From Pectobacterium peruviense (GTDB taxonomy: Bacteria > Pseudomonadota > Gammaproteobacteria > Enterobacterales > Enterobacteriaceae), in the NCBI RefSeq assembly GCF_002847345.1, contig NZ_LXFV01000010.1, positions 1 to 64,000 on the forward strand: 64,000 nucleotides of DNA, written 5' to 3'. This document shows, piece after piece, positions 1 to 64,000 of this stretch. A program made the translations under genes and the position numbers. The notes under the pieces are model-generated. The model was given only the letters and a program-made list of their open reading frames with translations, did not search any database and had not been told where the DNA came from. How positions within the stretch are numbered: position 1 is the first letter of the stretch; every line of letters begins with the position of its first letter.

Positions 1-235
<235 letters not shown>

Positions 236-240
236 TCAAA

Positions 241-264
241 TGCTCTCCCCCTATGGAGAGAGCA
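241..264 (-). other. Hairpin in the fusA-tuf intercistronic gap
   Basis: An inverted repeat (CTCTCC, six-base loop, GGAGAG) lies in the 69-base gap between the fusA stop and the tuf start. There is no T-run after it on the minus strand, so it is not a convincing terminator. An RNA-processing or translational role is only a guess. Confidence 0.35.
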
Positions 265-289
265 CGGGATTTTGTTTTAACCCTGAGGC

Positions 290-2413
<2,124 letters not shown>

Positions 2414-2500
2414 CTATTTACTAGGGCGTTCAATTTAGTTAACCCAAGCGGGTTGGCTATTTTTAGCGCCCGCTTGGTTAGCATGACTACAGCGAAGGGA

Positions 2501-3552
<1,052 letters not shown>

Positions 3553-3573
3553 GAAATATACAATAATTCGGCG

Positions 3574-3861
3574 TTACCACGCGAGTTGCTGCGGATGTTC
3601 CACTGTCAGTTGAACAAACTCATTATAGCCAATGAGCGTCACGCTGTTTGAAATTTGTTCAGTCACACCCCTTGCCTCAGTATCAGGCTGGAGCGCATAG
3701 ATAAGAACCGCTGAATCAAGCAGGCGTTGAATAATGTCCCCACCAGCCAGAGCCGCAATCACACCATCTTGTAGCAAGACCAATGCATCGCCCCGCTCCA
3801 GACTACGTAAAAGTGTATCCAGGTCAGCGTGATAAGGAGAACTTGAGAGCGTATGTAACAT
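3574..3861 (-). CDS. tusB: Sulfur relay protein TusB
   Basis: TusB is a small DsrH-family subunit of the TusBCD heterohexamer. That complex passes persulfide sulfur from TusA to TusE and on to MnmA during 2-thiouridine synthesis at the wobble position of tRNA. The 95-residue product starts MLHTLSSSPY and has the usual length. It follows tusC by 18 bases and tusD precedes that, the same order as in E. coli. Confidence 0.93.
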   Translation of the reverse strand: MLHTLSSSPYHADLDTLLRSLERGDALVLLQDGVIAALAGGDIIQRLLDSAVLIYALQPDTEARGVTEQISNSVTLIGYNEFVQLTVEHPQQLAW

Positions 3862-3879
3862 AAATGGAGAGGCCCGTCG

Positions 3880-4239
3880 CTAGAATGAAAGGATGGAATG
3901 ATAATCGGCCAGCTTGCTACGCCATGCTTCTGGCGCTAACAGCCCCACATCCAAAACCCAGTCCGTATCTATACTCAGCCCGCGCTGGCGCACGGAAGTC
4001 TCGCACAGATAGCAAGATTCGATGTCGTACAACGGCAACACACCAAACGTGGCGATGTAATTGCGCATCAGAATCTTTTCCGGCTGTTGATGCGGCAGCA
4101 GTTGAAGCACGCCATCGCCAACAAAAAACACACCAATCTCTTCCGTCAGTGCCGACATCGCCAACAGCGCATCCAGCCCTTCTCGCCCAGACGCACTCCC
4201 ATGCGGAGAATGCGTAAAAACAAATGCGACTCGCTTCAT
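3880..4239 (-). CDS. tusC: Sulfur relay protein TusC
   Basis: TusC is the DsrF-like subunit of the TusBCD sulfur-transfer complex for tRNA 2-thiolation. The 119-residue product begins [20 protein letters not shown], typical of the family, and lies between tusD and tusB with gaps of 9 and 18 bases. This indicates one transcriptional unit with yheO. Confidence 0.94.
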
Positions 4240-4248
4240 AATGCTACC

Positions 4249-4638
4249 TTAAAACTGAATAACCCGATCGCAGGTCAGCACCGACTGTGCCAGCTCACCC
4301 AGCCCACTCAGAATAAAACCGGGTTGCAGATTCGCTCCCGCAAGGTTGAGCTGAGTGGCTTGCTGAGCGTCAGTAATGCCTCGACGCAGCGCGGCGGCAA
4401 CGCAAACATTCAGCGCCACCTGATGCACGTCGCCCAGCTGTTGCCAGCCGCGAACAACATCAAACTCATCGTTAGCTGGTGATGTCAGTTGGTTAGCATT
4501 CAGCACGCCTTCTCGGTAGAAGAACACACTTTTCAGTTTATGCCCCTCAGCCAACAGCGCCTGCGCAAACTGCAACGCGCTACTCGCTTGCTGTGTGCCG
4601 TAAGCAGGGCCGGTCACCAGCAAGCAGTAAGTCAGCAT
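4249..4638 (-). CDS. tusD: Sulfurtransferase TusD
   Basis: TusD is the catalytic DsrE-like subunit of TusBCD and accepts persulfide sulfur from TusA. The conserved cysteine is Cys79 in the motif [15 protein letters not shown] chose the ATG at 4636-4638, whose A overlaps the yheO stop (TGATG), rather than a TTG one codon upstream. The 129-residue length is normal. The stop-start overlap suggests translational coupling to yheO. Confidence 0.95.
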
Positions 4639-5360
4639 CAACGTTCGTGCCCGCTGAAGTCGCCGCTTTTGAATTGACGAATATAAAGATAAACAGTGTG
4701 CTTGGAGATATTAAGGCGCTCGGCAACCTGATTGATGGCGTCTTTAATATCAAAGATGCCTTTTTCGTACAGGCTCAGTACGATTTGGCGATTTTTCGCA
4801 TTATTGGAAACATTGCGATCCGCATTGACTTCCTCAATAGAGAATTCCAGCGTTTGTGCAACCAGATCGTCAACGGATGATGCGAAGTTAACAGAAGACG
4901 CGGCGTCATGCGTTTCAGGTGGAATAAAGGTCTGCACAATCTGGGAGAAAGGTACATCCAAATTCATGTTGATACACAACAACCCAATCACGCGCTGATC
5001 GCGATTACGGATCGCAATCGTTACTGACTTCATCAACACGCCGCTTTTTGCGCGGGTAAAATAGGCCTTCGACACGCTGCTATCTTCGCCTGCCATGTCA
5101 TGCAGCATGCGCAATGCAAGATCCGTAATCGGCGAGCCAATCTTCCTGCCAGTATGTTCCCCATTTGCAATGCGCACAGCGGAACATTTAAGATCCTCAA
5201 GCGAGTGCAAGACAATCTCACAATGCTCGCCAATCAACATGGCCAAGCCATCAACCACCGCTTCATACGATTTCAGGATCTCATAGTCCGTTTGACTGAA
5301 CGGCCGTTCATCCAGCAAATCAAGCTCATAAGATTCGCCAGATACAAGCGAATTAGACAT
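4638..5360 (-). CDS. yheO: YheO-family PAS-like/HTH transcriptional regulator
   Basis: This 240-residue protein resembles E. coli YheO almost throughout. It has an N-terminal PAS-like sensor domain (YheO domain, about residues 20-140, with [13 protein letters not shown] and [20 protein letters not shown]) and a C-terminal helix-turn-helix (about 190-235, with [17 protein letters not shown]). The ATG at 5358-5360 gives the length of the E. coli protein; an in-frame ATG eight codons upstream exists at 5384. It heads the yheO-tusDCB unit. Its target genes and ligand are not evident from sequence. An ERIC element begins only 26 bases upstream of the start, so its promoter may lie in or beyond that repeat. 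Confidence 0.92.
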
Positions 5361-5385
5361 GGCAGACACCACCCTCAACGTCATT

Positions 5386-5580
5386 TATCCCGTAAATAAT
5401 TCGAGTTGCGTGATAAAACGTTAGCGTTTTAAACAACGCCCCGCGTTGGCCCTTTAGGGCAAGGCCCATTTATGAGCCTTGTAACGCGGCAACCGCGCAA
5501 ATCCCCGGGAGCTTACATCAGTAAGTCACTGGGGTCAGTGAGGACGGCCAACGCACAAGCAGCTTGAAGTATGACGGATA
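5386..5580. repeat. ERIC element, long variant with about 70 bp internal insertion
   Basis: The ends (ATAATTCGAGTTGC near 5397 and the inverse ATACTTCAAGCTGC near 5575) are imperfect inverted repeats. The central half matches the ERIC core: ATCCCCGGGAGCTTACAT, then AGTAAGTCACTGGGGT. Relative to the second copy at 51044-51168 it holds about 70 extra bases, roughly 5410-5480. That insert contains nested inverted repeats: CCGCGTT with AACGCGG outside, and AAGGCCCAT with ATGAGCCTT inside. Identification as ERIC is from memory of the consensus. Confidence 0.85.
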
Positions 5581-5655
5581 TATTTATTTTGTATTGACAG
5601 GGGACATAGTCTAGCAAATGTCCACTCTCGCGTCCCTGAATTTAACGGGCTCCCT

Positions 5656-5672
5656 CTTAAGGTTGTATTAAT
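5656..5672 (+). promoter_or_regulatory. PmrA (BasR) box upstream of eptA
   Basis: The sequence CTTAAG, five bases, ATTAAT fits the tandem half-site PmrA box (YTTAAK-N5-YTTAAK) with one mismatch. A -10-like TAGAGT lies at 5683-5688, eleven bases downstream, the arrangement known for PmrA-activated promoters. The eptA start is 61 bases further on. It implies positive autoregulation of eptA-pmrA-pmrB. Confidence 0.8.
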
Positions 5673-5733
5673 TTAATCCCGCTAGAGTCTGCGTCTTCTT
5701 TCCTCTCCATAATGGAAATCACGAGAGACGTGT

Positions 5734-7380
5734 ATGAAAAATCTAATACCAATGGGCAGACCACACCTAAACAGCATTACGTTTGTGCTGATATTTTCTG
5801 CCTTTATTACTCTGGTCCAGAACATCGCCTACTACCGTCAAACGCTGCAACTGCTGGATATGGCGGACTGGATCAATATCCCTTTCTTCCTCAGCATGCC
5901 GGTAGTGATTTTCGCCGTGCTGAATATCATTTTCACGCTTCTGGCAGCGCCTTATCTGCGTAAGGCCGTCATTGTTTTCTTCCTGCTGTCCGGCGCTGCA
6001 GTGCAATACTTTATGCTGAACTACGGCATTATCATTGACCGCACCATGATCCAGAATATCGTTGAGACGACGGCCAGCGAGTCCTTTTCGCTTCTTACGC
6101 CGCAGCTGATCGTCTGGGTATTTTTCACTGGCGTCATTCCCGCAGCGGCGGCCATCTGGATAAAAATAAAACCCGCCAAGCCAACAACGCTCTATATTGG
6201 CCTGCGCTTTCTCAGCGTCATTATCTCGTTATTCGCTATTTTATCTGTCGCAGCATTCTTTTATAAAGATTACGCCTCGTTCATGCGTAATAACAAAGAG
6301 TTGGTAAAAGCGATTACGCCCAGCAATATTGTGGCAGCCAGTTTGTCCTACCATAAGCATAGCGCGCTGGCTAATTTGCCTCTGGTGCAAATTGGTCTGG
6401 ATGCCCGCAAAGTGCCGCCGTCATCTCCTACGGCAAAAAAGAATCTGGTTATTCTGGTGGTCGGCGAGACCTCTCGGGCACAAAACTTTTCGCTAGGAGG
6501 CTATGAGAAGGAAACCAATCCGTTGCTGACGAAAGACAATGTGGTTTACTTTGAGAACACGTCATCGTGTGGCACATCAACAGGTGTTTCCGTTCCGTGC
6601 ATGTTTTCCAACATGCCGCGACAAAACTTTGATGGTGGCTTAGCCAGCCATCAGGAAGGGTTGCTCGATATCTTACAACGGGCAAAAGTTAACGTGCTTT
6701 GGCAGGAAAATGACGGTGGCTGCAAAGATGCCTGTACGCGTGTGCCAACAGTTGATGTGACATCGCTGAAACTACCAGTGTTATGCACCCGCGGCGAGTG
6801 CCACGATGAAGCGTTATTCCACGGTGTAGAAGACTATATTAACAAGCTCGATAACGATGGGATTATTGTATTACATACGATAGGCAGCCACGGCCCGAGC
6901 TATTACCAGCGCTATCCTGACGCCTTTAAGAAATTTACCCCAACCTGTGATACCAATCAGATTCAAACCTGTACGCAGGAGGCACTGACCAACACGTATG
7001 ACAATACCATTCTGTATGTCGATTTTATTCTGGATAAAACGATCAACCTACTGAAGCAGCATCAGGATAAATTTAATACCTCACTGGTTTACCTGTCTGA
7101 CCACGGCGAATCGTTAGGCGAGAACGGCATCTACCTGCACAGCATGCCCTACTCTATTGCGCCGAAGCAGCAAACGCATGTGCCGATGTTGATGTGGTTA
7201 TCAGCAGGTTACCAGCAGCAACAGGCGATTCAAGACACCTGCCTGCGCCAGAACGCGAAGCAGCAGGATTACTCGCAAGATAATCTTTTCCATACCATAC
7301 TGGGGATGTTTAGTATCGCCACGAAAGAATATCAGCCTCAGCTCGATATCCTTCAGCCGTGCAGGGATAAGACAACATGA
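5734..7380 (+). CDS. eptA: Lipid A phosphoethanolamine transferase (EptA/PmrC family)
   Basis: This inner-membrane enzyme moves phosphoethanolamine from phosphatidylethanolamine onto lipid A, lowering surface charge and sensitivity to cationic peptides. The 548-residue protein has about five N-terminal membrane segments (residues 15-190) and a periplasmic alkaline-phosphatase-fold domain. Metal and catalytic residues are visible: Glu245 in VVGETSR, the nucleophile Thr283 in CGTST, and Asp456-His457 in LSDHGE. Cysteines at 279 and 289 and the pairs in GCKDAC, LCTRGEC and CDTNQIQTC match the family disulfides. It overlaps pmrA by four bases and has a PmrA box upstream. Which phosphate or sugar it modifies cannot be read from sequence. 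Confidence 0.93.
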
Positions 7381-8045
7381 AATTATTGATTGTTGAAGAC
7401 GATAAGCTGTTGCAGGAAGGATTATTCTTGGCACTGAGTCATGAAGGTTATGCCTGCGATTGCGCAGGCACGGCCAAAGAAGCGGACGCGCTCATCAGCA
7501 GTGCGCACTACAGTTTGGTCATTCTCGATCTTGGCTTACCGGACGATGACGGGCTCGCGTTGTTATCACGCTGGCGTAAAAATAATTACCAGCATCCCGT
7601 ACTTATCTTAACGGCGCGGGATAAGGTCAACGATCGCGTCAGCGGATTGGATGTTGGCGCCGACGATTATCTTGCCAAGCCTTTTGCACTGACAGAATTA
7701 CAAGCGCGCGTACGTGCGCTGATTCGCCGCAATCAGGGATCAAGCAACAGCAAGATACAGGTCGACAACATTACGCTGGATTTAAATAATCAACAGGTGC
7801 TGCTGGACGAAAAACCAGTGGTACTGACGCCAAAAGAGTTCGCGATACTTTCCCGACTAGTGCTGAAAGCCGGTTCTCAGGTACACCGAGAGCTTCTACA
7901 TCAGGATATTTATGCCTGGAACGACGACCCGTCCTCCAATTCGCTAGAAGTCCATATCCACAATCTGCGTCAAAAGATAGGCAAAGACCGTATCCGAACC
8001 CTGCGAGGTTTTGGCTACCTGTTGACCAAAGGGGATCAACCATGA
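7377..8045 (+). CDS. basR: Response regulator PmrA/BasR
   Basis: This is an OmpR-family response regulator of 222 residues, the same length as E. coli BasR. The receiver domain shows acidic residues Asp8-Asp9, the phosphoacceptor Asp51 in VILDLGLP, Thr in LILTARD and Lys in LAKPFA. The C-terminal winged helix (about 128-218) includes [13 protein letters not shown] and [11 protein letters not shown]. Its start overlaps the eptA stop (ATGA) and its stop overlaps the sensor gene the same way. In Pectobacterium the PmrA-PmrB pair is known to matter for plant interaction; here the linkage to eptA supports the lipid A role directly. Confidence 0.93.
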
Positions 8046-9136
8046 AGAGCGATGCCGACGCCGTCACCAGTATGCGTCGCCGTTTGGTGCTGGCACTGGG
8101 CGGCATCCTCCTCGTTTGCCAGATGATCAGCGTATTCTGGCTCTGGCACGAAAGCGAAGAACAGATCGGCCTGCTGGTTGATAAATCCCTGAGCGCCAGT
8201 GCCCAGAACATGCAGATCGATCAAGAGATTAATGAAGCAATCGCGTCGCTCAGTATTCCCAGTCTGGTGATGGTCATCCTGACATTGCTCATGTGCTTTC
8301 AGGCGGTCAGTTGGATCACCCGCCCGCTTTCTCGTCTACAGGAAGAATTGCAGGATCGCACGGCCGAAAATCTGGAACCGCTGCCACAGCAGAGCGACAT
8401 TAAAGAAATCGCCGCGGTCACCCATACCATCAACCAGCTTTTCCAACGCTTAGACGAAACGCTGAAACGCGACAGGCAATTTACTGCCGATGTCGCTCAT
8501 GAGTTACGAACTCCGCTAGCCGGTATTCGGCTACATCTTGAATTACACCAGCAACAGCATCAGATTGACTGCGGTTCACTTATCAAACGGATCGATAAGA
8601 TGGTGAAGACGGTGGAACAGCTCTTACTGCTTGCGCGTGTCGGACAAGAATTTTCGGCAGGCCACCACGAAAATGTCGCATTCCTGAAAGACGTTATTTT
8701 TCCCATGCAGGATGAACTAGCGGAGATGCTGCAAAAGCGCCAGCAAAGGCTGAAATGGGTATTACCGCAGGAAGATGTCTCTCTCCACGGTGATGCCACG
8801 TTACTCCAATTGTTGTTACGCAATCTGGTAGAAAATGCCTATCGCTATAGCCCGGAAGCAAGTCAGATCACGGTTAGCCTGATTAAACGGCAACACCTTG
8901 AACTACAGATCGAAGATGAAGGGCCGGGTATCGATGAAAGTAAGGTTGGTGAATTAAGTAAGGCGTTTGTTCGCATGGATAGTCGCTATGGTGGTATCGG
9001 TCTCGGACTGAGCATCGTGACGCGCATTGCTCAGTTGCACGATGGAAGATTTTTCCTTAGTAACCGACCGCAAGGCTCTGGTGCACTCGCGCAGGTGGTA
9101 CTAACCACGCCTGAGGAATACCCAGACTCAGCCTGA
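8042..9136 (+). CDS. basS: Sensor histidine kinase PmrB/BasS
   Basis: This two-pass membrane kinase has 364 residues. TM1 is about residues 14-33 and TM2 about 68-90, leaving a short periplasmic loop of about 35 residues. The loop contains ESEE, which fits the ExxE iron-binding pattern known from Salmonella PmrB. A HAMP-like linker ([13 protein letters not shown]) precedes the dimerisation/phosphoacceptor helix with His153 in [11 protein letters not shown]. The ATPase domain shows the N box ([12 protein letters not shown]), the G1 box (EDEGPGI) and the G2 box (GGIGLGLSI). It overlaps pmrA by four bases. That it senses iron or mild acid is inferred from the family. Confidence 0.92.
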
Positions 9137-9207
9137 AGAACAACAACAGAAAACCACGTCAAAATAACATCGCGACGACACATCCCTGTGCACGCGCCTT
9201 ATACGCC

Positions 9208-10479
9208 TTATTGATACACAGGATAGCGGCGGCACAGCGCGACAACCTGCTCGCGAACACGATCGCGTATCACCGTTAACGCTTCATTCCCAGCACCTAG
9301 CCCATCCAGCACATCACATAACCACCCTGCCAGTTGCTCACACTCTGTCACACCGAAACCGCGCGTCGTCACAGCTGGCGTACCAATACGCAGGCCTGAG
9401 GTAACAAAAGGTGAACGTGGGTCGTTAGGCACCGAATTCTTATTTGTCGTGATGTAAGCATCGCTCAGCGCAGCGTCGGCATCCTTACCGGTATACGGCT
9501 TAGCAGACAGGTCGATCAGCAGCAAATGGTTGTCGGTGCCGTCGGAGACGATCTTGTAACCACGCAGTTGGATAATGCGCGCCATTGCCCGGGCGTTAGT
9601 CACGACCTGACGCTGATAAACCATGAAATCAGGGCGTAACGCTTCCTTGAAGGCTACCGCTTTAGCTGCAATAACGTGCATCAGCGGGCCACCTTGAATA
9701 CCGGGGAACACGGCGGCGTTGAGCTTTTTGTAAAAATCCTCACTCTGCCCCTTGGCCAAAATAATGCCACCTCGTGGGCCACGCAGGGTCTTATGCGTTG
9801 TACTGGTCACAACATGTGCGTGAGGGAGCGGGTTGGGGTATTCACCCGCCGCCACTAAACCAGCAACATGAGCCATATCCACCCAGAAGATAGCCCCCAC
9901 TCTGTCAGCAATAGTGCGCATACGCGCCCAGTCCTTGTGGCGTGAATAAGCGGAAAATCCTCCTATTAACATTTTTGGCCGGGTTTCCAAGGCAATACGC
10001 TCCATTTCGTCGTAGTCGATAAGCCCTGTTTCAGGGTCAAGACCATACGGTACGATCTTGTAGTGGCGACCAGAGAAGTTGGAGGGGTTCCCGTGAGTCA
10101 AATGCCCGCCCTGAGCCAGATTCATACCCATCACGGTGTCACCGGGGTTAGTCAAGGCCAGAAATACGGCGGCATTCGCCTGAGCGCCAGCATGGGGCTG
10201 GACGTTAGCGTAATCGCAGTCAAACAGCACTTTGGCCCGCTCGATAGCCAGACGTTCGGCTACGTCAACATACTCACAGCCGCTGTAGTAGCGCTTGCCG
10301 GGGTAACCCTCTGCGTATTTGTTGGTGAACACGGAATTCTGGACCGCCATCACCAGCGGACTGGCATAGTTCTCTGAAGCGATGAGTTCAACGTGGATTT
10401 CCTGACGGTGTTCTTCGTGCAAGATGGCATCGGCCAACTCAGGGTCGAAATCGGTAAGAGTTAAAGAGGTGTCATACAT
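9208..10479 (-). CDS. Serine hydroxymethyltransferase paralogue (GlyA-like)
   Basis: SHMT is a PLP enzyme that interconverts serine and glycine with tetrahydrofolate, or cleaves related beta-hydroxy amino acids. The 423-residue product keeps the fold-type I active site. The PLP lysine is in [14 protein letters not shown] (Lys230), with [29 protein letters not shown] and the substrate-carboxylate arginine in [10 protein letters not shown] prefer the ATG at 10477-10479 because AGGA lies eight bases upstream; two in-frame ATGs at 10485 and 10488 are closer to that site. The upstream yggS-like stop is ten bases away, so the two are coupled. The housekeeping glyA of enterobacteria lies elsewhere, so this is probably a second copy with a specialised substrate or induction condition. 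The paralogue status is inferred. Confidence 0.85.
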
Positions 10480-10489
10480 GGGCATCATC

Positions 10490-11326
10490 CTATGCGTTAA
10501 TCGTTGGTTTTTTTAAAGGGGATACTTCGGTGGTGGTTTCATCAGGCCAGTAGTAGCTATCCGGCAAAGGGCGTGCACCGAAGATCGCCTGACCGACGCG
10601 CACTACGGTGGCACCTTCCTCGATCGCGATCTCAAAATCGCCGGACATCCCCATGGATAATTCATCCAGTCCGATGCCAGCAGGCGCGTTTTGCTGCAAC
10701 CGATCGCGTAGGTTACGCAGCCGAATAAAACACTGACGTACGCGTTCGGCCTCGCTGGAGAACAACGCCAGCGTCATGAGCCCACGCACACGTAGCGCAG
10801 AGAATGTGGGAAGCGCCTGAATAAAAGCAGGAACGTCTTCAGGAGACAGGCCGTACTTACTCGCCTCACCAGAGGTGTTAACCTGCACGAAGACATCCAG
10901 TGAGCGTCCTTCAACGTGCAAGCGACGATCCAACGCTTCAGCCAGTCTCAGGCTATCCAATGCCTGAAATTCGCTAGCGAAGCGTGCCACCAGCTTAGCC
11001 TTGTTGGTTTGTAGATGGCCAATGACCGACCACTGTAAGTCGGCTAAGTCCTGCATGGCTTCCCATTTGCGGTACGCCTCCTGCACCTTGTTCTCACCCA
11101 ATATCCGGCAGCCTGCTATATGGGCCATACGCAGGCGATTTTCTGGCTTGGTCTTGCTGACTGGCAGCAAGCGCACGGTTGCTGGATCGCGGCCAACGCG
11201 GTGACAAGCCGCCTCGATGCGCATCTGTACTGCCGCCAGATTACGTTGAAAATCCTCAACCGTGGCGGTTTCAGGGTAGCGACCGTGACTATCGTGGCGA
11301 GTGGGTGTATCGGAAGATATCGGCAT
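10490..11326 (-). CDS. YggS/PLPBP-family pyridoxal phosphate-binding protein
   Basis: The product is an alanine racemase N-domain TIM-barrel protein of the PLP homeostasis (YggS/PROSC) family. The PLP lysine is Lys58 in LLPVSKTKP. Other family motifs are [41 protein letters not shown] and [12 protein letters not shown], and the phosphate-binding [12 protein letters not shown]. At 278 residues it is longer than YggS (about 234), with an extra N-terminal stretch of about 25 residues and a C-terminal tail. It is the first gene of a two-gene unit with the SHMT paralogue and divergent from a PLP-dependent MocR regulator. It probably supplies or buffers PLP for that module; an enzymatic role is not expected from the family. 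Confidence 0.87.
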
Positions 11327-11429
11327 CGGCCTAACTCCTGATAAAGAGGATGAATGGATTGTGAAACGTATTTATAGATTTAAAATAGCCGGATGTTCCC
11401 CACCATTTTTCTTATAAGAGGCAGACCAA
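11327..11429. promoter_or_regulatory. Divergent promoter region between the yggS-like gene and the mocR-type gene
   Basis: This 103-base AT-rich gap must contain both divergent promoters. MocR-type regulators usually bind direct or inverted repeats next to their own gene; I could not pick out a clear operator or canonical -35/-10 pair by eye. The assignment rests only on gene arrangement. Confidence 0.4.
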
Positions 11430-12926
11430 TTGTTCAAACACGCCCAGCTCGAATCTGTCAAAGCCTGGATTGGCGATCCCGCGCACGGCGCTTTGCCACT
11501 GCATGCTCGTATCCAGCGGGCGATTCGTCAGCTCATCCTCGATGGCATTCTCGATGTGGGAAAACCCTTACCCGCTTCGCGCGCGCTGGCTACATCGCTG
11601 GAGGTATCGCGTGATACGGTCGAATCGGCTTACAGCCAGCTGCATGCAGAAGGGTTCATTGAGCGTCGCGTAGGCAGCGGCAGTTTCGTGTCAGAGCGGG
11701 CAAAACGTCTTTCAGGACGTGGTAAAGCCAGAAAAACAGGAGATAGCAAAGCAGAGCTGCGTCTCAGTCAACGCGGCAGCGCCATGTTCCAGAATGGCGG
11801 TGTACGAGATTTCATCATACCGCGAGCGTTCGCGCCCGGCGTGCCGGAAACACGCAGCTTTCCCCTCCAGACGTGGGAACGACTAGAGCGGCAGGTGCTA
11901 AAAGAATATGGCACTAAAGCGCTGTTACACAGCCCGCCGCAGGGTATGGAAACGTTGAGACGAGCCATCGCAGATTATGTCAACCTCGAACGAGGAGCCC
12001 GCGCTACGCCAGACCGCGTGTTAGTGTTGACCAGTTCCCAGCAAGCACTCACTCTGTGCGCGAATGTGCTGATGGATGCTGGCGATAGGATCTTCCTTGA
12101 AGATCCTGTGTACCACGGCGCACGCAAGGCATTCGAGGCCGCCGGGCTCGCGTGCGTGCCTATACCGTTAGATGCGGATGGTTTGCAGGTCGATCACCTG
12201 CTTGAAGCAAGCAGCGGACACAATGCGCCCGCTAAAGCCGTATTCCTCACGCCCTCACACCAGTTTCCAACCGGCGCGACGCTGGCGTTGGATCGGCGGC
12301 TGGCAGTGATCGAATGGGCTAGGCAGCACCAAAGCTGGATTATTGAAGACGACTACGACAGCGAGTTTCACTACGCGGGCAAACCCACCGCCTGCGTACA
12401 GGGACTCGACCCGCACGATCGCACGATCTATATCGGCACCTTCACCAAATCGCTGTTTCCCGGCCTGCGCATCGGCTACATGGTACTGCCGCCGCAGTTG
12501 GTCGCACCGATGACCGTGGGCCGTACCTTGATGGATGGGCACAGCGCACCAATTCCGCAGCTCACGCTGGCACGCTTTATCGAAGGCGGCCACTTCGGTG
12601 CCCATGTACGCACGATGCGCACCATTTACGCGAAACGCCGCGATGTGCTGGCACAACTGGTTCGCCAGCATCTGGCTGATTTCGTAGAGCCACGGGTGCC
12701 GACTGGAGGCATGCAGATGCCCTGTATCTTCATCCGCGACATCCCTGAACACGATGCGGTGGAATCCGCACGCCGGGCCGGTATCGATCTACTCGGGCTA
12801 ACAGCGCTGTATGCATCGGGCCAGCATAAAGCAGGTTTCCTCATGGGATTTGCTGCCCACGCTCCGCATGAACTGGAAATTGCCGTCAAGACGTTGGCGA
12901 AGGTGCTAAGTGCGCTGTGCCGCTAA
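11430..12926 (+). CDS. MocR/GabR-type PLP-dependent transcriptional regulator
   Basis: The 498-residue protein has an N-terminal GntR-like winged helix (about residues 20-85: ARIQRAIRQLILDG, LPASRALATSLEVSRDTVESAY) and a C-terminal fold-type I aminotransferase domain. The PLP lysine is Lys340 in GTFTKSLFPGLRIGY. Other motifs are LTSSQQAL, EDPVYHGAR, TPSHQFPTGA and IEDDYDSEFHY. Such proteins sense PLP or a PLP adduct of an amino compound and regulate adjacent genes. The start is a TTG with AGAGG about eight bases upstream. It is divergent from the yggS-like and SHMT genes, the likely targets. The ligand is unknown; PdxR-like PLP control or serine, glycine or a related amino acid are the obvious options. 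Confidence 0.9.
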   Translation: MFKHAQLESVKAWIGDPAHGALPLHARIQRAIRQLILDGILDVGKPLPASRALATSLEVSRDTVESAYSQLHAEGFIERRVGSGSFVSERAKRLSGRGKARKTGDSKAELRLSQRGSAMFQNGGVRDFIIPRAFAPGVPETRSFPLQTWERLERQVLKEYGTKALLHSPPQGMETLRRAIADYVNLERGARATPDRVLVLTSSQQALTLCANVLMDAGDRIFLEDPVYHGARKAFEAAGLACVPIPLDADGLQVDHLLEASSGHNAPAKAVFLTPSHQFPTGATLALDRRLAVIEWARQHQSWIIEDDYDSEFHYAGKPTACVQGLDPHDRTIYIGTFTKSLFPGLRIGYMVLPPQLVAPMTVGRTLMDGHSAPIPQLTLARFIEGGHFGAHVRTMRTIYAKRRDVLAQLVRQHLADFVEPRVPTGGMQMPCIFIRDIPEHDAVESARRAGIDLLGLTALYASGQHKAGFLMGFAAHAPHELEIAVKTLAKVLSALCR

Positions 12927-13060
12927 TAGGTGGTAAGCGGTGGATGATAGGTATGAGCCGTACAGTCAGTGGGAAAATATCAGTCAGACTGAAGATAAGC
13001 GTCATCGAAAGATGAGTAGCTGGAAAAGGGATTCGGTGCAGGGACGTGATTGTGAAACAC

Positions 13061-13086
13061 AAAAAAACCGCAGGCCAAGCCTGCGG
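13061..13086 (-). terminator. Rho-independent terminator of fkpA
   Basis: The stem CCGCAGGC/GCCTGCGG (13068-13075 and 13079-13086) has a three-base loop. Seven A residues on the plus strand give a T7 tract downstream of the hairpin on the minus strand, 24 bases after the fkpA stop. Confidence 0.9.
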
Positions 13087-13109
13087 TCATATCGCCATAA
13101 CAGCGATGC

Positions 13110-13928
13110 TTATTTAGCGGTTTTCTCTGCGGCGGCTGGTTTCTCAGCTTTCGCATCATCGGCTGCTTTCAGGTCAGCTTCAGATTTAATGTCCAACAGT
13201 TCAACGTCAAACACCAGCGTAGAGTTAGCCGGAATGCCAGGCACGCCGGTTTCACCATAGGCCAGCGCTGGTGGGATAGCCAGCTTGATTTTTCCGCCTT
13301 TCTTAACGTGCTTCAGACCTTCAGTCCAACCTGGGATCACACCGTCCAGACGGAAAGAAAGCGGCTCACCACGTTTGTAGGAGTTATCGAACTCGCTACC
13401 GTCAACCAGCGTACCCTTGTAGTTAACGACTACGGTATCGCTGTCTTTCGGCGCGCTGCCGCTACCTTCTTTCTCAACCTGATACAGAAGGCCAGATTCA
13501 GTTTTCTTCACGCCTTTTTCTTTGGCGAAGGACTCAAGATACTTGGTGCCTTTATCAGCGTTATCTTTCGCATCTTGCTTCATCTTGGCTTCAGCAGCAG
13601 CTTTTACTTTACCTTCAAAGCCTTGCAGCGTTTTTTCGATTTCTTCGTCAGTCAGCTTGCTCTTATCAGCAAAGGCATCCTGAACGCCAGCAATCAGCTG
13701 ATCCTTATCCAGTTTGATACCTAATTTTTCTTGCTCTTTCAGAGAGTTATCCATATAACGCCCTAAAGATGCACCTAACGCATAAGCCGCTGCCTGCTCA
13801 TCGTTCTTGAATTTGGCTGCCGCAGTGCTCTCAGACGCCTGTGCTTTGTCTGCCGCCAGAGCCTGGCCCGCGTTCAGAGCCAGAGCCATCGTTGTTGCTA
13901 ACAGCGTTACTTTAAACAGTGATTTCAT
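13110..13928 (-). CDS. fkpA: Periplasmic FKBP-type peptidyl-prolyl isomerase FkpA
   Basis: FkpA is a periplasmic chaperone and prolyl isomerase that helps fold envelope proteins. The 272-residue precursor starts MKSLFKVTLLATTMALAL with a signal peptide probably cleaved after ...GQALA. It has a helical dimerisation domain (about 35-140) and a C-terminal FKBP domain (VVNYKGTLVDGSEFDNS, GVIPGWTEGLKHVKKGGK, PPALAYGETGVPGIPANSTLVFDVELL). I chose the ATG at 13926-13928, preceded by GGAG; an open frame runs nine codons further. In E. coli fkpA is next to yheO; here two accessory modules lie between them. Confidence 0.97.
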   Translation of the reverse strand: MKSLFKVTLLATTMALALNAGQALAADKAQASESTAAAKFKNDEQAAAYALGASLGRYMDNSLKEQEKLGIKLDKDQLIAGVQDAFADKSKLTDEEIEKTLQGFEGKVKAAAEAKMKQDAKDNADKGTKYLESFAKEKGVKKTESGLLYQVEKEGSGSAPKDSDTVVVNYKGTLVDGSEFDNSYKRGEPLSFRLDGVIPGWTEGLKHVKKGGKIKLAIPPALAYGETGVPGIPANSTLVFDVELLDIKSEADLKAADDAKAEKPAAAEKTAK

Positions 13929-14210
13929 CCATTTCTCCAGCATCTGGAGCGACACGCTCCAGCCATCATTAAAATAAATTCGCGCCTACTATAACTGTGC
14001 GGACGAAGACAACACAACGACGCACTCGACAATCCTTTGATAAAAAACGTCAGGAAGCTTTTCCGACACCATTTGTATCGTCCTAAGGCCATCTGGCAAC
14101 GATATGCCCCATTCCGGATACGTCATTGCGCCCTACTGCGACCGTTTTTACTACCAGAAGTTTCCGCTTTCTGACAAACTCGCGGGTAACAAGAAGTAAG
14201 GGGAACACCG

Positions 14211-14429
14211 ATGTCACCATCAGCACTCGAAGAACGGCTTGAACAATTGGAAAGCCGACAGGCCTTTCAGGAATTAACCATAGAAGACCTTAACCAAACG
14301 GTGATTCAACACGAGCGGGAAATTAGCCGCTTGCGTGAGCACGTCCGTCTACTCACCGACAGACTGCGCAATCAGCAAACGTCGCTTGTTGCTTCCCAGT
14401 CGGAAGAAACGCCACCACCGCATTATTGA
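14211..14429 (+). CDS. slyX: SlyX family protein
   Basis: This 72-residue protein is almost entirely predicted coiled coil ([20 protein letters not shown], then LRNQQ) and ends in the conserved ETPPPHY. It lies between fkpA and slyD as in E. coli. The function of SlyX is not established; the name comes from its neighbour slyD. Confidence 0.94.
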
Positions 14430-14487
14430 GGCCCGAGCCACGTGGTATCTGCGCTTACTCTATCGGTGCTTACTACAGGCCAGATAT

Positions 14488-14528
14488 AAAAAAACCTCAG
14501 GTGATATTCATCAACCTGAGGTTTTTTT
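14488..14528. terminator. Bidirectional terminator between slyX and slyD
   Basis: The stem ACCTCAGGT/ACCTGAGGT is flanked by A6-7 on the left and T7 on the right, so it can end slyX on the plus strand and slyD on the minus strand. Confidence 0.92.
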
Positions 14529-14552
14529 ATGCACTACAACTAATTAGTGTAA

Positions 14553-15137
14553 TTAGTGGCAGCCACATCCACCGTTGCCGCCGCAGCCGCCTTTACCATG
14601 TTGGTGATCATGGTCATGATCGTGGTCATGGCCGTGACCGCCACAGCAGCCGTCGCCGTGTTCATGATCGTGTTCGCCATGAACGTGACCGTGAGCCAAT
14701 TCTTCTTCCGTCGCTTCGCGAATGGCAATCACTTCAACGTGGAAGCTCAGATTCTGGCCTGCCAGCATGTGGTTGCCGTCGACAACAACGTGCTCATCTT
14801 CAACTTCGGTGATTTCAACTGGAACTGGACCCTGATCGGTCTCAGCCAGGAAACGCATGCCAACCTGCAACTCATCAACGCCCATAAAGACATCTTTTGG
14901 TACGCGCTGAACCAAATTCTCATCATAGTTGCCGTAAGCGTCGCTGGAACCAATGTTCACATCAAACGTTTCGCCAGCTTCACGGCCTTCCAACGCGGTT
15001 TCCAGACCTGAAATCAGGGAACCGTGACCATGCAGATAGTCCAACGGCGCGCTCACCGGAGACTCATCAACCAACACACCGTCTTCTGTACGTACCTGAT
15101 AGGCCAGGCTGACCACCAGATCTTTTGCTACTTTCAT
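14553..15137 (-). CDS. slyD: FKBP-type prolyl isomerase and metallochaperone SlyD
   Basis: SlyD is a cytoplasmic prolyl isomerase and chaperone that also stores nickel for hydrogenase maturation. The 194-residue protein has a split FKBP domain (YQVRTEDGVLVDES near the start, LIPGLETALEG-like LISGLETALEGREAG) with an inserted IF chaperone domain (about 70-125). The C-terminal tail is rich in His and Cys: GHVHGEHDHEHGDGCC, then HDHDHDHDH, then GGCGGNGGCGCH. The tail is a typical SlyD metal-binding region. Confidence 0.97.
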   Translation of the reverse strand: MKVAKDLVVSLAYQVRTEDGVLVDESPVSAPLDYLHGHGSLISGLETALEGREAGETFDVNIGSSDAYGNYDENLVQRVPKDVFMGVDELQVGMRFLAETDQGPVPVEITEVEDEHVVVDGNHMLAGQNLSFHVEVIAIREATEEELAHGHVHGEHDHEHGDGCCGGHGHDHDHDHDHQHGKGGCGGNGGCGCH

Positions 15138-15257
15138 GATATCTCCTACCGTTGGAAATCAAACTGGCGCAAATTGTAGCTGAAAAATGTCCCTATGTAC
15201 CGTCTGGAATCAAAAAACGTCAACGGTTGGTGACAATGCCACCATGACATTCATCCA

Positions 15258-15452
15258 TCATTCTGGCCGGAAGATCCCGATAATATCGCTAGCTTGCGGG
15301 GCGGGTGCCGTCGTGGGTTCATCTGCCCGACTCTGGCGATATCCGCACTTTACGCACACCACCACCTCAGCCTCATCCTCTCGTCCAACCGCTAGCGTGT
15401 CCTGAGCCTGACACGTCGGGCACACCGCCCCGGCAATAAAACGTTTACGCAT
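15258..15452 (-). CDS. yheV: YheV-family putative zinc ribbon protein
   Basis: This 64-residue protein has two CxxC knuckles (CPTCQ and CVKCG, about 20 residues apart) and ends in IIGIFRPE, as in E. coli YheV. I chose the ATG at 15450-15452, preceded by GGGAG. It follows kefB by 76 bases in the same orientation and is probably co-transcribed with the kef genes. The function is unknown; a zinc-binding role is inferred from the cysteines. Confidence 0.9.
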   Translation of the reverse strand: MRKRFIAGAVCPTCQAQDTLAVGREDEAEVVVCVKCGYRQSRADEPTTAPAPQASDIIGIFRPE

Positions 15453-15528
15453 GCTCGCTCCCACTTCTCTCCGTTCCAGCACCTATAACCTAGAACCTAG
15501 AACCTATTCAGATAGGCGTTATTGATTC

Positions 15529-17340
15529 TTACTCGTCGTCCTCATCCCACACACTTGGCCGACGACGCTCACGCTGCATTTCCCGCTGGAAAATATCTTC
15601 CAGCTCACGGCGCGCCTCTTTTACACGAGAAATCTGTGCGACATCTCCCGTCAGTTGCGGTACCAGCTCACGCAGCATACGCATATCAAGGCGGCGAAAA
15701 TGCTGTTGCGCGCGCATCGCCTGATGGGGATGCATGCCTAACGTTACCAATGTTTTCCGCCCCAATTCCAGGGCGCTGGAAAAGGTTTCACGCGAGAAAT
15801 GCCTTACGCCAGTTTGCAGCAACTCATGGGCTTCAACACGTCCACGCGCCCGTGCCAAAATCTCCAAATTCGGAAAATGTTGCTGGCACAGATGTACAAT
15901 TTCCATCGTATCTTCCGGCGTATTACAGGTAATCACAATCGATCGTGCTTTATCTGCTCCCGCCGAACGCAGCAGTTCCAGTTCCGTGGCATCACCATAA
16001 TAAACTTTATAACCATAGCTGCGCATCAGGCTGACGGCGCTGATATCGCGCTCCAGAACCGTAATCCGCATTTTGTTCGCCATGAGCAAACGGCTGATCA
16101 CCTGTCCAAAACGTCCGAAGCCCACCACAATGACCTGCGGTTCGTCGTCTTCGACATACGGTTTCTCATCCGGCACATCCTGCACGTTATAACGACGCGC
16201 CAGAATGCGGTCTATCACCTGCATCAGTAGAGGCGTCGTCATCATCGATAGCGTCACCGTCACCAGCAACAGCGGCAGTTGCTCACCTTTCAATACGTTG
16301 AATGAAGCCGCAGCGGAAAACAGAACGAAAGCGAACTCGCCGCCCTGACTCAGCACGCCAGCAAACTGCAAGCGTTCGGAACGGCGCATTCGGTTAATCC
16401 GCGCAAGGAGATAAAGTACAGCTGCTTTCACCGCTACCAGCACCAATACCGCAATCATAATCTTCACGATGTGGGTGTAGAGGATCCCGAGATTTAGCGC
16501 CATTCCTACAGAAATAAAGAACAGCCCAAGCAGCAACCCTTTGAACGGTTCAATCGCAATTTCCAGTTCATGCCGATACTCACTTTCCGCCAGCAGAATA
16601 CCGGCGATAAAGGTGCCTAACGCCATAGAAAGACCTAATGCTTCCATAAACAGCGCAGAACCTAGCACCAGCAACAACGCAGCGGCAGTGAATACTTCGC
16701 GCACGCCGGATGCCGCAATAAAACGGAACAGCGGACGTACCAGATAGCGCCCACCGATTAGCATGCCGAGAAACGCAGCAACCTTCAGTCCAATCCGTTC
16801 CCAATCGCCGAAGTCACCCTGCACCCCAGCGAGAATAGGAATCAACGCCAACGCGGGAATCACCGCAAGATCTTGAAAAAGCAGCACAGAAAAGCCAAGC
16901 TGTCCCGATTCATTGCGGTTCATGCCTTTTTCGCGCATCAGTTGCAGCGCCATGGCCGTTGACGACATCGCCAGCCCCACACCACCAATCAGCGCAGACT
17001 GCCACGAGAAATCAGTCAGATATAAGGCTCCGCCTAAAATCAACGCGCTGAGGCCAACCTGAGCCGCCCCAACGCCGAAGATTGAACGACGTAGCGTCCA
17101 CAGCTTTCCCGGATTCAATTCCAGACCGATGATGAACATCAGGAAAACTACACCCAGCTCCGAAAAGTGCAGGATAGCTTCCACGTCACGGATAAAGCCG
17201 AGCCCCCAAGGGCCAATGGCGATCCCGGCGATCAAATAGCCCAATACGGCGCCAATCCCTAATCGGGCAGCGATCGGTACGGCTACTACCGCCACAAACA
17301 AAAACAAGACTCCGGCAGTCAGTAGCGCAGAACTCTCCAT
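15529..17340 (-). CDS. kefB: Glutathione-regulated potassium efflux antiporter KefB
   Basis: KefB exchanges K+ for H+ when glutathione adducts of electrophiles form, acidifying the cytoplasm to protect the cell. The 603-residue protein has an N-terminal CPA2 antiporter domain of about 12 membrane segments (residues 5-375) with the motif [13 protein letters not shown] cytoplasmic RCK domain follows (about 400-520: [33 protein letters not shown]). The ATG at 17338-17340 lies one base after the kefG stop (TAATATG) and matches the usual length of 601. Its ancillary subunit KefG is encoded immediately upstream. Confidence 0.97.
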
Positions 17341-17341
17341 A

Positions 17342-17896
17342 TTAGCGTTCCTCTTCAGATAAAGGTGAGGATAGCCATTCACCGTAAGCTCTGGCTTGAC
17401 TCGATAACACATCGGGCTGTAAACGACGTGCCCAGTAAACAATCATGGGGCGCATCCAGTGCATACGGCACATGGCGGCCGTCAGCTCAAACGGGCGTAG
17501 CAAATCTTCCATCGGGTAGCGATTATTGCCATCCGCATGGTAGGCATCTTCCGGTTCGCCGGTCGTAATCACCGAACGCCAGTATTTGCCCGCCAATGCA
17601 TTGCCGCCAATCCCATTGGCAAAACCACGGGATAACACCCTATCGAGCCACTCTTTCAGTAAAGCCGGACAGCTATAGGTGTAAAACGGGTGTTGGAAAA
17701 CAATGATCTGATGCTCGCGCAGCAACTGTTGTTCGTGATGAATATCGATAAAAAAATCAGGATAGTGTGCATAAAGATCGTGCACGGTTACATTTGCCAA
17801 CTGCTGCGCCGGTTGCAATAAGACGCGGTTTGCGACCGAGTCCTGTGGTTCCGGATGGGCATACAGCAGCAAAATCTTCGGTGGCTGCGACATCAT
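17342..17896 (-). CDS. kefG: KefB ancillary protein KefG
   Basis: KefG is a flavodoxin-like protein of the NQO1/KefF family, needed for full KefB activity. The 184-residue product shows [11 protein letters not shown] near the N-terminus, [10 protein letters not shown], the FMN-site segment [21 protein letters not shown] and [11 protein letters not shown] chose the first ATG of an ATGATG pair after GGAGGGGA. It is adjacent to kefB and both are transcribed leftward. Confidence 0.95.
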
Positions 17897-18018
17897 TCCC
17901 CTCCAAAGCGTCGTCATGATAATCGTTTTCCGTTACCATGCAGCGCAACGACTAAAAACAGGACACCCCGTGTCCTGATATGTCCATAATTTAACATACT
18001 CTGAACATACGGCGCTTT

Positions 18019-19926
18019 ATGATTGTTTTCTCTTCGCTGCAAATTCGACGTGGTGTACGCGTTCTGATCGACAACGCGACAGCAACGGTTAATCCTGGCC
18101 AGAAAGTCGGTCTGGTTGGCAAAAATGGCTGTGGTAAATCTACGCTGCTGTCATTACTCAAAGGTGAAATCACCGCCGACGGTGGTAGCGCGACATTCCC
18201 ACAAAACTGGTCACTGGCCTGGGTCAATCAGGAAACCCCAGCATTGGACAAACCGGCGCTGGACTACGTCATTGACGGTGACCGCGAGTTTCGTCAACTG
18301 GAAGCCGCGTTACAGACCGCCAACGAAGAGAACGACGGCAACGCTATTGCCACCCTGCACGGCAAACTGGATGCCATTCAGGCTTGGACGATACAAGCCA
18401 GAGCGTCGAGCCTGCTCAGCGGATTAGGGTTTTCTCAGCCACAGTTGCAACAGCCTGTCAGCGCCTTTTCCGGCGGCTGGCGGATGCGTCTGAATCTGGC
18501 ACAGGCGCTGATTTGCCGTTCAGACTTGCTGCTGCTGGATGAACCGACCAACCACCTCGATCTGGATGCGGTAATCTGGCTGGAGAAATGGCTGAAAAAC
18601 TACGCTGGTACTCTGGTTCTGATCTCGCACGACCGTGACTTCCTCGATCCGGTAGTGACCAAGATTCTGCACATCGAGCAACAGTCGCTCAACGAGTACA
18701 CCGGCAACTATTCCTCGTTTGAACGCCAGCGCGCTACCCGTCTCGCACAGCAGCAATCGCTTTATGAGCACCAACAGGAACGTGTCGCGCATCTACAACA
18801 CTACATTGATCGGTTCCGTGCGCAAGCGACCAAAGCCAAGCAGGCCCAAAGCCGAATAAAAATGCTGGAACGCATGGAGATGATTGCGCCGGCGCATGTC
18901 GATAACCCTTTCCGCTTCAGCTTTCGCGCCCCGGAGTCGTTGCCCAATCCTCTCATGAAGATGGAAAAGGTCAGCGCAGGCTACAACGACACGCTGATTC
19001 TCGAATCCATCAAACTCAATTTAGTGCCAGGCTCCCGCATCGGGCTGCTTGGCCATAACGGCGCGGGTAAATCAACGCTGATCAAGCTGCTTGCTGGCAC
19101 GCTTGCCCCGCTGAAAGGGGAAATTGGGCTCGCGAAAGGCGTTAAGCTCGGTTATTTCGCCCAGCATCAGCTAGAGTTCCTGCGTGCAGACGAGTCACCC
19201 TTGCAACATCTGGTACGTCTGGCAGAACGAGAAACAGAGCAGCAACTGCGCGACTACCTCGGCGGCTTCGGTTTTCAGGGCGACAAAGTCACCGAGATCA
19301 CCGAGCGCTTCTCCGGCGGCGAAAAAGCCCGTCTGGTGCTGGCGCTGATCGTCTGGCAGCGTCCGAATCTCCTACTACTCGACGAACCGACCAACCACCT
19401 CGATCTGGATATGCGTCAGGCATTGACCGAAGCGCTAATCGATTTTGAAGGCGCGCTGGTTGTCGTCTCGCACGATCGACACCTGATCCGTTCCACCACC
19501 GACGATCTCTATCTGGTACACGACCAAAAAGTCGAACCGTTCGATGGCGACTTGGAAGACTACCAACAGTGGCTGGTCGGCCTTCAACGTCAGGAAAATG
19601 CGGCCGATGAAACGCCAAAAGAAAATGCCGCCAATAGCGCGCAGGGTAGAAAAGATCAGAAACGTCGCGAAGCCGAGTTGAGAACGCAAACGCAGCCGCT
19701 GCGTAAGCAGATCACCAAGCTTGAACAGCAGATGGAAAAACTGGGAGAAACGCTCGCAGCACTGGAAGCTCGGCTGGCGGACAGTGCCATCTATGATATC
19801 AGCCGCAAAGCCGAACTCACCGACTGCCTGCAACAGCAAACCAAAGTTAAAATCGAGCTGGAAGAAACAGAGCTGTCCTGGCTAGACGCGCAGGAACAGC
19901 TAGAGCAGATGATGCAAAGCGAGTAA
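18019..19926 (+). CDS. yheS: ABC-F family ATPase YheS
   Basis: ABC-F proteins are soluble tandem ATPases acting on the ribosome. The 635-residue protein has two nucleotide-binding domains with Walker A GLVGKNGCGKST and GLLGHNGAGKST and signatures FSGGWRM and FSGGEKA. Each has the Walker B DEPTNHLDLD typical of the family. A charged linker (about 240-300) and a C-terminal coiled coil (about 540-632) follow the family layout. It is divergent from kefG. The exact ribosomal substrate or stalling context is not visible. Confidence 0.95.
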   Translation: MIVFSSLQIRRGVRVLIDNATATVNPGQKVGLVGKNGCGKSTLLSLLKGEITADGGSATFPQNWSLAWVNQETPALDKPALDYVIDGDREFRQLEAALQTANEENDGNAIATLHGKLDAIQAWTIQARASSLLSGLGFSQPQLQQPVSAFSGGWRMRLNLAQALICRSDLLLLDEPTNHLDLDAVIWLEKWLKNYAGTLVLISHDRDFLDPVVTKILHIEQQSLNEYTGNYSSFERQRATRLAQQQSLYEHQQERVAHLQHYIDRFRAQATKAKQAQSRIKMLERMEMIAPAHVDNPFRFSFRAPESLPNPLMKMEKVSAGYNDTLILESIKLNLVPGSRIGLLGHNGAGKSTLIKLLAGTLAPLKGEIGLAKGVKLGYFAQHQLEFLRADESPLQHLVRLAERETEQQLRDYLGGFGFQGDKVTEITERFSGGEKARLVLALIVWQRPNLLLLDEPTNHLDLDMRQALTEALIDFEGALVVVSHDRHLIRSTTDDLYLVHDQKVEPFDGDLEDYQQWLVGLQRQENAADETPKENAANSAQGRKDQKRREAELRTQTQPLRKQITKLEQQMEKLGETLAALEARLADSAIYDISRKAELTDCLQQQTKVKIELEETELSWLDAQEQLEQMMQSE

Positions 19927-19940
19927 GTGGTATTTCCCTA

Positions 19941-19978
19941 CGAGCGGGTAGCCCCCGCTCGCTTTCCCACGTTTTTCT
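19941..19978 (+). terminator. Probable terminator of yheS
   Basis: The stem CGAGCGGG/CCCGCTCG (19941-19948 and 19954-19961) has a five-base loop and lies 14 bases after the yheS stop. The T-rich stretch after it (CTTTCCCACGTTTTTC) is interrupted, so efficiency is uncertain. Confidence 0.6.
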
Positions 19979-20149
19979 TTCCTTCTCACGACATTATCTT
20001 AAAAAGTGATGATAAAGCGCATTGAGCGCAATATTCCCCCAAGGTAATATTTAGTGATTAATCTACTGATTTCTACACACTTACCTATTCACTGACATTG
20101 AAGGCCGCAAGGCATAAAACGGCCGGACAATAAGGCAAGGACAATATTT

Positions 20150-21334
20150 ATGATGGAAAATACGCCGTCTGTTTCTACTGATTCGCTCTCTGCTACGCTC
20201 ACAGCTTCCGGCAACAACGCCGTCACCACGACAGCAAGCGATGCGTTATCTGAATTAAACATGTCGCAACTTAGCGAGCAGGAAAAAAGCGAAGTCTCGG
20301 TACTGGTCAATAAAATTGATATTACTGACCCTATGCTTTCCATCTCTTATGCAGCAAACACGATGGGTAATATTTCGCGCTTTTCAGAATCCTTAATGCA
20401 AGAAGTCAGAGCGAAGGATGCAGGCGTGATTGGTGAACAGTTGACAGACCTTCTGATGAAAGTAAAGTCGGTTGACCTCACCGTTTTTGACACTAAGCAA
20501 AGCTTCCTCGCCTCATTCCCATTGATAGGGAAATTGTTCAGCACCATCCAACGTACGCTGCTGGAGTATCAAACGCTGGCGCAGCAGGTTGATACCGTTT
20601 CTAAAAAACTCGAAAGCGCCATGATGGAGCTATTGCGCAATATCTCCACGCTGGAACAGCTTTTCATACGCAACCGCGAGTATTTTCAACAAATCACGCT
20701 GCATATCATTGCCGGTAAACAGAAATTGGCAGCCATTCAGTCTGGCGATCTGACCGCCGCACAGGAAAAAGCACAGCGTACCAACGACCCGATGGATATG
20801 CAGTACGTGCGTGATTTAGTGAGCAACATACAGCGCTTTGAAAGACGACTACACGACCTGATGATGTCACGCACCATCGCGATCCAAACCGCGCCTCAAA
20901 TTCGTTTGATGCAAAGTAATAGCCAGTCGCTCGCCGAGAAAATTCAGAGCAGCATTCTCTCTACGATCCCGTTGTGGAAGAGCCAGATCGTGATGGCGAT
21001 AACGCTGCATTCACAGCGCAAATCGGCAAAACTGCAAAAAGAAGTCTCTGATACCACCAATGCCATGCTGAGGAGAAATGCAGAAATGCTCCAGCTCGGT
21101 ACCGTTGAAACCGCGCGGGAAGTCGAACGCTCGATTGTGGACATCGAAACCTTACGCGAAGTGCAAAGCCGCCTTCTGAACACCATCGAAGAAACCGTCA
21201 CGATTGCCAATGACGCCAGAGTACGTCGCACTGATGTAGAGAAAGAACTGGGCACGATGGAAACAGAGCTAAGAACGCGTCTGGCCGAGATTGCAGCGAA
21301 CCAACAACACGCGATGCAGCAACGTTCTGCATAA
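20150..21334 (+). CDS. TelA-family toxic anion resistance protein
   Basis: The 394-residue protein is soluble, helical and rich in coiled coil, with TelA (PF05816) family features. These include NKIDITDPMLSISYAANTMG, SFLASFPLIGKLFSTIQR, LEQLFIRNREYFQQITLHI and the C-terminal MLRRNAEMLQLGTVETAREVERSIVDI. The family is linked to tellurite resistance in some plasmids and to envelope stress in Firmicutes, but its biochemical role is unclear. A membrane protein with an XpaC-like C-terminus follows 34 bases later, mirroring the xpaC-yaaN pairing in Bacillus. The pair is inserted between yheS and yheT, which are adjacent in E. coli. Confidence 0.85.
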   Translation: MMENTPSVSTDSLSATLTASGNNAVTTTASDALSELNMSQLSEQEKSEVSVLVNKIDITDPMLSISYAANTMGNISRFSESLMQEVRAKDAGVIGEQLTDLLMKVKSVDLTVFDTKQSFLASFPLIGKLFSTIQRTLLEYQTLAQQVDTVSKKLESAMMELLRNISTLEQLFIRNREYFQQITLHIIAGKQKLAAIQSGDLTAAQEKAQRTNDPMDMQYVRDLVSNIQRFERRLHDLMMSRTIAIQTAPQIRLMQSNSQSLAEKIQSSILSTIPLWKSQIVMAITLHSQRKSAKLQKEVSDTTNAMLRRNAEMLQLGTVETAREVERSIVDIETLREVQSRLLNTIEETVTIANDARVRRTDVEKELGTMETELRTRLAEIAANQQHAMQQRSA

Positions 21335-21368
21335 ATAATTTCGTTTTGATAAGTGGTCTTTATTGAAT

Positions 21369-22382
21369 ATGCAAAACGCATCTTCCCCTCCAGATGAGGG
21401 ATGGCAAAAGAAACTAGGTCGTTTGTGCCTGACGCTGCTTAAGCTCTGGGGATTAGTCTGCGCTGCTTTTATCGTCTCTACGCTCATCACTATAGTGTTT
21501 CTAGGTGAATTATATCCAGACCTCATGGCGGATAAAAACGTTCAAACCTGTGTTTTCATTGTGAATGCTTTCAGCTTAATTCTGCTGTGGTACGCCTTTA
21601 CACGGTCTCAGGTTGATATGATTTGGCCACTTGTGGCTGGCGTAATTTGGTTCATTGCGCATGATGCCCTATTCGTTCTGGGATGGATTGCCGTAGCGTG
21701 GTGGATAATCAAAGCATGCTCCGAGATTTCCCACCCTCGTCTCGGCACCGTTATCCAGTTTCTTTTAGTTTTCATCATCATCATGGGCTACACCGATGCA
21801 CATCAGTTTGGTGAACACCCTTTCTATAATACGGCCTTCGCCACGTGCATTGTGCTAGGTACGATGAGCCATTACCAAGGGAAAACGGCTTTCAAAATAA
21901 GGAAAGACCAACCCAAAACGCTCATTCCGGCACCAGCACCTATGTCGCCTCAACCTTCACCGGTCGTTATTACACCACCCGTTCAGGAAGCCGTTACATT
22001 TGAGAGCCGTATAGTACGGTTGCAAAACCTACAGAAGCTCCCCAGCGAGCTTCTCGACGAACTGAAAACGATCGTTGAGTATGCGCAGCTTATTGTCACG
22101 TGTATGAAGGAAGATCCCAAGGATGTTGAGCCGGGAACAGCGTTTCTTAATCGCTACCTTCCTGCCGTAGAAAAAGTGGCCGGTGAATTTGTCAGACTTT
22201 CCAACCAATTAGAGAAACATGGCAAATCAGACGATTTTCTGCTGAAGAATGTTACCGCACTGAAAGCGCTGGGCTCCGCCTTTCAACAACAACACGCACG
22301 ACTGCTGGAGAACGATACGCTGGATTTTGATGCAGAACTCAACCTTGTTGATAATCTATTAAAAACAGATGGTTATAAGTAA
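21369..22382 (+). CDS. Membrane protein with XpaC-like C-terminal domain
   Basis: I do not recognise a named orthologue. The 337-residue protein has about five or six membrane segments (roughly residues 20-185: LWGLVCAAFIVSTLITIVF, VFIVNAFSLILLWY, PLVAGVIWFIAHDALF, FLLVFIIIMGY). A proline-rich linker (about 195-215) leads to a helical C-terminal domain. That domain contains FLNRYLPAVEKVAGEFVRLSNQ, which resembles the XpaC family often encoded beside TelA proteins. I used the ATG at 21369; a TTG two codons upstream is possible. It probably works with the preceding TelA protein at the inner membrane. The XpaC assignment is tentative. Confidence 0.6.
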   Translation: MQNASSPPDEGWQKKLGRLCLTLLKLWGLVCAAFIVSTLITIVFLGELYPDLMADKNVQTCVFIVNAFSLILLWYAFTRSQVDMIWPLVAGVIWFIAHDALFVLGWIAVAWWIIKACSEISHPRLGTVIQFLLVFIIIMGYTDAHQFGEHPFYNTAFATCIVLGTMSHYQGKTAFKIRKDQPKTLIPAPAPMSPQPSPVVITPPVQEAVTFESRIVRLQNLQKLPSELLDELKTIVEYAQLIVTCMKEDPKDVEPGTAFLNRYLPAVEKVAGEFVRLSNQLEKHGKSDDFLLKNVTALKALGSAFQQQHARLLENDTLDFDAELNLVDNLLKTDGYK

Positions 22383-22479
22383 TCACTACTGATGGCATGC
22401 AGCCAACAGAGTGATTCTTAAGTCGCGGGCGAAAAACCGCTCGCGACTTTATCAAACCAGCATCAATGCCAGATCAGCA

Positions 22480-23082
22480 TTAATGCCAAATCAACAGTAC
22501 GCAAGCGGCGGTCAGCAGCCCCATTGATACGTTGAAGATAATCCACGCTTTCTTACTGCGCAGCAGTCGCCCAATCATCGTGCCGAATCCGAGCCAGATG
22601 ACACCGGACACCAGATTGACCAGCACAATGCCGATGCTTATCGCGATCACGGAATGGTTATAACCTTCACCAGCCAGACTAAAACTGGCAACCGCGCCCA
22701 GCGCCATGAGCCACGCTTTCGGATTCAGGAATTGCAGCAACCACCCTTGATAAAGCCGGATCGGTTGGGGCGGCGCAACGGACGTTTCCAGTCGTTCGTA
22801 AGCCGCCGTGGCGATTTTCCACGCCAGCCAGAGCAGATAGGCACTGCCGAGGACTTTCAGGATAAAATGCAGCGAAGGATAAATCAGAATCAAACCACCG
22901 ACGCCGAATGCCACCAGCAGCAAAATGCTCTGCATCCCCAGCATGATGCCGACCATCAGCCACAGTGAACGCATAAAGCCAAAATTCGCGCCCGAGGTGG
23001 TCAACAGCATATTATTCGGCCCCGGTGTGATAGCCGCTACCCACAAAAAACCCAACATCGAAAGAAATAAACTCAGTTCCAT
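22480..23082 (-). CDS. LysE/RhtB-family amino acid exporter
   Basis: This inner-membrane protein of 200 residues and about six TM segments has the LysE signature near the N-terminus (FLWVAAITPGPNNMLL, GANFGFMRSL) and a conserved QFLNPKAWLMALGA in the middle. I chose the ATG at 23080-23082, which gives the usual N-terminus; an AGGAG lies about 12 bases upstream. Family members export amino acids such as lysine, threonine or homoserine lactone; the substrate here is unknown. It converges with the XpaC-like gene and is divergent from yheT. Confidence 0.88.
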   Translation of the reverse strand: MELSLFLSMLGFLWVAAITPGPNNMLLTTSGANFGFMRSLWLMVGIMLGMQSILLLVAFGVGGLILIYPSLHFILKVLGSAYLLWLAWKIATAAYERLETSVAPPQPIRLYQGWLLQFLNPKAWLMALGAVASFSLAGEGYNHSVIAISIGIVLVNLVSGVIWLGFGTMIGRLLRSKKAWIIFNVSMGLLTAACVLLIWH

Positions 23083-23188
23083 TATTTGTGGGCGCTCCTG
23101 ACCCAAATGTCGTACCAACTGGCAGCATTGAAGCTAACAGTGTGATATTGATCGTACAAGAGCCGACAACAAGATTTTCATATCCTTT

Positions 23189-24208
23189 ATGCATGACCAT
23201 TTTCGTCCGCTGAGCGGCGCCCATAATCCGCATCTGCAAACGCTATTGCCGCGCTTGATTCGCCGTCACGCGCAGTTCTCACCTGTCTGGCAAGCGCTCG
23301 AATTACCGGACGGTGATTTCGTCGATCTGGCGTGGAGCGAAGCGCCCGAACAGGCGAGGCATAAACCACGCGTAGTGTTGTTTCACGGATTGGAAGGCAG
23401 CTTTCATAGCCCCTACGCTCACGGCCTATTGCATGCCTGCAAACAGCGCGGCTGGCTGGCCGTTATCATGCATTTTCGCGGGTGCAGTGGGAAGCCCAAC
23501 CGGATGAAACGTATTTATCACTCCGGCGAAACCAGCGATGCCAGCTATTTCCTGCGCTGGATGCAAGAGACGCAGGGTGAGGCTCCTACCGCTGCCATCG
23601 GCGTTTCTCTCGGCGGCAACATGCTGGCCTATCTGCTCGGCCAGCAGGGTGAAGCCTGTTCCCTGTCCGCCGCGGTCATCGTTTCCGCACCATTGATGCT
23701 CGAACCTTGTAGCCGCCGGATGGAACAAGGTTTCTCCCGCGTCTATCAGCACTACCTGCTGCACCTGTTGAAACAAAATGCCAGCCGCAAGCTGGCAGCC
23801 TACCCAGACACATTGCCGATTCAGTTACCGCAGTTGAAGCGAATTCGCCAGCTACGGGAGTTTGATGATGTCATTACTTCACGCATCCACGGTTTTCGCG
23901 ATGCGGCCGACTATTACAAACGCTGTAGCGCCCTGCCGTTGTTGCCTCAGATTCGTAAACCGCTGCTGATCATCCACGCGAAGGACGATCCTTTCATGAC
24001 GTCCGAGGTCATTCCCGATCTGTCGCAGTTACCGTCTAATATTGAGTATCAGCTAACGGAACACGGTGGGCATGTCGGCTTCGTCGGTGGAACATTGCTG
24101 AAACCGGAAATGTGGCTGGAACATCGCATTCCCAATTGGCTTAGTCCATTTTTGGACCACGCCACTGGTTCTTTTTATTCAGAAACAATTTTTACTCAGG
24201 AAACATAG
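23189..24208 (+). CDS. yheT: Alpha/beta hydrolase YheT
   Basis: The 339-residue protein belongs to the AB-hydrolase 4 (YheT/ABHD1-3) family. The nucleophile is Ser140 in GVSLGGNML; the acid is in [10 protein letters not shown] and the histidine in [31 protein letters not shown] is the family hallmark. It is followed by yheU one base later and then prkB, the same order as in E. coli. Family members act as esterases in vitro, but the physiological substrate is not known. Confidence 0.94.
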
Positions 24209-24209
24209 C

Positions 24210-24446
24210 GTGATAATTCCCTGGCAACAGCTCGATCCAGAAACGCTGGATAACATCATCGAATCTTTCGTGCTGCGCGAAGGCACCGATTACGGCGAAC
24301 AGGAGCGCTCGCTGGCGCAGAAAGTCGAAGATATCCGTAGTCAGCTCCAATCCGGCGAAGTCGTTTTGGTGTGGTCTGAGTTACATGAAACGCTAAACAT
24401 TATGCCGCGCGGTCAGCTAAATGCCGGTGGACATGCCCCTTATTGA
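24210..24446 (+). CDS. yheU: YheU family protein
   Basis: This 78-residue acidic protein starts at a GTG ([20 protein letters not shown]) one base after yheT, preceded by AGGAAA. It contains the conserved [13 protein letters not shown] and [16 protein letters not shown]. The C-terminus is slightly longer than in E. coli (72 residues). The function is unknown; the overlap with yheT expression is inferred from spacing. Confidence 0.93.
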
Positions 24447-24570
24447 GCATGGCGAAAGACGTGAAAGAACGCGTCAAACATGCTAACAATGGGAACAATT
24501 ACGTCATTTTTGAGAATGCGCGCAGGCTCTCAGTCTATGCGGGCATCGCGATCACGGAGTCACGCGCCTT

Positions 24571-25440
24571 ATGTCACATCAGCATCCGATTATTGCGGTT
24601 ACGGGCTCCAGCGGAGCGGGAACCACGACCACCAGTCTGGCCTTCCGTAAGATATTCCAACAGTTCGACCTACGCGCAGCCCAGTTGGAAGGTGACAGCT
24701 TTCACCGCTATACCCGCCCGGAAATGGATATGGCAATCCGCAAAGCGCGTGATTTAGGACGCCACATCAGCTACTTCGGCCCAGAAGCGAATGATTTCAG
24801 CCTGCTGGAACAGTCGTTTATTGAATATGGCCTACATGGGCGTGGTCAGACGCGTAAATACCTTCATACCTATGATGAAGCGATTCCCTATAACCAGGTT
24901 CCTGGGACGTTCACACCGTGGGAACCGATGCCGGAACCTACCGACATCCTATTCTATGAAGGACTGCACGGCGGCGTAGTCACCGAACAAAATGATGTGG
25001 CACAGCATGTCGATTTGCTCGTCGGCGTGGTGCCGATCGTCAACCTGGAGTGGATACAAAAGCTGATCCGTGACGTCAATGAGCGCGGCCACTCGCGTGA
25101 AGCGGTAATGGATTCCGTTGTCCGCTCCATGGAAGACTACATCACCTACATCACGCCGCAGTTCTCTCGCACCCATATCAACTTCCAGCGCGTACCCACC
25201 GTGGATACCTCCAACCCGTTTGCTGCCAAGTCTATCCCCTCACTGGATGAAAGCTTCGTCGTCATCCACTTTCAGGGATTGGATAATATTGATTATCCCT
25301 ATCTGCTCGCCATGTTGCAGGGCTCGTTTATCTCCCACATCAACACGTTGGTCGTTCCCGGCGGGAAAATGGGACTGGCTATGGAATTAATCATGGCACC
25401 GCTGGTGCAGCGGTTAATCGAAGGGAAAACGATAGAATAA
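24571..25440 (+). CDS. prkB: Phosphoribulokinase-like P-loop kinase PrkB
   Basis: The 289-residue protein is a phosphoribulokinase/uridine kinase-family member. The Walker A region is AVTGSSGAGTTTTSLAF near residue 9, with EGDSFHRYTRPEMD, FGPEANDF and the Walker B-like ILFYEGLHGG. Enterobacteria lack the Calvin cycle and the true substrate of PrkB is not established. It sits after yheT-yheU as in E. coli and ends at a hairpin terminator. Confidence 0.93.
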   Translation: MSHQHPIIAVTGSSGAGTTTTSLAFRKIFQQFDLRAAQLEGDSFHRYTRPEMDMAIRKARDLGRHISYFGPEANDFSLLEQSFIEYGLHGRGQTRKYLHTYDEAIPYNQVPGTFTPWEPMPEPTDILFYEGLHGGVVTEQNDVAQHVDLLVGVVPIVNLEWIQKLIRDVNERGHSREAVMDSVVRSMEDYITYITPQFSRTHINFQRVPTVDTSNPFAAKSIPSLDESFVVIHFQGLDNIDYPYLLAMLQGSFISHINTLVVPGGKMGLAMELIMAPLVQRLIEGKTIE

Positions 25441-25448
25441 GCATCGAG

Positions 25449-25492
25449 AAACACAGGGTGAGGCCTCCCTACGGGAACCTCCCCTGTGTTTC
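25449..25492 (+). terminator. Probable terminator of prkB
   Basis: An AACACAGGG/CCCTGTGTT stem with an additional inner GAGG/CCTC pairing lies just after the prkB stop. The T tract is short (TGTTTCCCC), so this is a weaker intrinsic terminator or mRNA 3' stabiliser. Confidence 0.55.
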
Positions 25493-25540
25493 CCCTAATA
25501 ACGGGCTTAAGTGACCAGAATTAGGGCTCAGAGAAAGGAA

Positions 25541-25948
25541 TTATGGCAGTACTCTAATTTCGTAGCTGTGTGTCACCTCAACGGCTTTACCCAGCATCAA
25601 TGCCACAGAGCAGTATTTTTCCGCTGACAGCTCGACGGCACGTTCGACGGCTTTATCGGTCAGCCCTTTCCCCGTCACGATAAAATGCAGATTGATATGG
25701 GTAAATAAGCGCGGTGCTTCAGACCGACGCTCTGAGGTTAATTTCACCTCGCAATCCGCCACATCATTACGGCCCTTTTGCAGAATCGATACCACATCAA
25801 TCGCGCTGCATCCCCCTACGGACATCAACACCATTTCCATCGGACTGGGCGCTTTATCGCCAGAATTACCGTCCATCAATACCTGATGTCCCGATGAGGA
25901 TTCGCCCAAAAACGTTAAGCCTTCAACCCATTTTACCCGAGCCTGCAT
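25541..25948 (-). CDS. yhfA: OsmC-family protein YhfA
   Basis: The 135-residue protein is an OsmC/Ohr-fold protein with the usual MVLMSVGGCSAIDVVSILQKGR containing the N-terminal helix cysteine. A second cysteine lies in ELSAEKYCSVALMLGK. Both fit the peroxidase-type pair of the family. It lies between prkB and crp, as in E. coli, and converges with prkB. The substrate of YhfA is not established. Confidence 0.93.
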   Translation of the reverse strand: MQARVKWVEGLTFLGESSSGHQVLMDGNSGDKAPSPMEMVLMSVGGCSAIDVVSILQKGRNDVADCEVKLTSERRSEAPRLFTHINLHFIVTGKGLTDKAVERAVELSAEKYCSVALMLGKAVEVTHSYEIRVLP

Positions 25949-26323
25949 GATGCCTCTCCACTAAAAATTTTTTGAAAATTTATACCGTTACTGTACAAAA
26001 ACCAGCGTTAATCAGAGCTTTGTCATGCTGAAGCGAGACAACACAAGACACATCCTTAAAGCTGTGTTAAAACGAAAATAGAATAGACCTTTTCTGGACA
26101 AACCCAGAAACGAAGAAGATGATGACGTAGCCAGAAATACCCAGCCACGTTTACGGTGCGGCAAGGCAGCAACCGAAAAACCAAGGGTACAGTGGTTCCA
26201 GTATATTCCCTGACGTCATTCTGCCTAGACTGAATTTTATTTTTTTTAGCAGTTAAACACGCCGTACAGGGAACTCTGACCCCTGTAATTTGCGCAGTGA
26301 ATTACAACAGAGGATGATAGCGA
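25949..26323. other. yhfA-crp intergenic region (crp leader)
   Basis: This 375-base non-coding gap must hold the divergent yhfA and crp promoters. A possible crp promoter is TTAAAG, 17 bases, TAGAAT (26056-26084), which would leave a leader of about 230 bases. A second candidate -10 (TAGACT, 26227) follows a TGACGTCA palindrome near 26210. I found no clear TGTGA-N6-TCACA site, although crp is autoregulated in E. coli. Confidence 0.4.
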
Positions 26324-26956
26324 ATGGTTCTCGGCAAACCGCAGACAGACCCAACTCTCGAATGGTTCCTTTCCCATTGTCATATTCACAAGTATCCATC
26401 GAAGAGCACGCTGATTCACCAAGGTGAAAAAGCAGAAACGCTTTACTACATCGTGAAAGGCTCTGTAGCAGTGCTAATCAAAGATGAAGAAGGCAAGGAA
26501 ATGATTCTTTCCTATCTCAATCAGGGCGATTTTATTGGTGAGCTCGGCCTGTTTGAAGAAGGTCAGGAACGCAGTGCCTGGGTTCGGGCAAAAACCGCCT
26601 GTGAAGTGGCTGAAATTTCCTATAAAAAATTCCGCCAGCTCATTCAGGTTAACCCGGATATCCTCATGCGCTTGTCTGCGCAAATGGCAAACAGACTTCA
26701 GGTTACTTCAGAAAAAGTCGGCAATCTCGCCTTCCTTGATGTGACTGGCCGTATCGCCCAAACCTTACTCAACCTGGCCAAACAACCTGATGCCATGACG
26801 CATCCAGATGGCATGCAAATTAAAATTACCCGTCAGGAAATTGGGCAAATCGTTGGCTGCTCGCGTGAAACCGTGGGCCGCATTCTGAAAATGTTAGAAG
26901 ACCAGAATCTGATCTCTGCGCACGGTAAAACGATCGTCGTTTACGGCACTCGCTAA
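26324..26956 (+). CDS. crp: Cyclic AMP receptor protein CRP
   Basis: CRP is the cAMP-dependent global regulator of catabolite control. The 210-residue sequence is nearly identical to E. coli CRP. The cyclic nucleotide domain includes [19 protein letters not shown], the cAMP-binding [18 protein letters not shown], and the long dimer helix. The helix-turn-helix is [21 protein letters not shown], with the DNA-contacting Arg, Glu and Arg in SRETVGR. In soft-rot bacteria CRP activates pel genes, and a pel cluster lies 3 kb away. Confidence 0.99.
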
Positions 26957-26981
26957 ACCCTTGTCGCGGTACCCTACCAAT

Positions 26982-27017
26982 AAAAAAGCGTGAAGCCTCG
27001 GCCTCACGCTTTTTTTA
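26982..27017. terminator. Bidirectional terminator after crp
   Basis: The stem GCGTGAAGCC/GGCCTCACGC has one mismatch and a two-base loop, flanked by A6 and T7. It ends crp on the plus strand and can also end argD on the minus strand. Confidence 0.9.
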
Positions 27018-27110
27018 TGCCGAGCTTCCTGCTCGCCACCTAACGGGAAGTCGCAAGCGATGTTGAAAAACGTTCCCTACGTTTTTATCGCTGCGCTTTT
27101 GAGAGCGTAA

Positions 27111-28419
<1,309 letters not shown>

Positions 28420-28456
28420 TTAAATCGGCTATTGAAAAGAATAACTCTCTATATAG

Positions 28457-29032
28457 TTAAATTTTAAGGAAATTATCCAGAAGCTGATGCCCTTGCTGGC
28501 TAAGAATACTCTCGGGGTGAAACTGCACCCCCTCTAGTGGTAAGGAGCGATGGCGTATCCCCATAATCTCATCACGCTGCCCTTCATATTCGCTCCAGGC
28601 CGTGACCTCAAAGCAATCAGGTAGCGAAGTGGACTCAATAATGAGTGAATGATAGCGGGTGACCGTCAAAGGCTGAGCCAACCCGGTGAAAACCCCCGCA
28701 TCGCTGTGCGCAATCGCTGAGGTTTTACCGTGCATCACCTGCCGTGCCCGCACCACCCGCGCGCCGAACGCCTGCCCCATCGCCTGATGACCAAGACACA
28801 CACCCAGAATAGGCAATTTATCGGCAAAGTGACGAATAGCAGCCAGTGAAATGCCCGCTTCATCCGGCGTACAGGGACCCGGTGAAATGACCAATCGCTC
28901 AGGCGCAAGCTGCTCAATCTCACGCAGCGTCAGTTCATCATTACGCTTCACCACGACCTCTGCGCCAAGCTCACAAAAGTATTGGTAAAGGTTGTAGGTA
29001 AAGGAGTCGTAGTTATCAATAATCAGTAGCAT
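28457..29032 (-). CDS. pabA: Aminodeoxychorismate synthase glutaminase subunit
   Basis: PabA releases ammonia from glutamine for PabB to aminate chorismate in folate synthesis. The 191-residue class I glutamine amidotransferase starts [20 protein letters not shown]. It shows the oxyanion strand [12 protein letters not shown], the catalytic cysteine in [14 protein letters not shown] and the His-Glu of VQFHPESI. I chose the ATG at 29030-29032 to match the family; an in-frame ATG two codons upstream is possible. As in E. coli it precedes argD, but fic is absent and a pectate lyase cluster replaces the region toward ppiA. Confidence 0.95.
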
Positions 29033-29369
29033 AGTCATTGCACAGTTAGTCGGGAAAGCGGTACTAACATACATGAAATTCACATCAGGTACCCAGCCCT
29101 TGTCGCCAGCAAAGACAAAAGGCATGCCATCCCTATGCAATAAATTAGCACGATAATAATTATGACGATCACAAATGATTTATTTATACAAAAATCACTT
29201 TTATTAATAGGTAATATTTATTATTTATCTCTATAGAAAACTATTTTTCTGAAATCATTTTTAACAAAAAAAATAATAAACAAAAAACCCCCATGAATTA
29301 ATTAGAGTTTTTAGATTAGGCAGGTTAGTTCATGGGATTTATCTTTCTAACCAATATTTATCTTTAACT

Positions 29370-29385
29370 TTTGATGACGATCACA
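29370..29385 (+). promoter_or_regulatory. CRP-like site upstream of the first pel gene
   Basis: TTTGA-TGACGA-TCACA matches TGTGA-N6-TCACA at nine of ten positions. Its start is 344 bases before the ATG, almost the same as the equivalent site of the third pel gene (346 bases). Confidence 0.6.
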
Positions 29386-29627
29386 ATTGCTAATAAGCGA
29401 ATAAAACCCTAGAAATTAAACGGATGAAAAATAAAGAACAAAGTTTAAATAAAAAATACAAGACATTGATTTAAATGACTTTAAGTGGAAATTAGTTTCT
29501 ATTTAAAAGCAATAAACACAAATCCTCTCAGCTGTCCTCTGTTATTTAATTAATATATTTAACGCCCCATCTTGTTTTGTTTATTTTTTCTGTTAACACT
29601 TAGCTCGGCTTTATAGACAAACCTTAA

Positions 29628-29657
29628 TTTCATTTTTGTTGAAACAGCCATTTTATT
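29628..29657 (+). promoter_or_regulatory. Conserved palindrome and KdgR-box-like sequence of pelA
   Basis: The palindrome TTTCATTTTTGTTGAAA (29628-29644) is shared by all three tandem pel promoters at 80-90 bases before the ATG. Its right arm continues as GAAA-CAGCCA-TTTTATT, close to the described KdgR pattern GAAA-N6-TTTCA. Repression by KdgR is inferred from known pel biology; the match is imperfect. Confidence 0.5.
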
Positions 29658-29713
29658 ACACAGGGTGTGTAGTGATAAATACCCAAAAAATTCTATGTCA
29701 AGGAGAGTACACA

Positions 29714-30838
29714 ATGAAATACCTACTGCCTTCTGCAGCCGCTGGGCTGTTGCTGCTTGCTGCCCAACCGACAATGGCGGCAAATACGGGGGGTTATGCC
29801 ACCACTGACGGCGGCGATGTTTCCGGCGCTGTGAAAAAAACCGCACGCTCTCTGCAAGAGATCGTCGATATCATTGAGGCAGCGAAAAAGGATTCAAGTG
29901 GTAAAGCAGTCAAAGGTGGAGCCTACCCGCTCGTCATTACCTATAACGGTAATGAAGATGCACTAATCAAAGCGGCTGAAGCTAACATCTGTGGCCAATG
30001 GAGCAAAGATCCGCGTGGTGTAGAAATCAAAGAGTTCACCAAAGGGATCACTATCCTCGGTACTAATGGGTCTTCCGCTAACTTCGGCATCTGGGTGGTT
30101 AACTCTTCCAATGTTGTCGTACGTAACATGCGCTTCGGTTATATGCCGGGTGGCGCAAAAGATGGTGACGCTATCCGTATTGATAACTCACCGAACGTCT
30201 GGATCGACCACAATGAGATCTTCGCCAAGAACTTCGAATGCGCTGGTACACCAGACAACGACACCACTTTTGAATCGGCTGTCGATATCAAGAAAGCCTC
30301 AACCAACGTCACCGTGTCATACAACTATATTCATGGCGTGAAAAAGGTCGGTTTGAGCGGTTCAAGCAACACGGATACGGGTCGCAACCTGACTTACCAT
30401 CACAATATTTACAGCGATGTTAACTCACGTCTGCCACTGCAACGTGGTGGTCAGGTGCATGCTTATAACAACCTGTATGACGGCATCAAAAGTTCAGGCT
30501 TTAACGTCCGTCAGAAAGGGATCGCGCTGATCGAAAGCAACTGGTTCGAAAATGCCCTCAACCCTGTGACCGCACGTAATGACGACTCCAACTTCGGTAC
30601 CTGGGAACTGCGTAACAACAACATTACCAGCCCGTCTGATTTTGCTAAATACAACATCACCTGGGGTAAACCATCCACACCGCACATCAATGCGGATGAC
30701 TGGAAGAGCACCGGAAAATTCCCTGCCGTCCCGTATAGCTACTCCCCTGTTTCCGCACAGTGCGTGAAGGATAAACTGGCGAACTATGCTGGCGTAGGTA
30801 AAAACCAGGCAGTACTGACAGCAGCCAACTGTAAATAA
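29714..30838 (+). CDS. pelA: Pectate lyase, PL1 family (first tandem paralogue, PelA-like)
   Basis: This secreted enzyme cleaves polygalacturonate by calcium-dependent beta-elimination in plant cell walls. The 374-residue precursor has a 22-residue signal peptide (MKYLLPSAAAG...TMA, cleaved before ANTGG). Right-handed beta-helix motifs are visible: NVWIDHNEIFAKN and DTTFESAVDIK (calcium ligands), and NSRLPLQRGG with the catalytic arginine. Mature Pels leave through the type II system after Sec export. I chose the ATG at 29714 after AAGGAGA, not the longer open frame. Its own promoter and terminator suggest separate transcription. The symbol is assigned by order and may be permuted. Confidence 0.9.
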   Translation: MKYLLPSAAAGLLLLAAQPTMAANTGGYATTDGGDVSGAVKKTARSLQEIVDIIEAAKKDSSGKAVKGGAYPLVITYNGNEDALIKAAEANICGQWSKDPRGVEIKEFTKGITILGTNGSSANFGIWVVNSSNVVVRNMRFGYMPGGAKDGDAIRIDNSPNVWIDHNEIFAKNFECAGTPDNDTTFESAVDIKKASTNVTVSYNYIHGVKKVGLSGSSNTDTGRNLTYHHNIYSDVNSRLPLQRGGQVHAYNNLYDGIKSSGFNVRQKGIALIESNWFENALNPVTARNDDSNFGTWELRNNNITSPSDFAKYNITWGKPSTPHINADDWKSTGKFPAVPYSYSPVSAQCVKDKLANYAGVGKNQAVLTAANCK

Positions 30839-30848
30839 ATGCATTAAT

Positions 30849-30879
30849 CCCGGCGTATTCACTCTACGCCGGGTTCTTC
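30849..30879 (+). terminator. Terminator of the first pel gene
   Basis: The stem CCCGGCGTA/TACGCCGGG (30849-30857 and 30865-30873) is nine base pairs with a seven-base loop, followed by TTCTTCC, ten bases after the stop codon. Confidence 0.8.
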
Positions 30880-31376
30880 CTGAGCGAGTTCTTTGGGCTC
30901 GATCATTTTTTACGGCACATGGAGATGAATAATAATTATTTCTTAACAAACTAAAATTCAATGTAAAATTAACCCATACAAAAACAAAACTGAATGTGCC
31001 TGTGATATTATATTTTGACTTAAGATGAATTATTTACGTTAGTCTCAGCGCTCACCATCATAAAAGTAGCGATGTAAAATCATATAGATAAAGAAACCAG
31101 AATAAATCAATCATCCATTTAAATAATAACCTACTGATTTTCAATTACTTTAAAAGAATATCGTTTCCTATAAAATCCAAATCATCCAATCATCAGTATT
31201 ACAAAATGTTTCCACTGTAATACATTTAACATTTCACCCTTGAATTGAACTTATTTTTTGACCACACTCCCCTTGGTTTTTCATCAAAATTGATGATTCA
31301 TTTTTGTTGAAAAATGTGTGTCGGGCATATGGAGCGATAAATGCCCATGAAATTCTATTCCAAGGAGACAGTCATA
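30880..31376. other. pelA-pelB intergenic regulatory region
   Basis: About 500 bases of AT-rich DNA without a plausible gene. It carries the shared palindrome ATTCATTTTTGTTGAAAA near 31296-31312 and, only in this promoter, the adjacent perfect palindrome TCATCAA-AA-TTGATGA (31281-31296). A TCACC half-site near 31052 is at the place of the CRP-like sites of the other two genes but is degenerate. Confidence 0.6.
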
Positions 31377-32501
31377 ATGAAATACCTATTGCCTACGGCA
31401 GCCACTGGATTGTTATTACTCGCGGCTCAGCCAGCGATGGCAGCAAATACGGGCGGCTATGCCACCACAGATGGTGGAGAAGTTTCCGGCGCTGTGAAGA
31501 AAACCGCACGTTCTCTGCAAGAAATTGTGGATATTATTGAAGCTGCGAAAGTGGATTCAAAAGGCAAGAAAGTCAAAGGCGGTGCTTACCCGCTCATCAT
31601 CACCTATAACGGTAATGAAGATTCATTAATCAAAGCGGCTGAAAAGAATATTTGCGGCCAATGGAGTAAGGACGCTCGCGGCGTACAAATCAAAGAGTTC
31701 ACCAAAGGCATTACCATCCAAGGTACCAATGGTTCATCCGCCAACTTCGGTGTCTGGATCGTGAACTCCTCTGACGTCGTAGTACGTAATATGCGCTTCG
31801 GCTATATGCCAGGCGGTGCGCAAGACGGTGACGCCATTCGTGTTGATAACTCTCCAAACGTCTGGATTGACCACAACGAGATCTTTGCCAAGAACTTTGA
31901 GTGTAAAGGCACACCAGACAATGACACGACTTTTGAATCGGCCGTCGATATCAAAAAAGGGTCAACCAACGTCACGGTGTCATATAACTACATTCATGGC
32001 ATCAAGAAAGTCGGTCTGAGCGGCGCAAGCAATACGGATACGGGACGTAACCTGACTTACCATCACAATATTTACAGCGATGTTAACTCACGTCTGCCGC
32101 TGCAGCGTGGTGGTCTGGTTCACGCCTACAACAACCTGTATGACGGCATCACTGGCTCCGGCTTTAACGTCCGCCAGAAAGGGATTGCGCTGATCGAAAG
32201 CAACTGGTTCGAAAATGCGCTCAACCCAGTGACGGCACGTAACGACAGCTCCAACTTCGGTACTTGGGAGTTGCGTAACAACAACATCACAAAACCAGCG
32301 GACTTCTCCAAATACAACATCACCTGGGGTCGCCCTTCTACGCCTCACGTCAATGCTGATGATTGGAAAAGCACCGGCAAGTTCCCTTCCATTTCTTACA
32401 AATACTCTCCGGTTTCGGCGCAGTGTGTGAAGGATAAACTGGCAAACTACGCTGGCGTGGGTAAAAACCTGGCGGTACTGACAGCAGCTAACTGCAAATA
32501 A
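31377..32501 (+). CDS. pelB: Pectate lyase, PL1 family (second tandem paralogue, PelB-like)
   Basis: This 374-residue secreted endo-pectate lyase is a close paralogue of its two neighbours. The signal peptide MKYLLPTAATG...AMA differs by a single residue from the PelB leader commonly used for periplasmic export, which supports the name. The PL1 motifs NVWIDHNEIFAKN, DTTFESAVDIK and NSRLPLQRGG with the catalytic arginine are intact. The start at 31377 follows AAGGAGA. Its promoter lacks the strong CRP-like site of the other two copies and has an extra palindrome, so regulation may differ. A 50-base block is identical to pelA. Confidence 0.93.
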   Translation: MKYLLPTAATGLLLLAAQPAMAANTGGYATTDGGEVSGAVKKTARSLQEIVDIIEAAKVDSKGKKVKGGAYPLIITYNGNEDSLIKAAEKNICGQWSKDARGVQIKEFTKGITIQGTNGSSANFGVWIVNSSDVVVRNMRFGYMPGGAQDGDAIRVDNSPNVWIDHNEIFAKNFECKGTPDNDTTFESAVDIKKGSTNVTVSYNYIHGIKKVGLSGASNTDTGRNLTYHHNIYSDVNSRLPLQRGGLVHAYNNLYDGITGSGFNVRQKGIALIESNWFENALNPVTARNDSSNFGTWELRNNNITKPADFSKYNITWGRPSTPHVNADDWKSTGKFPSISYKYSPVSAQCVKDKLANYAGVGKNLAVLTAANCK

Positions 32502-32522
32502 ACGCGGTCTGATTTACCCTTG

Positions 32523-32551
32523 AGCGAGCTCTTAGAGCTCGCTTATTTTTT
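32523..32551 (+). terminator. Terminator of the second pel gene
   Basis: The stem AGCGAGCTC/GAGCTCGCT (32523-32531 and 32535-32543) has a three-base loop and is followed by TATTTTTTA. Confidence 0.88.
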
Positions 32552-32750
32552 ATGAGGACCGACAAATGAACATGAGTATGCATCCCAATAAAGAGGGAAT
32601 AAATTAAATATCATGCTAATTATTTTATGAGTTAATTATCTTTGTTATTGATGTAATCAAAAATAATTCACAACACGGGATTAATTAATAATTTGATCGG
32701 CGTCAATTATTTTTTGACATGGTCATCTCAATGAAGGATTTTACTTATTT

Positions 32751-32766
32751 CTTGATGGCGCTCACA
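32751..32766 (+). promoter_or_regulatory. CRP-like site upstream of the third pel gene
   Basis: CTTGA-TGGCGC-TCACA matches the CRP consensus TGTGA-N6-TCACA at eight of ten positions and starts 346 bases before the ATG, the same distance as in the first pel promoter. Confidence 0.5.
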
Positions 32767-33006
32767 TTTATCACCTTTATCAAAACTCTCCCAACGTAGA
32801 ATAACAAAACGAAATATAATTTTATTTTTCATAAAAACTCTGAATGCATCTATTTTAGAAAAAATGAAAAAAATATCATCATTTAAAATAGAGACTTATT
32901 AATCATCAGCATTCCCCTGCGTTATTCAGTCGATATATTTAATATCTAAATATTGAATTATTTTATTTTTATGATAACACTTAATCTGGGTTTCAATAAA
33001 CCTAGA

Positions 33007-33040
33007 TTTCATTTTTATTGAAACACCAAAATAATATAAT
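33007..33040 (+). promoter_or_regulatory. pelC promoter with conserved palindrome
   Basis: The palindrome TTTCATTTTTATTGAAA (33007-33023) overlaps a poor -35 (TTTTTA, 33012-33017), followed at 17 bases by a perfect TATAAT -10 (33035-33040). A strong -10 with a weak -35 fits an activator-dependent promoter, and a repressor on the palindrome would block it. Confidence 0.6.
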
Positions 33041-33096
33041 CTGGGTGATGTGGAACATTAATACCCAAAAAATTCTATTCCAAGGAGAGTACCCTA

Positions 33097-34221
33097 ATGA
33101 AATACCTACTGCCTTCTACAGCCGCTGGGCTGTTATTACTTGCGGCTCAACCGACAATGGCGGCAAATACGGGAGGTTATGCCACCACTGACGGTGGTAA
33201 CGTTGCTGGTGCAGTGAACAAAACGGCGCGCTCTATGCAAGATATCATTGATATTATCGAAGAGGCGAAGCTGGATTCTAAAGGTAAGAAAGTCAAAGGT
33301 GGGGCTTACCCACTCATCATCACCTATAACGGTAATGAAGACGCGCTGATCAAAGCTGCTGAGAACAATATCTGCGGCCAGTGGAGTAAAGATGCTCGCG
33401 GTGTGGAAATCAAAGAGTTTACCAAAGGGGTTACCATCATCGGTACCAACGGATCTTCCGCTAACTTCGGGATCTGGCTGACAAAATCATCCGATGTCAT
33501 CATCCGTAATATGCGCTTTGGTTACATGCCGGGCGGCGCGCAGGACGGTGATGCCATTCGTATCGATAACACGCCGAACGTCTGGATTGACCACAACGAA
33601 ATCTTCGCGAAAAACTTTGAATGCGCAGGTACAAAAGACGGTGACACCACCTTCGAATCTGCGATTGATATCAAGAAAGCCTCTACCAACGTGACGGTGT
33701 CGTACAACTACATTCACGGCATCAAAAAGGTGGGGCTGAGCGGCTTCAGCAGCAGCGATACGGGCCGCGATCTGACTTACCATCACAATATTTACGACGA
33801 CGTTAACGCGCGTCTCCCACTGCAACGTGGCGGTCAGGTTCACGCTTACAACAACCTGTATACCGGCATCACCAGTTCTGGTCTGAACGTACGCCAGAAA
33901 GGGATTGCACTGATCGAACGTAACTGGTTCGAGAATGCGAAAAACCCGGTGACCTCACGTTACGACGGTTCCAACTTCGGTACCTGGGAACTGCGTAATA
34001 ACAACGTCATGAGCCCAGCCGACTTCGCTAAATACAATATCACTTGGGATAAAGACACCAAGGCCTACGTGAATGCTGAAGACTGGAAAAGCACCGGCAC
34101 GTTCGCTTCACTCCCTTACAGCTACTCTCCGGTTTCACCACAGTGCGTGAAGGACAAACTGGCAAACTATGCTGGTGTGAACAAAAACCTGGCCGTGCTG
34201 ACAGCAGCAAATTGCAACTAA
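33097..34221 (+). CDS. pelC: Pectate lyase, PL1 family (third tandem paralogue, PelC-like)
   Basis: This is the third 374-residue pectate lyase, with signal peptide MKYLLPSTAAG...TMA and mature start ANTGGYATTDGG. The PL1 beta-helix motifs are present: NVWIDHNEIFAKN, DTTFESAIDIKKAS, TYHHNIYDDVNARLPLQRGG with the catalytic arginine, and WFENAKNPVTSRYDGSNFGTW. It is more diverged from the other two than they are from each other (for example DDVNARLPL in place of SDVNSRLPL). It lies upstream of pelZ, separated by two hairpins, one a clear terminator. The symbol is assigned by order. Confidence 0.9.
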   Translation: MKYLLPSTAAGLLLLAAQPTMAANTGGYATTDGGNVAGAVNKTARSMQDIIDIIEEAKLDSKGKKVKGGAYPLIITYNGNEDALIKAAENNICGQWSKDARGVEIKEFTKGVTIIGTNGSSANFGIWLTKSSDVIIRNMRFGYMPGGAQDGDAIRIDNTPNVWIDHNEIFAKNFECAGTKDGDTTFESAIDIKKASTNVTVSYNYIHGIKKVGLSGFSSSDTGRDLTYHHNIYDDVNARLPLQRGGQVHAYNNLYTGITSSGLNVRQKGIALIERNWFENAKNPVTSRYDGSNFGTWELRNNNVMSPADFAKYNITWDKDTKAYVNAEDWKSTGTFASLPYSYSPVSPQCVKDKLANYAGVNKNLAVLTAANCN

Positions 34222-34252
34222 TCACGAAGTGTAAAGTGTACTAAGCGGACTT

Positions 34253-34292
34253 CAGGCTCCTACCCTCATTGTCCTGTGCTAGCAGGAGCCTG
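34253..34292 (+). other. Hairpin downstream of pelC
   Basis: CAGGCTCCT at 34253-34261 pairs with AGGAGCCTG at 34284-34292 across a 22-base loop. There is no T-run, so it is more likely an mRNA 3' stabiliser than a terminator. Confidence 0.5.
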
Positions 34293-34336
34293 CAAGCGAG
34301 CTTAACGCCCGTCGATTTATCGTTCGGGCCATACTT

Positions 34337-34366
34337 GAGCGAGCCCTAAGGGCTCGCTCATTTTTA
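34337..34366 (+). terminator. Terminator between pelC and pelZ
   Basis: The stem GAGCGAGCCC/GGGCTCGCTC (34337-34346 and 34350-34359) has a three-base loop and is followed by ATTTTTATC. It ends 24 bases before pelZ, so pelZ needs read-through or its own weak promoter. Confidence 0.88.
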
Positions 34367-34389
34367 TCGTTAATATTCAAGGAAATGAA

Positions 34390-35667
34390 ATGAAACGTTC
34401 TCTTCTGTTCGCCGCACTGTTCAGTACCTGCACAGTATTCAGTGTCGGCATACCGATGGCTAGCGCCGCCACGCCAGCGGCACCAGAGTTGAAAGGATTC
34501 GGAACGGATACCGTGGCAGGCAGCGGTGGACGCATTATTCGCGTCACAACGCTGGCTTCTTCCGGAGCCGGTTCACTCAGAGAAGCACTGGCCACCAAAG
34601 GGCCACGTATTATCGTTTTCGAGGTTGGTGGCATCATCGACCTGAATAAAAGTGACCTTCGATTAGCTGAGCCGTTTGTCACCATCGCTGGCCAAACTGC
34701 ACCCTCTCCCGGTATCACCATCATTCGCGGCGGGATGGGGATTAGCACGCATGATGTGCTCATGCAGCATATTCGTTTTCGCATCGGCGATGCCGGTACG
34801 GGTAAAAAAAGCGGCTTTGAACGCGATGTTTCAATCAACGGCAAAGATGCCTATAACGTGGTGATCGACCACTCCAGTTTCGCCTGGGGGACAGACGAGA
34901 ATCTGTCTATCTCCGGCCCACGCTACGACGGGCCGCAGGGCACCGCACACCGCATCACGCTTTCAAATAATATCGTTGCTGAAGGCTTATACGACTCGGC
35001 TCACACTAAAGGCATTCACTCGATGGGGACGCTGGTTCACGATAACGTGACTGACGTGTCGATCGTGGGCAGCCTGTATGCCCACAACAACGAGCGCAAC
35101 GCCTGGTTCAAGGCGGGTTCAACAGGCGTCATGGTCAATAACCTGATCTACAATCCTGGCATCTGGGGCGTTCGCGTTGGTGGTGTAAAAGGAGAATGGG
35201 AAGGGAAAACCATGCCCGCTAGCCCGCGTGTTTCCGTCGCGGGTAACGTGATGCACTACGGCGCAAATACCAAAGCGGGTTTAGGGCTGGTAGGGAGCAA
35301 CAGCTCCGGCGATGTCTGGATGTCGGATAACCTCGCCTACGATGCCAAAGGCAGCGCTGCTCCGCAAACGTCAGGCACTGGGATTACGTTACTCAAGGTG
35401 TCCCCTATTTGGCCTGCGGGCTTAACGGCATCAGCGGCCAGCGCCGTCACCAATCAGGTACTGCAAAGCGCAGGCGCACGCCCCAGAGATCGTGATGCCG
35501 TCGATAAGCGTATCGTGGATAACGTCAAACAGCGGAAAGGTGGCTTCGTGAACAGCCAGGAAGACGTTGGCGGCTACCCCGTTGCAACGGCAACCTACCG
35601 TCAACTGAACGTACCCAGTACCGGCGTGGACGCCTGGCTACAACAGATGGCAAAAGCGCTGGAGTAA
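34390..35667 (+). CDS. pelZ: Pectate lyase PelZ-like
   Basis: This 425-residue secreted protein is a distant PL1 lyase resembling Dickeya PelZ. The signal peptide is about 26 residues (MKRSLLFAALFSTCTVF...ASA, cleaved before ATPAAPE). Beta-helix features include GPRIIVFEVGGIIDL, NVVIDHSSFAWGTDENLS (calcium-site region) and YAHNNERNAWFKAG. In Dickeya pelZ follows pelBC and encodes a minor lyase; the position after pelC here agrees. The Shine-Dalgarno sequence AAGGAA precedes the ATG at 34390. It has no clear promoter of its own and lies right after the pelC terminator. Confidence 0.85.
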   Translation: MKRSLLFAALFSTCTVFSVGIPMASAATPAAPELKGFGTDTVAGSGGRIIRVTTLASSGAGSLREALATKGPRIIVFEVGGIIDLNKSDLRLAEPFVTIAGQTAPSPGITIIRGGMGISTHDVLMQHIRFRIGDAGTGKKSGFERDVSINGKDAYNVVIDHSSFAWGTDENLSISGPRYDGPQGTAHRITLSNNIVAEGLYDSAHTKGIHSMGTLVHDNVTDVSIVGSLYAHNNERNAWFKAGSTGVMVNNLIYNPGIWGVRVGGVKGEWEGKTMPASPRVSVAGNVMHYGANTKAGLGLVGSNSSGDVWMSDNLAYDAKGSAAPQTSGTGITLLKVSPIWPAGLTASAASAVTNQVLQSAGARPRDRDAVDKRIVDNVKQRKGGFVNSQEDVGGYPVATATYRQLNVPSTGVDAWLQQMAKALE

Positions 35668-35693
35668 CGTGCTAGCTGAAACGTTAAGATCGC

Positions 35694-35718
35694 AAAAGGC
35701 CACTCTCGTGGCCTTTTT
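35694..35718 (+). terminator. Terminator of pelZ
   Basis: The stem AGGCCAC/GTGGCCT (35697-35703 and 35708-35714) has a four-base loop, preceded by AAAA and followed by TTTTT. It may act on both strands and so also end ppiA. Confidence 0.88.
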
Positions 35719-35753
35719 CATATTCTCAGTGTCTTACTTCTCTATCTCACCAA

Positions 35754-36323
35754 TCAAGGCAACACTTTCGCGGATTGAATCACAATCGGCGCAGTCGGTA
35801 CGTTCTGATAAGGCCCGACGTTTTTCGTTGGTACCTGCGAGATCTTATCTACGATTTCCATGCCCTTCACTACTTTACCGAACACAGCGTAACCAAAATC
35901 ACGCTGCCCGTGGTCGAGGAAAGCGTTGTCCGCTATGTTGATAAAGAACTGGCTGGTCGCACTGTCTTTGTCAGACGTACGCGCCATGGCAATCGTGCCG
36001 CGCTGGTTACGCAAACCATTATCGGCTTCATTCTTGATCGGCGCATTCGGCGCTTTCTGGTTCATTTCGCCAGAAAAGCCGCCACCCTGCACCATAAAGC
36101 CAGGGATCACACGGTGAAATGTCGTCCCGTTATAAAAACCGTTGTTAACGTACTCGACGAAATTTTTTACCGAAACCGGTGCCTTTTGATTATCTAAAGA
36201 CAGTTCGATATTGCCTGCGGACGTCGTCAACAGCACATGAGTGGTGCCGGAAGCCGCAAAGGCTGGAGAAAATGCCGTCAGTGAAATAAGGGCTGCCGCA
36301 GCAACCAGAGTACGTTTGAACAT
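35754..36323 (-). CDS. ppiA: Periplasmic peptidyl-prolyl cis-trans isomerase A (cyclophilin)
   Basis: PpiA is a periplasmic cyclophilin assisting protein folding. The 189-residue precursor has the signal peptide [15 protein letters not shown]...AFA. The cyclophilin core includes [49 protein letters not shown] and the conserved [18 protein letters not shown] chose the ATG at 36321-36323, which gives the signal peptide and the E. coli length of about 190; the frame continues 38 codons upstream. It converges with pelZ. Confidence 0.96.
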
Positions 36324-36463
36324 GAGAATTCCTTTTTGAAGAGGCCGACTACAGAAAGCGTAATGATTGTAAGTATCCGCACTCTTCAACGCCACCCATT
36401 TACCTTTTTTTACGTATAAAAGTCTGTTCGTAACCAACTGTGATCGAAAACCTGCGTGAAAGA

Positions 36464-36490
36464 TAAAAAAAGGGCCGATTACTCGGCCCT
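36464..36490 (-). terminator. Terminator of the peptide-type ABC operon
   Basis: The stem AGGGCCGA/TCGGCCCT (36471-36478 and 36483-36490) follows the end of the minus-strand operon. On that strand the hairpin is followed by T7 (36464-36470). Confidence 0.85.
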
Positions 36491-36601
36491 CAGACCGTAC
36501 GGAACGAGAACGGGGGGAATGGGATAGAAGAGTAAAACGTCCGCGCCAGAGACGTACTTGCAGCGTCTTTACGATCTACCCATTATCACCGCTCAGCAAA
36601 C

Positions 36602-37411
36602 TCAGTCCATACGCTCCGAGCGCACCGCCAGATCGCGACTGTACTGACGACTGGCTTCCACCAGCATCGAGGTATAAGCATCCTTCGGCACATCGCTGGT
36701 CAGGTCGTCGGTTTCTAGCGTTTCCAGTATCTTACCGTACTGCATCACCGCGACTTTATGGCATAGGTGGGAAATCACGCCCAAATCATGCGTCACCATC
36801 AGGTAAGTCAGCTTTTCCTGCTGCTGCAACTCCGTCAGCAGATTCAGAATTTCTGCCTGTACCGATACATCCAGCGCCGACGTTGGCTCATCCAGCAGCA
36901 ACACTCTCGGCTCCAGAATCAGCGCTCGGGCAATCGCCACACGTTGGCGCTGTCCACCCGATAGCTGATGCGGATAACGGCGACGAAAATTGGTTCCCAG
37001 CCCGACTTTCTCCAGCAAGGTATCGATGCGATCGTCACGATCGTCAAAGCGGTGGATCGACAGCGGTTCCTCCAGAATCGACTCCACCGTATGACGAGGG
37101 TGCAGCGATCCGTACGGATCCTGAAACACCATCTGCACCCGACGACAGCGTGCCTGATCGATCCGGTGCGCCAGCTTCTTCCCATCAATCAGCAACGTGC
37201 CTTCCCAGTGATTAAATAGCCCTGCCAGACACTTCAGCACCGTGGTTTTGCCGGAACCCGACTCCCCTACCAGACCAAAGATATCGCCATCGTTGACGGT
37301 AAGATTCACATCGTACAACACCTGATTCTTCGTGCTGCCCTGACCAAAAGAGAGATTCAGGCTATTCACTTCGATCATCGGCTTGCGCTGACCCATTGCT
37401 TCAGTTGCCAT
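36602..37411 (-). CDS. ABC transporter ATP-binding protein, DppF/OppF type
   Basis: The 269-residue ATPase is the second nucleotide-binding subunit of a peptide/opine/nickel-family importer. It has Walker A GLVGESGSGKTT (about 48-59), Q-loop FQDPYGSLHPRHTV, signature LSGGQRQRVAIARAL, Walker [12 protein letters not shown] and the switch histidine in MVTHDLGV. It is the last gene of the operon, 11 bases after the first ATPase gene, with AAGGGGA before its ATG. The substrate is not readable from the ATPase. Confidence 0.93.
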   Translation of the reverse strand: MATEAMGQRKPMIEVNSLNLSFGQGSTKNQVLYDVNLTVNDGDIFGLVGESGSGKTTVLKCLAGLFNHWEGTLLIDGKKLAHRIDQARCRRVQMVFQDPYGSLHPRHTVESILEEPLSIHRFDDRDDRIDTLLEKVGLGTNFRRRYPHQLSGGQRQRVAIARALILEPRVLLLDEPTSALDVSVQAEILNLLTELQQQEKLTYLMVTHDLGVISHLCHKVAVMQYGKILETLETDDLTSDVPKDAYTSMLVEASRQYSRDLAVRSERMD

Positions 37412-37422
37412 GATTATCCCCT

Positions 37423-38310
37423 TTATCCATTGATCCAGGCTGGATCGCGATTCATCACCGGCAAACGCGGACGTCGGTGGTCGATATCCGGCAGTGAATT
37501 CAGCAACCCACGCGTGTACGGATGCTGTGCGTTGTCCAGATCGGCGGCAGCAATCGACTCCACGACGCGCCCGGCATACATCACCAGCACCCGATCGCAG
37601 AAGCTGCGCACCAGATTGATATCGTGACTGATAAAAATCAGCCCCAGACCGCGCTCACTCACCAAATCGTCCAACATCGCCAACACCTGCAAGCGCACGG
37701 ACACATCCAGTGCGGAGGTCGGTTCATCGGCAATCACGATTTCGGGTTCGGTAATTAGCATCATCGCAATCATGATGCGCTGCCCCTGTCCGCCCGAGAT
37801 CTCATGGGGATACAACTTGTAGACACGCTCTGGCTGACGAATCCGCACCACGTCCAGCATCGCCATGACCTTTTCCTTCGCCTCCCGGTGCGACACCTTA
37901 TGGTGTGCCAGATAGGCTTCGGCAATCTGATCGCCGACGCAAACCACCGGGTTCAGCGAATATTTGGGGTCCTGCATAATCATGGATATGCGCTTGCCGC
38001 GAATCTGACGCATCCGCGCCTCATCCGCTTTCAGCAGATCGGTATCACCGAAGCGCAGTTTGTCCGCCGTAATCCGCGCACTATGCGGATGCAGCTGCAA
38101 CAGCGCACGGCCGACCGTCGATTTACCGGAGCCAGACTCGCCGACAATTGCCAGCTTTTCACAGCCCAGCGTGAAGGAGACACCGCGCACGGCATCCGTC
38201 ACAACACCACGGTTCACGAAGCCTACCCGCAGATTTTCCACTTCCATCAGGGGCGAGCTTCCCGGCGCACGTTGAGAAAACTTATTCAGTTCTGGGATCG
38301 AGGATGTCAC
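37423..38310 (-). CDS. ABC transporter ATP-binding protein, DppD/OppD type
   Basis: The 295-residue ATPase has Walker A AIVGESGSGKST, Q-loop MQDPKYSLNPV, signature ISGGQGQRIMIAMML and Walker [12 protein letters not shown]. The C-terminal oligopeptide-transporter region (QHPYTRGLLNSLPD) is present. I propose the GTG at 38308-38310 as start because GGAG lies nine bases upstream. This makes the gene overlap the end of the preceding permease by 29 bases. An internal ATG at 38247 (MEVENLRVGF) is the alternative. Confidence 0.9.
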   Translation of the reverse strand: MTSSIPELNKFSQRAPGSSPLMEVENLRVGFVNRGVVTDAVRGVSFTLGCEKLAIVGESGSGKSTVGRALLQLHPHSARITADKLRFGDTDLLKADEARMRQIRGKRISMIMQDPKYSLNPVVCVGDQIAEAYLAHHKVSHREAKEKVMAMLDVVRIRQPERVYKLYPHEISGGQGQRIMIAMMLITEPEIVIADEPTSALDVSVRLQVLAMLDDLVSERGLGLIFISHDINLVRSFCDRVLVMYAGRVVESIAAADLDNAQHPYTRGLLNSLPDIDHRRPRLPVMNRDPAWING

Positions 38311-39205
38311 GTAGGCCGTCTCCAAGGAAGTTGAATGCCAGGCTGTTAATCAAAATCGCCAGCCCCGGAATAGTTACTAACCACCAGCACTCCATCATGT
38401 AACGACGACCCGCAGAGATCATCGCGCCCCATTCAGGATCGGGCGGCTGTGCCCCCAACCCCAGAAAGCCCAGACCCGCCGCTGTCAGAATGATGCCCGC
38501 CATATTCATAGTGATACGAATAATCACCGACGGCAGACACAGCGGCACAATGTGATGCAGCAGGATGCGGACAGACGATGCCCCTTGGAGCTTCACGGCA
38601 GAAACAAAATCCGCGTGACGCAGCGACAGCGTCTCCGCCCTTGCCAAACGAGCAATCGGTGGCCAGGCCGTCAACGTAATCGCGATCACCACATGATCCA
38701 GACCAGGACCGAGTGCCGCAACGAACGCCAGCGCCAATACCAGGCTGGGGAAAGAGATGAAAATATCGGTGATACGCATCAGGATGGTATCGACGATACC
38801 GCCGTAATACCCAGAAATCACACCCAGCGCCAACCCGATCGGTCCAACGGTGACCGACACCAGTGCAACGATATACAGCGTGATGCGCGAGCCGTAGACC
38901 AGACGACTAAATACATCGCGCCCAAACTCATCGGTGCCAAAGTAATGTGCCGCACTCGGCGCCTGTAGCGCGTTGGACAAATCCTGTACCAGCGGATCGT
39001 GCGTGGCGATCCACGGTGCGAAGATGGCAACCAGTACCAACATCAGCACAATCGCGGAACCAATCGCGGTAAGTGGATTGCGCATCATCGTCAAGAGAAA
39101 CCCGCCGATTCGCGCCCCACGCAGCCGCAGACGACTCACGCGTTTTTCCGGCGGTGTCCGCATTACTGATGCGCGAGTGACCGGCGGCTCAGAGGAAATA
39201 TTCAT
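38282..39205 (-). CDS. ABC transporter permease, DppC type
   Basis: The 307-residue inner-membrane permease has about six membrane segments. An N-terminal OppC region is visible (NPLTAIGSAIVLMLVLVAIFAPW, THDPLVQDLSNALQAPSAAH, YFGTDEFGRDVFSRLVYGSR). The EAA loop for ATPase contact is RLARAETLSLRHADFVSAVK, followed by FLGLGAQPPDPEWGAMIS. Its ATG overlaps the stop of the upstream permease (ATGA), showing coupled translation. Confidence 0.93.
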   Translation of the reverse strand: MNISSEPPVTRASVMRTPPEKRVSRLRLRGARIGGFLLTMMRNPLTAIGSAIVLMLVLVAIFAPWIATHDPLVQDLSNALQAPSAAHYFGTDEFGRDVFSRLVYGSRITLYIVALVSVTVGPIGLALGVISGYYGGIVDTILMRITDIFISFPSLVLALAFVAALGPGLDHVVIAITLTAWPPIARLARAETLSLRHADFVSAVKLQGASSVRILLHHIVPLCLPSVIIRITMNMAGIILTAAGLGFLGLGAQPPDPEWGAMISAGRRYMMECWWLVTIPGLAILINSLAFNFLGDGLRDILDPRTE

Positions 39206-40242
39206 GCGTTCGTCCTCGGATCAAAGATTTGATACAACATGTCCGACAGCAGGTTAAGCGTCACAAAGATCAACCCCACCAGCAGCACGCATCCCATAAC
39301 CGCGTTCATATCCCCCAGCAGCAGGCTGCCTGTCAGATAGGAACCAAATCCCGGCCATGAGAAGACCGTTTCGATCAGTACCGCCCCTTCCAGCAGCGAG
39401 CCATACGCCAGCGCCACCACCGTCAGAAGCTGAACCAGAATATTGCGAAACGCATGCGCCCAGACAACACGGAACTCAGATAGCCCTTTCACTCGCGCAG
39501 TGATGATGTATTCCTGCGAAAGCTGCGCCAGCATGAAGCTACGCGTCATACGGCTGATATAGGCCAGTGAATGGAAACCGAGAATCGTGGCTGGCAGCAC
39601 CAGATGGTTCAGCGCGCTGCGGAACACATCCCACTCACCTGCCAGTAGCGAATCCACCAGCAGCAAACCGGTACGGTTCTCCACCAAACCGTCGTAGGCC
39701 ATATCAACCCGCCCAGCGCCGCCAACCCAGTTCAGCCAGGCATAGAACACCAGCAGCCCCATCATCCCGACCCAGAATATCGGCGTGGAATAACCGGCCA
39801 GACTAATAAAACGCACCACATAATCTGCCCATTTACCGCGTCGCGCCGCAGCCAGCACGCCTAGCGGCACGCCCAGACCCGCGCCCACGATAATCGCCAT
39901 AGTGGCCAGTTCGATGGTGGCAGGGAAAACCCGGATAATGTCATCCACGACCGGTCGCCCAGTCAGAAGCGCATTGCCCAAATCCCCATGCATCAGTGAA
40001 TTGAAGTAAATAAAGAACTGGACATACAGCGGCTTATCCAACCCCAGCTGTTGGTAAACCTGTTGATAGGTACTTTGGTCAGCATCCTGCCCAACAATAG
40101 CCAGGACTGGATCGATTGGCATCACGCGGCCGATCACGAAGGTCAGGATTAATAACCCGAACAGCGTGATGACGACCTGAAACAGACGTTTTGCCAAACG
40201 ACGCAGTACTCCACCCGGCTTGATCCAATCAGAGAAAACCAT
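39202..40242 (-). CDS. ABC transporter permease, DppB type
   Basis: The 346-residue permease has an N-terminal membrane segment (VVITLFGLLILTFVIGRVMP) and the DppB motif QLGLDKPLYVQFFIYFNSLMHGDLG. The core TM helices and the EAA loop (RMTRSFMLAQLSQEYIITAR) follow. It has a 50-residue cytoplasmic or periplasmic insertion around NWVGGAGRVDMAYDG. It is downstream of the binding-protein gene across a 132-base gap holding a hairpin. Confidence 0.93.
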   Translation of the reverse strand: MVFSDWIKPGGVLRRLAKRLFQVVITLFGLLILTFVIGRVMPIDPVLAIVGQDADQSTYQQVYQQLGLDKPLYVQFFIYFNSLMHGDLGNALLTGRPVVDDIIRVFPATIELATMAIIVGAGLGVPLGVLAAARRGKWADYVVRFISLAGYSTPIFWVGMMGLLVFYAWLNWVGGAGRVDMAYDGLVENRTGLLLVDSLLAGEWDVFRSALNHLVLPATILGFHSLAYISRMTRSFMLAQLSQEYIITARVKGLSEFRVVWAHAFRNILVQLLTVVALAYGSLLEGAVLIETVFSWPGFGSYLTGSLLLGDMNAVMGCVLLVGLIFVTLNLLSDMLYQIFDPRTNA

Positions 40243-40320
40243 GTTCTTTCTCCTGATATCCCGGTTAGCGGCGACAGCAAACCACCACTCACGCGGTCAT
40301 CTCTTTTTAACGTATCTGAG

Positions 40321-40359
40321 CCGGATGATTAGCTGGAAAGGTGTCGGCTAACCATCCGG
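40321..40359 (-). other. Hairpin between binding-protein and permease genes
   Basis: CCGGATGATTAGC (40321-40333) pairs with GCTAACCATCCGG (40347-40359) with one mismatch across 13 bases. Such structures after periplasmic binding-protein genes usually stabilise the upstream mRNA so that the binding protein is made in excess. There is no T-run on the minus strand. Confidence 0.6.
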
Positions 40360-40374
40360 TTTAACGTGTGGACA

Positions 40375-41988
40375 CTAGCGCTGCTTATAGACCTCGCGCA
40401 GATGCGTCGTGGAGGACGGATGCGGCACATAGCCTTTCACGTCCTTACGCAACACCACAGAATCGATCATCTGCGACACCGGAATAATGGCCGGGAACAG
40501 TTCTTCATAGCGATTCTGTACGTCGATATACATCTGCTTCTGTTTCTGAGGATCTTTCTCCAACAGCGCCTGATCGATCATGTCGTTCAAGGGTTTGTCG
40601 TAGAAAGAGGTGCGCCACCCTTGGAAGTTGGTCAGTTTGGCTTCGTCGCTGTTATCGGGGTTATAGACAACAGAACGCAGGCTGGAGTGAGGATGCGGGT
40701 CAACGCCACCACCGCCGCGACCAACCAGCATATCGAAGTTACGATCGCGCATCGCGCCGTAAACCTGATTACCGGTGCCGGAGATGATTTTGGCTTTGAT
40801 GCCCGCCTGTGCCAGCGTGGACTGTACCGACGTAGCCAGATTCAGGAACGGCTGATCGGACAAGACACGCAGCGTGGTTTCAAATCCATTCGGGTAGCCC
40901 GCTTCGGCCAGCAGCGCTTTGGCGCGCGGCACGTCAAGTTTGTAGCCAGGATCCGGCAACGTCGCATCCATCCCTTTTTGGATGGGGCGCTGATGATAGA
41001 AACCATAGCCAGGCATCACCGTCTTATTGACGCCATCGTAATCAATCAGGTAGCGAACCGCTTCGCGCACTTTCGGTTTAGCGAAGTATTCATTTTTCAG
41101 GCTCATTGCAACGTAGTACAGCGTGCCTTTTTTCACCTCATCAACCACAACGTCTTTGTCTTGTTTCAACGCGTTGATATCCGGCACCGACATCCCAGAG
41201 GCAACATCAATATCGCCTTTTTCAATCATCAGACGCAGCGCCTGTGATTCGGTCATGTGGCGGAAAATTACGCGCCGCATTTTCGCGTCGCCCTGCCAGT
41301 TGTTCTCAACCTTGCTGATGCGCAGCACGTCTTTCGCCTGCCACACATCCAGCTTGAACGGGCCGGAACCGGCTTCGTTCGTGGTCAGCCAGCCGTTACC
41401 CCAGTCACCGTTTTTCTCATGTTGCATGACCGTTTTGCTGTCCAGCACCGAGCCGCTACCCAGCGTCGCCAGCGAATAGATCACCAGCTTGGGGTCGTTC
41501 GGTTTAGGCAGTTCGATTTCAACGGTGTGGGCGTCTTTGGCGCGGATCATTTTCTCCACGTTTTCCGCAGTGAAACCGTAGGATTTCCAGGTCGTGGCCT
41601 GAGCCATATTGAGGCTAAGCAGACGTTTCATCGACCAGGCAAAATCTTGCGCCGTCACGGGGTTACCGGAATGAAATTTGGCGTTGTCCACCAGATTGAA
41701 GGTAATGACGGTGCCTGCATCATTGACGCTCCAGCTTTTCGCCAGAGAAGGCAGGATGTTACTCAGGTTGGCCGGATCGAGCACCACCAGCGAGTCATAG
41801 AGGTTGACGATAATGCCCACCACTTCGTTACCGGTCATTGCAGCCGGATCGAGTGAGAGCATGTTGTTCATATTCATCCCCACGATCAGCTGATCGTCAG
41901 GAGTTTTTGCCGATAGAATGGCCGGCGTAGCGGCCATGCAGAGTGAACTTAACAGCAGGGTACGGAGTATTGCTCGTGCTTTCATCAT
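40375..41988 (-). CDS. Periplasmic substrate-binding protein of a peptide-type ABC importer
   Basis: The 537-residue precursor is an extracellular solute-binding protein of family 5 (DppA/OppA class). It has a signal peptide (MMKARAILRTLLLSSLCMAA..., cleaved near LSA/KTPDD). Family motifs include LDPAAMTGNEVVGIIVNLYDSLV, WKFHLR-like NAKFHSGNPVTAQDFAWSMKRLL and RKAVRYLIDYD-like REAVRYLIDYD. GGAGAATA precedes the ATGATG start. It is encoded after the enolase-superfamily gene and before its permeases. Family 5 proteins bind peptides, opines, nickel chelates or oligosaccharides; an acid-sugar or oligouronide-type ligand is possible here given the neighbours but not shown. Confidence 0.9.
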   Translation of the reverse strand: MMKARAILRTLLLSSLCMAATPAILSAKTPDDQLIVGMNMNNMLSLDPAAMTGNEVVGIIVNLYDSLVVLDPANLSNILPSLAKSWSVNDAGTVITFNLVDNAKFHSGNPVTAQDFAWSMKRLLSLNMAQATTWKSYGFTAENVEKMIRAKDAHTVEIELPKPNDPKLVIYSLATLGSGSVLDSKTVMQHEKNGDWGNGWLTTNEAGSGPFKLDVWQAKDVLRISKVENNWQGDAKMRRVIFRHMTESQALRLMIEKGDIDVASGMSVPDINALKQDKDVVVDEVKKGTLYYVAMSLKNEYFAKPKVREAVRYLIDYDGVNKTVMPGYGFYHQRPIQKGMDATLPDPGYKLDVPRAKALLAEAGYPNGFETTLRVLSDQPFLNLATSVQSTLAQAGIKAKIISGTGNQVYGAMRDRNFDMLVGRGGGGVDPHPHSSLRSVVYNPDNSDEAKLTNFQGWRTSFYDKPLNDMIDQALLEKDPQKQKQMYIDVQNRYEELFPAIIPVSQMIDSVVLRKDVKGYVPHPSSTTHLREVYKQR

Positions 41989-42083
41989 TATTCTCCAGGT
42001 GTGGGAGCATGGAAGACGACAACTTTTTATTTTTTAGGTAAGGCTATCTTTCAGATCGAACAACAAACTATTCATATAAAAAA

Positions 42084-43238
42084 CTATTCTTTACTTAGGG
42101 TATGCTCCTCAATCCAATCAAAGTTGATATCTTCTCCCAGCCCTGGACGTTGCGGCAGATGCACAAAGCCCTCGTCATCCATCGGATCGACAATCGAATT
42201 CAGATAAGCAGCAGGTTCGTCGTAATCGAGGAAAGGATGCAGCAGCCCGCGTTCATACCAACGGCAGTTTTTAATCGCTCCAACAACGTTGAGGTTTGGC
42301 GCACCGTTACCGTGGATTTCACAATCCATACCGAAGGATTCAGCCAGGCTCGCAACTTTCAGACACGGCCAGAGACCACCTACGCCTTGCACGCCCGCGC
42401 GTAAAATGTCGCATGCGCCTTCTTTAACCCAGTCAGCACGGCTGAAATATTTACCTGACAGGCTTTCCGGCCCAATCACATCGATATCCAGGCTCTTGGT
42501 CAGCCAGTTGTAGGATGCCATGCTCTGTTCTTCCATTGGCTCTTCAAACCAGGTGAAATCGAGCTTTTGCAGTTCACGACCGATGTATAGCGCATCGCTG
42601 CGGCTGTACCAGTGGTAACCATCCAGCATCAGGCAGATATCTGGGCCGACCGCTTCACGCACCGCCGCACAGGCTTTTACGTCAATCTTAGGGCTGGGTG
42701 CGAATGACACCGGAGGCATCCATGTGTGCAGCTTGATGGCTTTATAGCCGCGCTGCACCAGCTTTTCTGCAAACTGGCCGAACTCTTCTGGCGTAGATAA
42801 ACCGCCTTCCAGTTCATCGCCACACATGGTACTGCCGTAAGCAGGGACTTTTTCACGATAGCCGCCGAGCAGTTTATGTACCGGCATGTTCAGCACGCGA
42901 CCTTGCAGATCCCACAGTGCAGATTCCACAATCGACAGCGCACGATCGGTCAGTTGGTTGGCGCTGCCGCGTTGCCAATGCACCAGATCCTGCCAGAGAC
43001 GCTCGCGGTCGAACGGGTTCTGCCCGATCAGCACTTTGCGGAAGAAAGCGTTAACGATATGAGGACGAATCACTTCCGGCGGAGCGAAAGCGTAACCTTT
43101 TTGGCCGTCATCCGCCGTGATGGTCAACAACGCCATCTTGGCCTGATTCTCAGCTCCCGGGTGTGAATGACCCGCACTGTCGGAAACCCGACGTGTGGGA
43201 TAAGTGAAGACGGTGACATCAATTGATTCTATTTTCAC
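42084..43238 (-). CDS. Enolase-superfamily enzyme (mandelate racemase/muconate lactonizing type)
   Basis: The 384-residue protein has the capping domain plus a modified TIM barrel of the enolase superfamily. The barrel shows a K-x-H motif (KAIKLHTW), the three metal acids in MLDGYHWY, WFEEPME and GPESLSG, and then an Asp-His dyad (DILRAGVQGVGG and CEIHGNG) as in the mandelate racemase subgroup. Such enzymes abstract an alpha proton from a carboxylate, commonly dehydrating acid sugars. The substrate cannot be named from sequence. I chose the GTG at 43236-43238 (MKIESIDVTVF) after CAGGT; an upstream GTG at 43265 also exists. It is the first gene of the importer operon. Confidence 0.88.
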   Translation of the reverse strand: MKIESIDVTVFTYPTRRVSDSAGHSHPGAENQAKMALLTITADDGQKGYAFAPPEVIRPHIVNAFFRKVLIGQNPFDRERLWQDLVHWQRGSANQLTDRALSIVESALWDLQGRVLNMPVHKLLGGYREKVPAYGSTMCGDELEGGLSTPEEFGQFAEKLVQRGYKAIKLHTWMPPVSFAPSPKIDVKACAAVREAVGPDICLMLDGYHWYSRSDALYIGRELQKLDFTWFEEPMEEQSMASYNWLTKSLDIDVIGPESLSGKYFSRADWVKEGACDILRAGVQGVGGLWPCLKVASLAESFGMDCEIHGNGAPNLNVVGAIKNCRWYERGLLHPFLDYDEPAAYLNSIVDPMDDEGFVHLPQRPGLGEDINFDWIEEHTLSKE

Positions 43239-43773
43239 GTTGTTACCTGCCTTGATGTTTAACACAACTCATGTACGCGATTGCGAATGTAAGCCACATA
43301 AATAATTAAAGAAGAACTCCACTGGCTGTGTTGGGTCGGTAGATAAAAAAACACCGATATCTTTCTGGTACGACCTTATAAGTCGATCGACATCACAAAA
43401 AGAAATGGCGTGCTAATTAAAAAAAAATAGCGTTTTATTTTCAATTATTAAGGTTGTTACGCCGTTAGTCATTAGGCAATTTCTTTCATATGAAGAAATT
43501 ATGCTGCGGATAACTGTGCAATTGCACATAAAGCTGTGAGCATTATCACCAGAAACTTTCATATCCTTATTAAATAAATGGATAATCCCTTAGTTTTATT
43601 TCTAAGCGTTCTGAAACGTGAATGATTGATGAGGGGGATGATTACTCTGATAGCGGATTGGCCGCTAATCAGTCGGCTTCTGACCAAAAGCGTGCTATAG
43701 ATCTCATTTTTACTTGTCATGAAAAACCCAACAAAAACCAAGACTTAATAAAAAATAAGCAAAATCATCAACA
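43239..43773. other. Enolase-like operon to nirB intergenic region, upstream part
   Basis: This non-coding stretch of about 535 bases separates two divergent units. It holds a near-perfect palindrome AATTTCTTTCATATGAAGAAATT-like arrangement (43478-43500, one unpaired base) and a CRP site (43535-43550, listed separately). An in-frame 65-codon plus-strand stretch at 43622-43819 is not convincing as a gene. Confidence 0.55.
43535..43550 (-). promoter_or_regulatory. CRP-binding site upstream of the enolase-like/ABC operon
   Basis: TGTGA-GCATTA-TCACC matches TGTGA-N6-TCACA at nine of ten positions. It is about 300 bases from the enolase-superfamily start and 320 bases from nirB. Control of the catabolic operon by CRP is the more likely reading, but orientation cannot be decided. 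Confidence 0.6.
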
Positions 43774-43789
43774 TACCCACAAAGAAGTA
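43774..43789 (+). promoter_or_regulatory. NarL/NarP 7-2-7 site of the nirB promoter
   Basis: TACCCAC-AA-AGAAGTA fits two inverted NarL/NarP heptamers with a two-base gap. Its centre lies exactly 28 bases upstream of the FNR site centre, identical to the E. coli nirB spacing (-69.5 and -41.5). Confidence 0.85.
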
Positions 43790-43802
43790 TATAAAAGACA
43801 AC

Positions 43803-43816
43803 TTGATGTACATCAA
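43803..43816 (+). promoter_or_regulatory. FNR site of the nirB promoter
   Basis: TTGAT-GTAC-ATCAA is a perfect FNR palindrome. By analogy with E. coli, where it is centred at -41.5, transcription would start near 43851, with a -10 at GATAAG/TAAGGT (about 43836-43843). The flank ATCAATAAGCG is also shared with the E. coli promoter. Confidence 0.93.
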
Positions 43817-43873
43817 TAAGCGCCCCTTGTAGCGCGATAAGGTAACCTCAGAAGAAGCAATTTTGAGGCAAAA

Positions 43874-46426
43874 ATGAACAAAGTCAGACTCGCTGTTATC
43901 GGTAACGGGATGGTTGGCCACCGTTTTATCGAAGAGTTACTGGATAAGGCCCCAACGTCCACCTACGAGATTACCGTTTTTTGTGAAGAACCCCGCGTCG
44001 CTTACGATCGTGTCCACCTCTCTTCTTACTTCGCTCACCACACGGTAGAAGAACTCTCTTTAGTACGCGAAGGCTATTACGAAAAAAATGGCGTTAACGT
44101 CCTGCTAGGTGAACGCGCCATCACCATCAACCGCAGTGAAAAAGCCATACACTCCAATTCCGGCCGTACCGTGTATTACGACAAACTCATCATGGCAACC
44201 GGCTCCTATCCCTGGATTCCTGCAATCAAAGGATCGAACGGGCAAGACTGTTTTGTGTACCGCACCATTGAAGATCTGAACGCCATCGAAAATTGCGCCC
44301 GCCGTAGCAAACGTGGGGCAGTGATCGGCGGAGGGCTATTAGGTCTGGAAGCAGCTGGTGCGCTCAAACACCTTGGTGTGGAAACACACGTCATTGAGTT
44401 CGCCCCCGTGCTCATGGCCGAGCAGCTAGATTCACAGGGTGGTGCCCTGCTGCAACGCAAGATTGAAAACATGGGTGTGCGAGTGCACACCGGAAAGAAT
44501 ACGCAGGCCATTCAGCATTCCGGTCTGGAAAGCCGCAAGACGATGGTGTTTGCCGATGGCAGCACGCTTGAAGTGGATTTCATCGTGTTCTCTACCGGTA
44601 TCCGTGCGCAGGACAAACTGGCGCGCCAGTGTGCGCTGGAAATCGGCCCACGTGGCGGTATCACCATTAACGACTGGTGCCAAACGTCCGACCCTGATGT
44701 CTATGCCATCGGCGAATGTGCCGCCTGGCAGGGCAGACCGTTTGGTCTGGTTGCGCCCGGCTACAAAATGGCACAGGTCACTGTCGACCATCTGTTAGGG
44801 CATGAGAACCGATTCCAGGGTGCCGATATGAGCGCCAAGCTCAAGTTAATGGGCGTCGATGTTGGCGGGATTGGCGACGCACACGGTCATACGCCGGGTG
44901 CGCGCAGCTATATGTGGCTGGATGAAAATAAAGAAACCTACAAACGTCTGATCGTCAGCGCTGATAACAAAACGTTACTCGGTGCCGTACTGGTCGGCGA
45001 CACGCGGGATTACGGCAATCTGCTGCAATTCATGCTGAACAAGATCCCGCTGCCGGACTCCCCTGAAGCGCTGATTCTTCCGGCTACGACGGGCAGTGCG
45101 AAACCAACGCTGGGCGTTGATGCACTGCCGGAAAGTGCACAAATCTGTTCCTGCTTTGACGTGTCCAAAGGCGACATCATCAAAGCGATTAACGGTGGCT
45201 GTCATACCGTCGCGGCGCTGAAGGAAACCACCAAAGCCGGTACGGGCTGCGGCGGCTGTATTCCACTGCTGACACAGGTATTGAATGCGGAACTCAGCAA
45301 GCAAGGGATTGAAGTCAATAATCACCTGTGCGAACACTTTGCCTATTCGCGTCAGGAGCTGTACCACCTGATCCAAATCGAAAAAATCAAAACGTTCGAT
45401 CAACTGCTGCAAAAACACGGTTCAGGCTACGGCTGTGAGGTCTGTAAACCGACCGTCGCGTCCCTGCTGGCTTCCTGCTGGAACGAATACGTACTCGAAC
45501 CACAGCACACGCCATTGCAGGATTCCAACGATAACTTCCTCGGCAATATCCAGAAAGACGGCACCTATTCCGTCATCCCACGCTCCGCCGGTGGGGAGAT
45601 CACCCCCGATGGTCTGATCGCCATTGGCCGTATCGCGAAACAATATAACCTGTACACCAAAATGACCGGTTCTCAGCGCATGGCGCTCTTTGGCGTACAA
45701 AAAGACGACCTGCCTGACGTGTGGGCGCAGCTCATCGAAGCCGGATTTGAAACCGGCCACGCTTACGCCAAAGCGCTACGTATGGCGAAAACCTGCGTCG
45801 GCAGCACCTGGTGTCGTTTTGGCGTCGGCGACAGCGTGGGCTTTGGCGTCGAGTTGGAAAACCGCTACAAAGGCATCCGCACCCCGCACAAAATGAAATT
45901 TGGCGTCTCCGGCTGTACGCGGGAATGTGCTGAAGCACAGGGTAAAGACGTAGGGATCATCGCCACCGAAAAAGGCTGGAACCTCTATGTATGCGGCAAC
46001 GGCGGGATGAAACCGCGCCACGCCGACCTGTTGGAAGCCGATCTGGATCGCGAGACTTTAATTCGCTACCTGGATCGCTTCATGATGTTCTACATTCGCA
46101 CGGCCGATAAGCTCCAGCGTACGTCCGTGTGGCTGGATAATCTCGAAGGCGGCATCGACTATCTGCGTAATGTGATCGTGAAAGACAAACTGGGCATTAA
46201 CGATCAGCTTGAAGCCGATATTGCACGGTTGCGAGAAGGCTATGTCTGCGAATGGCAGGCCACACTGGCTGCCCCAGAGGCACAGAAACGCTTCGCCCAC
46301 TTCATTAACAGCCCAGAACGCGATCCAAATGTACAAATGGTGGGTGAACGTCAACAACACCGTCCAGCGCGCCCTACCGAGCGTATTCCAGTGAAACAGA
46401 TTGAGCTAGAGGAGGAAAACGCATGA
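43874..46426 (+). CDS. nirB: NADH-dependent nitrite reductase large subunit
   Basis: NirB reduces nitrite to ammonium in the cytoplasm with NADH, using FAD, iron-sulfur clusters and siroheme. The 850-residue protein has an N-terminal FAD/NAD oxidoreductase domain (AVIGNGMVGHRFIEEL, AVIGGGLLGLEAAGAL). BFD-type [2Fe-2S] segments follow with CSCFDVSKGDI and AGTGCGGC. The C-terminal sulfite/nitrite reductase domain has the siroheme-cluster cysteines in KTCVGSTWCRFG and SGCTRECAEAQGKD. It overlaps nirD by four bases. The promoter carries NarL/NarP and FNR sites, so expression is anaerobic and nitrate/nitrite induced. Confidence 0.97.
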   Translation: MNKVRLAVIGNGMVGHRFIEELLDKAPTSTYEITVFCEEPRVAYDRVHLSSYFAHHTVEELSLVREGYYEKNGVNVLLGERAITINRSEKAIHSNSGRTVYYDKLIMATGSYPWIPAIKGSNGQDCFVYRTIEDLNAIENCARRSKRGAVIGGGLLGLEAAGALKHLGVETHVIEFAPVLMAEQLDSQGGALLQRKIENMGVRVHTGKNTQAIQHSGLESRKTMVFADGSTLEVDFIVFSTGIRAQDKLARQCALEIGPRGGITINDWCQTSDPDVYAIGECAAWQGRPFGLVAPGYKMAQVTVDHLLGHENRFQGADMSAKLKLMGVDVGGIGDAHGHTPGARSYMWLDENKETYKRLIVSADNKTLLGAVLVGDTRDYGNLLQFMLNKIPLPDSPEALILPATTGSAKPTLGVDALPESAQICSCFDVSKGDIIKAINGGCHTVAALKETTKAGTGCGGCIPLLTQVLNAELSKQGIEVNNHLCEHFAYSRQELYHLIQIEKIKTFDQLLQKHGSGYGCEVCKPTVASLLASCWNEYVLEPQHTPLQDSNDNFLGNIQKDGTYSVIPRSAGGEITPDGLIAIGRIAKQYNLYTKMTGSQRMALFGVQKDDLPDVWAQLIEAGFETGHAYAKALRMAKTCVGSTWCRFGVGDSVGFGVELENRYKGIRTPHKMKFGVSGCTRECAEAQGKDVGIIATEKGWNLYVCGNGGMKPRHADLLEADLDRETLIRYLDRFMMFYIRTADKLQRTSVWLDNLEGGIDYLRNVIVKDKLGINDQLEADIARLREGYVCEWQATLAAPEAQKRFAHFINSPERDPNVQMVGERQQHRPARPTERIPVKQIELEEENA

Positions 46427-46791
46427 GCCAGTGGACGACGGTATGTAAGTTAGACGACATCCTGCCCGGTACGGGCGTTTGCGCACTGGTCGAGCAGCAG
46501 CAGATCGCCGTATTCCGGCCACGTAACGATGAACAGGTTTACGCCCTCAGTAATATCGACCCCTTCGCACAGGCTAGCGTATTAAGCCGTGGGATAGTGG
46601 GCGAACATCATGAAGAGCTTTGGGTCGCAAGCCCATTGAAAAAACAGCACTTTCGCCTTTATGATGGTTTCTGTCTGGAGGATGGTGCCTATTCTGTTGC
46701 AGCTTATGATACTCAGGTAACAAACGGTAATGTGCAAATATCCATCGCAGACAGTGACGTAGCGGTTGATAATAGCCAACCATTACCCTAG
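46423..46791 (+). CDS. nirD: Nitrite reductase small subunit NirD
   Basis: NirD is the Rieske-like small subunit of cytoplasmic nitrite reductase. The 122-residue protein has the NirD fold (MSQWTTVCKLDDILPGTGVCALV, FRPRNDEQVYALSNIDPFAQASVLSRGI) and, as usual for NirD, lacks the cysteine-histidine cluster ligands. It is about 14 residues longer than the E. coli protein at the C-terminus. It starts inside the nirB stop (ATGA). The next gene is cysG with no nirC between. Confidence 0.95.
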   Translation: MSQWTTVCKLDDILPGTGVCALVEQQQIAVFRPRNDEQVYALSNIDPFAQASVLSRGIVGEHHEELWVASPLKKQHFRLYDGFCLEDGAYSVAAYDTQVTNGNVQISIADSDVAVDNSQPLP

Positions 46792-46803
46792 CCCTAATGG
46801 GCA

Positions 46804-46828
46804 GTGTCCTGCGTACATCGCAGGGCAC
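46804..46828 (+). other. Hairpin between nirD and cysG
   Basis: GTGTCCTGCG (46804-46813) pairs with CGCAGGGCAC (46819-46828), with one G-U pair and a five-base loop. A T6 run (46838 on) is separated by nine bases, so it is at best a partial terminator allowing reduced cysG transcription. Confidence 0.5.
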
Positions 46829-46876
46829 ACCACCATCTTATTTTTTAAGATAATCTGAGTTCTCAAGAGGCGTTAC

Positions 46877-48256
46877 ATGGATTACCTGCCAATATTCTGT
46901 CAGCTACACGATAAACCTTGTCTGTTGGTAGGAGGCGGTGAAATAGCCGAGCGCAAGGCCCGGCTATTGTTGGATGCTGGCGCAGTGATTACCGTCAATG
47001 CGCTCGATTTTAACGATCAGTTTCGGGCGTGGGAGAAGGATGCTCAATTAACGCTGGTACACAGCACCTTCGATCCCACGTTACTGAACGAGGTATGGCT
47101 AGTGATTGCCGCCACAGACGATCAGGACGTCAACAACCACGTTTATGCCAGCGCCAGCGAGCGCCGAATTTTTTGTAATGTCGTCGACTCCCCTGAACGC
47201 GCCAGCTTTATTATGCCGTCAATCATCGATCGTTCACCGCTGATGGTCGCCGTGTCTTCTGGCGGTACCGCGCCGGTTCTGGCTCGGCTACTGCGGGAAA
47301 AACTGGAAAGCATCCTGCCGCAAAATCTCGGTAAGCTGGCAACACTCGCAGGCGAATTACGCAGCCGCGTCAAAAACCGCTTCTGCAATATGAGCGCGCG
47401 CCGCCGATTCTGGGAAAAACTCTTCGTACACGATCGGCTGGCACAGGCGCTGGCCAATGAAGACAAACAAAGCGTTCAACAACTGACGGAACTGCTTTTC
47501 TCCGCGCCGTTGGATGACAGAGGTGAAGTAACGCTAGTGGGTGCCGGACCGGGTGATGCAGGATTACTGACGTTGAAAGGTCTACAGCATCTACAACAGG
47601 CCGACATCGTCGTTTACGACCGGCTGGTGTCGAAAGAGATTCTCAATCTGTCACGCCGTGACGCCGAGCGCATCTTTGTCGGCAAAGCGTCTGGGTATCA
47701 CAGCGTTCCTCAAGATCAAATTAATCAGTTGTTGGAAGAAAAGGCACGGGCTGGCCATCGCGTCGTCAGGCTAAAAGGCGGCGATCCCTTTATCTTCGGC
47801 CGTGGTGCCGAAGAGCTAGAATATCTGCAACTGGCAGGCGTGCCCTTCTCTGTCGTTCCCGGTATTACCGCTGCATCAGGCTGCTCGGCCTACAGCGGTA
47901 TCCCACTCACCCATCGCGATCACTCGCAGGGCGTCAGGCTGATCACCGGGCACGTCAAACACGACACCGATCTCGACTGGTCCAGCCTGGCAGCAGAAAA
48001 ACAAACGCTGGTGTTTTACATGGGGCTTCAACAGGCTGAACACATTCAAAATAAGCTCATTGAGCAGCAACTACCGGAAACCGTGCCGGTCGCCATTATC
48101 GAAAATGGCACCTCAACGAAACAGCGTGTTCTAAGTGGACAGCTCTCACAGCTGGGCGAATTAGCCCAACAAGCCAGCAGCCCAAGCTTGATCATTATCG
48201 GCAGCGTCGTCGGACTGCGGGAAAAATTGAGCTGGTTCGCTGAACAGACAGCATAA
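46877..48256 (+). CDS. cysG: Siroheme synthase CysG
   Basis: CysG is a multifunctional enzyme making siroheme, the cofactor of NirB and sulfite reductase, from uroporphyrinogen III. The 459-residue protein has an N-terminal NAD-dependent dehydrogenase/ferrochelatase part ([39 protein letters not shown]). The C-terminal methyltransferase part includes [54 protein letters not shown] and [10 protein letters not shown]. Its position after nirBD links cofactor supply to nitrite reduction. Confidence 0.97.
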
Positions 48257-48280
48257 TCCTCTCCCTATCCCTAGACTCAC

Positions 48281-48312
48281 CCGCTATCCGTCCTACTGGA
48301 TAGCGGTTATTG
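48281..48312 (+). terminator. Terminator of nirBD-cysG
   Basis: The stem CCGCTATCC/GGATAGCGG (48281-48289 and 48298-48306) has an eight-base loop and is followed by TTATTG. Confidence 0.75.
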
Positions 48313-48762
48313 CACCATCATAATGCAACGCCCCATCAAATAGCATAACAATGCACTATTTTAAACATACCCCCTTACAAAATGTCACTTTAATGCTTTA
48401 CCACAGGCCACATCTGCCTTATTTTGATTAAAATAAAACTCATTAATAAGCAGACTATATGAATAAATAATCAATAATAATTTACGTAAAACGTGGCCCG
48501 ACTATTGCTTAGTCTTCTAATAGATTCGCGGCGCGACCTCTGAGTCGTTCATATCGAACCGATTTCATCGTCAAACCATCGTGGTTCATTACACTAGTGC
48601 TTCACCGCTTTAGTACATATCGAAGGGTGATACATCGCATTAGTACAGATACATCGCGTCATTACGTATTTCTACTCTCGTTCATGAACGGAGTATGTAG
48701 TCCTCTCATCACAAAAACAGTTCTGTTCAACAGAACAATCAGCAAGCAGTTTGGAGTCACTT
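48313..48762. promoter_or_regulatory. Upstream regulatory region of the amino acid/opine-type ABC operon
   Basis: This 450-base region has no plausible gene. It contains loosely repeated units around 48608-48668 (TTAGTACAT/TTAGTACAG and GATACATCGC twice) and a perfect 12-base palindrome CGTTCATGAACG (48679-48690). It also holds a perfect 8+1+8 inverted repeat GTTCTGTT-C-AACAGAAC (48720-48736) only 26 bases before the GTG start. These are candidate operators or a leader hairpin; no promoter was assigned with confidence. Confidence 0.5.
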
Positions 48763-49479
48763 GTGGAAGACGTTACTTTCTGGCAGCTCATCAGTTTTGG
48801 TGAACACGGCTGGGGGAAATTATTACTGATTGGGGCAGGAATGACGCTCGCGCTGGCGATCTGCGGCTTCCTGCTGGGGGCAGTGATCGGCACGATCGGT
48901 GCCTGGTCCAAAATTTGCGGCAATCGCCCCGTGCGCTATCTGGCAGATGGTTACACGACGCTCATCCGTGGCGTCCCCGATCTACTCATCATCTACCTGC
49001 TTTATTTCGGCGGCAGCTCTGCGTTAACCCTGCTCGCCAAACTGTTTGGCAGCAATGAGTTCTTTGGCTTTCCGGGCTTCCTCGCTGGGGTACTCGCCGT
49101 CGGCATTTCCTCCGGTGCGCAACAGACGGAAGTCTACCGCGGCGCCTTTTACGCAGTGTCCAAAGGGGAAATTGAAGCGGCCAAAGCCTGTGGTATGCCA
49201 ACGCTATTACGCCTGCGCCGCATCATCGTCCCGCTCCTGCTGCGCCACGCGATCCCCCCACTCGGTAATGTGTGGCAATTGGTGCTGAAAACCTCTGCGC
49301 TGGTTTCCGTTACCGGTGTCGCAGAGCTGATGACGCAGTCACAAACCGGCGCCGGTTCTACTGGCAAACCGTTCGATTTCTTCATGGCGGCCGCGCTGCT
49401 GTATCTGCTTATCTCAATCTGTTCCGGCTGGATTATGCGCCGTGCTGAGTCTCATTATTCCCGGGGTGTGAAACGCTGA
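48763..49479 (+). CDS. ABC transporter permease, polar amino acid/opine type (first)
   Basis: The 238-residue permease is of the HisQ/OccQ class, with about five membrane segments. The N-terminal HisM motif region (TLALAICGFLLGAVIGTIGAW) and the transmembrane pore part TTLIRGVPDLLIIYLLYFGG are visible. The EAA loop is AKACGMPTLLRLRRIIVPLLLRHAIPPLGN. I chose the GTG at 48763 because GGAG lies six bases before it; a TTG at 48751 is in frame. It overlaps the next permease gene by one base. Confidence 0.92.
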   Translation: MEDVTFWQLISFGEHGWGKLLLIGAGMTLALAICGFLLGAVIGTIGAWSKICGNRPVRYLADGYTTLIRGVPDLLIIYLLYFGGSSALTLLAKLFGSNEFFGFPGFLAGVLAVGISSGAQQTEVYRGAFYAVSKGEIEAAKACGMPTLLRLRRIIVPLLLRHAIPPLGNVWQLVLKTSALVSVTGVAELMTQSQTGAGSTGKPFDFFMAAALLYLLISICSGWIMRRAESHYSRGVKR

Positions 49480-50213
49480 TGGATTTTCCTTTTCTGTACG
49501 AAACGTTTCTGGAGATTATTCCCGGTATCCCGCTGACCCTACAGTTGGCGGTTAGCTCTGTTTTTCTGGGCTTTTTTCTGGCGCTGGGCTTAGCACTGAT
49601 GCAGTTGTCATCTTTTGCCGTGCTGCGCTCAATTGCACGAACCTACGTGCTGTTTTTCCGCGGCACACCGCTGCTGGTGCAGCTGTTCCTGATTTACTAC
49701 GGGCTGGGACAATTTCCTTGGGTTCGGGAAAGCATGCTTTGGCCGTTCCTGCGAGAGCCCCACTGGTGCGCCCTGCTGTCGCTCAGCCTGTGTACCGGTG
49801 CCTATGCCAGTGAAATTATCCGTAGCGGATTGCAGTCCGTTCCCGTAGGCCAGATCGAATCTGCACGCGCCTGCGGCATGCCGTCGTTCATGATTTTTAA
49901 ACGTATCGTTTTTCCGCTGGCAATCCGTCAGGCGCTCCCTGCTTACGGCAATGAGCTGATTTCGATGGTTAAATCGACCTCGCTGGCTTCCATCATCACG
50001 CTGATGGAAATCACCGGTATCGCCGCACGCCTCATTGCAGAAACCTACCGAGCGCTCGAAGTTTTCCTAGTCGCCGGTGCTATTTATCTGTTTATTAACC
50101 TTATTCTGACACGTTTACTGATGTGGACAGAATTTAGGCTTACACCTCATCTCCGTGCGCCGGGTGCGCAACCGGCAGCGAAAAAAATTAAGAAATTGGG
50201 AGATCTGCAATGA
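49479..50213 (+). CDS. ABC transporter permease, polar amino acid/opine type (second)
   Basis: The 244-residue permease is of the HisM/OccM class. Motifs include [48 protein letters not shown] and the EAA loop [34 protein letters not shown]. Its ATG overlaps the preceding TGA and its own stop overlaps the ATPase start (ATGA), so translation of the three genes is coupled. Confidence 0.93.
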
Positions 50214-50974
50214 CGACACCCGCCATTAGCCTGCGCAACATTCATAAAAGCTTTGGTTCTCTGGACGTCCTGAAAGGGATTTCGATTGAGGCCAACCAAG
50301 GGGAAGTCATCTCAATTTTGGGATCGTCTGGTTCAGGCAAATCGACGCTGCTGCGCTGTAGCAACCTACTTGAGCTTCCCGATCAGGGCGAGATTATCGT
50401 CGGCGGAGAAGCGATTGAAATGAAGCCGAACCGTAAAGGGCAGAACCGCCCGTCGAACCTCAAACAGATCGACCGAATTCGCAGCCAGTTGGGCATGGTA
50501 TTCCAAAACTTTAACCTCTGGTCACACAAGACCGTGCTGGAAAACATCATCGAAGCGCCCGTACACGTCTTAAAACGTCCACAGGCGGAATGCGTGGAAC
50601 ACGCCGAGCAGTTGCTGGAGAAGGTCGGGCTAGCGGATAAGCGTCACTACTATCCCGCTCACCTGTCCGGTGGTCAGCAACAACGCGCAGCGATTGCCCG
50701 TGCGCTCGCGATGGAACCTAAAGTGATGCTGTTTGATGAGCCAACCTCTGCACTCGACCCAGAGCTGGTTGGCGAAGTGCTGCGCGTCATGCGCACGCTG
50801 GCGGACGAAGGGATGACCATGCTGGTCGTGACTCACGAAATGGATTTTGCCCGCGAAGTCTCTAACCGCATCGTCTTCCTCCATCAGGGGGAAATTGAAG
50901 AACAGGGAACGCCGGAGCACGTTTTCACCGCCAGCCAGTCGGCTCGCTTCCGGCAATTTATTGCCAGTTGGTAA
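50210..50974 (+). CDS. ABC transporter ATP-binding protein, polar amino acid/opine type
   Basis: The 254-residue ATPase resembles HisP/OccP. It has Walker [16 protein letters not shown] (about 36-50), Q-loop [14 protein letters not shown], signature [15 protein letters not shown], Walker [16 protein letters not shown] and the switch histidine in [12 protein letters not shown]. The binding-protein gene follows only after a 226-base gap carrying an ERIC element, an unusual interruption of this operon type. Confidence 0.94.
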
Positions 50975-51043
50975 ACACAACCCCGCAGATTTCGTGTTCA
51001 GACATCTACCTCTGCCACGAAATTCAGAGGGAATAAACAAAAC

Positions 51044-51168
<125 letters not shown>

Positions 51169-51200
51169 ATAACGATATAAAACGCCGGGAGAACACCATC

Positions 51201-52070
51201 ATGATCAAATCAAAACTCACTCTGCTTGCCTGCTCACTGTGTATGGCAGGCACGCTGGCCGCCTCATTCACCGCATCAGCGGAAGAGAAAAAATGGACAA
51301 CCGTCCGCATCGCGACCGAAGGCGCTTACCACCCGTATAACTTCACCAAGCCAGACGGTACGCTCGATGGCATGGAGATCGAGCTGTACAAAGTGCTGTG
51401 TAACAACATGCAGGTGAAATGCGAAATCATGGTTCAACCTTTCGCCAGCGCCATTCCTGCACTGAATGCCGGTAAATATGACGCGATCATTGCAGGTATG
51501 TCCGCCACGGCAAAACGCCGTGAGGTGATCGATTTCAGCCAGCCGTACACGCAGTCAGGGCAGACTTTCGCCGTGCTGAAATCCAGTTCACTCGCCAAAG
51601 ATTTCCCAGATGCAGGCGTGCGTTTCTCCATTGACCCAGCTGATGAAGCTAAAGCATTGGCAGAAGTCGAGAAACTGAAACCGCTGTTGGAAGGCAAAAC
51701 CATCGGTGTGCAGTCTGCTTCTATCGCCAGCGCCTTTTTAGATAAATATATGAAAGGCGTGATGAAAGTACGCGAATATAAAACCACCCAGGAACACGAT
51801 CTGGATCTGAAAGCAGGCCGTGTGGATCTGGTCATCGCTTCCGCGCCTTACTTGAAAAGTACGACGGACAAACCGGGCAATGACAACATCGTAATGCCAG
51901 GGCCACAGTTCATCGGCGGCATTCTGGGTAGCGGCTCCTCCGTTGGCCTGCGTAAAAGCGATCCTGAGCTGAAAGCCATGTTCGACAAGGCGATCGATCA
52001 GGCCAAGCAAGACGGCACCATCAGAAAACTGAGTGAAAAATGGTTCGGTATGGACACCACGCCACTCTGA
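51201..52070 (+). CDS. Periplasmic binding protein, polar amino acid/opine type
   Basis: The 289-residue precursor belongs to solute-binding family 3 (HisJ/OccT class). The signal peptide is MIKSKLTLLACSLCMAGTLAA... ending near TASA/EEKKW. Ligand-fold motifs are VRIATEGAYHPYNFTKPDGTLDGMEIEL, CEIMVQPFASAIPALNAGKYDAIIAGMSATAKRREVIDFSQPY and a C-terminal IRKLSEKWFG. The arginine of KRREV and Asp of FSQPY-type segments usually hold the amino acid backbone. It follows an ERIC element and precedes a perfect hairpin and an M20 amidohydrolase. The ligand is probably a basic amino acid, opine or N-acyl amino acid; this is inference. Confidence 0.92.
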   Translation: MIKSKLTLLACSLCMAGTLAASFTASAEEKKWTTVRIATEGAYHPYNFTKPDGTLDGMEIELYKVLCNNMQVKCEIMVQPFASAIPALNAGKYDAIIAGMSATAKRREVIDFSQPYTQSGQTFAVLKSSSLAKDFPDAGVRFSIDPADEAKALAEVEKLKPLLEGKTIGVQSASIASAFLDKYMKGVMKVREYKTTQEHDLDLKAGRVDLVIASAPYLKSTTDKPGNDNIVMPGPQFIGGILGSGSSVGLRKSDPELKAMFDKAIDQAKQDGTIRKLSEKWFGMDTTPL

Positions 52071-52090
52071 GTGTGACCTTCTAGTGAATC

Positions 52091-52120
52091 ACGCGTCATA
52101 GCCAACGGGCTATGACGCGT
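52091..52120 (+). other. Perfect 13-bp hairpin between binding protein and amidohydrolase genes
   Basis: ACGCGTCATAGCC (52091-52103) pairs perfectly with GGCTATGACGCGT (52108-52120) around an AACG loop. There is no following T-run. It probably stabilises the upstream mRNA or causes partial termination, giving less hydrolase than binding protein. Confidence 0.75.
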
Positions 52121-52162
52121 CCCGCGCCAATGCATCAAAGAAATCAAACGAGCACACCACGC

Positions 52163-53620
52163 ATGAATGCAACACACAATGAAGGAACGCTGCCTGCCGT
52201 CAATCACCAGACCGTGGAAGAGATCTGCGGCCTGATTGCGGCCAAGCGGCAGCAATTCTGTACGTTGAGCGACGGTATCTGGGACACGCCAGAACTGAAC
52301 TACGAAGAACATCGTTCAGCAGCACAGCACGAAGCCGTCCTGAAAGCAGAAGGCTTCCGCCTGACCAAAGGCATCGCCGACATGCCGACTGCGCTACTCG
52401 GGGAATTCGGTGAAGGTCTGCCGATTGTCGCCATTCTGGGTGAATATGATGCGCTTCCGGGCCTGAGCCAACAGGCAAATGTCGCAGAACCGAAGCCGCT
52501 CGAAAATGGTGGCAATGGCCACGGTTGCGGACATAACCTGCTCGGCACCGCGGCGCTACAGGCTGCGACGGCAGTGAAGGATTATCTGCAAAAACATGCG
52601 CTGGCCGGAACGGTACGTTTTTACGGCTGCCCTGCAGAAGAAGGCGGATCGTCCAAAGGTTTTATGGTCAAGGAAGGCGTATTTGATGACGTCGATATTG
52701 CCATCTGCTGGCATCCAGCGACCTTCACCGGCGTCAACAGCCCGGTATCGCTGGCCTGTAACGAACTGAATTTTTACTTCAAAGGCCGTGCCGCTCATGC
52801 TGCCAGCAGCCCACACTTGGGGCGCAGCGCGCTGGATGCCGTTGAATTAATGAATGTTGGCGTTAACTATATGCGCGAACACATGCCGTCCTCCGCGCGC
52901 ATTCACTACGCGATTACCGACAGCGGCGGTCACGCACCAAACGTCGTACAGGCTAACGCGACCGTGCGTTACCTTGTACGAGCACGCCAGTTGCCGGAAC
53001 TGCATCAGTTAGTCAAACGCGTGAAAAAAATTGCCGAAGGCGCGGCGCTGATGACAGAAACCGAGGTCAGCAGCGAAGTGATTAGCGGTGATGCCAACCT
53101 ACTGGCAAACCCACCGCTGGAAGCGCGTATGCACGAACACCTGCTGGCACTCGGCCCGATAGCGTTCGATGACGAAGATCGCAAGATGGCGGCAATGTTC
53201 CAGACGGCGCTGAGCGCCGAAGACATCGCCGAATCCTACGCACGTTTCGGCGTCAAACCTCAACCGGGTTTAACACTGCACGACGGGATTTATCCACTGT
53301 ATAGCCCGAATGAAGCCTTCATCGGTTCCACCGATGTGGGAACGGTCAGTTGGGTTGTGCCGACCGTGCAAATCCGCAGCGCCACCTACGCTATTGGTAC
53401 ACCGGCGCATTCGTGGCAATTGGTTGCACAAGGGAAAACTGGCGCAGCACACAAAGGCATGGAATATGCGGCAAAGGCGATGGCATCACTGGCTATCGAT
53501 CTGCTGGTAACGCCTGAACTGATTGCACAGGCAAAAGCCGACCACCAGGAACGATTGCAGCACACACCGTTTGAGAACCCGATTCCAGACGACGTGTTTG
53601 CGCCTATCCCGCAGGAATAA
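52163..53620 (+). CDS. M20 family amidohydrolase, AbgB-like
   Basis: The 485-residue protein is closely similar in motifs to AbgB, a subunit of p-aminobenzoyl-glutamate hydrolase. It shows VAILGEYDALPGLSQQA, the metal-site NGHGCGHNLLGTAAL, YGCPAEEGGSSKGFMV with the catalytic glutamate pair, FKGRAAHAASSPHLGRSALDAVELM (dimerisation lid) and STDVGTVSWVVPT. I chose the ATG at 52163; an in-frame ATG at 52112 lies inside a perfect hairpin. The family hydrolyses N-acyl amino acid or dipeptide-like amides using two divalent metals. Downstream of an amino-acid-type importer it probably processes the imported compound. No AbgA partner is present here. Confidence 0.9.
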   Translation: MNATHNEGTLPAVNHQTVEEICGLIAAKRQQFCTLSDGIWDTPELNYEEHRSAAQHEAVLKAEGFRLTKGIADMPTALLGEFGEGLPIVAILGEYDALPGLSQQANVAEPKPLENGGNGHGCGHNLLGTAALQAATAVKDYLQKHALAGTVRFYGCPAEEGGSSKGFMVKEGVFDDVDIAICWHPATFTGVNSPVSLACNELNFYFKGRAAHAASSPHLGRSALDAVELMNVGVNYMREHMPSSARIHYAITDSGGHAPNVVQANATVRYLVRARQLPELHQLVKRVKKIAEGAALMTETEVSSEVISGDANLLANPPLEARMHEHLLALGPIAFDDEDRKMAAMFQTALSAEDIAESYARFGVKPQPGLTLHDGIYPLYSPNEAFIGSTDVGTVSWVVPTVQIRSATYAIGTPAHSWQLVAQGKTGAAHKGMEYAAKAMASLAIDLLVTPELIAQAKADHQERLQHTPFENPIPDDVFAPIPQE

Positions 53621-53658
53621 GAAGCTGATTTGAAGGGATAAATAAGACGTATCAGAAA

Positions 53659-53685
53659 ACCGTCAGGAGAGATCCTCCTGACGGT
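53659..53685. terminator. Convergent terminator between the amidohydrolase gene and trpS
   Basis: The stem ACCGTCAGGA/TCCTGACGGT (53659-53668 and 53676-53685) lies between two converging genes, flanked by GAAA on the left and AATTAAG on the right. The tracts are short, so termination may be partial. Confidence 0.65.
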
Positions 53686-53694
53686 AATTAAGAC

Positions 53695-54699
53695 TTACGG
53701 GCGAGAAACAAAGCCGACTGCGTCGTACACTTTCTTCAGCGTTTCCTGTGCGCGAGCGCTGGCTTTTTCAGCCCCTTCACGCATCACCTGTTGCAGGAAA
53801 GCCTCATCGTTACGGAAACGGTGATAACGTTCTTGCAGCTCAGACAGCATGCCGGATACGGCATCCGCTACCGCACCTTTCAGGTGACCATACATCTGGC
53901 CATTAAACTCCTGCTCCAGCTCAGGGATGCTTTTTCCCGTAACACCAGACAGAATATCCAACAAATTCGATACCCCGGCTTTATTCGCAACGTCATAGCG
54001 CACGACTGGCGGCTCATCGGAATCGGTCATCGCGCGTTTGATCTTCTTCACCACTGCTTTCGGATCTTCCAGCAGCCCGATAACATTGTTGCGGTTATCG
54101 TCGGACTTGGACATCTTCTTGGTAGGCTCCAGCAGCGACATCACACGTGCGCCCGACTTCGGAATGAACGGCTCAGGCACTTTGAAAATATCGCCATACA
54201 GGCTGTTGAAGCGCTGACCAACGTCGCGACTCAATTCCAGATGCTGCTTCTGATCTTCGCCCACTGGCACTTGATTTGTTTGGTACAGCAAGATATCCGC
54301 CGCCATCAGCACCGGATAATCAAACAGACCGGCGTTGATGTTCTCTTCATAACGCGCAGATTTATCCTTGAACTGCGTCATGCGGCTCAACTCGCCGAAA
54401 TACGCGTAGCAGTTCAATATCCAGCTCAGTTGGCTATGCTCAGGCACGTGAGACTGAACGAAAATGGTGCTCTTTTTCGGATCGATACCACAGGCCAAAT
54501 ACAACGCCAGGGTATCCAGCGTCGCTTTTCTCAGCGCCTGCGGATCCTGACGCACCGTGATGGCATGCAAATCCACGATGCAATAGATGCAGTCGTAATC
54601 GTCCTGCATGCTGACCCACTGACGTAACGCCCCCATGTAGTTACCAATGGTCAATTCACCAGACGGTTGCGCACCGCTAAATACAATGGGCTTGCTCAT
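53695..54699 (-). CDS. trpS: Tryptophanyl-tRNA synthetase
   Basis: TrpRS charges tRNA-Trp. The 334-residue class I synthetase has the HIGH-like [12 protein letters not shown] near residue 17 and the KMSKS motif in [11 protein letters not shown] around residue 195. [21 protein letters not shown] is the typical adenylate and dimer region. The start overlaps the gph stop (ATGA). It is the last gene of the dam superoperon, as in E. coli. Confidence 0.98.
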
Positions 54700-55400
54700 A
54701 CTAAGGGTTCCTGATTGTGTGAAGAGGAGTGCCCGATCAGGGGCAAAATATCGGCAAAACGATCCAGAACGACGTCCGGCTGACTCAGCTCGATCGCTTC
54801 ACCATAGTTATAACCATACGTCATGCCAACACTGCGGCAACCTGCCGCCTGTGCCGCCTGAATATCATTGCGGGAATCACCGATGAACAAGAGTTCACTC
54901 GTGCGTAATCCCAGCTTACCCAGCACCAGATAAAGCGGCGCAGGGTGAGGTTTTTTCACGATGACGTCATCGCCACCGATGATCAGCGAAAAATAATCGC
55001 CGATCCCTAATCCTGCCAGCAACGGCGCAACAAACGGCGTGGGTTTATTGGTCACCACTGCCATCGGAACACCTTGCTGTGCCAACTGCGCCAGCGTCTC
55101 TTTGACCTGCGGGAACAGCGTGCTGCCGCTATCCACCGTCTGCGCATAATAGCTATCGAACCGCTCACGGGTTTCCTGCAAGCGTACGGTAGTCGGCTCA
55201 ACACCAGCCCAGCGTAGCGCTCGTTCAACCATCACGTCCGCACCGTTACCAATCCAGGTTGCGACACGGGCTTCGCCCGCCGCAGGCAACGATTGTGCGA
55301 CTAATGCCTGATCGATAGCCGCCGCCAGACCCGGTGCGCTATGAATCAACGTACCGTCCAAATCAAAAGCCAACCCGCGAATCGCGGCTAATTCAGTCAT
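54696..55400 (-). CDS. gph: Phosphoglycolate phosphatase
   Basis: Gph is a HAD-family phosphatase that removes 2-phosphoglycolate formed in DNA repair. The 234-residue protein has the nucleophile motif [11 protein letters not shown], motif [11 protein letters not shown], the lysine in [11 protein letters not shown] and motif [19 protein letters not shown] chose the ATG at 55398-55400, preceded by AAGGACG, which overlaps the rpe end by eight bases; a start seven codons upstream is possible. Confidence 0.96.
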
Positions 55401-56070
55401 GTTTCGTCCTTGAAATTTCATTACGCATTTGATCAATGACAGTTCGGTAATCTGGATGACCAAAAATAGCCGATCCCGCTACAAACATATCCGCGCCAGC
55501 TTCAGCAATCGCGCCGATATTCTCCACCTTAACGCCACCATCGACTTCCAGTCGAATGTCGTAACCGCTGTCGTCGATCAAGCGACGAACCTGACGCAAT
55601 TTATCCAACGTGCTGGGAATAAAGGACTGACCGCCAAATCCAGGATTAACCGACATCAGCAGAATGATATCCAGCTTATCCATGACGTAATCGAGGTAAC
55701 TTAGCGGGGTCGCAGGGTTAAACACCAGCCCGGCTTTGCAGCCGTGATCCTTGATCAGTTGCAGTGAACGATCGAGGTGATCCGTGGCTTCGGGATGAAA
55801 GGTAATGAAACTGGCTCCCGCGTTGGCGAAATCGGGGATGATACGATCAACGGGTTTCACCATCAGATGAACATCAATCGGCGCGGTAATGCCGTAATCG
55901 CGTAGGGATTTCAGAACCAGTGGGCCAATCGTTAAATTTGGCACATAGTGGTTATCCATGACATCAAAATGGACCACATCAGCCCCGGCAGCCAATACGT
56001 TAGCAGTATCTTCACCAAGACGGGCAAAATCAGCCGACAAAATGGACGGCGCGATTAAAAACGGTTTCAT
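55393..56070 (-). CDS. rpe: Ribulose-phosphate 3-epimerase
   Basis: Rpe interconverts ribulose 5-phosphate and xylulose 5-phosphate in the pentose phosphate pathway. The 225-residue TIM-barrel protein has the metal and catalytic motifs [42 protein letters not shown] and [12 protein letters not shown]. It is translationally coupled to gph and follows dam after a 123-base gap. Confidence 0.98.
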
Positions 56071-56193
56071 TCATTTCTCCAAACGGTAAAGTCTGAATGC
56101 CTGCGGGTAACCTATTCTCGACTAATAACGCCTCTCTGACGACATTAACCGATTCACTGCGCTCTGTTTACCCCACCTGTACACAATATGGTA

Positions 56194-57006
56194 TTACCGA
56201 TATAAGGCGAGTAACTCACTGACTTTACTACGCCCTAAAATATTACGACTAATCGTTCGGCGTGCTTTAACAACATACAGCACGGCCTCCTGATACCATT
56301 CACGCGTCAGCACCGTGTCATGGTTGGAAATCAGCACGGGAATCTGGCTTTCTACGGACAAACGACGTGCCAATAACGCCAAACTCTGCTGGTCGGCACG
56401 ACTGAAATTATTGGTGTGATAGGCCGTAAAGTTCGCGGTAGCAGACAGCGGTGCATAAGGCGGATCGCAATAAATAACCGACCCCTTCTCTGCTTTTTCC
56501 AGCGTGTCCTGATAATGCTCACAGATGAACGTGGCATTTTGCGCTTTCAAGGCGAACCAGCGAATTTCCTCTTCAGGAAAATAGGGTTTTTTGTAGCGCC
56601 CGAAAGGAACATTGAATTCACCGCGCATGTTGTAACGGCACAGGCCGTTATAACAGTGGCGATTCAAATAGAGAAACAGCAGCGCACGCCGATAGGCATC
56701 GCGACAAAGGTTAAATTCTTCACGCAGCAAATAGAACGTCTCTGACGTGTTTACCTCATCCGTAAAAAGTTTACGAGCATCGGTAACAAACTCATCTGCA
56801 TTCGATTTAACGATATTGTAGAGGTTAATCAGGTCGCTATTAATATCAGCCAGTATGTAGCGATCGTATTCCGTATTCAGAAATACGGAACCCGCGCCAA
56901 CAAAAGGCTCAATCAGACAGTCTCCTGCGGGTAAATAGCGACGAATTTCTTCTACCAGCGGATATTTACCACCAGCCCATTTTAAAAAAGCGCGGTTCTT
57001 CTTCAT
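56194..57006 (-). CDS. dam: DNA adenine methyltransferase Dam
   Basis: Dam methylates the N6 of adenine in GATC, guiding mismatch repair, replication timing and gene regulation. The 270-residue protein has motif X FLKWAGGKYPL, the AdoMet motif LIEPFVGAGSVF and the catalytic DPPY in VIYCDPPYAPLSA. The target-recognition region lies between. It follows damX as in E. coli. Confidence 0.97.
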   Translation of the reverse strand: MKKNRAFLKWAGGKYPLVEEIRRYLPAGDCLIEPFVGAGSVFLNTEYDRYILADINSDLINLYNIVKSNADEFVTDARKLFTDEVNTSETFYLLREEFNLCRDAYRRALLFLYLNRHCYNGLCRYNMRGEFNVPFGRYKKPYFPEEEIRWFALKAQNATFICEHYQDTLEKAEKGSVIYCDPPYAPLSATANFTAYHTNNFSRADQQSLALLARRLSVESQIPVLISNHDTVLTREWYQEAVLYVVKARRTISRNILGRSKVSELLALYR

Positions 57007-57085
57007 GCCGTCGTTAGTTACTCATACGTTTCAGAGCCGCGGATTGTACTCTGTGTCAGACAGCACATCAGGGCTAAAATTGGTG

Positions 57086-58102
57086 TTACTTATTCAAGTC
57101 CTGCTTCACCTGGCGGATCGGCTTAACCCATGGTTTTTTCGCTTGTACCTCTGCGGGCAAGGCGGCAATCGCCTGTTTCGCTTCCGCAGAAGAAGCATAG
57201 ACTCCGGTCACTAACACATACCAGGATTTTCCGTCTCGTTTCGTTTCATACACCCACGAATGGGCGAGGTTATGCTGTTTCGCGTAGGCTTTCAGCGTGT
57301 CCGAGCGTGAAGCGCTGCTCAGTTGCAAAGTAAAGTGGCTGGCTGGGGCATTCTGTACGGAAACGTTCTGCCCAGCAGTCGCCGGAGCAGCTTTTGCATT
57401 CGCTGCAGGCTTGCTTACTACTGGCGCTTTTGGCGCATTGTTTGCGGCAGGCTTAGCGTTGCTAGCGTGTGCAGGCGTCGTATTGTGCGTATTTTTAGCG
57501 GACGATGTCGCAGGCGTTTTCCCCGTTGGAACAACCGTCGCAGGTGCCGTCGGCAGCGTCGAATTTCCTGTCGCGCCCTGGGAGAACTCGCTAACGCGCC
57601 CTTGCTGTTGCGACAGCGCATCAGTGATGTTGCCCGGCAACTCAATGCGCTGTTGGCCTGCCACTGGCGGTTGAACCTGCGCATCCGTTGGCGTACCGGA
57701 AATCGGTGGAGCACTTAATGTTTGAGGCGACATCGGCACTTGAGAAGACGTCTGCGCTGGTGTTTGACCATGACTGGCATCGCCAGATACCGCAGTAGGG
57801 CTCTCACCCTGTGAGGCAGGCTGCGCACTTTGCGTCATGGGGGACGATGAAGAGAGATCGATATTTCGCTCTCCACCCGCTTGATTCTGCGTCTGTGACG
57901 TTTGTGGCTGAGAAGGTGCCTGCAAAGCAGAACCAATACCCACGATCAGCAGCACCAGTACCACAATCCCGATGCCAATCATCAGGTGCTGTCTGGAAAG
58001 CGCGATTTTCGGTACTGCGAAGTTGCTGCTTTTTTGCTGACGAGTAGGTCGACGGTCACTGGTATCTGGCTTCAGCTCATCTTCCGGCTTGAACTCATCC
58101 AT
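57086..58102 (-). CDS. damX: Cell division protein DamX
   Basis: DamX is a bitopic inner-membrane protein of the septal ring. The 338-residue product has a cytoplasmic N-terminus, one membrane segment (about residues 40-62: LMIGIGIVVLVLLIVGIGSAL) and a long Pro/Thr/Gln/Ala-rich periplasmic linker. The C-terminal SPOR domain (about 255-330: FTLQLSSASRSDTLKAYAK, SWYVLVTGVYASSAEAKQAI) binds denuded glycan strands at the septum. It is about 90 residues shorter than E. coli DamX, mostly in the linker. Confidence 0.95.
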   Translation of the reverse strand: MDEFKPEDELKPDTSDRRPTRQQKSSNFAVPKIALSRQHLMIGIGIVVLVLLIVGIGSALQAPSQPQTSQTQNQAGGERNIDLSSSSPMTQSAQPASQGESPTAVSGDASHGQTPAQTSSQVPMSPQTLSAPPISGTPTDAQVQPPVAGQQRIELPGNITDALSQQQGRVSEFSQGATGNSTLPTAPATVVPTGKTPATSSAKNTHNTTPAHASNAKPAANNAPKAPVVSKPAANAKAAPATAGQNVSVQNAPASHFTLQLSSASRSDTLKAYAKQHNLAHSWVYETKRDGKSWYVLVTGVYASSAEAKQAIAALPAEVQAKKPWVKPIRQVKQDLNK

Positions 58103-58252
58103 TTAACATCTCCCCACTAAAAAGCTCGAATCCGCCGCGCGGTCGCCAAGGCGAATCATTGAATCGTAACGCATTGTATTTTATTAACCATAACCCATCA
58201 GGGCGTGTCTGTCGTTAATACTTCTGTTTCATAACTGGCATAGCATTACGCA

Positions 58253-59338
58253 TCAGGCCAAGCAATCTGCTATCGAGGCCAACACCATGTCATGCGCGAC
58301 GCCACCACGGACTTCGGATTGACCAATTGCCGTTGGAAGCACCAGACGTAACTCACCCGCCAGCACTTTCTTGTCACGCATCATGTGGGGAAGATAGGCT
58401 TCAGGCGTCATTTGCGTCGGACCGTTCACTGGCAGGCCAGCGCGAACCAACAGAGACTTGATACGTTCGACGTCCGAATCGGAGAACTGTCCGAGGCGAC
58501 GTGCCGTATGTGCAGCCATCACCATGCCTGCCGCAACCGCTTCGCCATGAAGCCAGTTACCGTAGCCCATTTCAGCTTCAATAGCATGCCCGTAAGTATG
58601 GCCCAGATTGAGCAACGCGCGCATGCCACTTTCACGTTCATCGGCTGCCACCACTGCGGCTTTAATTTCACAGCAGCGTCGAATGCAGTAAGCCAGCGCG
58701 TCATGCTGTAGCTCACGCACTGCCTCAATGTTTTCTTCAAGCCAAAGAAAGAAATCGCGATCCAGAATAATGCCGTACTTGATCACTTCCGCTAGCCCGG
58801 ATGACAATTCCCGTGCCGGTAAAGATTTCAGGCAGTCCAGATCGATCACAACCGATACGGGCTGGTAGAACGCCCCGATCATGTTTTTACCCAACGGGTG
58901 ATTGACGGCGGTTTTACCACCGACGGAAGAATCTACCTGCGATAACAGCGTTGTCGGCACCTGAATGAATCGGACGCCACGCTGATAACTGGCTGCGGCA
59001 AAACCGGCTAAATCGCCGATGACACCACCACCCAAAGCAACAATTGTCGTATCACGACCATGCGGCTTCGCCAGCAGCGCGGTAAATACCTGATCCAAGA
59101 CGGTCAGCGATTTGTACTGCTCGCCATCAGGTAAAATAACCTGATCGACATGCACGCCATTTTTTTCCAGCACACCACGAACACGGTCAAGATACAGAGG
59201 GGCCAATGTCTGGTTCGTCACCAGCATGGCCTGATCCCCCGCTTTCAACGGCATAAAAGAAGCCGAATCATCAAACAATCCGGCAGCTATCGTAATGGGG
59301 TAACTACGTTCCCCAAGTGTTACGGTAATTCTTTCCAT
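58253..59338 (-). CDS. aroB: 3-dehydroquinate synthase
   Basis: AroB forms dehydroquinate, the first ring of the shikimate pathway, with NAD+ and a divalent metal. The 361-residue protein has DGEQYKSL, the NAD-site [41 protein letters not shown] and the metal-ligand segments LAEVIKYG and [16 protein letters not shown]. It follows aroK by 51 bases. Confidence 0.98.
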
Positions 59339-59389
59339 GCTCGTTAAACAACCCGTTCAGAATCCGCTCAATGCGGATAAGGTATGCTC

Positions 59390-59911
59390 TTAGTTACTTT
59401 CCAGCATATTGATAATCTGGTTAGCAACGACCTTGGCACTTTGCTCGTCAGTCCGAATGGTAACGTCAGCGATTTCTTCATAAAGCGGGTTCCGCTCTTT
59501 CGCCAACGCTTCCAATACTTCACGTGGAGGGGTTTCAACCTGAAGTAACGGACGCTTCTTATCACGCTGCGTGCGGGCCAGCTGTTTCTCGATTGTCGTT
59601 TCCAAATAAACGACAACGCCGCGCGCGGAAAGACGATTGCGCGTCTCACGTGATTTGACTGAGCCACCGCCTGTCGCCAGTACGATGCCTTGCTTTTCCG
59701 TCAATTCATTAATGACTTTCTCTTCACGATCGCGGAAGCCGTCTTCGCCTTCCACATCGAATACCCAGCCCACATCAGCCCCAGTGCGTCGCTCAATTTC
59801 TTGATCGGAGTCGAAAAACTCCATATTGAGTTGCTGAGCTAATTGACGGCCAATAGTGCTTTTGCCGGCACCCATAGGCCCAACCAGAAAGATATTGCGT
59901 TTCTCTGCCAT
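59390..59911 (-). CDS. aroK: Shikimate kinase I
   Basis: AroK phosphorylates shikimate. The 173-residue P-loop kinase has Walker [16 protein letters not shown] (about 11-25), the shikimate-binding [11 protein letters not shown] and [14 protein letters not shown], and the strand [14 protein letters not shown]. The lid arginines are around QRDKKRPLL. It starts the aroKB-damX-dam run. Confidence 0.98.
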
Positions 59912-60262
59912 GTTTTTTGGTATTACTAAGACAATTCGTTAATGATAACCCGCCCCGCCAATTAACCCAGCGGCGGGACCTAAACTGAAACCTCATGAGC
60001 GATAGTGCGAGAATCAGACAAAAAATTATCTCAAGACTCAGGGTAGTTTGGCAACCGAATAAAATGTCACACCGACCACAGGTGGTCAATGTAGTATGTT
60101 TTATCGACATTTTCGGTGGAACAACACTTCAGTGCTCAATTCGCTAACCCTTGTAAGCTAAATCCGCCGCAGCGTCAAACTCATAAGCGCCAAACGTGAC
60201 AAAATATTGCTCCCTATCCGAGCGAAAAACACCGCATAACATCAGAGCGAGCCTGGGTTTAC
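59912..60262 (-). promoter_or_regulatory. hofQ-aroK intergenic region with candidate aroK promoter and palindrome
   Basis: This 351-base gap has no plausible gene. On the minus strand TTGACC (complement of 60084-60089), a spacer of about 17-18 bases and an A/T-rich -10 (CATTTT/ATTTTA) could drive aroK. The -35 overlaps a perfect palindrome GACCAC-AG-GTGGTC (60074-60087), a possible operator. Both calls are by eye only. Confidence 0.45.
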
Positions 60263-61537
60263 TCATAATGATGCAGGGATCAGCGTTGGTGTAATGAAAA
60301 TGACCAATTCTCGTCGCGTATGCTGCTCAGTATGGTTTCTGAACAGATGACCAAATACGGGAACCTCACTCAATATTGGCACCTTTCTGTCGTTGTTCTT
60401 CTTTTGCTGCTGGAAAATGCCGCCTAATACGATGGTTTCTCCATCAGCGACCGTCACCTGAGTTTGGATTTCCTGTTTATCGATCGCTAACGCTTCGCCG
60501 TTATCACCTTGCTTAATCGTCTGTCCCGGCATGTTTTGACTGATTTTCAGGTTCAGCGTAATGCGTCCAGCACGCAGAATGTCAGGCGTAACTTCCATGC
60601 CTAATACCGCCTCTTTGAATTCGATAGACGTCGACCCGCTGGCACCGCTGGAGACCTGATACGGAATTTCCGTCCCTTGTTTAATACTGGCGGTTTGCTG
60701 ATGTGCGGTAAAGAGTCGAGGACTGGCAATAATCTCGACCTCATTTTCCTGCTCCAGGGCCATTAATTCCAGATCCAGCAAGCGACCGTTCAACCGCGCC
60801 AGATGGAACCCCACATTTACCGCTGGTGTATCCACAGGCAGGCCAACATTAAAATTATTCAGCCTGAGCGCTTTGTTTGTCGCGTCCCCTTCACCCAGCC
60901 CCCAGTTAACACCCAATGCCTGCAGGTGCTCACTGCTGATGGTGACAATATGCGCCGCCAGTTGTACCTGCGCTAACGGCAGATCGAGCTCTTTCACCCA
61001 CGGTTCGAGCTGTGACAGCGCGTCTTCCGTATCGCGAATCAATAAGGTATTCGTGCGTTTGTCCACGGTTACGCTGCCACGCGTAGAAAGTAGCGTCCCA
61101 CGTTGAGCCTGAACGCTAGCCGCCACTTCCGCGGCATCAGCATACTGCAAGGCAACAGCAAGATTACGCAGCGGCAATTTCTGTGCCTGTTCCGCTACGC
61201 GTTCGTCCCGTTCTTTCTGCAAGGACTCAAGATGGTCAGCAGGGAAAACCAGCAGCACGTTACCGTTGCGCTCTACGCTGAGCCTCCCCATACGTAAAAC
61301 AATATCCAACGCCTGCTGCCAGGGAATATCTGCCAGCCTCAAGCTGAGATTCCCCGTCACACCCGGCGCGATCACCACATTGAGCTGCTGGTGATCGGCT
61401 AATGCCTGTAACACGCGAGGTATCGGTGAGTCCTCAAATGCCATCGATACCGCGCTCTCCGCACTGGCCTGATACGGCACGCTGAGAAGCAACAGACAGC
61501 TCCACGCCACTACCCGACATAACATCCTCATATTCAT
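60263..61537 (-). CDS. hofQ: Secretin HofQ of the DNA-uptake pilus system
   Basis: HofQ is an outer-membrane secretin homologous to PilQ/ComE, needed in some relatives for DNA uptake as a nutrient. The 424-residue precursor has a signal peptide (MNMRMLCRVVAWSCLLLLS...ASA) and an STN-like N0 domain (MAFEDSPIPRVLQALADHQQLNVV...WQQALDIVL). An N1 domain and the secretin core follow (VEIIASPRLFTAHQQTASIKQGTEIPYQ, VTVADGETIVLGGIFQQQ, VPILSEVPVFGHLFRNH). I chose the ATG at 61535-61537 (AAGG six bases before); neighbouring ATGs are possible. Confidence 0.92.
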   Translation of the reverse strand: MNMRMLCRVVAWSCLLLLSVPYQASAESAVSMAFEDSPIPRVLQALADHQQLNVVIAPGVTGNLSLRLADIPWQQALDIVLRMGRLSVERNGNVLLVFPADHLESLQKERDERVAEQAQKLPLRNLAVALQYADAAEVAASVQAQRGTLLSTRGSVTVDKRTNTLLIRDTEDALSQLEPWVKELDLPLAQVQLAAHIVTISSEHLQALGVNWGLGEGDATNKALRLNNFNVGLPVDTPAVNVGFHLARLNGRLLDLELMALEQENEVEIIASPRLFTAHQQTASIKQGTEIPYQVSSGASGSTSIEFKEAVLGMEVTPDILRAGRITLNLKISQNMPGQTIKQGDNGEALAIDKQEIQTQVTVADGETIVLGGIFQQQKKNNDRKVPILSEVPVFGHLFRNHTEQHTRRELVIFITPTLIPASL

Positions 61538-61627
61538 CATCGTCCTTGTTATCGAGATACACTCTTGTCCAAAAAAATCGTTGTCAAAAAACGACTTTCA
61601 AAATACGTGTCACCAGAGAGACTTCAC

Positions 61628-62017
61628 CTATTCCGCTCGCTTATTGATAAACGGAGAAGCCAGCAACATCTCATCTGGCAGGCCGTCACAGCCAGCCTCA
61701 CCCACCATCGGAACCAATTTGGCTCCTGATTTATCCAGTTGACTGACCAACCAGTTTCCTGGCGGGATCGTCTCGCCACTTGCCAGCCGGATCCACCCAA
61801 CAGCCTCTGGCTGCGCGAGCCAACCAATCCAACGCTCGCCAGAGCCAATCACGCCTTTTAGCTGCCACGGTGGCAATGTCGCCGAAGGTAAACAACGCAC
61901 AGTAGCCAAAGGATGAAAAGGGTCTATGCGTTCTGCGCGTTCTGCGAGCTTTTCTGCCTGCACGCTATGCGTTACGAAGAGCAGCATCAAAGCGGTACGA
62001 AGCGTGATATGACTCAT
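61628..62017 (-). CDS. hofP: Pilus assembly protein HofP
   Basis: The 129-residue exported protein (N-terminal signal sequence MSHITLRTALMLLFVTHSVQA) corresponds to HofP/PilP of the type IV pilus-like alignment complex. It contains DPFHPLA, WQLKGVIGSGERWIGWL and GETIPPGNWLVSQL. It is poorly conserved; the identity rests on position between hofO and hofQ, the signal peptide and size. Its start overlaps the hofO stop (ATGA). Confidence 0.85.
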   Translation of the reverse strand: MSHITLRTALMLLFVTHSVQAEKLAERAERIDPFHPLATVRCLPSATLPPWQLKGVIGSGERWIGWLAQPEAVGWIRLASGETIPPGNWLVSQLDKSGAKLVPMVGEAGCDGLPDEMLLASPFINKRAE

Positions 62018-62601
62018 GGCGCACCCTCTGGCCTGATTAGCGATAGCTCAACCTGTAACCGTGGCATTCCTAATAATGGCTCCGTTTGAGCGGTATCAGG
62101 CTTTACGGTCAGTTGCGCGATTCGCAGTACATAAGGCAACCCCGTCAACTTACGAAGCACCTGCAACACGCCCGTGTAATCGGCGCTAAATGCCAACTGC
62201 CAGCGGTCATGATGAGGTTCACCTGCGTCACGCAGCGTGGGTTGCCAGGACAGCAGCGAAGCACCAGCCTGCGATAAAGGCTCGACGATAAGCTGTGCCA
62301 ACCTGTCGGGCTGAAAGGGAACGACTTGCGCGGTTTTCTCCGCTAATTGCGTGCGTAACATCGACAACGGCGGCATCGCGTCTAGCTTTTGTTGCACCTC
62401 CTGTATATCCAGACGCACCTGAACGGTTTGCGTTTCTATGCCAATAACAGCTCTCCGTACTTCGCCGATGAGGAACCAACCTGATAGCAGTCCAGCAGCG
62501 GCAACAAACGCCCATTGGAGAAAGAGCTGCTGCCATAATGGTTTATTAATGAGCCTCGGCCAGTTCAGCACAATATCAGTCACAACTGATTGATTACTCA
62601 T
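62014..62601 (-). CDS. hofO: Pilus assembly protein HofO
   Basis: The 195-residue protein is a PilO-like bitopic protein, with one membrane segment (about residues 22-45: LFLQWAFVAAAGLLSGWFLIG), a coiled-coil stretch (about 48-85) and a periplasmic alpha/beta domain. I chose the ATG at 62599-62601 (MSNQSVVTD), which overlaps the hofN stop by eight bases. The identity is supported by order within hofMNOPQ. Confidence 0.85.
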   Translation of the reverse strand: MSNQSVVTDIVLNWPRLINKPLWQQLFLQWAFVAAAGLLSGWFLIGEVRRAVIGIETQTVQVRLDIQEVQQKLDAMPPLSMLRTQLAEKTAQVVPFQPDRLAQLIVEPLSQAGASLLSWQPTLRDAGEPHHDRWQLAFSADYTGVLQVLRKLTGLPYVLRIAQLTVKPDTAQTEPLLGMPRLQVELSLIRPEGAP

Positions 62602-63163
62602 GGACTTCTCCCTGTGAAAGATCGGTCGTACCACGCCAGTCAGCCTGAAAGGAAAAACGTAAACCCGTATTCACACCACGCTCCCGGGATGCATGCAGCA
62701 GTTGTACACGTTCGACTGAAGCATGGCGCGACAATACATACTGTAACGTAATGATATCGTGGTGGTTCTCACTCATTCCAGAAAGTAACAGGTGCGATCC
62801 ACGGTCAGCTATTTCCGTCAGCCACAGACGCGTGGGCATCATACTGGCAAGTTGCCCTAATACATGGAGGTTACGACGGTTGTCATGCTGGACTATCGCC
62901 TCAGCGCGTTCTTGCGCCTGATAGCGACGTAGCGTTTCTCGCGCCTGGTGGGTCTGCTGATACAACGCCGTCAGTTGCTGCTGTTGCGCCAGCACCGAAT
63001 TGAACACATCCTGCACACGTTGCTGTCTGTGCTGCCAAAGTAGATACATCGCCGCGATAAGGCACAACATCAACCCCGTCTGGAAGCACAGCAGCCCTAA
63101 CCAACGACGTGCCCGCTGACGCATCTGAGTTTTACGCCAAGGTAAAAGATTAATCAGCAGCAT
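62594..63163 (-). CDS. hofN: Pilus assembly protein HofN
   Basis: The 189-residue PilN-like protein starts with the conserved MLLINLLPWRKTQMRQR, the region that docks on the PilM/HofM protein. One membrane segment (about 22-43) and a coiled coil (about 45-95) follow, then a periplasmic ferredoxin-like domain. It follows hofM by two bases. Confidence 0.9.
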   Translation of the reverse strand: MLLINLLPWRKTQMRQRARRWLGLLCFQTGLMLCLIAAMYLLWQHRQQRVQDVFNSVLAQQQQLTALYQQTHQARETLRRYQAQERAEAIVQHDNRRNLHVLGQLASMMPTRLWLTEIADRGSHLLLSGMSENHHDIITLQYVLSRHASVERVQLLHASRERGVNTGLRFSFQADWRGTTDLSQGEVHE

Positions 63164-63165
63164 GG

Positions 63166-64000
63166 TTAAACATCCTCAGGACGCAATGCCAGCCCACCCG
63201 CGATCGCAAAAGCCGAGGGGAAGCTAGGCAGCGGCGGCTGCATGTGGTTAAACGCCGTTAACGGCGACCACGGCTGTAGTACGTCGCTCAGTTGGCAGGG
63301 TAAATCGGGCGAGACACTAGAGTAATAGGCTATGTTGTCGACATCATGCTGATAGCGAGTGCTTACAAGCGATAAGATATCAGCCTCATCCTTCAGCTCA
63401 TCAAGGAGTATCACACCTGAGTGGAAAGCATGGTTGAGCGGGGATACCCACAGCCAACTATCCAACAGGCGGTGCAGAAACAGACGGTTAGATTCAAGCT
63501 CTGCTCGCTGCGCCATTACCCGAAGCGCACACGTTGAGATCTCAAGAACATCAGGGTGCAATCCCGCGTGATTCAGACATGCCAGCCAATTATCGATCTC
63601 CTGTCGCCGTGCAGCCGTCACCAGCAGCGAACCCTGCATCTGCGGGTCTCCCCGATAGTCTATCGCCAGCGACTCGCTGCCGATCGGCAGCTTGCGAGCC
63701 GCTATAGTTTCAATATAGAGGCTGCGCTCCGGCTCCTGTAAACGCCGATCGGGCATAGGGAGATGCTGTTGCAAAGTCAGTTGAACAGGAAAACCCACCC
63801 GTAGCGAAATGTGTCCAGGCAGTAAACGACGCCATTTTCGTAAGGCCTCACAAAGCGCCTCAGTATGGTGTAAACTACCTGAGCGCAACGTGTCATCTGG
63901 TAGCGGACATTGCCACCAGTGACGAAGCTGCCAGCCATAGCGGCGACGCTGAACCGCCAGCGCACGCATGAAGCCGTTTTGTATATCTAACCCAACCCGC
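63166..64000 (-). CDS. hofM: Pilus assembly protein HofM, 5' end outside the window
   Basis: This is the PilM-like, actin-fold cytoplasmic protein of the Hof system. The visible 277 codons remain open to the window edge: before the internal Met at 63969 the frame reads RVGLDIQNGF, matching the N-terminal strand of PilM/HofM proteins. The true start therefore lies a few codons beyond 64000. Only weak conservation is visible (RHWWQCPLP, LPSFPSAFAIAGGLAL near the C-terminus). It begins the hofMNOPQ operon. Confidence 0.85.
   Translation of the reverse strand, partial: RVGLDIQNGFMRALAVQRRRYGWQLRHWWQCPLPDDTLRSGSLHHTEALCEALRKWRRLLPGHISLRVGFPVQLTLQQHLPMPDRRLQEPERSLYIETIAARKLPIGSESLAIDYRGDPQMQGSLLVTAARRQEIDNWLACLNHAGLHPDVLEISTCALRVMAQRAELESNRLFLHRLLDSWLWVSPLNHAFHSGVILLDELKDEADILSLVSTRYQHDVDNIAYYSSVSPDLPCQLSDVLQPWSPLTAFNHMQPPLPSFPSAFAIAGGLALRPEDV

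Follow-up and report, generated by a model that had tools for sequence, protein, structure and literature searches.

A PdxR-type regulator beside YggS and SHMT paralogues in Pectobacterium: the possible minimal form of a mobile PLP-shortage kit

Why would a Pectobacterium genome with its own glyA and yggS hold a further copy of each beside a transcription regulator? We examined a 64,000-nucleotide window from Pectobacterium peruviense that carries three genes for pyridoxal phosphate (PLP) proteins. These encode a MocR/PdxR-type regulator (positions 11430..12926, + strand, TTG start), a paralogue of the PLP carrier YggS (YggS2; 10490..11326, − strand) and a reserve serine hydroxymethyltransferase paralogue (SHMT2; 9208..10488, − strand). 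A sequence-only reading had described a self-contained PLP module here, and our analysis supports that description: the three open reading frames lie where it placed them and belong to the families that it named. The regulator combines a GntR wHTH domain (Pfam accession PF00392) with a fold-type-I aminotransferase I/II domain (Pfam accession PF00155) that carries the PLP lysine Lys340 (TFTKS). It scores 410 bits with the PdxR model (NF052282, cut-off 320), and its 430.5 bits with the rhizopine MocR model fall under that model's cut-off of 650. YggS2 (TIGR00044, 196 bits, cut-off 106) has its PLP lysine at Lys58 (SKTKP). In SHMT2 (Pfam accession PF00464; PRK00011, 622 bits, cut-off 335), this residue is Lys233 in the longest open reading frame and Lys230, as first reported, if the fourth codon starts translation. 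The match starts at the fourth residue in 14 of 21 relatives, and a start at 10479 (423 amino acids) is likely. The reported 10-base spacing between yggS2 and the SHMT2 gene is right for this start; the longest open reading frame leaves 1 base.

SHMT2 is a paralogue rather than an orthologue of housekeeping GlyA. An additional glyA in the same genome encodes a protein with 65% identity to SHMT2, and 28 SHMT2 rows (27 distinct, L056 and L137 being one sequence; two distant SHMTs are not counted among them) form a clade with 100/100 support, apart from 20 other SHMTs. The second glyA, the separate clade and the clustering of partner genes at YggS2 rule out an ordinary glyA beside unrelated genes. 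We also examined the case in which SHMT2 groups with housekeeping GlyA as the sole glyA or the trio is not conserved, and the outcome favours a module. Catalytic and cofactor motifs are intact in the eight stretches inspected, to which we assign their presumed roles, and the catalytic motifs are shared with housekeeping GlyA (1dfo, which we take to be the E. coli enzyme). The suggestion of 'SHMT or aldolase' thus loses ground, in that retained SHMT motifs do not indicate new chemistry, though none is excluded. Both serines of the PHSGSQ loop are replaced by alanine in 24 of the 28 SHMT2 rows (24 of 27 distinct) and in none of the 20 other copies; in several other SHMTs, just one of these two replacements is seen. 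Changed phosphate contacts in SHMT2 and YggS2 raised the idea of an altered cofactor for all enzymes of the island, which is unsupported for TrpB and ArgD; their phosphate loops look intact by eye.

YggS2 is assigned to YggS/PLPHP (COG0325) by family match, fold and Schiff-base lysine. It shares 37% identity with the yggS copy of its own genome and 40% with E. coli copies. Its predicted structure (mean pLDDT 85.6, pTM 0.82) has the E. coli YggS fold; two of the five models scored above 80 and the other three 46–57, and confidence is low for residues 1–10 and 263–278 (below 50) and for the tail block 251–260 (66). In a comparison confined to entries on Foldseek's list, the model shares its fold with housekeeping E. 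coli YggS (1w8g) and Synechococcus PipY (5nlc). YggS2 keeps Lys36, Lys89, Lys137 and most of the PLP pocket of these proteins, but differs by the invariant substitutions T223Q, P84H and I166L and by Y58K and A33P, which are nearly invariant. It also carries a PDxYYWP tail at its C terminus. In the window protein this tail reads PDSYYWP, and the changed pocket residues are Lys80, His104 and Gln246. Because the phosphate-binding position (E. coli Thr223) is glutamine in 96/96 YggS2 sequences, compared with threonine or serine in 22/22 others, YggS2 appears to be a divergent subfamily and not a standard YggS. Clade support is 81% in a quick tree of 49 of the 96 sequences. The search for YggS2 loci used six peptides of the window protein as seeds. 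His104 and Trp260 lie within two of them, which partly selects for these residues; Gln246 and Lys80 are absent from all seeds. Where YggS2 matches in the genus contain stops, these lie behind the tail, and 17/17 fetched copies (L005–L021) are open to YYWP.

How PLP is delivered to its many enzymes, and the real role of YggS/PLPHP, remain open questions; B6-dependent epilepsy is associated with its human counterpart. E. coli YggS has been reported to contact the PLP phosphate through the Thr223 side chain, and its lysine variants with weaker PLP binding show more transfer (PMC9601805). In the same report, holo-YggS binds apo-SHMT with a KD of 4.8 uM and passes PLP on, and a delta-yggS delta-glyA strain is inviable on LB. 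The YggS variant described here is genetically linked to SHMT, an in vitro PLP acceptor from E. coli YggS (PMC9601805). With its invariant substitutions and its co-transferred client, this variant lends itself to directly testing how specific the carrier is.

The trio is conserved in relatives, as the module description implied. We took the best 80 of at least 581 confirmed relatives as YggS2 loci, and 18 of these 80 hold all three genes. Environmental Pseudomonas such as P. veronii and P. kielensis also carry the module. Within this best-80 set, SHMT2 lies downstream of YggS2 on the same strand in 21/21 SHMT2-bearing loci, and MocR lies divergently upstream in 24 of 25 MocR-bearing loci. YggS2 is not tied to SHMT2, because none of the searched partner genes is found at 25 of the best 80 loci and SHMT2 is absent from 13 of 35 YggS2 genomes examined. 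Of the 21 known SHMT2 loci, 18 were placed among these 35 deliberately, so that the true SHMT2 share is lower. A MocR/PtsJ-type regulator is present at 38 of 59 YggS2 loci of at least 12 kb versus 2 of 20 control yggS loci (from 19 of the 35 genomes and the window's own), and a PLP enzyme is nearby at 23/59 versus 0/20; YggS2 loci supplied the queries, and the loci compared are not independent of one another. SHMTs from outside the SHMT2 clade adjoin YggS2 in an Agrobacterium and a Rhodococcus plasmid, which suggests repeated recruitment of SHMTs beside YggS2. The three proteins show Spearman mirror correlations of 0.63–0.75 across the 18 trio loci; this fits block transfer and shared ancestry and is not counted as evidence of contact.

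Within the genus, all 25 genomes (own included) keep separate glyA and yggS copies. All 16 with an intact SHMT2 also carry YggS2 and a full-length MocR, and purifying selection is evident (median dN/dS 0.056 for MocR and 0.043 for SHMT2). Nine of the 25 have no intact set and show scars and broken copies; the trio is dispensable in the genus. An even draw of 299 genomes from the phylum (own included) contained YggS2 in 8 (E <= 1e-98) and SHMT2 in 3 of those 8 and nowhere else (E <= 1e-205), two of the three belonging to this genus. In E. coli, no place covering 80% of the trio was found in 5426 genomes, and glyA accounts for each of the five listed matches among 5376 records.

The window holds only yggS2 and the SHMT2 gene divergent to MocR. 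Longer versions also carry PdxK (pyridoxal kinase), the putative B6 transporter BenE and extra copies of ArgD, SerC and TrpAB, and some are on plasmids typed conjugative. A tblastn search without seeds recovered 15 plasmid loci (of 83 matching records; 13 annotated). Frequent YggS2 partners are biosynthetic (ArgD, SerC, SHMT, TrpAB), with the exception of GabT on one plasmid. The long plasmid form also includes GNAT and MFS genes, one annotated as a fosmidomycin resistance protein. An acetyltransferase follows YggS2 at one locus (L041) and a GNAT-cluster open reading frame occurs at another (L056). L-lactate permease and DapA-like genes adjoin some YggS2 copies.

The divergent gap between MocR and yggS2 (11327..11429, 103 bases, no strand) contains three MocR-type boxes. 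In the window, one of them (CAGACCA, at about −8) lies directly against the regulator's TTG start, and those at −44 and −31 are degenerate, with no match to the exact half-site. The window and 26 loci outside Pectobacterium together contain 41 exact half-sites, 36 of them at −44/−45, −31 or −8 versus 1.16 expected from shuffles that preserve base counts only; the 27 rows are non-independent. Exact half-sites occur in 23 of the 27 loci, mostly at fixed positions, and four loci have none. The 18 other Pectobacterium rows listed, which represent 16 distinct genomes, show a similar pattern. L034 and L007 are one contig, as are L035 and L010. MocR regulons commonly have multi-box operators with TGG or TGT cores (PMC5320631). 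A promoter scan gave one match, below the shuffle mean of 2.4, and is not used as evidence.

What does the regulator sense? We found no evidence for the earlier proposal that it detects an amino compound through a PLP aldimine. Elsewhere the same YggS subfamily pairs with PtsJ (one copy tested, above cut-off), and a PtsJ-type regulator is present at 18 of the best 80 YggS2 loci. Because the regulator passes the PdxR cut-off and PtsJ takes its place in other lineages, family membership makes PLP status the likelier signal.

The sequence-only reading did not recall the trio as a described system, but the association of PdxR, GlyA, COG325 (the YggS family) and BenE is itself not new: Suvorova and Rodionov predicted PdxR (MocR) regulons with these and other genes in 2016 (PMC5320631). 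Their predicted regulons also include an ArgD-family aminotransferase, a GuaA-family amidotransferase and acetyltransferases. In the main text of that paper we found no mention of Pectobacterium, plasmid, isozyme, tryptophan synthase or SerC, although the loci may stand in its supplementary tables; nor did we find COG325 split off there as a changed subfamily, or any remark on housekeeping duplicates. We found no description of the spare-enzyme logic, the plasmid carriage or the changed carrier. In Salmonella, a MocR-family repressor, PtsJ, controls PdxK, and PdxK and YggS overlap in supplying PLP (PMC13353753). That study backs YggS loading of a PLP enzyme in vivo and reports that PtsJ loss (more PdxK) bypasses YggS given pyridoxal or pyridoxamine, in line with the YggS2-PdxK-PtsJ loci found here.

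Taken with these data, the chances are about even that the Pectobacterium trio represents, in its smallest form, a PLP-shortage kit that has spread horizontally, with YggS2 loading the reserve SHMT2. Counting against this reading are the YggS2 loci without any searched partner or without SHMT2, the loss of an intact trio in part of the genus, the window's degenerate boxes and the four loci lacking an exact half-site, and the 81% clade support; nor, to our knowledge, is PLP shortage a common state of prototrophs. The PdxR-type MocR would sense the PLP level and, when PLP is short or blocked, would switch on the divergent operon through the boxes beside its own start codon. We infer the signal, the on/off direction, the transfer from carrier to client and a benefit under shortage. 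The changed PLP pocket of YggS2 would probably serve readier cofactor release; by passing PLP to SHMT2, the carrier may allow one-carbon metabolism to continue while housekeeping GlyA is apo. Larger versions could supply import (BenE), phosphorylation (PdxK) and further reserve enzymes (ArgD, SerC, TrpAB). The plasmid-borne long form also points to PLP shortage or PLP poisons as a selective pressure that recurs.

Zur regulons follow a similar logic: a sensor of cofactor shortage controls uptake, a carrier and reserve zinc-free paralogues. SHMT2 differs from those paralogues in that it retains its PLP lysine. We know of no Zur-like reserve-paralogue system for PLP and of no reserve enzymes linked to Salmonella PtsJ-PdxK. 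Further, though less likely than not, the trio may belong to a phylum-crossing cofactor-emergency kit with a PLP sensor, a YggS2 whose PLP sites and entrance are altered to hand the cofactor off fast, and reserve enzymes as dedicated clients, so that PLP would still reach selected enzymes once the general pool has failed or been poisoned. If true, PLP would gain its first hard-wired carrier-client line, of a kind comparable with Zur paralogues for zinc or with iron-sulphur carrier systems.

Several observations would also suit an island for tolerance of a compound directed against PLP or PLP-dependent enzymes (be it a B6 antagonist or an inhibitor of the amino-oxy, hydrazine or vinylglycine type), in which spare enzymes would be less sensitive, GNAT and MFS proteins would modify or export the compound, and MocR would sense the compound or the loss of PLP. 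Most of the duplicated enzymes are PLP-dependent and biosynthetic, with TrpA (needed by TrpB) in addition; the conjugative-type plasmids carry GNAT and MFS genes; presence within the genus is patchy; and a cyanobacterial YggS homologue is reported to contribute to resistance to PLP-directed antibiotics (PMC5504682). We nevertheless consider this explanation unlikely. The ordinary SHMT2 motifs and intact-looking TrpB and ArgD phosphate loops give no sign of insensitivity, and BenE and PdxK suit supply better than resistance. Among the best 80 YggS2 loci, MFS genes occur at 2 and a GNAT, sought with one 151-aa query, at none.

A regulon for uptake and use of an external amino compound, sensed by MocR and degraded by SHMT2 (as aldolase or SHMT) with PLP from YggS2, is very unlikely. 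Many MocR proteins control catabolism (GABA, taurine, ectoine; PMC5320631), and the lactate permease and DapA-like neighbours would fit, but the frequent partners are biosynthetic, the regulator swaps with PtsJ, SHMT2 retains SHMT motifs and the Pectobacterium trio has no internal transporter gene. It is highly improbable that YggS2 is now an enzyme, for example a racemase or one that repairs damaged PLP adducts, using Lys80, His104 and Gln246.

GC content is 54–58% in the trio versus 48–53% in flanking windows. A pmrB-like gene (ending at 9136) lies on one side and fkpA on the other. The trio does separate fkpA from yheO, as had been noted, but shares this interruption with an eptA-pmrAB-like block (we presume the names eptA, pmrAB and yheO and the E. 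coli order at fkpA/yheO). In another genus of the same family (G025), a yheO-like stretch adjoins an fkpA-like stretch.

The trio of a divergent MocR gene, YggS2 (of a YggS-like carrier subfamily with a changed pocket), and SHMT2 (a second serine hydroxymethyltransferase) is genuine and conserved, has spread horizontally, and is under selection; it belongs with PdxR-type regulons as a variant. The MocR-family regulator (11430–12926, plus strand, TTG start), YggS2 (10490–11326, minus strand), and SHMT2 (9208–10488, minus strand) form a divergent unit flanked by genes that we take to be pmrB-like and fkpA. Family models agree for all three. The pyridoxal phosphate (PLP) lysines named in the sequence-only reading hold if SHMT translation begins at the fourth codon. 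GC content is 54–58% in the trio and 48–53% in flanking windows. Presumptive eptA-like, pmrA-like, and pmrB-like genes (5734–9136) likewise lie between a yheO-like gene and fkpA. This gap appears to be a hot spot for insertion, because the yheO-like and fkpA-like stretches adjoin in a genome from another genus of the same family (G025) and G019 is without most of the eptA/pmrA/pmrB-like block.

Several observations distinguish the trio genes from housekeeping copies. Elsewhere, the same genome encodes another SHMT (65%) and another YggS (37%), and glyA and yggS are each present as separate copies in all 25 genomes of the genus, this one included. A tree of 50 SHMTs places 28 close SHMT2 rows (27 distinct) together on one side of a branch supported at 100/100, with members from Pectobacterium, Burkholderiales, Pseudomonas, Stenotrophomonas, Tistrella, and others; of the 20 other SHMTs, taken from genomes that carry YggS2, none lies within this clade. 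The second copy and the separate clade bear out the earlier proposal that the SHMT is a paralogue of GlyA. The SHMT2 catalytic motifs inspected are intact. In the PHSGSQ loop, alanine replaces both serines in 24 of the 28 SHMT2 rows versus none of the 20 other SHMTs, several of which have a single Ser-to-Ala change. Among 35 YggS2 genomes, hand-picked and weighted toward SHMT2 loci, 22 encode SHMT2 at ≥75% identity; 21 of these have a further SHMT copy at ≤69%, and the second copy of the other (G091) is at 75%.

Across the same 25 genomes of the genus, YggS2 is intact in 18 genomes, SHMT2 in 16, and MocR full-length in 19; all 16 genomes with intact SHMT2 carry all three genes. MocR is kept and YggS2 is a fragment in G013 and G014, both are fragments in G007, and SHMT2 is lost in G020. 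In G021, SHMT2 is broken into three pieces and the regulator matches from residue 58 onward only. Neither YggS2 nor SHMT2 was found in four of the 25 genomes (G009, G010, G016, and G019); in G009, a 144-bp piece of MocR survives between the pmrB-like gene and fkpA, and in G016 these two genes are joined within about 30 bp. These sequence patterns likely reflect a gain and two or more later losses. The intact genes are under purifying selection, with median dN/dS values of 0.043 for SHMT2 (16 genomes), 0.086 for YggS2 (18 genomes), and 0.056 for MocR (17 genomes).

A scan of genome contigs confirmed at least 581 relatives, and we analyzed the best 80 loci. The nearest named loci among them are from Pectobacterium (93–94%); together with the pectate-lyase-like tandem genes in the window, this marks the genome as Pectobacterium-like. 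These 80 loci encode MocR (25 loci) or PtsJ-type (18) regulators; the PLP enzymes SHMT2 (21), ArgD (14), SerC (8), and TrpB (1); and BenE (21), a PRK07053-type GATase (19), PdxK (16), TrpA (2), and MFS (2) proteins. One short query found GNAT in none of the 80, and 25 contain no partner gene of those searched. MocR is divergent and upstream of YggS2 in 24 of 25 loci (L077 is the exception), and in all 21 loci with SHMT2 this gene follows YggS2 downstream on its strand. The full trio occurs in 18 of the 80, confirming its conservation in relatives. A regulator is near YggS2 in 38 of 59 loci of ≥12 kb versus 2 of 20 controls taken from the surroundings of other yggS genes, and a PLP enzyme in 23 of 59 versus 0 of 20. 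In an even draw of the phylum (299 genomes, own included), YggS2 occurs in 8 genomes and SHMT2 in 3, all within these 8.

YggS copies from Alcaligenaceae-type genomes (L210–L214) are 50–57% identical to YggS2, share some pocket changes, and retain Ser/Thr at the phosphate site; by sequence they are possible intermediates between YggS and YggS2. A different gene, shared by Stenotrophomonas loci L046, L079, L088, and L089 (ORF cluster c16; the longest product is about 355 aa), follows YggS2 there. In L099, L102, and L107, YggS2 lies close to a conserved block that encodes a large protein (about 1160–1190 aa) and contains several shared ORFs (clusters c27, c29, c26, and c45).

Longer forms occur on plasmids typed as conjugative, from Pseudomonas sp. 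BYT-1 and an uncultured bacterium (pKAZ5) (L114 and L119). Their order is MocR, divergent from BenE (a putative B6 transporter), YggS2, PdxK (pyridoxal kinase), an ArgD-type aminotransferase, TrpB, TrpA, and SHMT2, with more genes interspersed. On plasmids of Enterobacter, Lelliottia, and Rahnella, a gene annotated as ptsJ is divergent from YggS2, and on the first two a PfkB-type kinase is annotated as well. A Prescottella plasmid (L116, 1–11311) carries a parallel collection of PLP enzymes around YggS2: a PtsJ-like regulator (509 bits, under the 573 cut-off) diverges from YggS2; one flank has a PfkB-type kinase, a GNAT gene, and SerC, and the opposite flank has an aminotransferase, GabT, IlvA, a TrpB-like enzyme, and GlyA. 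On Agrobacterium and Rhodococcus plasmids, the SHMT adjoining YggS2 falls outside the SHMT2 clade, suggesting that SHMT was recruited repeatedly. No other PLP enzyme is annotated within the fetched stretches around Tsukamurella and Paracoccus plasmid YggS2 copies. Of 274 plasmid records with any SHMT match, three have SHMT2 at >80% identity, and all three carry YggS2.

Upstream of the MocR start, 27 loci (the window and 26 outside Pectobacterium) together contain 41 exact matches to the half-sites TGGNCTG and CAGNCCA, versus a mean of 1.16 and a maximum of 7 in 500 base-shuffled sets. Positions −44/−45, −31, or −8 from the start account for 36 of the 41. In the window, one box is exact and two are degenerate; four of the 27 loci lack any exact box. 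The last predicted box (−8) directly abuts the regulator start codon, a position that lends support to the TTG start and suggests that the regulator controls its own gene.

The sequence-only reading went too far in not counting the trio as a described system, because one study already predicts PdxR regulons with GlyA, COG325, and BenE, along with ArgD-family, GuaA-family, and acetyltransferase genes (Suvorova & Rodionov 2016, PMC5320631). Among the open full-text papers listed in searches, judged by title, opening of the abstract, or selected passages, no other account appeared of the trio, of a further YggS subfamily whose phosphate site is altered, or of plasmid islands of spare PLP enzymes.

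A review describes PdxR as a MocR regulator that activates PLP synthesis genes and that PLP makes less active (PMC6071262), and PtsJ is described as repressing pdxK in Salmonella (PMC13353753). Since two B6-type regulators, PdxR-type and PtsJ, accompany the same YggS subfamily, PLP level is the likely signal. Work on Escherichia coli YggS reports an affinity for PLP of about 1 nM, binding to apo-SHMT with slow and incomplete PLP transfer (about 15%), and greater transfer by lysine variants with weaker PLP binding (PMC9601805). YggS2 has lost the Thr223 side-chain contact and has a changed entrance relative to E. coli YggS, so these changes would be expected to favor PLP release. The island would combine a sensor, a carrier, and reserve client enzymes, to which longer forms would add import and phosphorylation. 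The main rival, that the island provides tolerance against PLP poisons, fits the present data, as does the carrier–client reading, which is unusual and testable.

Elsewhere in the window are three closely related tandem genes (29636–34221), followed by a different gene (34390–35667), all of which we take, from the look of their sequences, to be pectate lyases.

Follow-up and report, generated by a model that had tools for sequence, protein, structure and literature searches.

Gene content of the locus

The window, which is the whole stretch of 64,000 nucleotides of Pectobacterium peruviense DNA that was analysed, contains a trio of genes for proteins of pyridoxal phosphate (PLP)-binding families:

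9208..10479, minus strand: second serine hydroxymethyltransferase (SHMT), GlyA2; first ATG at 10488, likely start at 10479
10490..11326, minus strand: second YggS-family PLP-binding protein, YggS2; open frame, with Lys58 in a VSKTKP motif
11430..12926, plus strand: PdxR-type MocR regulator; GntR winged helix and aminotransferase domain, TTG start, Lys340

The MocR gene is divergent from the yggS2-glyA2 pair, and open frames, order and strands are as described for a three-gene divergent unit in an earlier, sequence-only reading of this DNA. The TTG start of the regulator is found in 15 of the 16 loci compared. For GlyA2 the third in-frame ATG (10479) is the likely start, because the best plasmid matches begin at residue 4 of the longer reading, and with this start the ten-base gap reported between the two enzyme-side genes is obtained. 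The PLP lysines had been placed correctly at Lys340 of the regulator and Lys58 of YggS2; Lys230 of the SHMT holds when counted from the ATG at 10479 and is residue 233 from the first ATG at 10488. All three proteins have relatives of solved structure.

The yheO gene is located at 4638-5384. The earlier statement that the trio interrupts the fkpA-yheO adjacency is right but incomplete, as eptA-, pmrA- and pmrB-like genes also intervene. In one genus member (G162) fkpA and yheO are close, with neither the trio nor the eptA/pmrA/pmrB-like genes between them. The genome of the window has a further SHMT copy and a further YggS copy outside the trio, and a BenE-family gene elsewhere, away from the trio.

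Assignment of the three proteins

In profile searches YggS2 scored 196 bits against TIGR00044 (cut-off 106); the other YggS in the same genome scores higher. This score and Lys58 in the VSKTKP motif point to a member of the YggS/PLPHP family (COG0325), and the protein aligns to solved YggS/PipY structures. GlyA2 scored 622 bits against PRK00011 (cut-off 335) and was also above the cut-off for PF00464. The alignment shows that the residues Glu60, Tyr68, His129, Asp204, His207, Lys233 and Arg367, which we take to have their usual catalytic or PLP-binding roles, are all kept. Profile scores and residues together predict a serine hydroxymethyltransferase.

The phylogenetic tree places the 22 module SHMT rows in one clade with 100/100 support, apart from the 27 other rows. 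A row was labelled as module when at least 80% identical to the window protein, so that separateness is tested and not context; recruitment by YggS similarity supplied all 21 module rows other than that of the window. For the other rows, an SHMT search reported 50 matches in 17 genomes and gave 30 loci; the tree includes 24 of these, after removal of six that repeat module genes. The clade is found near YggS in beta- and gammaproteobacteria. A housekeeping GlyA identity for GlyA2 is ruled out by the second genome copy and the separate clade, and the earlier view of the SHMT as a paralogue was borne out by the tree against housekeeping GlyA.

The regulator scored 410 bits against the PdxR model NF052282 (cut-off 320), and its domains are PF00392 (58.7 bits, residues 26-87) and PF00155 (87.5 bits, residues 162-414). 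It scored below the cut-offs of the GabR model (271 bits, cut-off 600), the rhizopine MocR model NF052281 (430.5 bits, cut-off 650) and the PtsJ model (85 bits, cut-off 573). The PLP residues Tyr228, Asp307, Tyr309, Lys340 and Arg347 are all kept; in an alignment of 52 homologues, which includes many close copies from Pectobacterium, Lys340, Arg347 and Tyr309 never vary, and Tyr228 and Asp307 are invariant in six of six aligned rows. The best solved-structure match is 7pq9, which we take to be PdxR. In GabR, Arg207 and Arg430 interact with the effector carboxylate (table in PMC6917764). These two positions align to Gly230 and Ala459 in the window protein and are not Arg in 7pq9 either. Since the carboxylate arginines are absent and the PLP residues are kept, PLP itself is the likelier signal, and the earlier proposal, in which an amino compound is sensed as its PLP aldimine, is less supported; an amino-acid-sensing MocR was rejected as the main reading for the same missing arginines. 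Position 459 is Arg in 11 of the 52 homologues, all within a group of 49-53% identity, and Gly230 is kept in both aligned members of that group (n=2). Related regulators that have Arg459 and belong to this type of operon might therefore respond to a different signal.

The predicted operator

The divergent intergenic region contains a predicted operator of PdxR type with direct and inverted boxes:

11424..11430, minus strand: direct box 1 (ATTGGTC), reaching base 1 of the MocR start codon
11403..11407, minus strand: direct box 2 (AATGG), at a distance of 23 bases (about two helical turns) from box 1
11384..11388, minus strand: inverted box (CTATT in the window), from the comparison of 16 loci
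11370..11377, minus strand: possible -10 element CTATAAAT of the yggS2-glyA2 operon
11370..11437, no strand: predicted MocR operator and operon promoter region, with two direct boxes, one inverted box and a TATAAA-type -10

The comparison covered 16 of 60 extracted regions, those with a MocR at least 70% identical, after removal of repeats and of Pectobacterium other than the window; L046 and pKAZ5, both among the 16, have the same sequence in the operator stretch. The operator is kept in these 16 loci across alpha-, beta- and gammaproteobacteria with MocR proteins 70-100% identical, the mean frequency of the commonest base being 0.76 in the operator versus 0.47 in the 35 columns that follow towards yggS. 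The spot of box 1 reads AATTGGT, AATTGGC or AAATGGT in 15 of 16 loci. Box 2 is AATGG in eight, AGTGG in three, ATTGG in three and other in two, and the inverted box is CCATT in 14. The -10 candidate CTATAAAT is exact in seven of the 16 loci; a sigma-70 scan did not report it at 11370..11377. Two direct boxes with one inverted box form the commonest MocR motif class in PMC5320631. A genus-wide search with the operator pattern matched 24 of the 25 genomes. Outside the module site each genome had between 0 and 3 matches, and several of these extra matches recur with different spacing. The reversed control pattern gave five matches over the 25 genomes.

Distribution and selection

The trio is conserved in relatives, as the sequence-only reading required: it is full in 17 of 25 genus members and partial, decayed or absent in the other eight. 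The block is G+C-rich and, because of this composition and its patchy occurrence in the genus, looks horizontally acquired. The SHMT is missing at the site in 3 of the 20 genus members that carry the regulator, so the yggS2/glyA2 pair is separable; in 15 genus members (L113-L122, L125, L127-L130) the flank covers only part of the SHMT. The trio genes are under purifying selection, with dN/dS of 0.05-0.08 for all three and 0.008 for housekeeping glyA. The trio evolves faster than housekeeping glyA.

Among 80 loci recruited by YggS similarity alone, 21 have an SHMT (at least 83% identical) downstream on the same strand, while about 0.2 per 80 would be expected by chance with one such gene at random per 5-Mb genome and a stretch of 12 kb. 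The pairing is thus far beyond chance in the neighbourhood search that the earlier reading had proposed, and a self-contained PLP module is supported. All 21 paired loci have a divergent MocR-type regulator, of the window's type in 18 and PtsJ-like in three, the latter matching the PtsJ-like protein of L060 at 56-63%. Megablast against E. coli genome records gave no match for the window trio or the plasmid module.

Longer forms of the module

The long form has the order MocR, then on the divergent side BenE permease, YggS, amidotransferase, pyridoxal kinase, ArgD, TrpB, TrpA and GlyA, and SerC is present in some longer modules. Of 72,556 plasmid records it was found on three: pBYT5-1, pKAZ5 and one more, whose sequence over the query is 100% identical to that of pBYT5-1. 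Module operons are located on the conjugative-typed plasmids pBYT5-1 and pKAZ5, where an MFS transporter gene lies directly downstream of MocR on the same strand. Most loci are on genome contigs. The window block has the look of a larger mobile kit that has been trimmed.

All eight genomes with a module ArgD have at least one further ArgD-like gene (40-59% identity). In alignments, TrpB, ArgD and SerC of the module resemble the normal members of their families. A Ser-to-Ala change at SHMT position 102 is found in 22 of 22 module SHMTs and in 2 of 27 others; because of these two, no obvious change in GlyA2 predicts better PLP retention. Loss of the PLP phosphate cup as a trait common to the spare enzymes was also rejected, given Ala102 in two other SHMTs and the ordinary TrpB, ArgD and SerC.

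Relation to known systems

The combination of the three families had been thought undescribed, which is wrong. Predicted PdxR regulons already include GlyA-family SHMT, COG325 (YggS-family) proteins, ArgD, BenE, PdxK and a GuaA-type amidotransferase (Suvorova and Rodionov 2016, PMC5320631), and physical clustering of yggS with glyA is stated in PMC9601805. The PdxR regulons share with the window a MocR regulator, divergent order, PLP-related targets and direct plus inverted boxes (PMC5320631). A term search of the main text of PMC5320631 gave no Pectobacterium, Erwinia or tryptophan synthase, although its supplementary tables may list the group. In Bacillus clausii and relatives the apo form of PdxR activates the divergent operon and represses itself, PLP being an anti-activator, and the B. 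clausii operator has mixed direct and inverted repeats as in the window (PMC5320631). The targets differ, being PLP synthesis (pdxST) in B. clausii (PMC5320631) and a PLP carrier with a PLP enzyme in the window. Salmonella PtsJ-pdxK is likewise a MocR-type PLP-binding regulator tied to vitamin B6 (PMC12172467). PtsJ represses pdxK (PMC12172467), and the window MocR is far below the PtsJ model cut-off; PtsJ-like regulators adjoin the same YggS-GlyA2 genes in three loci.

In E. coli, holo-YggS binds apo-SHMT with a KD of 4.8 uM, and a mutant in both yggS and glyA is inviable on LB (PMC9601805). The physical and genetic link of a PLP carrier with SHMT is common to E. coli and the window (PMC9601805, PMC10202323), but the E. 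coli genes are the housekeeping ones, whereas the window pair are second copies beside one regulator.

Interpretation of the module

On balance we favour the reading of the trio as a shortened, horizontally acquired PdxR-type PLP-stress regulon, and its most likely role is a PLP-stress backup for serine-glycine-one-carbon flux. By analogy with the PdxR, YggS and GlyA literature, the regulator would respond to the level of free PLP. Under PLP shortage, or where look-alikes, for example pyridoxine 5'-phosphate, displace the cofactor, the apo-regulator would activate yggS2-glyA2 from the shared operator and repress its own gene, and PLP would turn the operon off. YggS2 would buffer or deliver PLP with GlyA2 as its client, and GlyA2 would be a spare SHMT that sustains the serine-glycine-one-carbon pathway when housekeeping GlyA and glycine cleavage are PLP-starved or inhibited. 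Because the module at the window locus has neither kinase nor transporter, PLP supply itself would not be raised. The regulon reading is supported by YggS and GlyA2 being kept together under two different MocR types, and by the further PLP enzymes that longer modules encode along with BenE permease and pyridoxal kinase. The PdxR score, the missing GabR arginines, the conserved operator, the E. coli YggS-SHMT link and the low dN/dS also speak for it. Counting against it are, besides the lack of a kinase and transporter, the separability of the pair, the faster evolution of the trio relative to housekeeping glyA, Arg459 in some related regulators and the lack of an obvious retention-improving change in GlyA2. 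One YggS paired with one SHMT beside one regulator, both distinct from the housekeeping copies, makes a clean test system for YggS function and carrier-to-client delivery of PLP. The full module may sustain amino-acid synthesis when vitamin B6 is short or poisoned.

It is possible, though we think it rather unlikely, that the block instead stems from a mobile tolerance kit of spare, antagonist-tolerant PLP enzymes (GlyA, ArgD, TrpB with TrpA, SerC, perhaps HisC) with carrier, kinase and permease, serving survival of PLP-enzyme inhibitors or of vitamin B6 antagonists, whether natural or man-made; of this kit the window would keep only carrier and SHMT. The conjugative-typed pBYT5-1 and pKAZ5 with their adjoining MFS gene and the third plasmid record are in favour, as are the separate SHMT clade and the other ArgD-like genes, which make SHMT and ArgD extra copies. 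TrpB is retained along with TrpA, the non-PLP partner that a functional enzyme would require, and GlyA is a known target of PNP and 4'-deoxypyridoxine phosphate (inhibition) and of 2-aminoacrylate (attack). However, no resistance phenotype is known, plasmid records with the long form are few, the module TrpB, ArgD and SerC are ordinary, one locus (L036) has TrpA remaining with no match for TrpB, and most loci lie on genome contigs. A spare-enzyme role was not found in the available text of PMC5320631, and no description of B6-antagonist tolerance for the longer module was found among the matches listed. PLP enzymes are inhibited by oxyvinylglycines, to one of which certain strains of Erwinia amylovora are sensitive (PMC8067088); vinylglycine-type inhibitors of pseudomonads would be our guess for the natural poison, the available part of PMC8067088 holding nothing on the module.

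With similar reserve, the window can be seen to hold a mobile spare-enzyme system in its smallest form, controlled by MocR and switched on when B6 metabolism is poisoned. Such a system would be a second, poison-tolerant PLP-dependent biosynthetic set with its own carrier, kinase and permease, spread on conjugative-typed plasmids and trimmed to carrier and SHMT in soft-rot bacteria. A zinc-sparing response that uses paralogues is known; the module, if this is true, would be its B6-cofactor counterpart, and the longer form, if B6-antagonist-tolerant, a mobile stress system.

An amino-compound catabolic module, in which the external aldimine of the regulator with a specific amino acid would induce a dedicated SHMT or aldolase that consumes it, is improbable. 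In its favour, beta-hydroxy amino acids can be cleaved by SHMTs, GabR and other MocR proteins form effector aldimines, and the relatives at 49-53% identity mostly have Arg at the GabR Arg430 position. MocR regulons whose function is unknown also include members of the BenE and GlyA families (PMC5320631). However, the window protein lacks both effector-carboxylate arginines, GlyA2 has the residues of ordinary SHMTs at the positions examined, so that the special aldolase suggested earlier is not indicated, and the neighbours named in the longer modules are a pyridoxal kinase and PLP enzymes of biosynthesis, not of catabolism. Hitch-hiking of an ordinary second glyA and yggS beside a MocR gene with no joint function, for which the commonness of extra housekeeping gene copies and the three regulator-bearing genus members lacking the SHMT at the site could be cited, is very improbable in view of the recurrent YggS-GlyA2 pairs, always with a divergent MocR-type regulator, the conserved operator and the purifying selection.

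Genes of the trio and their second copies

The trio lies between a pmrB-like gene and fkpA in the window.

Trio and adjoining genes in the window
5734-9136, eptA-pmrA-pmrB-like set, directly adjoining the trio; presumably these genes, as named from their proteins
9208-10479, or to 10488 with the first ATG, minus strand, SHMT (GlyA2), open frame
10490-11326, minus strand, YggS-family protein (YggS2), open frame
11430-12926, plus strand, MocR regulator, TTG start

The regulator scored 410 bits against the PdxR model NF052282 (curated cut-off 320), the YggS protein 196 bits against TIGR00044 (cut-off 106) and the SHMT 622 bits against PRK00011 (cut-off 335). The PLP lysines named in the sequence-only reading, Lys340 in MocR, Lys58 in YggS and Lys230 in the SHMT when started at 10479, were confirmed.

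The source genome holds a further SHMT (C11, which scores 597 bits where the window copy scores 553), a further YggS (C25, 318 bits against 197) and a BenE-family gene away from the trio (C13). An SHMT paralogue had been proposed from the sequence, and the tree bears this out by placing the window SHMT apart from the host's own copy, in a separate clade. In this tree of 49 rows, with module genes labelled at 80% identity or more to the window protein, the window SHMT and 21 others form one clade (support 100/100, stem 0.5 changes per site); the source loci of these 21 partners also hold a YggS gene. The 27 other SHMTs, the host's own among them, fall outside.

Two highly diverged SHMT-like genes (51-52%), adjoining MocR in two loci, are also outside the GlyA2 clade and make up a separate deep branch of their own. 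The one from Delftia (L044:1555-2961, plus strand, 52%) has an intact PLP lysine. In the one from Pseudomonas sp. GM48 (L074:390-1691, plus strand, 51% to the window SHMT) this lysine is replaced by Ala while the remaining SHMT residues checked are kept, and the gene possibly encodes a non-catalytic homologue.

The wider module in relatives

Genome contigs were scanned with the YggS protein and the best 80 loci among the matches listed were analysed. A divergent upstream MocR, 49-95% identical to that of the window, is found in 24 of them, or 25 if the 28% match in L054 is counted. Among these 24 loci BenE is present in 18, a GlyA2-type SHMT in 18 and either one in 23. The GlyA2-type SHMT occurs in 21 of the 80 loci, the other three having a PtsJ-like MocR. 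ArgD (14 loci), pyridoxal kinase (16 loci) and the GlyA2-type SHMT are on the YggS strand in every case, and SerC-like genes are on this strand in six loci and on the opposite strand in two. In 37 of the 80, the stretch examined showed neither regulator type; this YggS family therefore also occurs outside the module, and these loci count against a tight tie between the two.

Of the longest forms, that on plasmid pKAZ5 reads MocR / BenE - YggS - GATase - PdxK - ArgD - TrpB - TrpA - GlyA - LysR. Plasmid pBYT5-1 has the same order plus a GNAT gene after YggS, and locus L046 has the long form as far as GlyA, within which the stretch stops. Three plasmid records are the top matches both by protein and by DNA; two of them, pBYT5-1 and one more, are 100% identical across the query and pKAZ5 is 77% covered at 79.5%. 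All eight genomes examined carry one or more further ArgD-like genes besides the module ArgD.

Next to the module in pKAZ5 (L166:14134-24784) are one more MocR gene, SerC, a short HisC gene and genes for transport. Acidovorax facilis has retained TrpA (L036:9690-10544), flanked by ArgD and GlyA, and shows no adjacent TrpB match. Four alphaproteobacterial plasmids (L163, L168, L169 and L170) have MocR / BenE as their module core. Only the Gemmobacter plasmid carries YggS on the side of MocR, and in the Azospirillum plasmid MocR is followed by an amidotransferase match. The MocR-BenE pair may be the most ancient component of the module.

Regulator signal and predicted operator

The solved regulator best matching the window MocR is 7pq9, which we take to be PdxR. 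In GabR, Arg207 and Arg430 contact the effector carboxylate (PMC6917764). These align with Gly230 and Ala459 in the window MocR, 7pq9 lacks both arginines, and the PLP-holding residues are kept in the window MocR. Because the arginines are absent and the PLP-holding residues kept, the alignment makes PLP alone the likelier signal for this regulator, for which an amino compound had been proposed. Position 459 is Ala in 30 of 52 rows, many of them Pectobacterium copies, and Arg in 11, all in the 49-53% identity group; regulators further removed from the window's could have another signal.

The region upstream of MocR was aligned for 16 loci from alpha-, beta- and gammaproteobacteria (MocR 70-100% identical). 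The conserved block, a predicted operator, consists in order of CAATTGGTC, AATGG 23 bases on, CCATT and CTATAAAT. The first box is kept in 15 of the 16 loci, the second is AATGG in eight, AGTGG in three, ATTGG in three and other in two, and CCATT is kept in 14, the window having CTATT; CTATAAAT is exact in seven. MocR starts with TTG in 15 of the 16; the overlap of its start codon with the margin of the first box suggests self-repression. The putative -10 element was not called by the promoter scan.

Proposed role and relation to predicted regulons

Synthetic lethality of serA and yggS is reported, according to its title, by Ito et al. 2020. E. coli holo-YggS binds apo-SHMT with a KD of 4.8 uM, and loss of both yggS and glyA makes cells inviable on LB (PMC9601805). 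A further study describes inhibition of GlyA by PNP and 4'-deoxypyridoxine phosphate and a raised sensitivity of yggS mutants to 4'-deoxypyridoxine, much greater on minimal plates with pyridoxine (PMC10202323). Under one regulator, and with SerC joining in some relatives, YggS2 and GlyA2 would suit a putative role as backup of serine-glycine-one-carbon flux during PLP stress.

The PdxR regulons predicted by Suvorova and Rodionov 2016 hold nearly all module families, and a BenE-GlyA link is predicted there (PMC5320631). The trio belongs among these regulons as a new example. No description of a tolerance role for the module was found in the literature searched, which was available in part and mostly excluded subscription papers. 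The present analysis adds that the SHMT forms a separate clade, that the module ArgD is a spare copy and that conjugative-typed plasmids carry the long operon, together with the predicted operator and the decay pattern across the genus.

Distribution and decay in Pectobacterium

The closest named relatives among the matches listed are Pectobacterium polonicum and P. carotovorum. The regulator is present in 20 of 25 genus genomes (E up to 1e-150), and regulator, YggS and SHMT together in 17, the window's own included. Besides the window's own, 15 of them show only part of the SHMT, in the fetched flank. In the last of the 17, G168, the trio and the adjoining eptA-, pmrA- and pmrB-like genes all have broken reading frames, so that an assembly problem is likely. 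The SHMT is absent at the site in three genomes, one with regulator and YggS and two with the regulator and a short YggS remnant. Two genomes have remnants only, and three have no trace of the trio beside fkpA.

The G+C content of the trio block is 54-58%, against about 48-53% on each flank. A single gain in the genus, at the fkpA site, followed by several losses, is the probable history of the block. The dN/dS of the three trio genes, from comparison of the window with two species, is 0.05-0.08 and that of the housekeeping glyA 0.008; the intact trio is under purifying selection, and is thus less constrained than the housekeeping gene.

In genome G162 both the eptA-pmrA-pmrB-like set and the trio are absent at the site, and fkpA is close to yheO. 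In genome G155 (L177) the operator pattern persists while the regulator and YggS genes are fragments.
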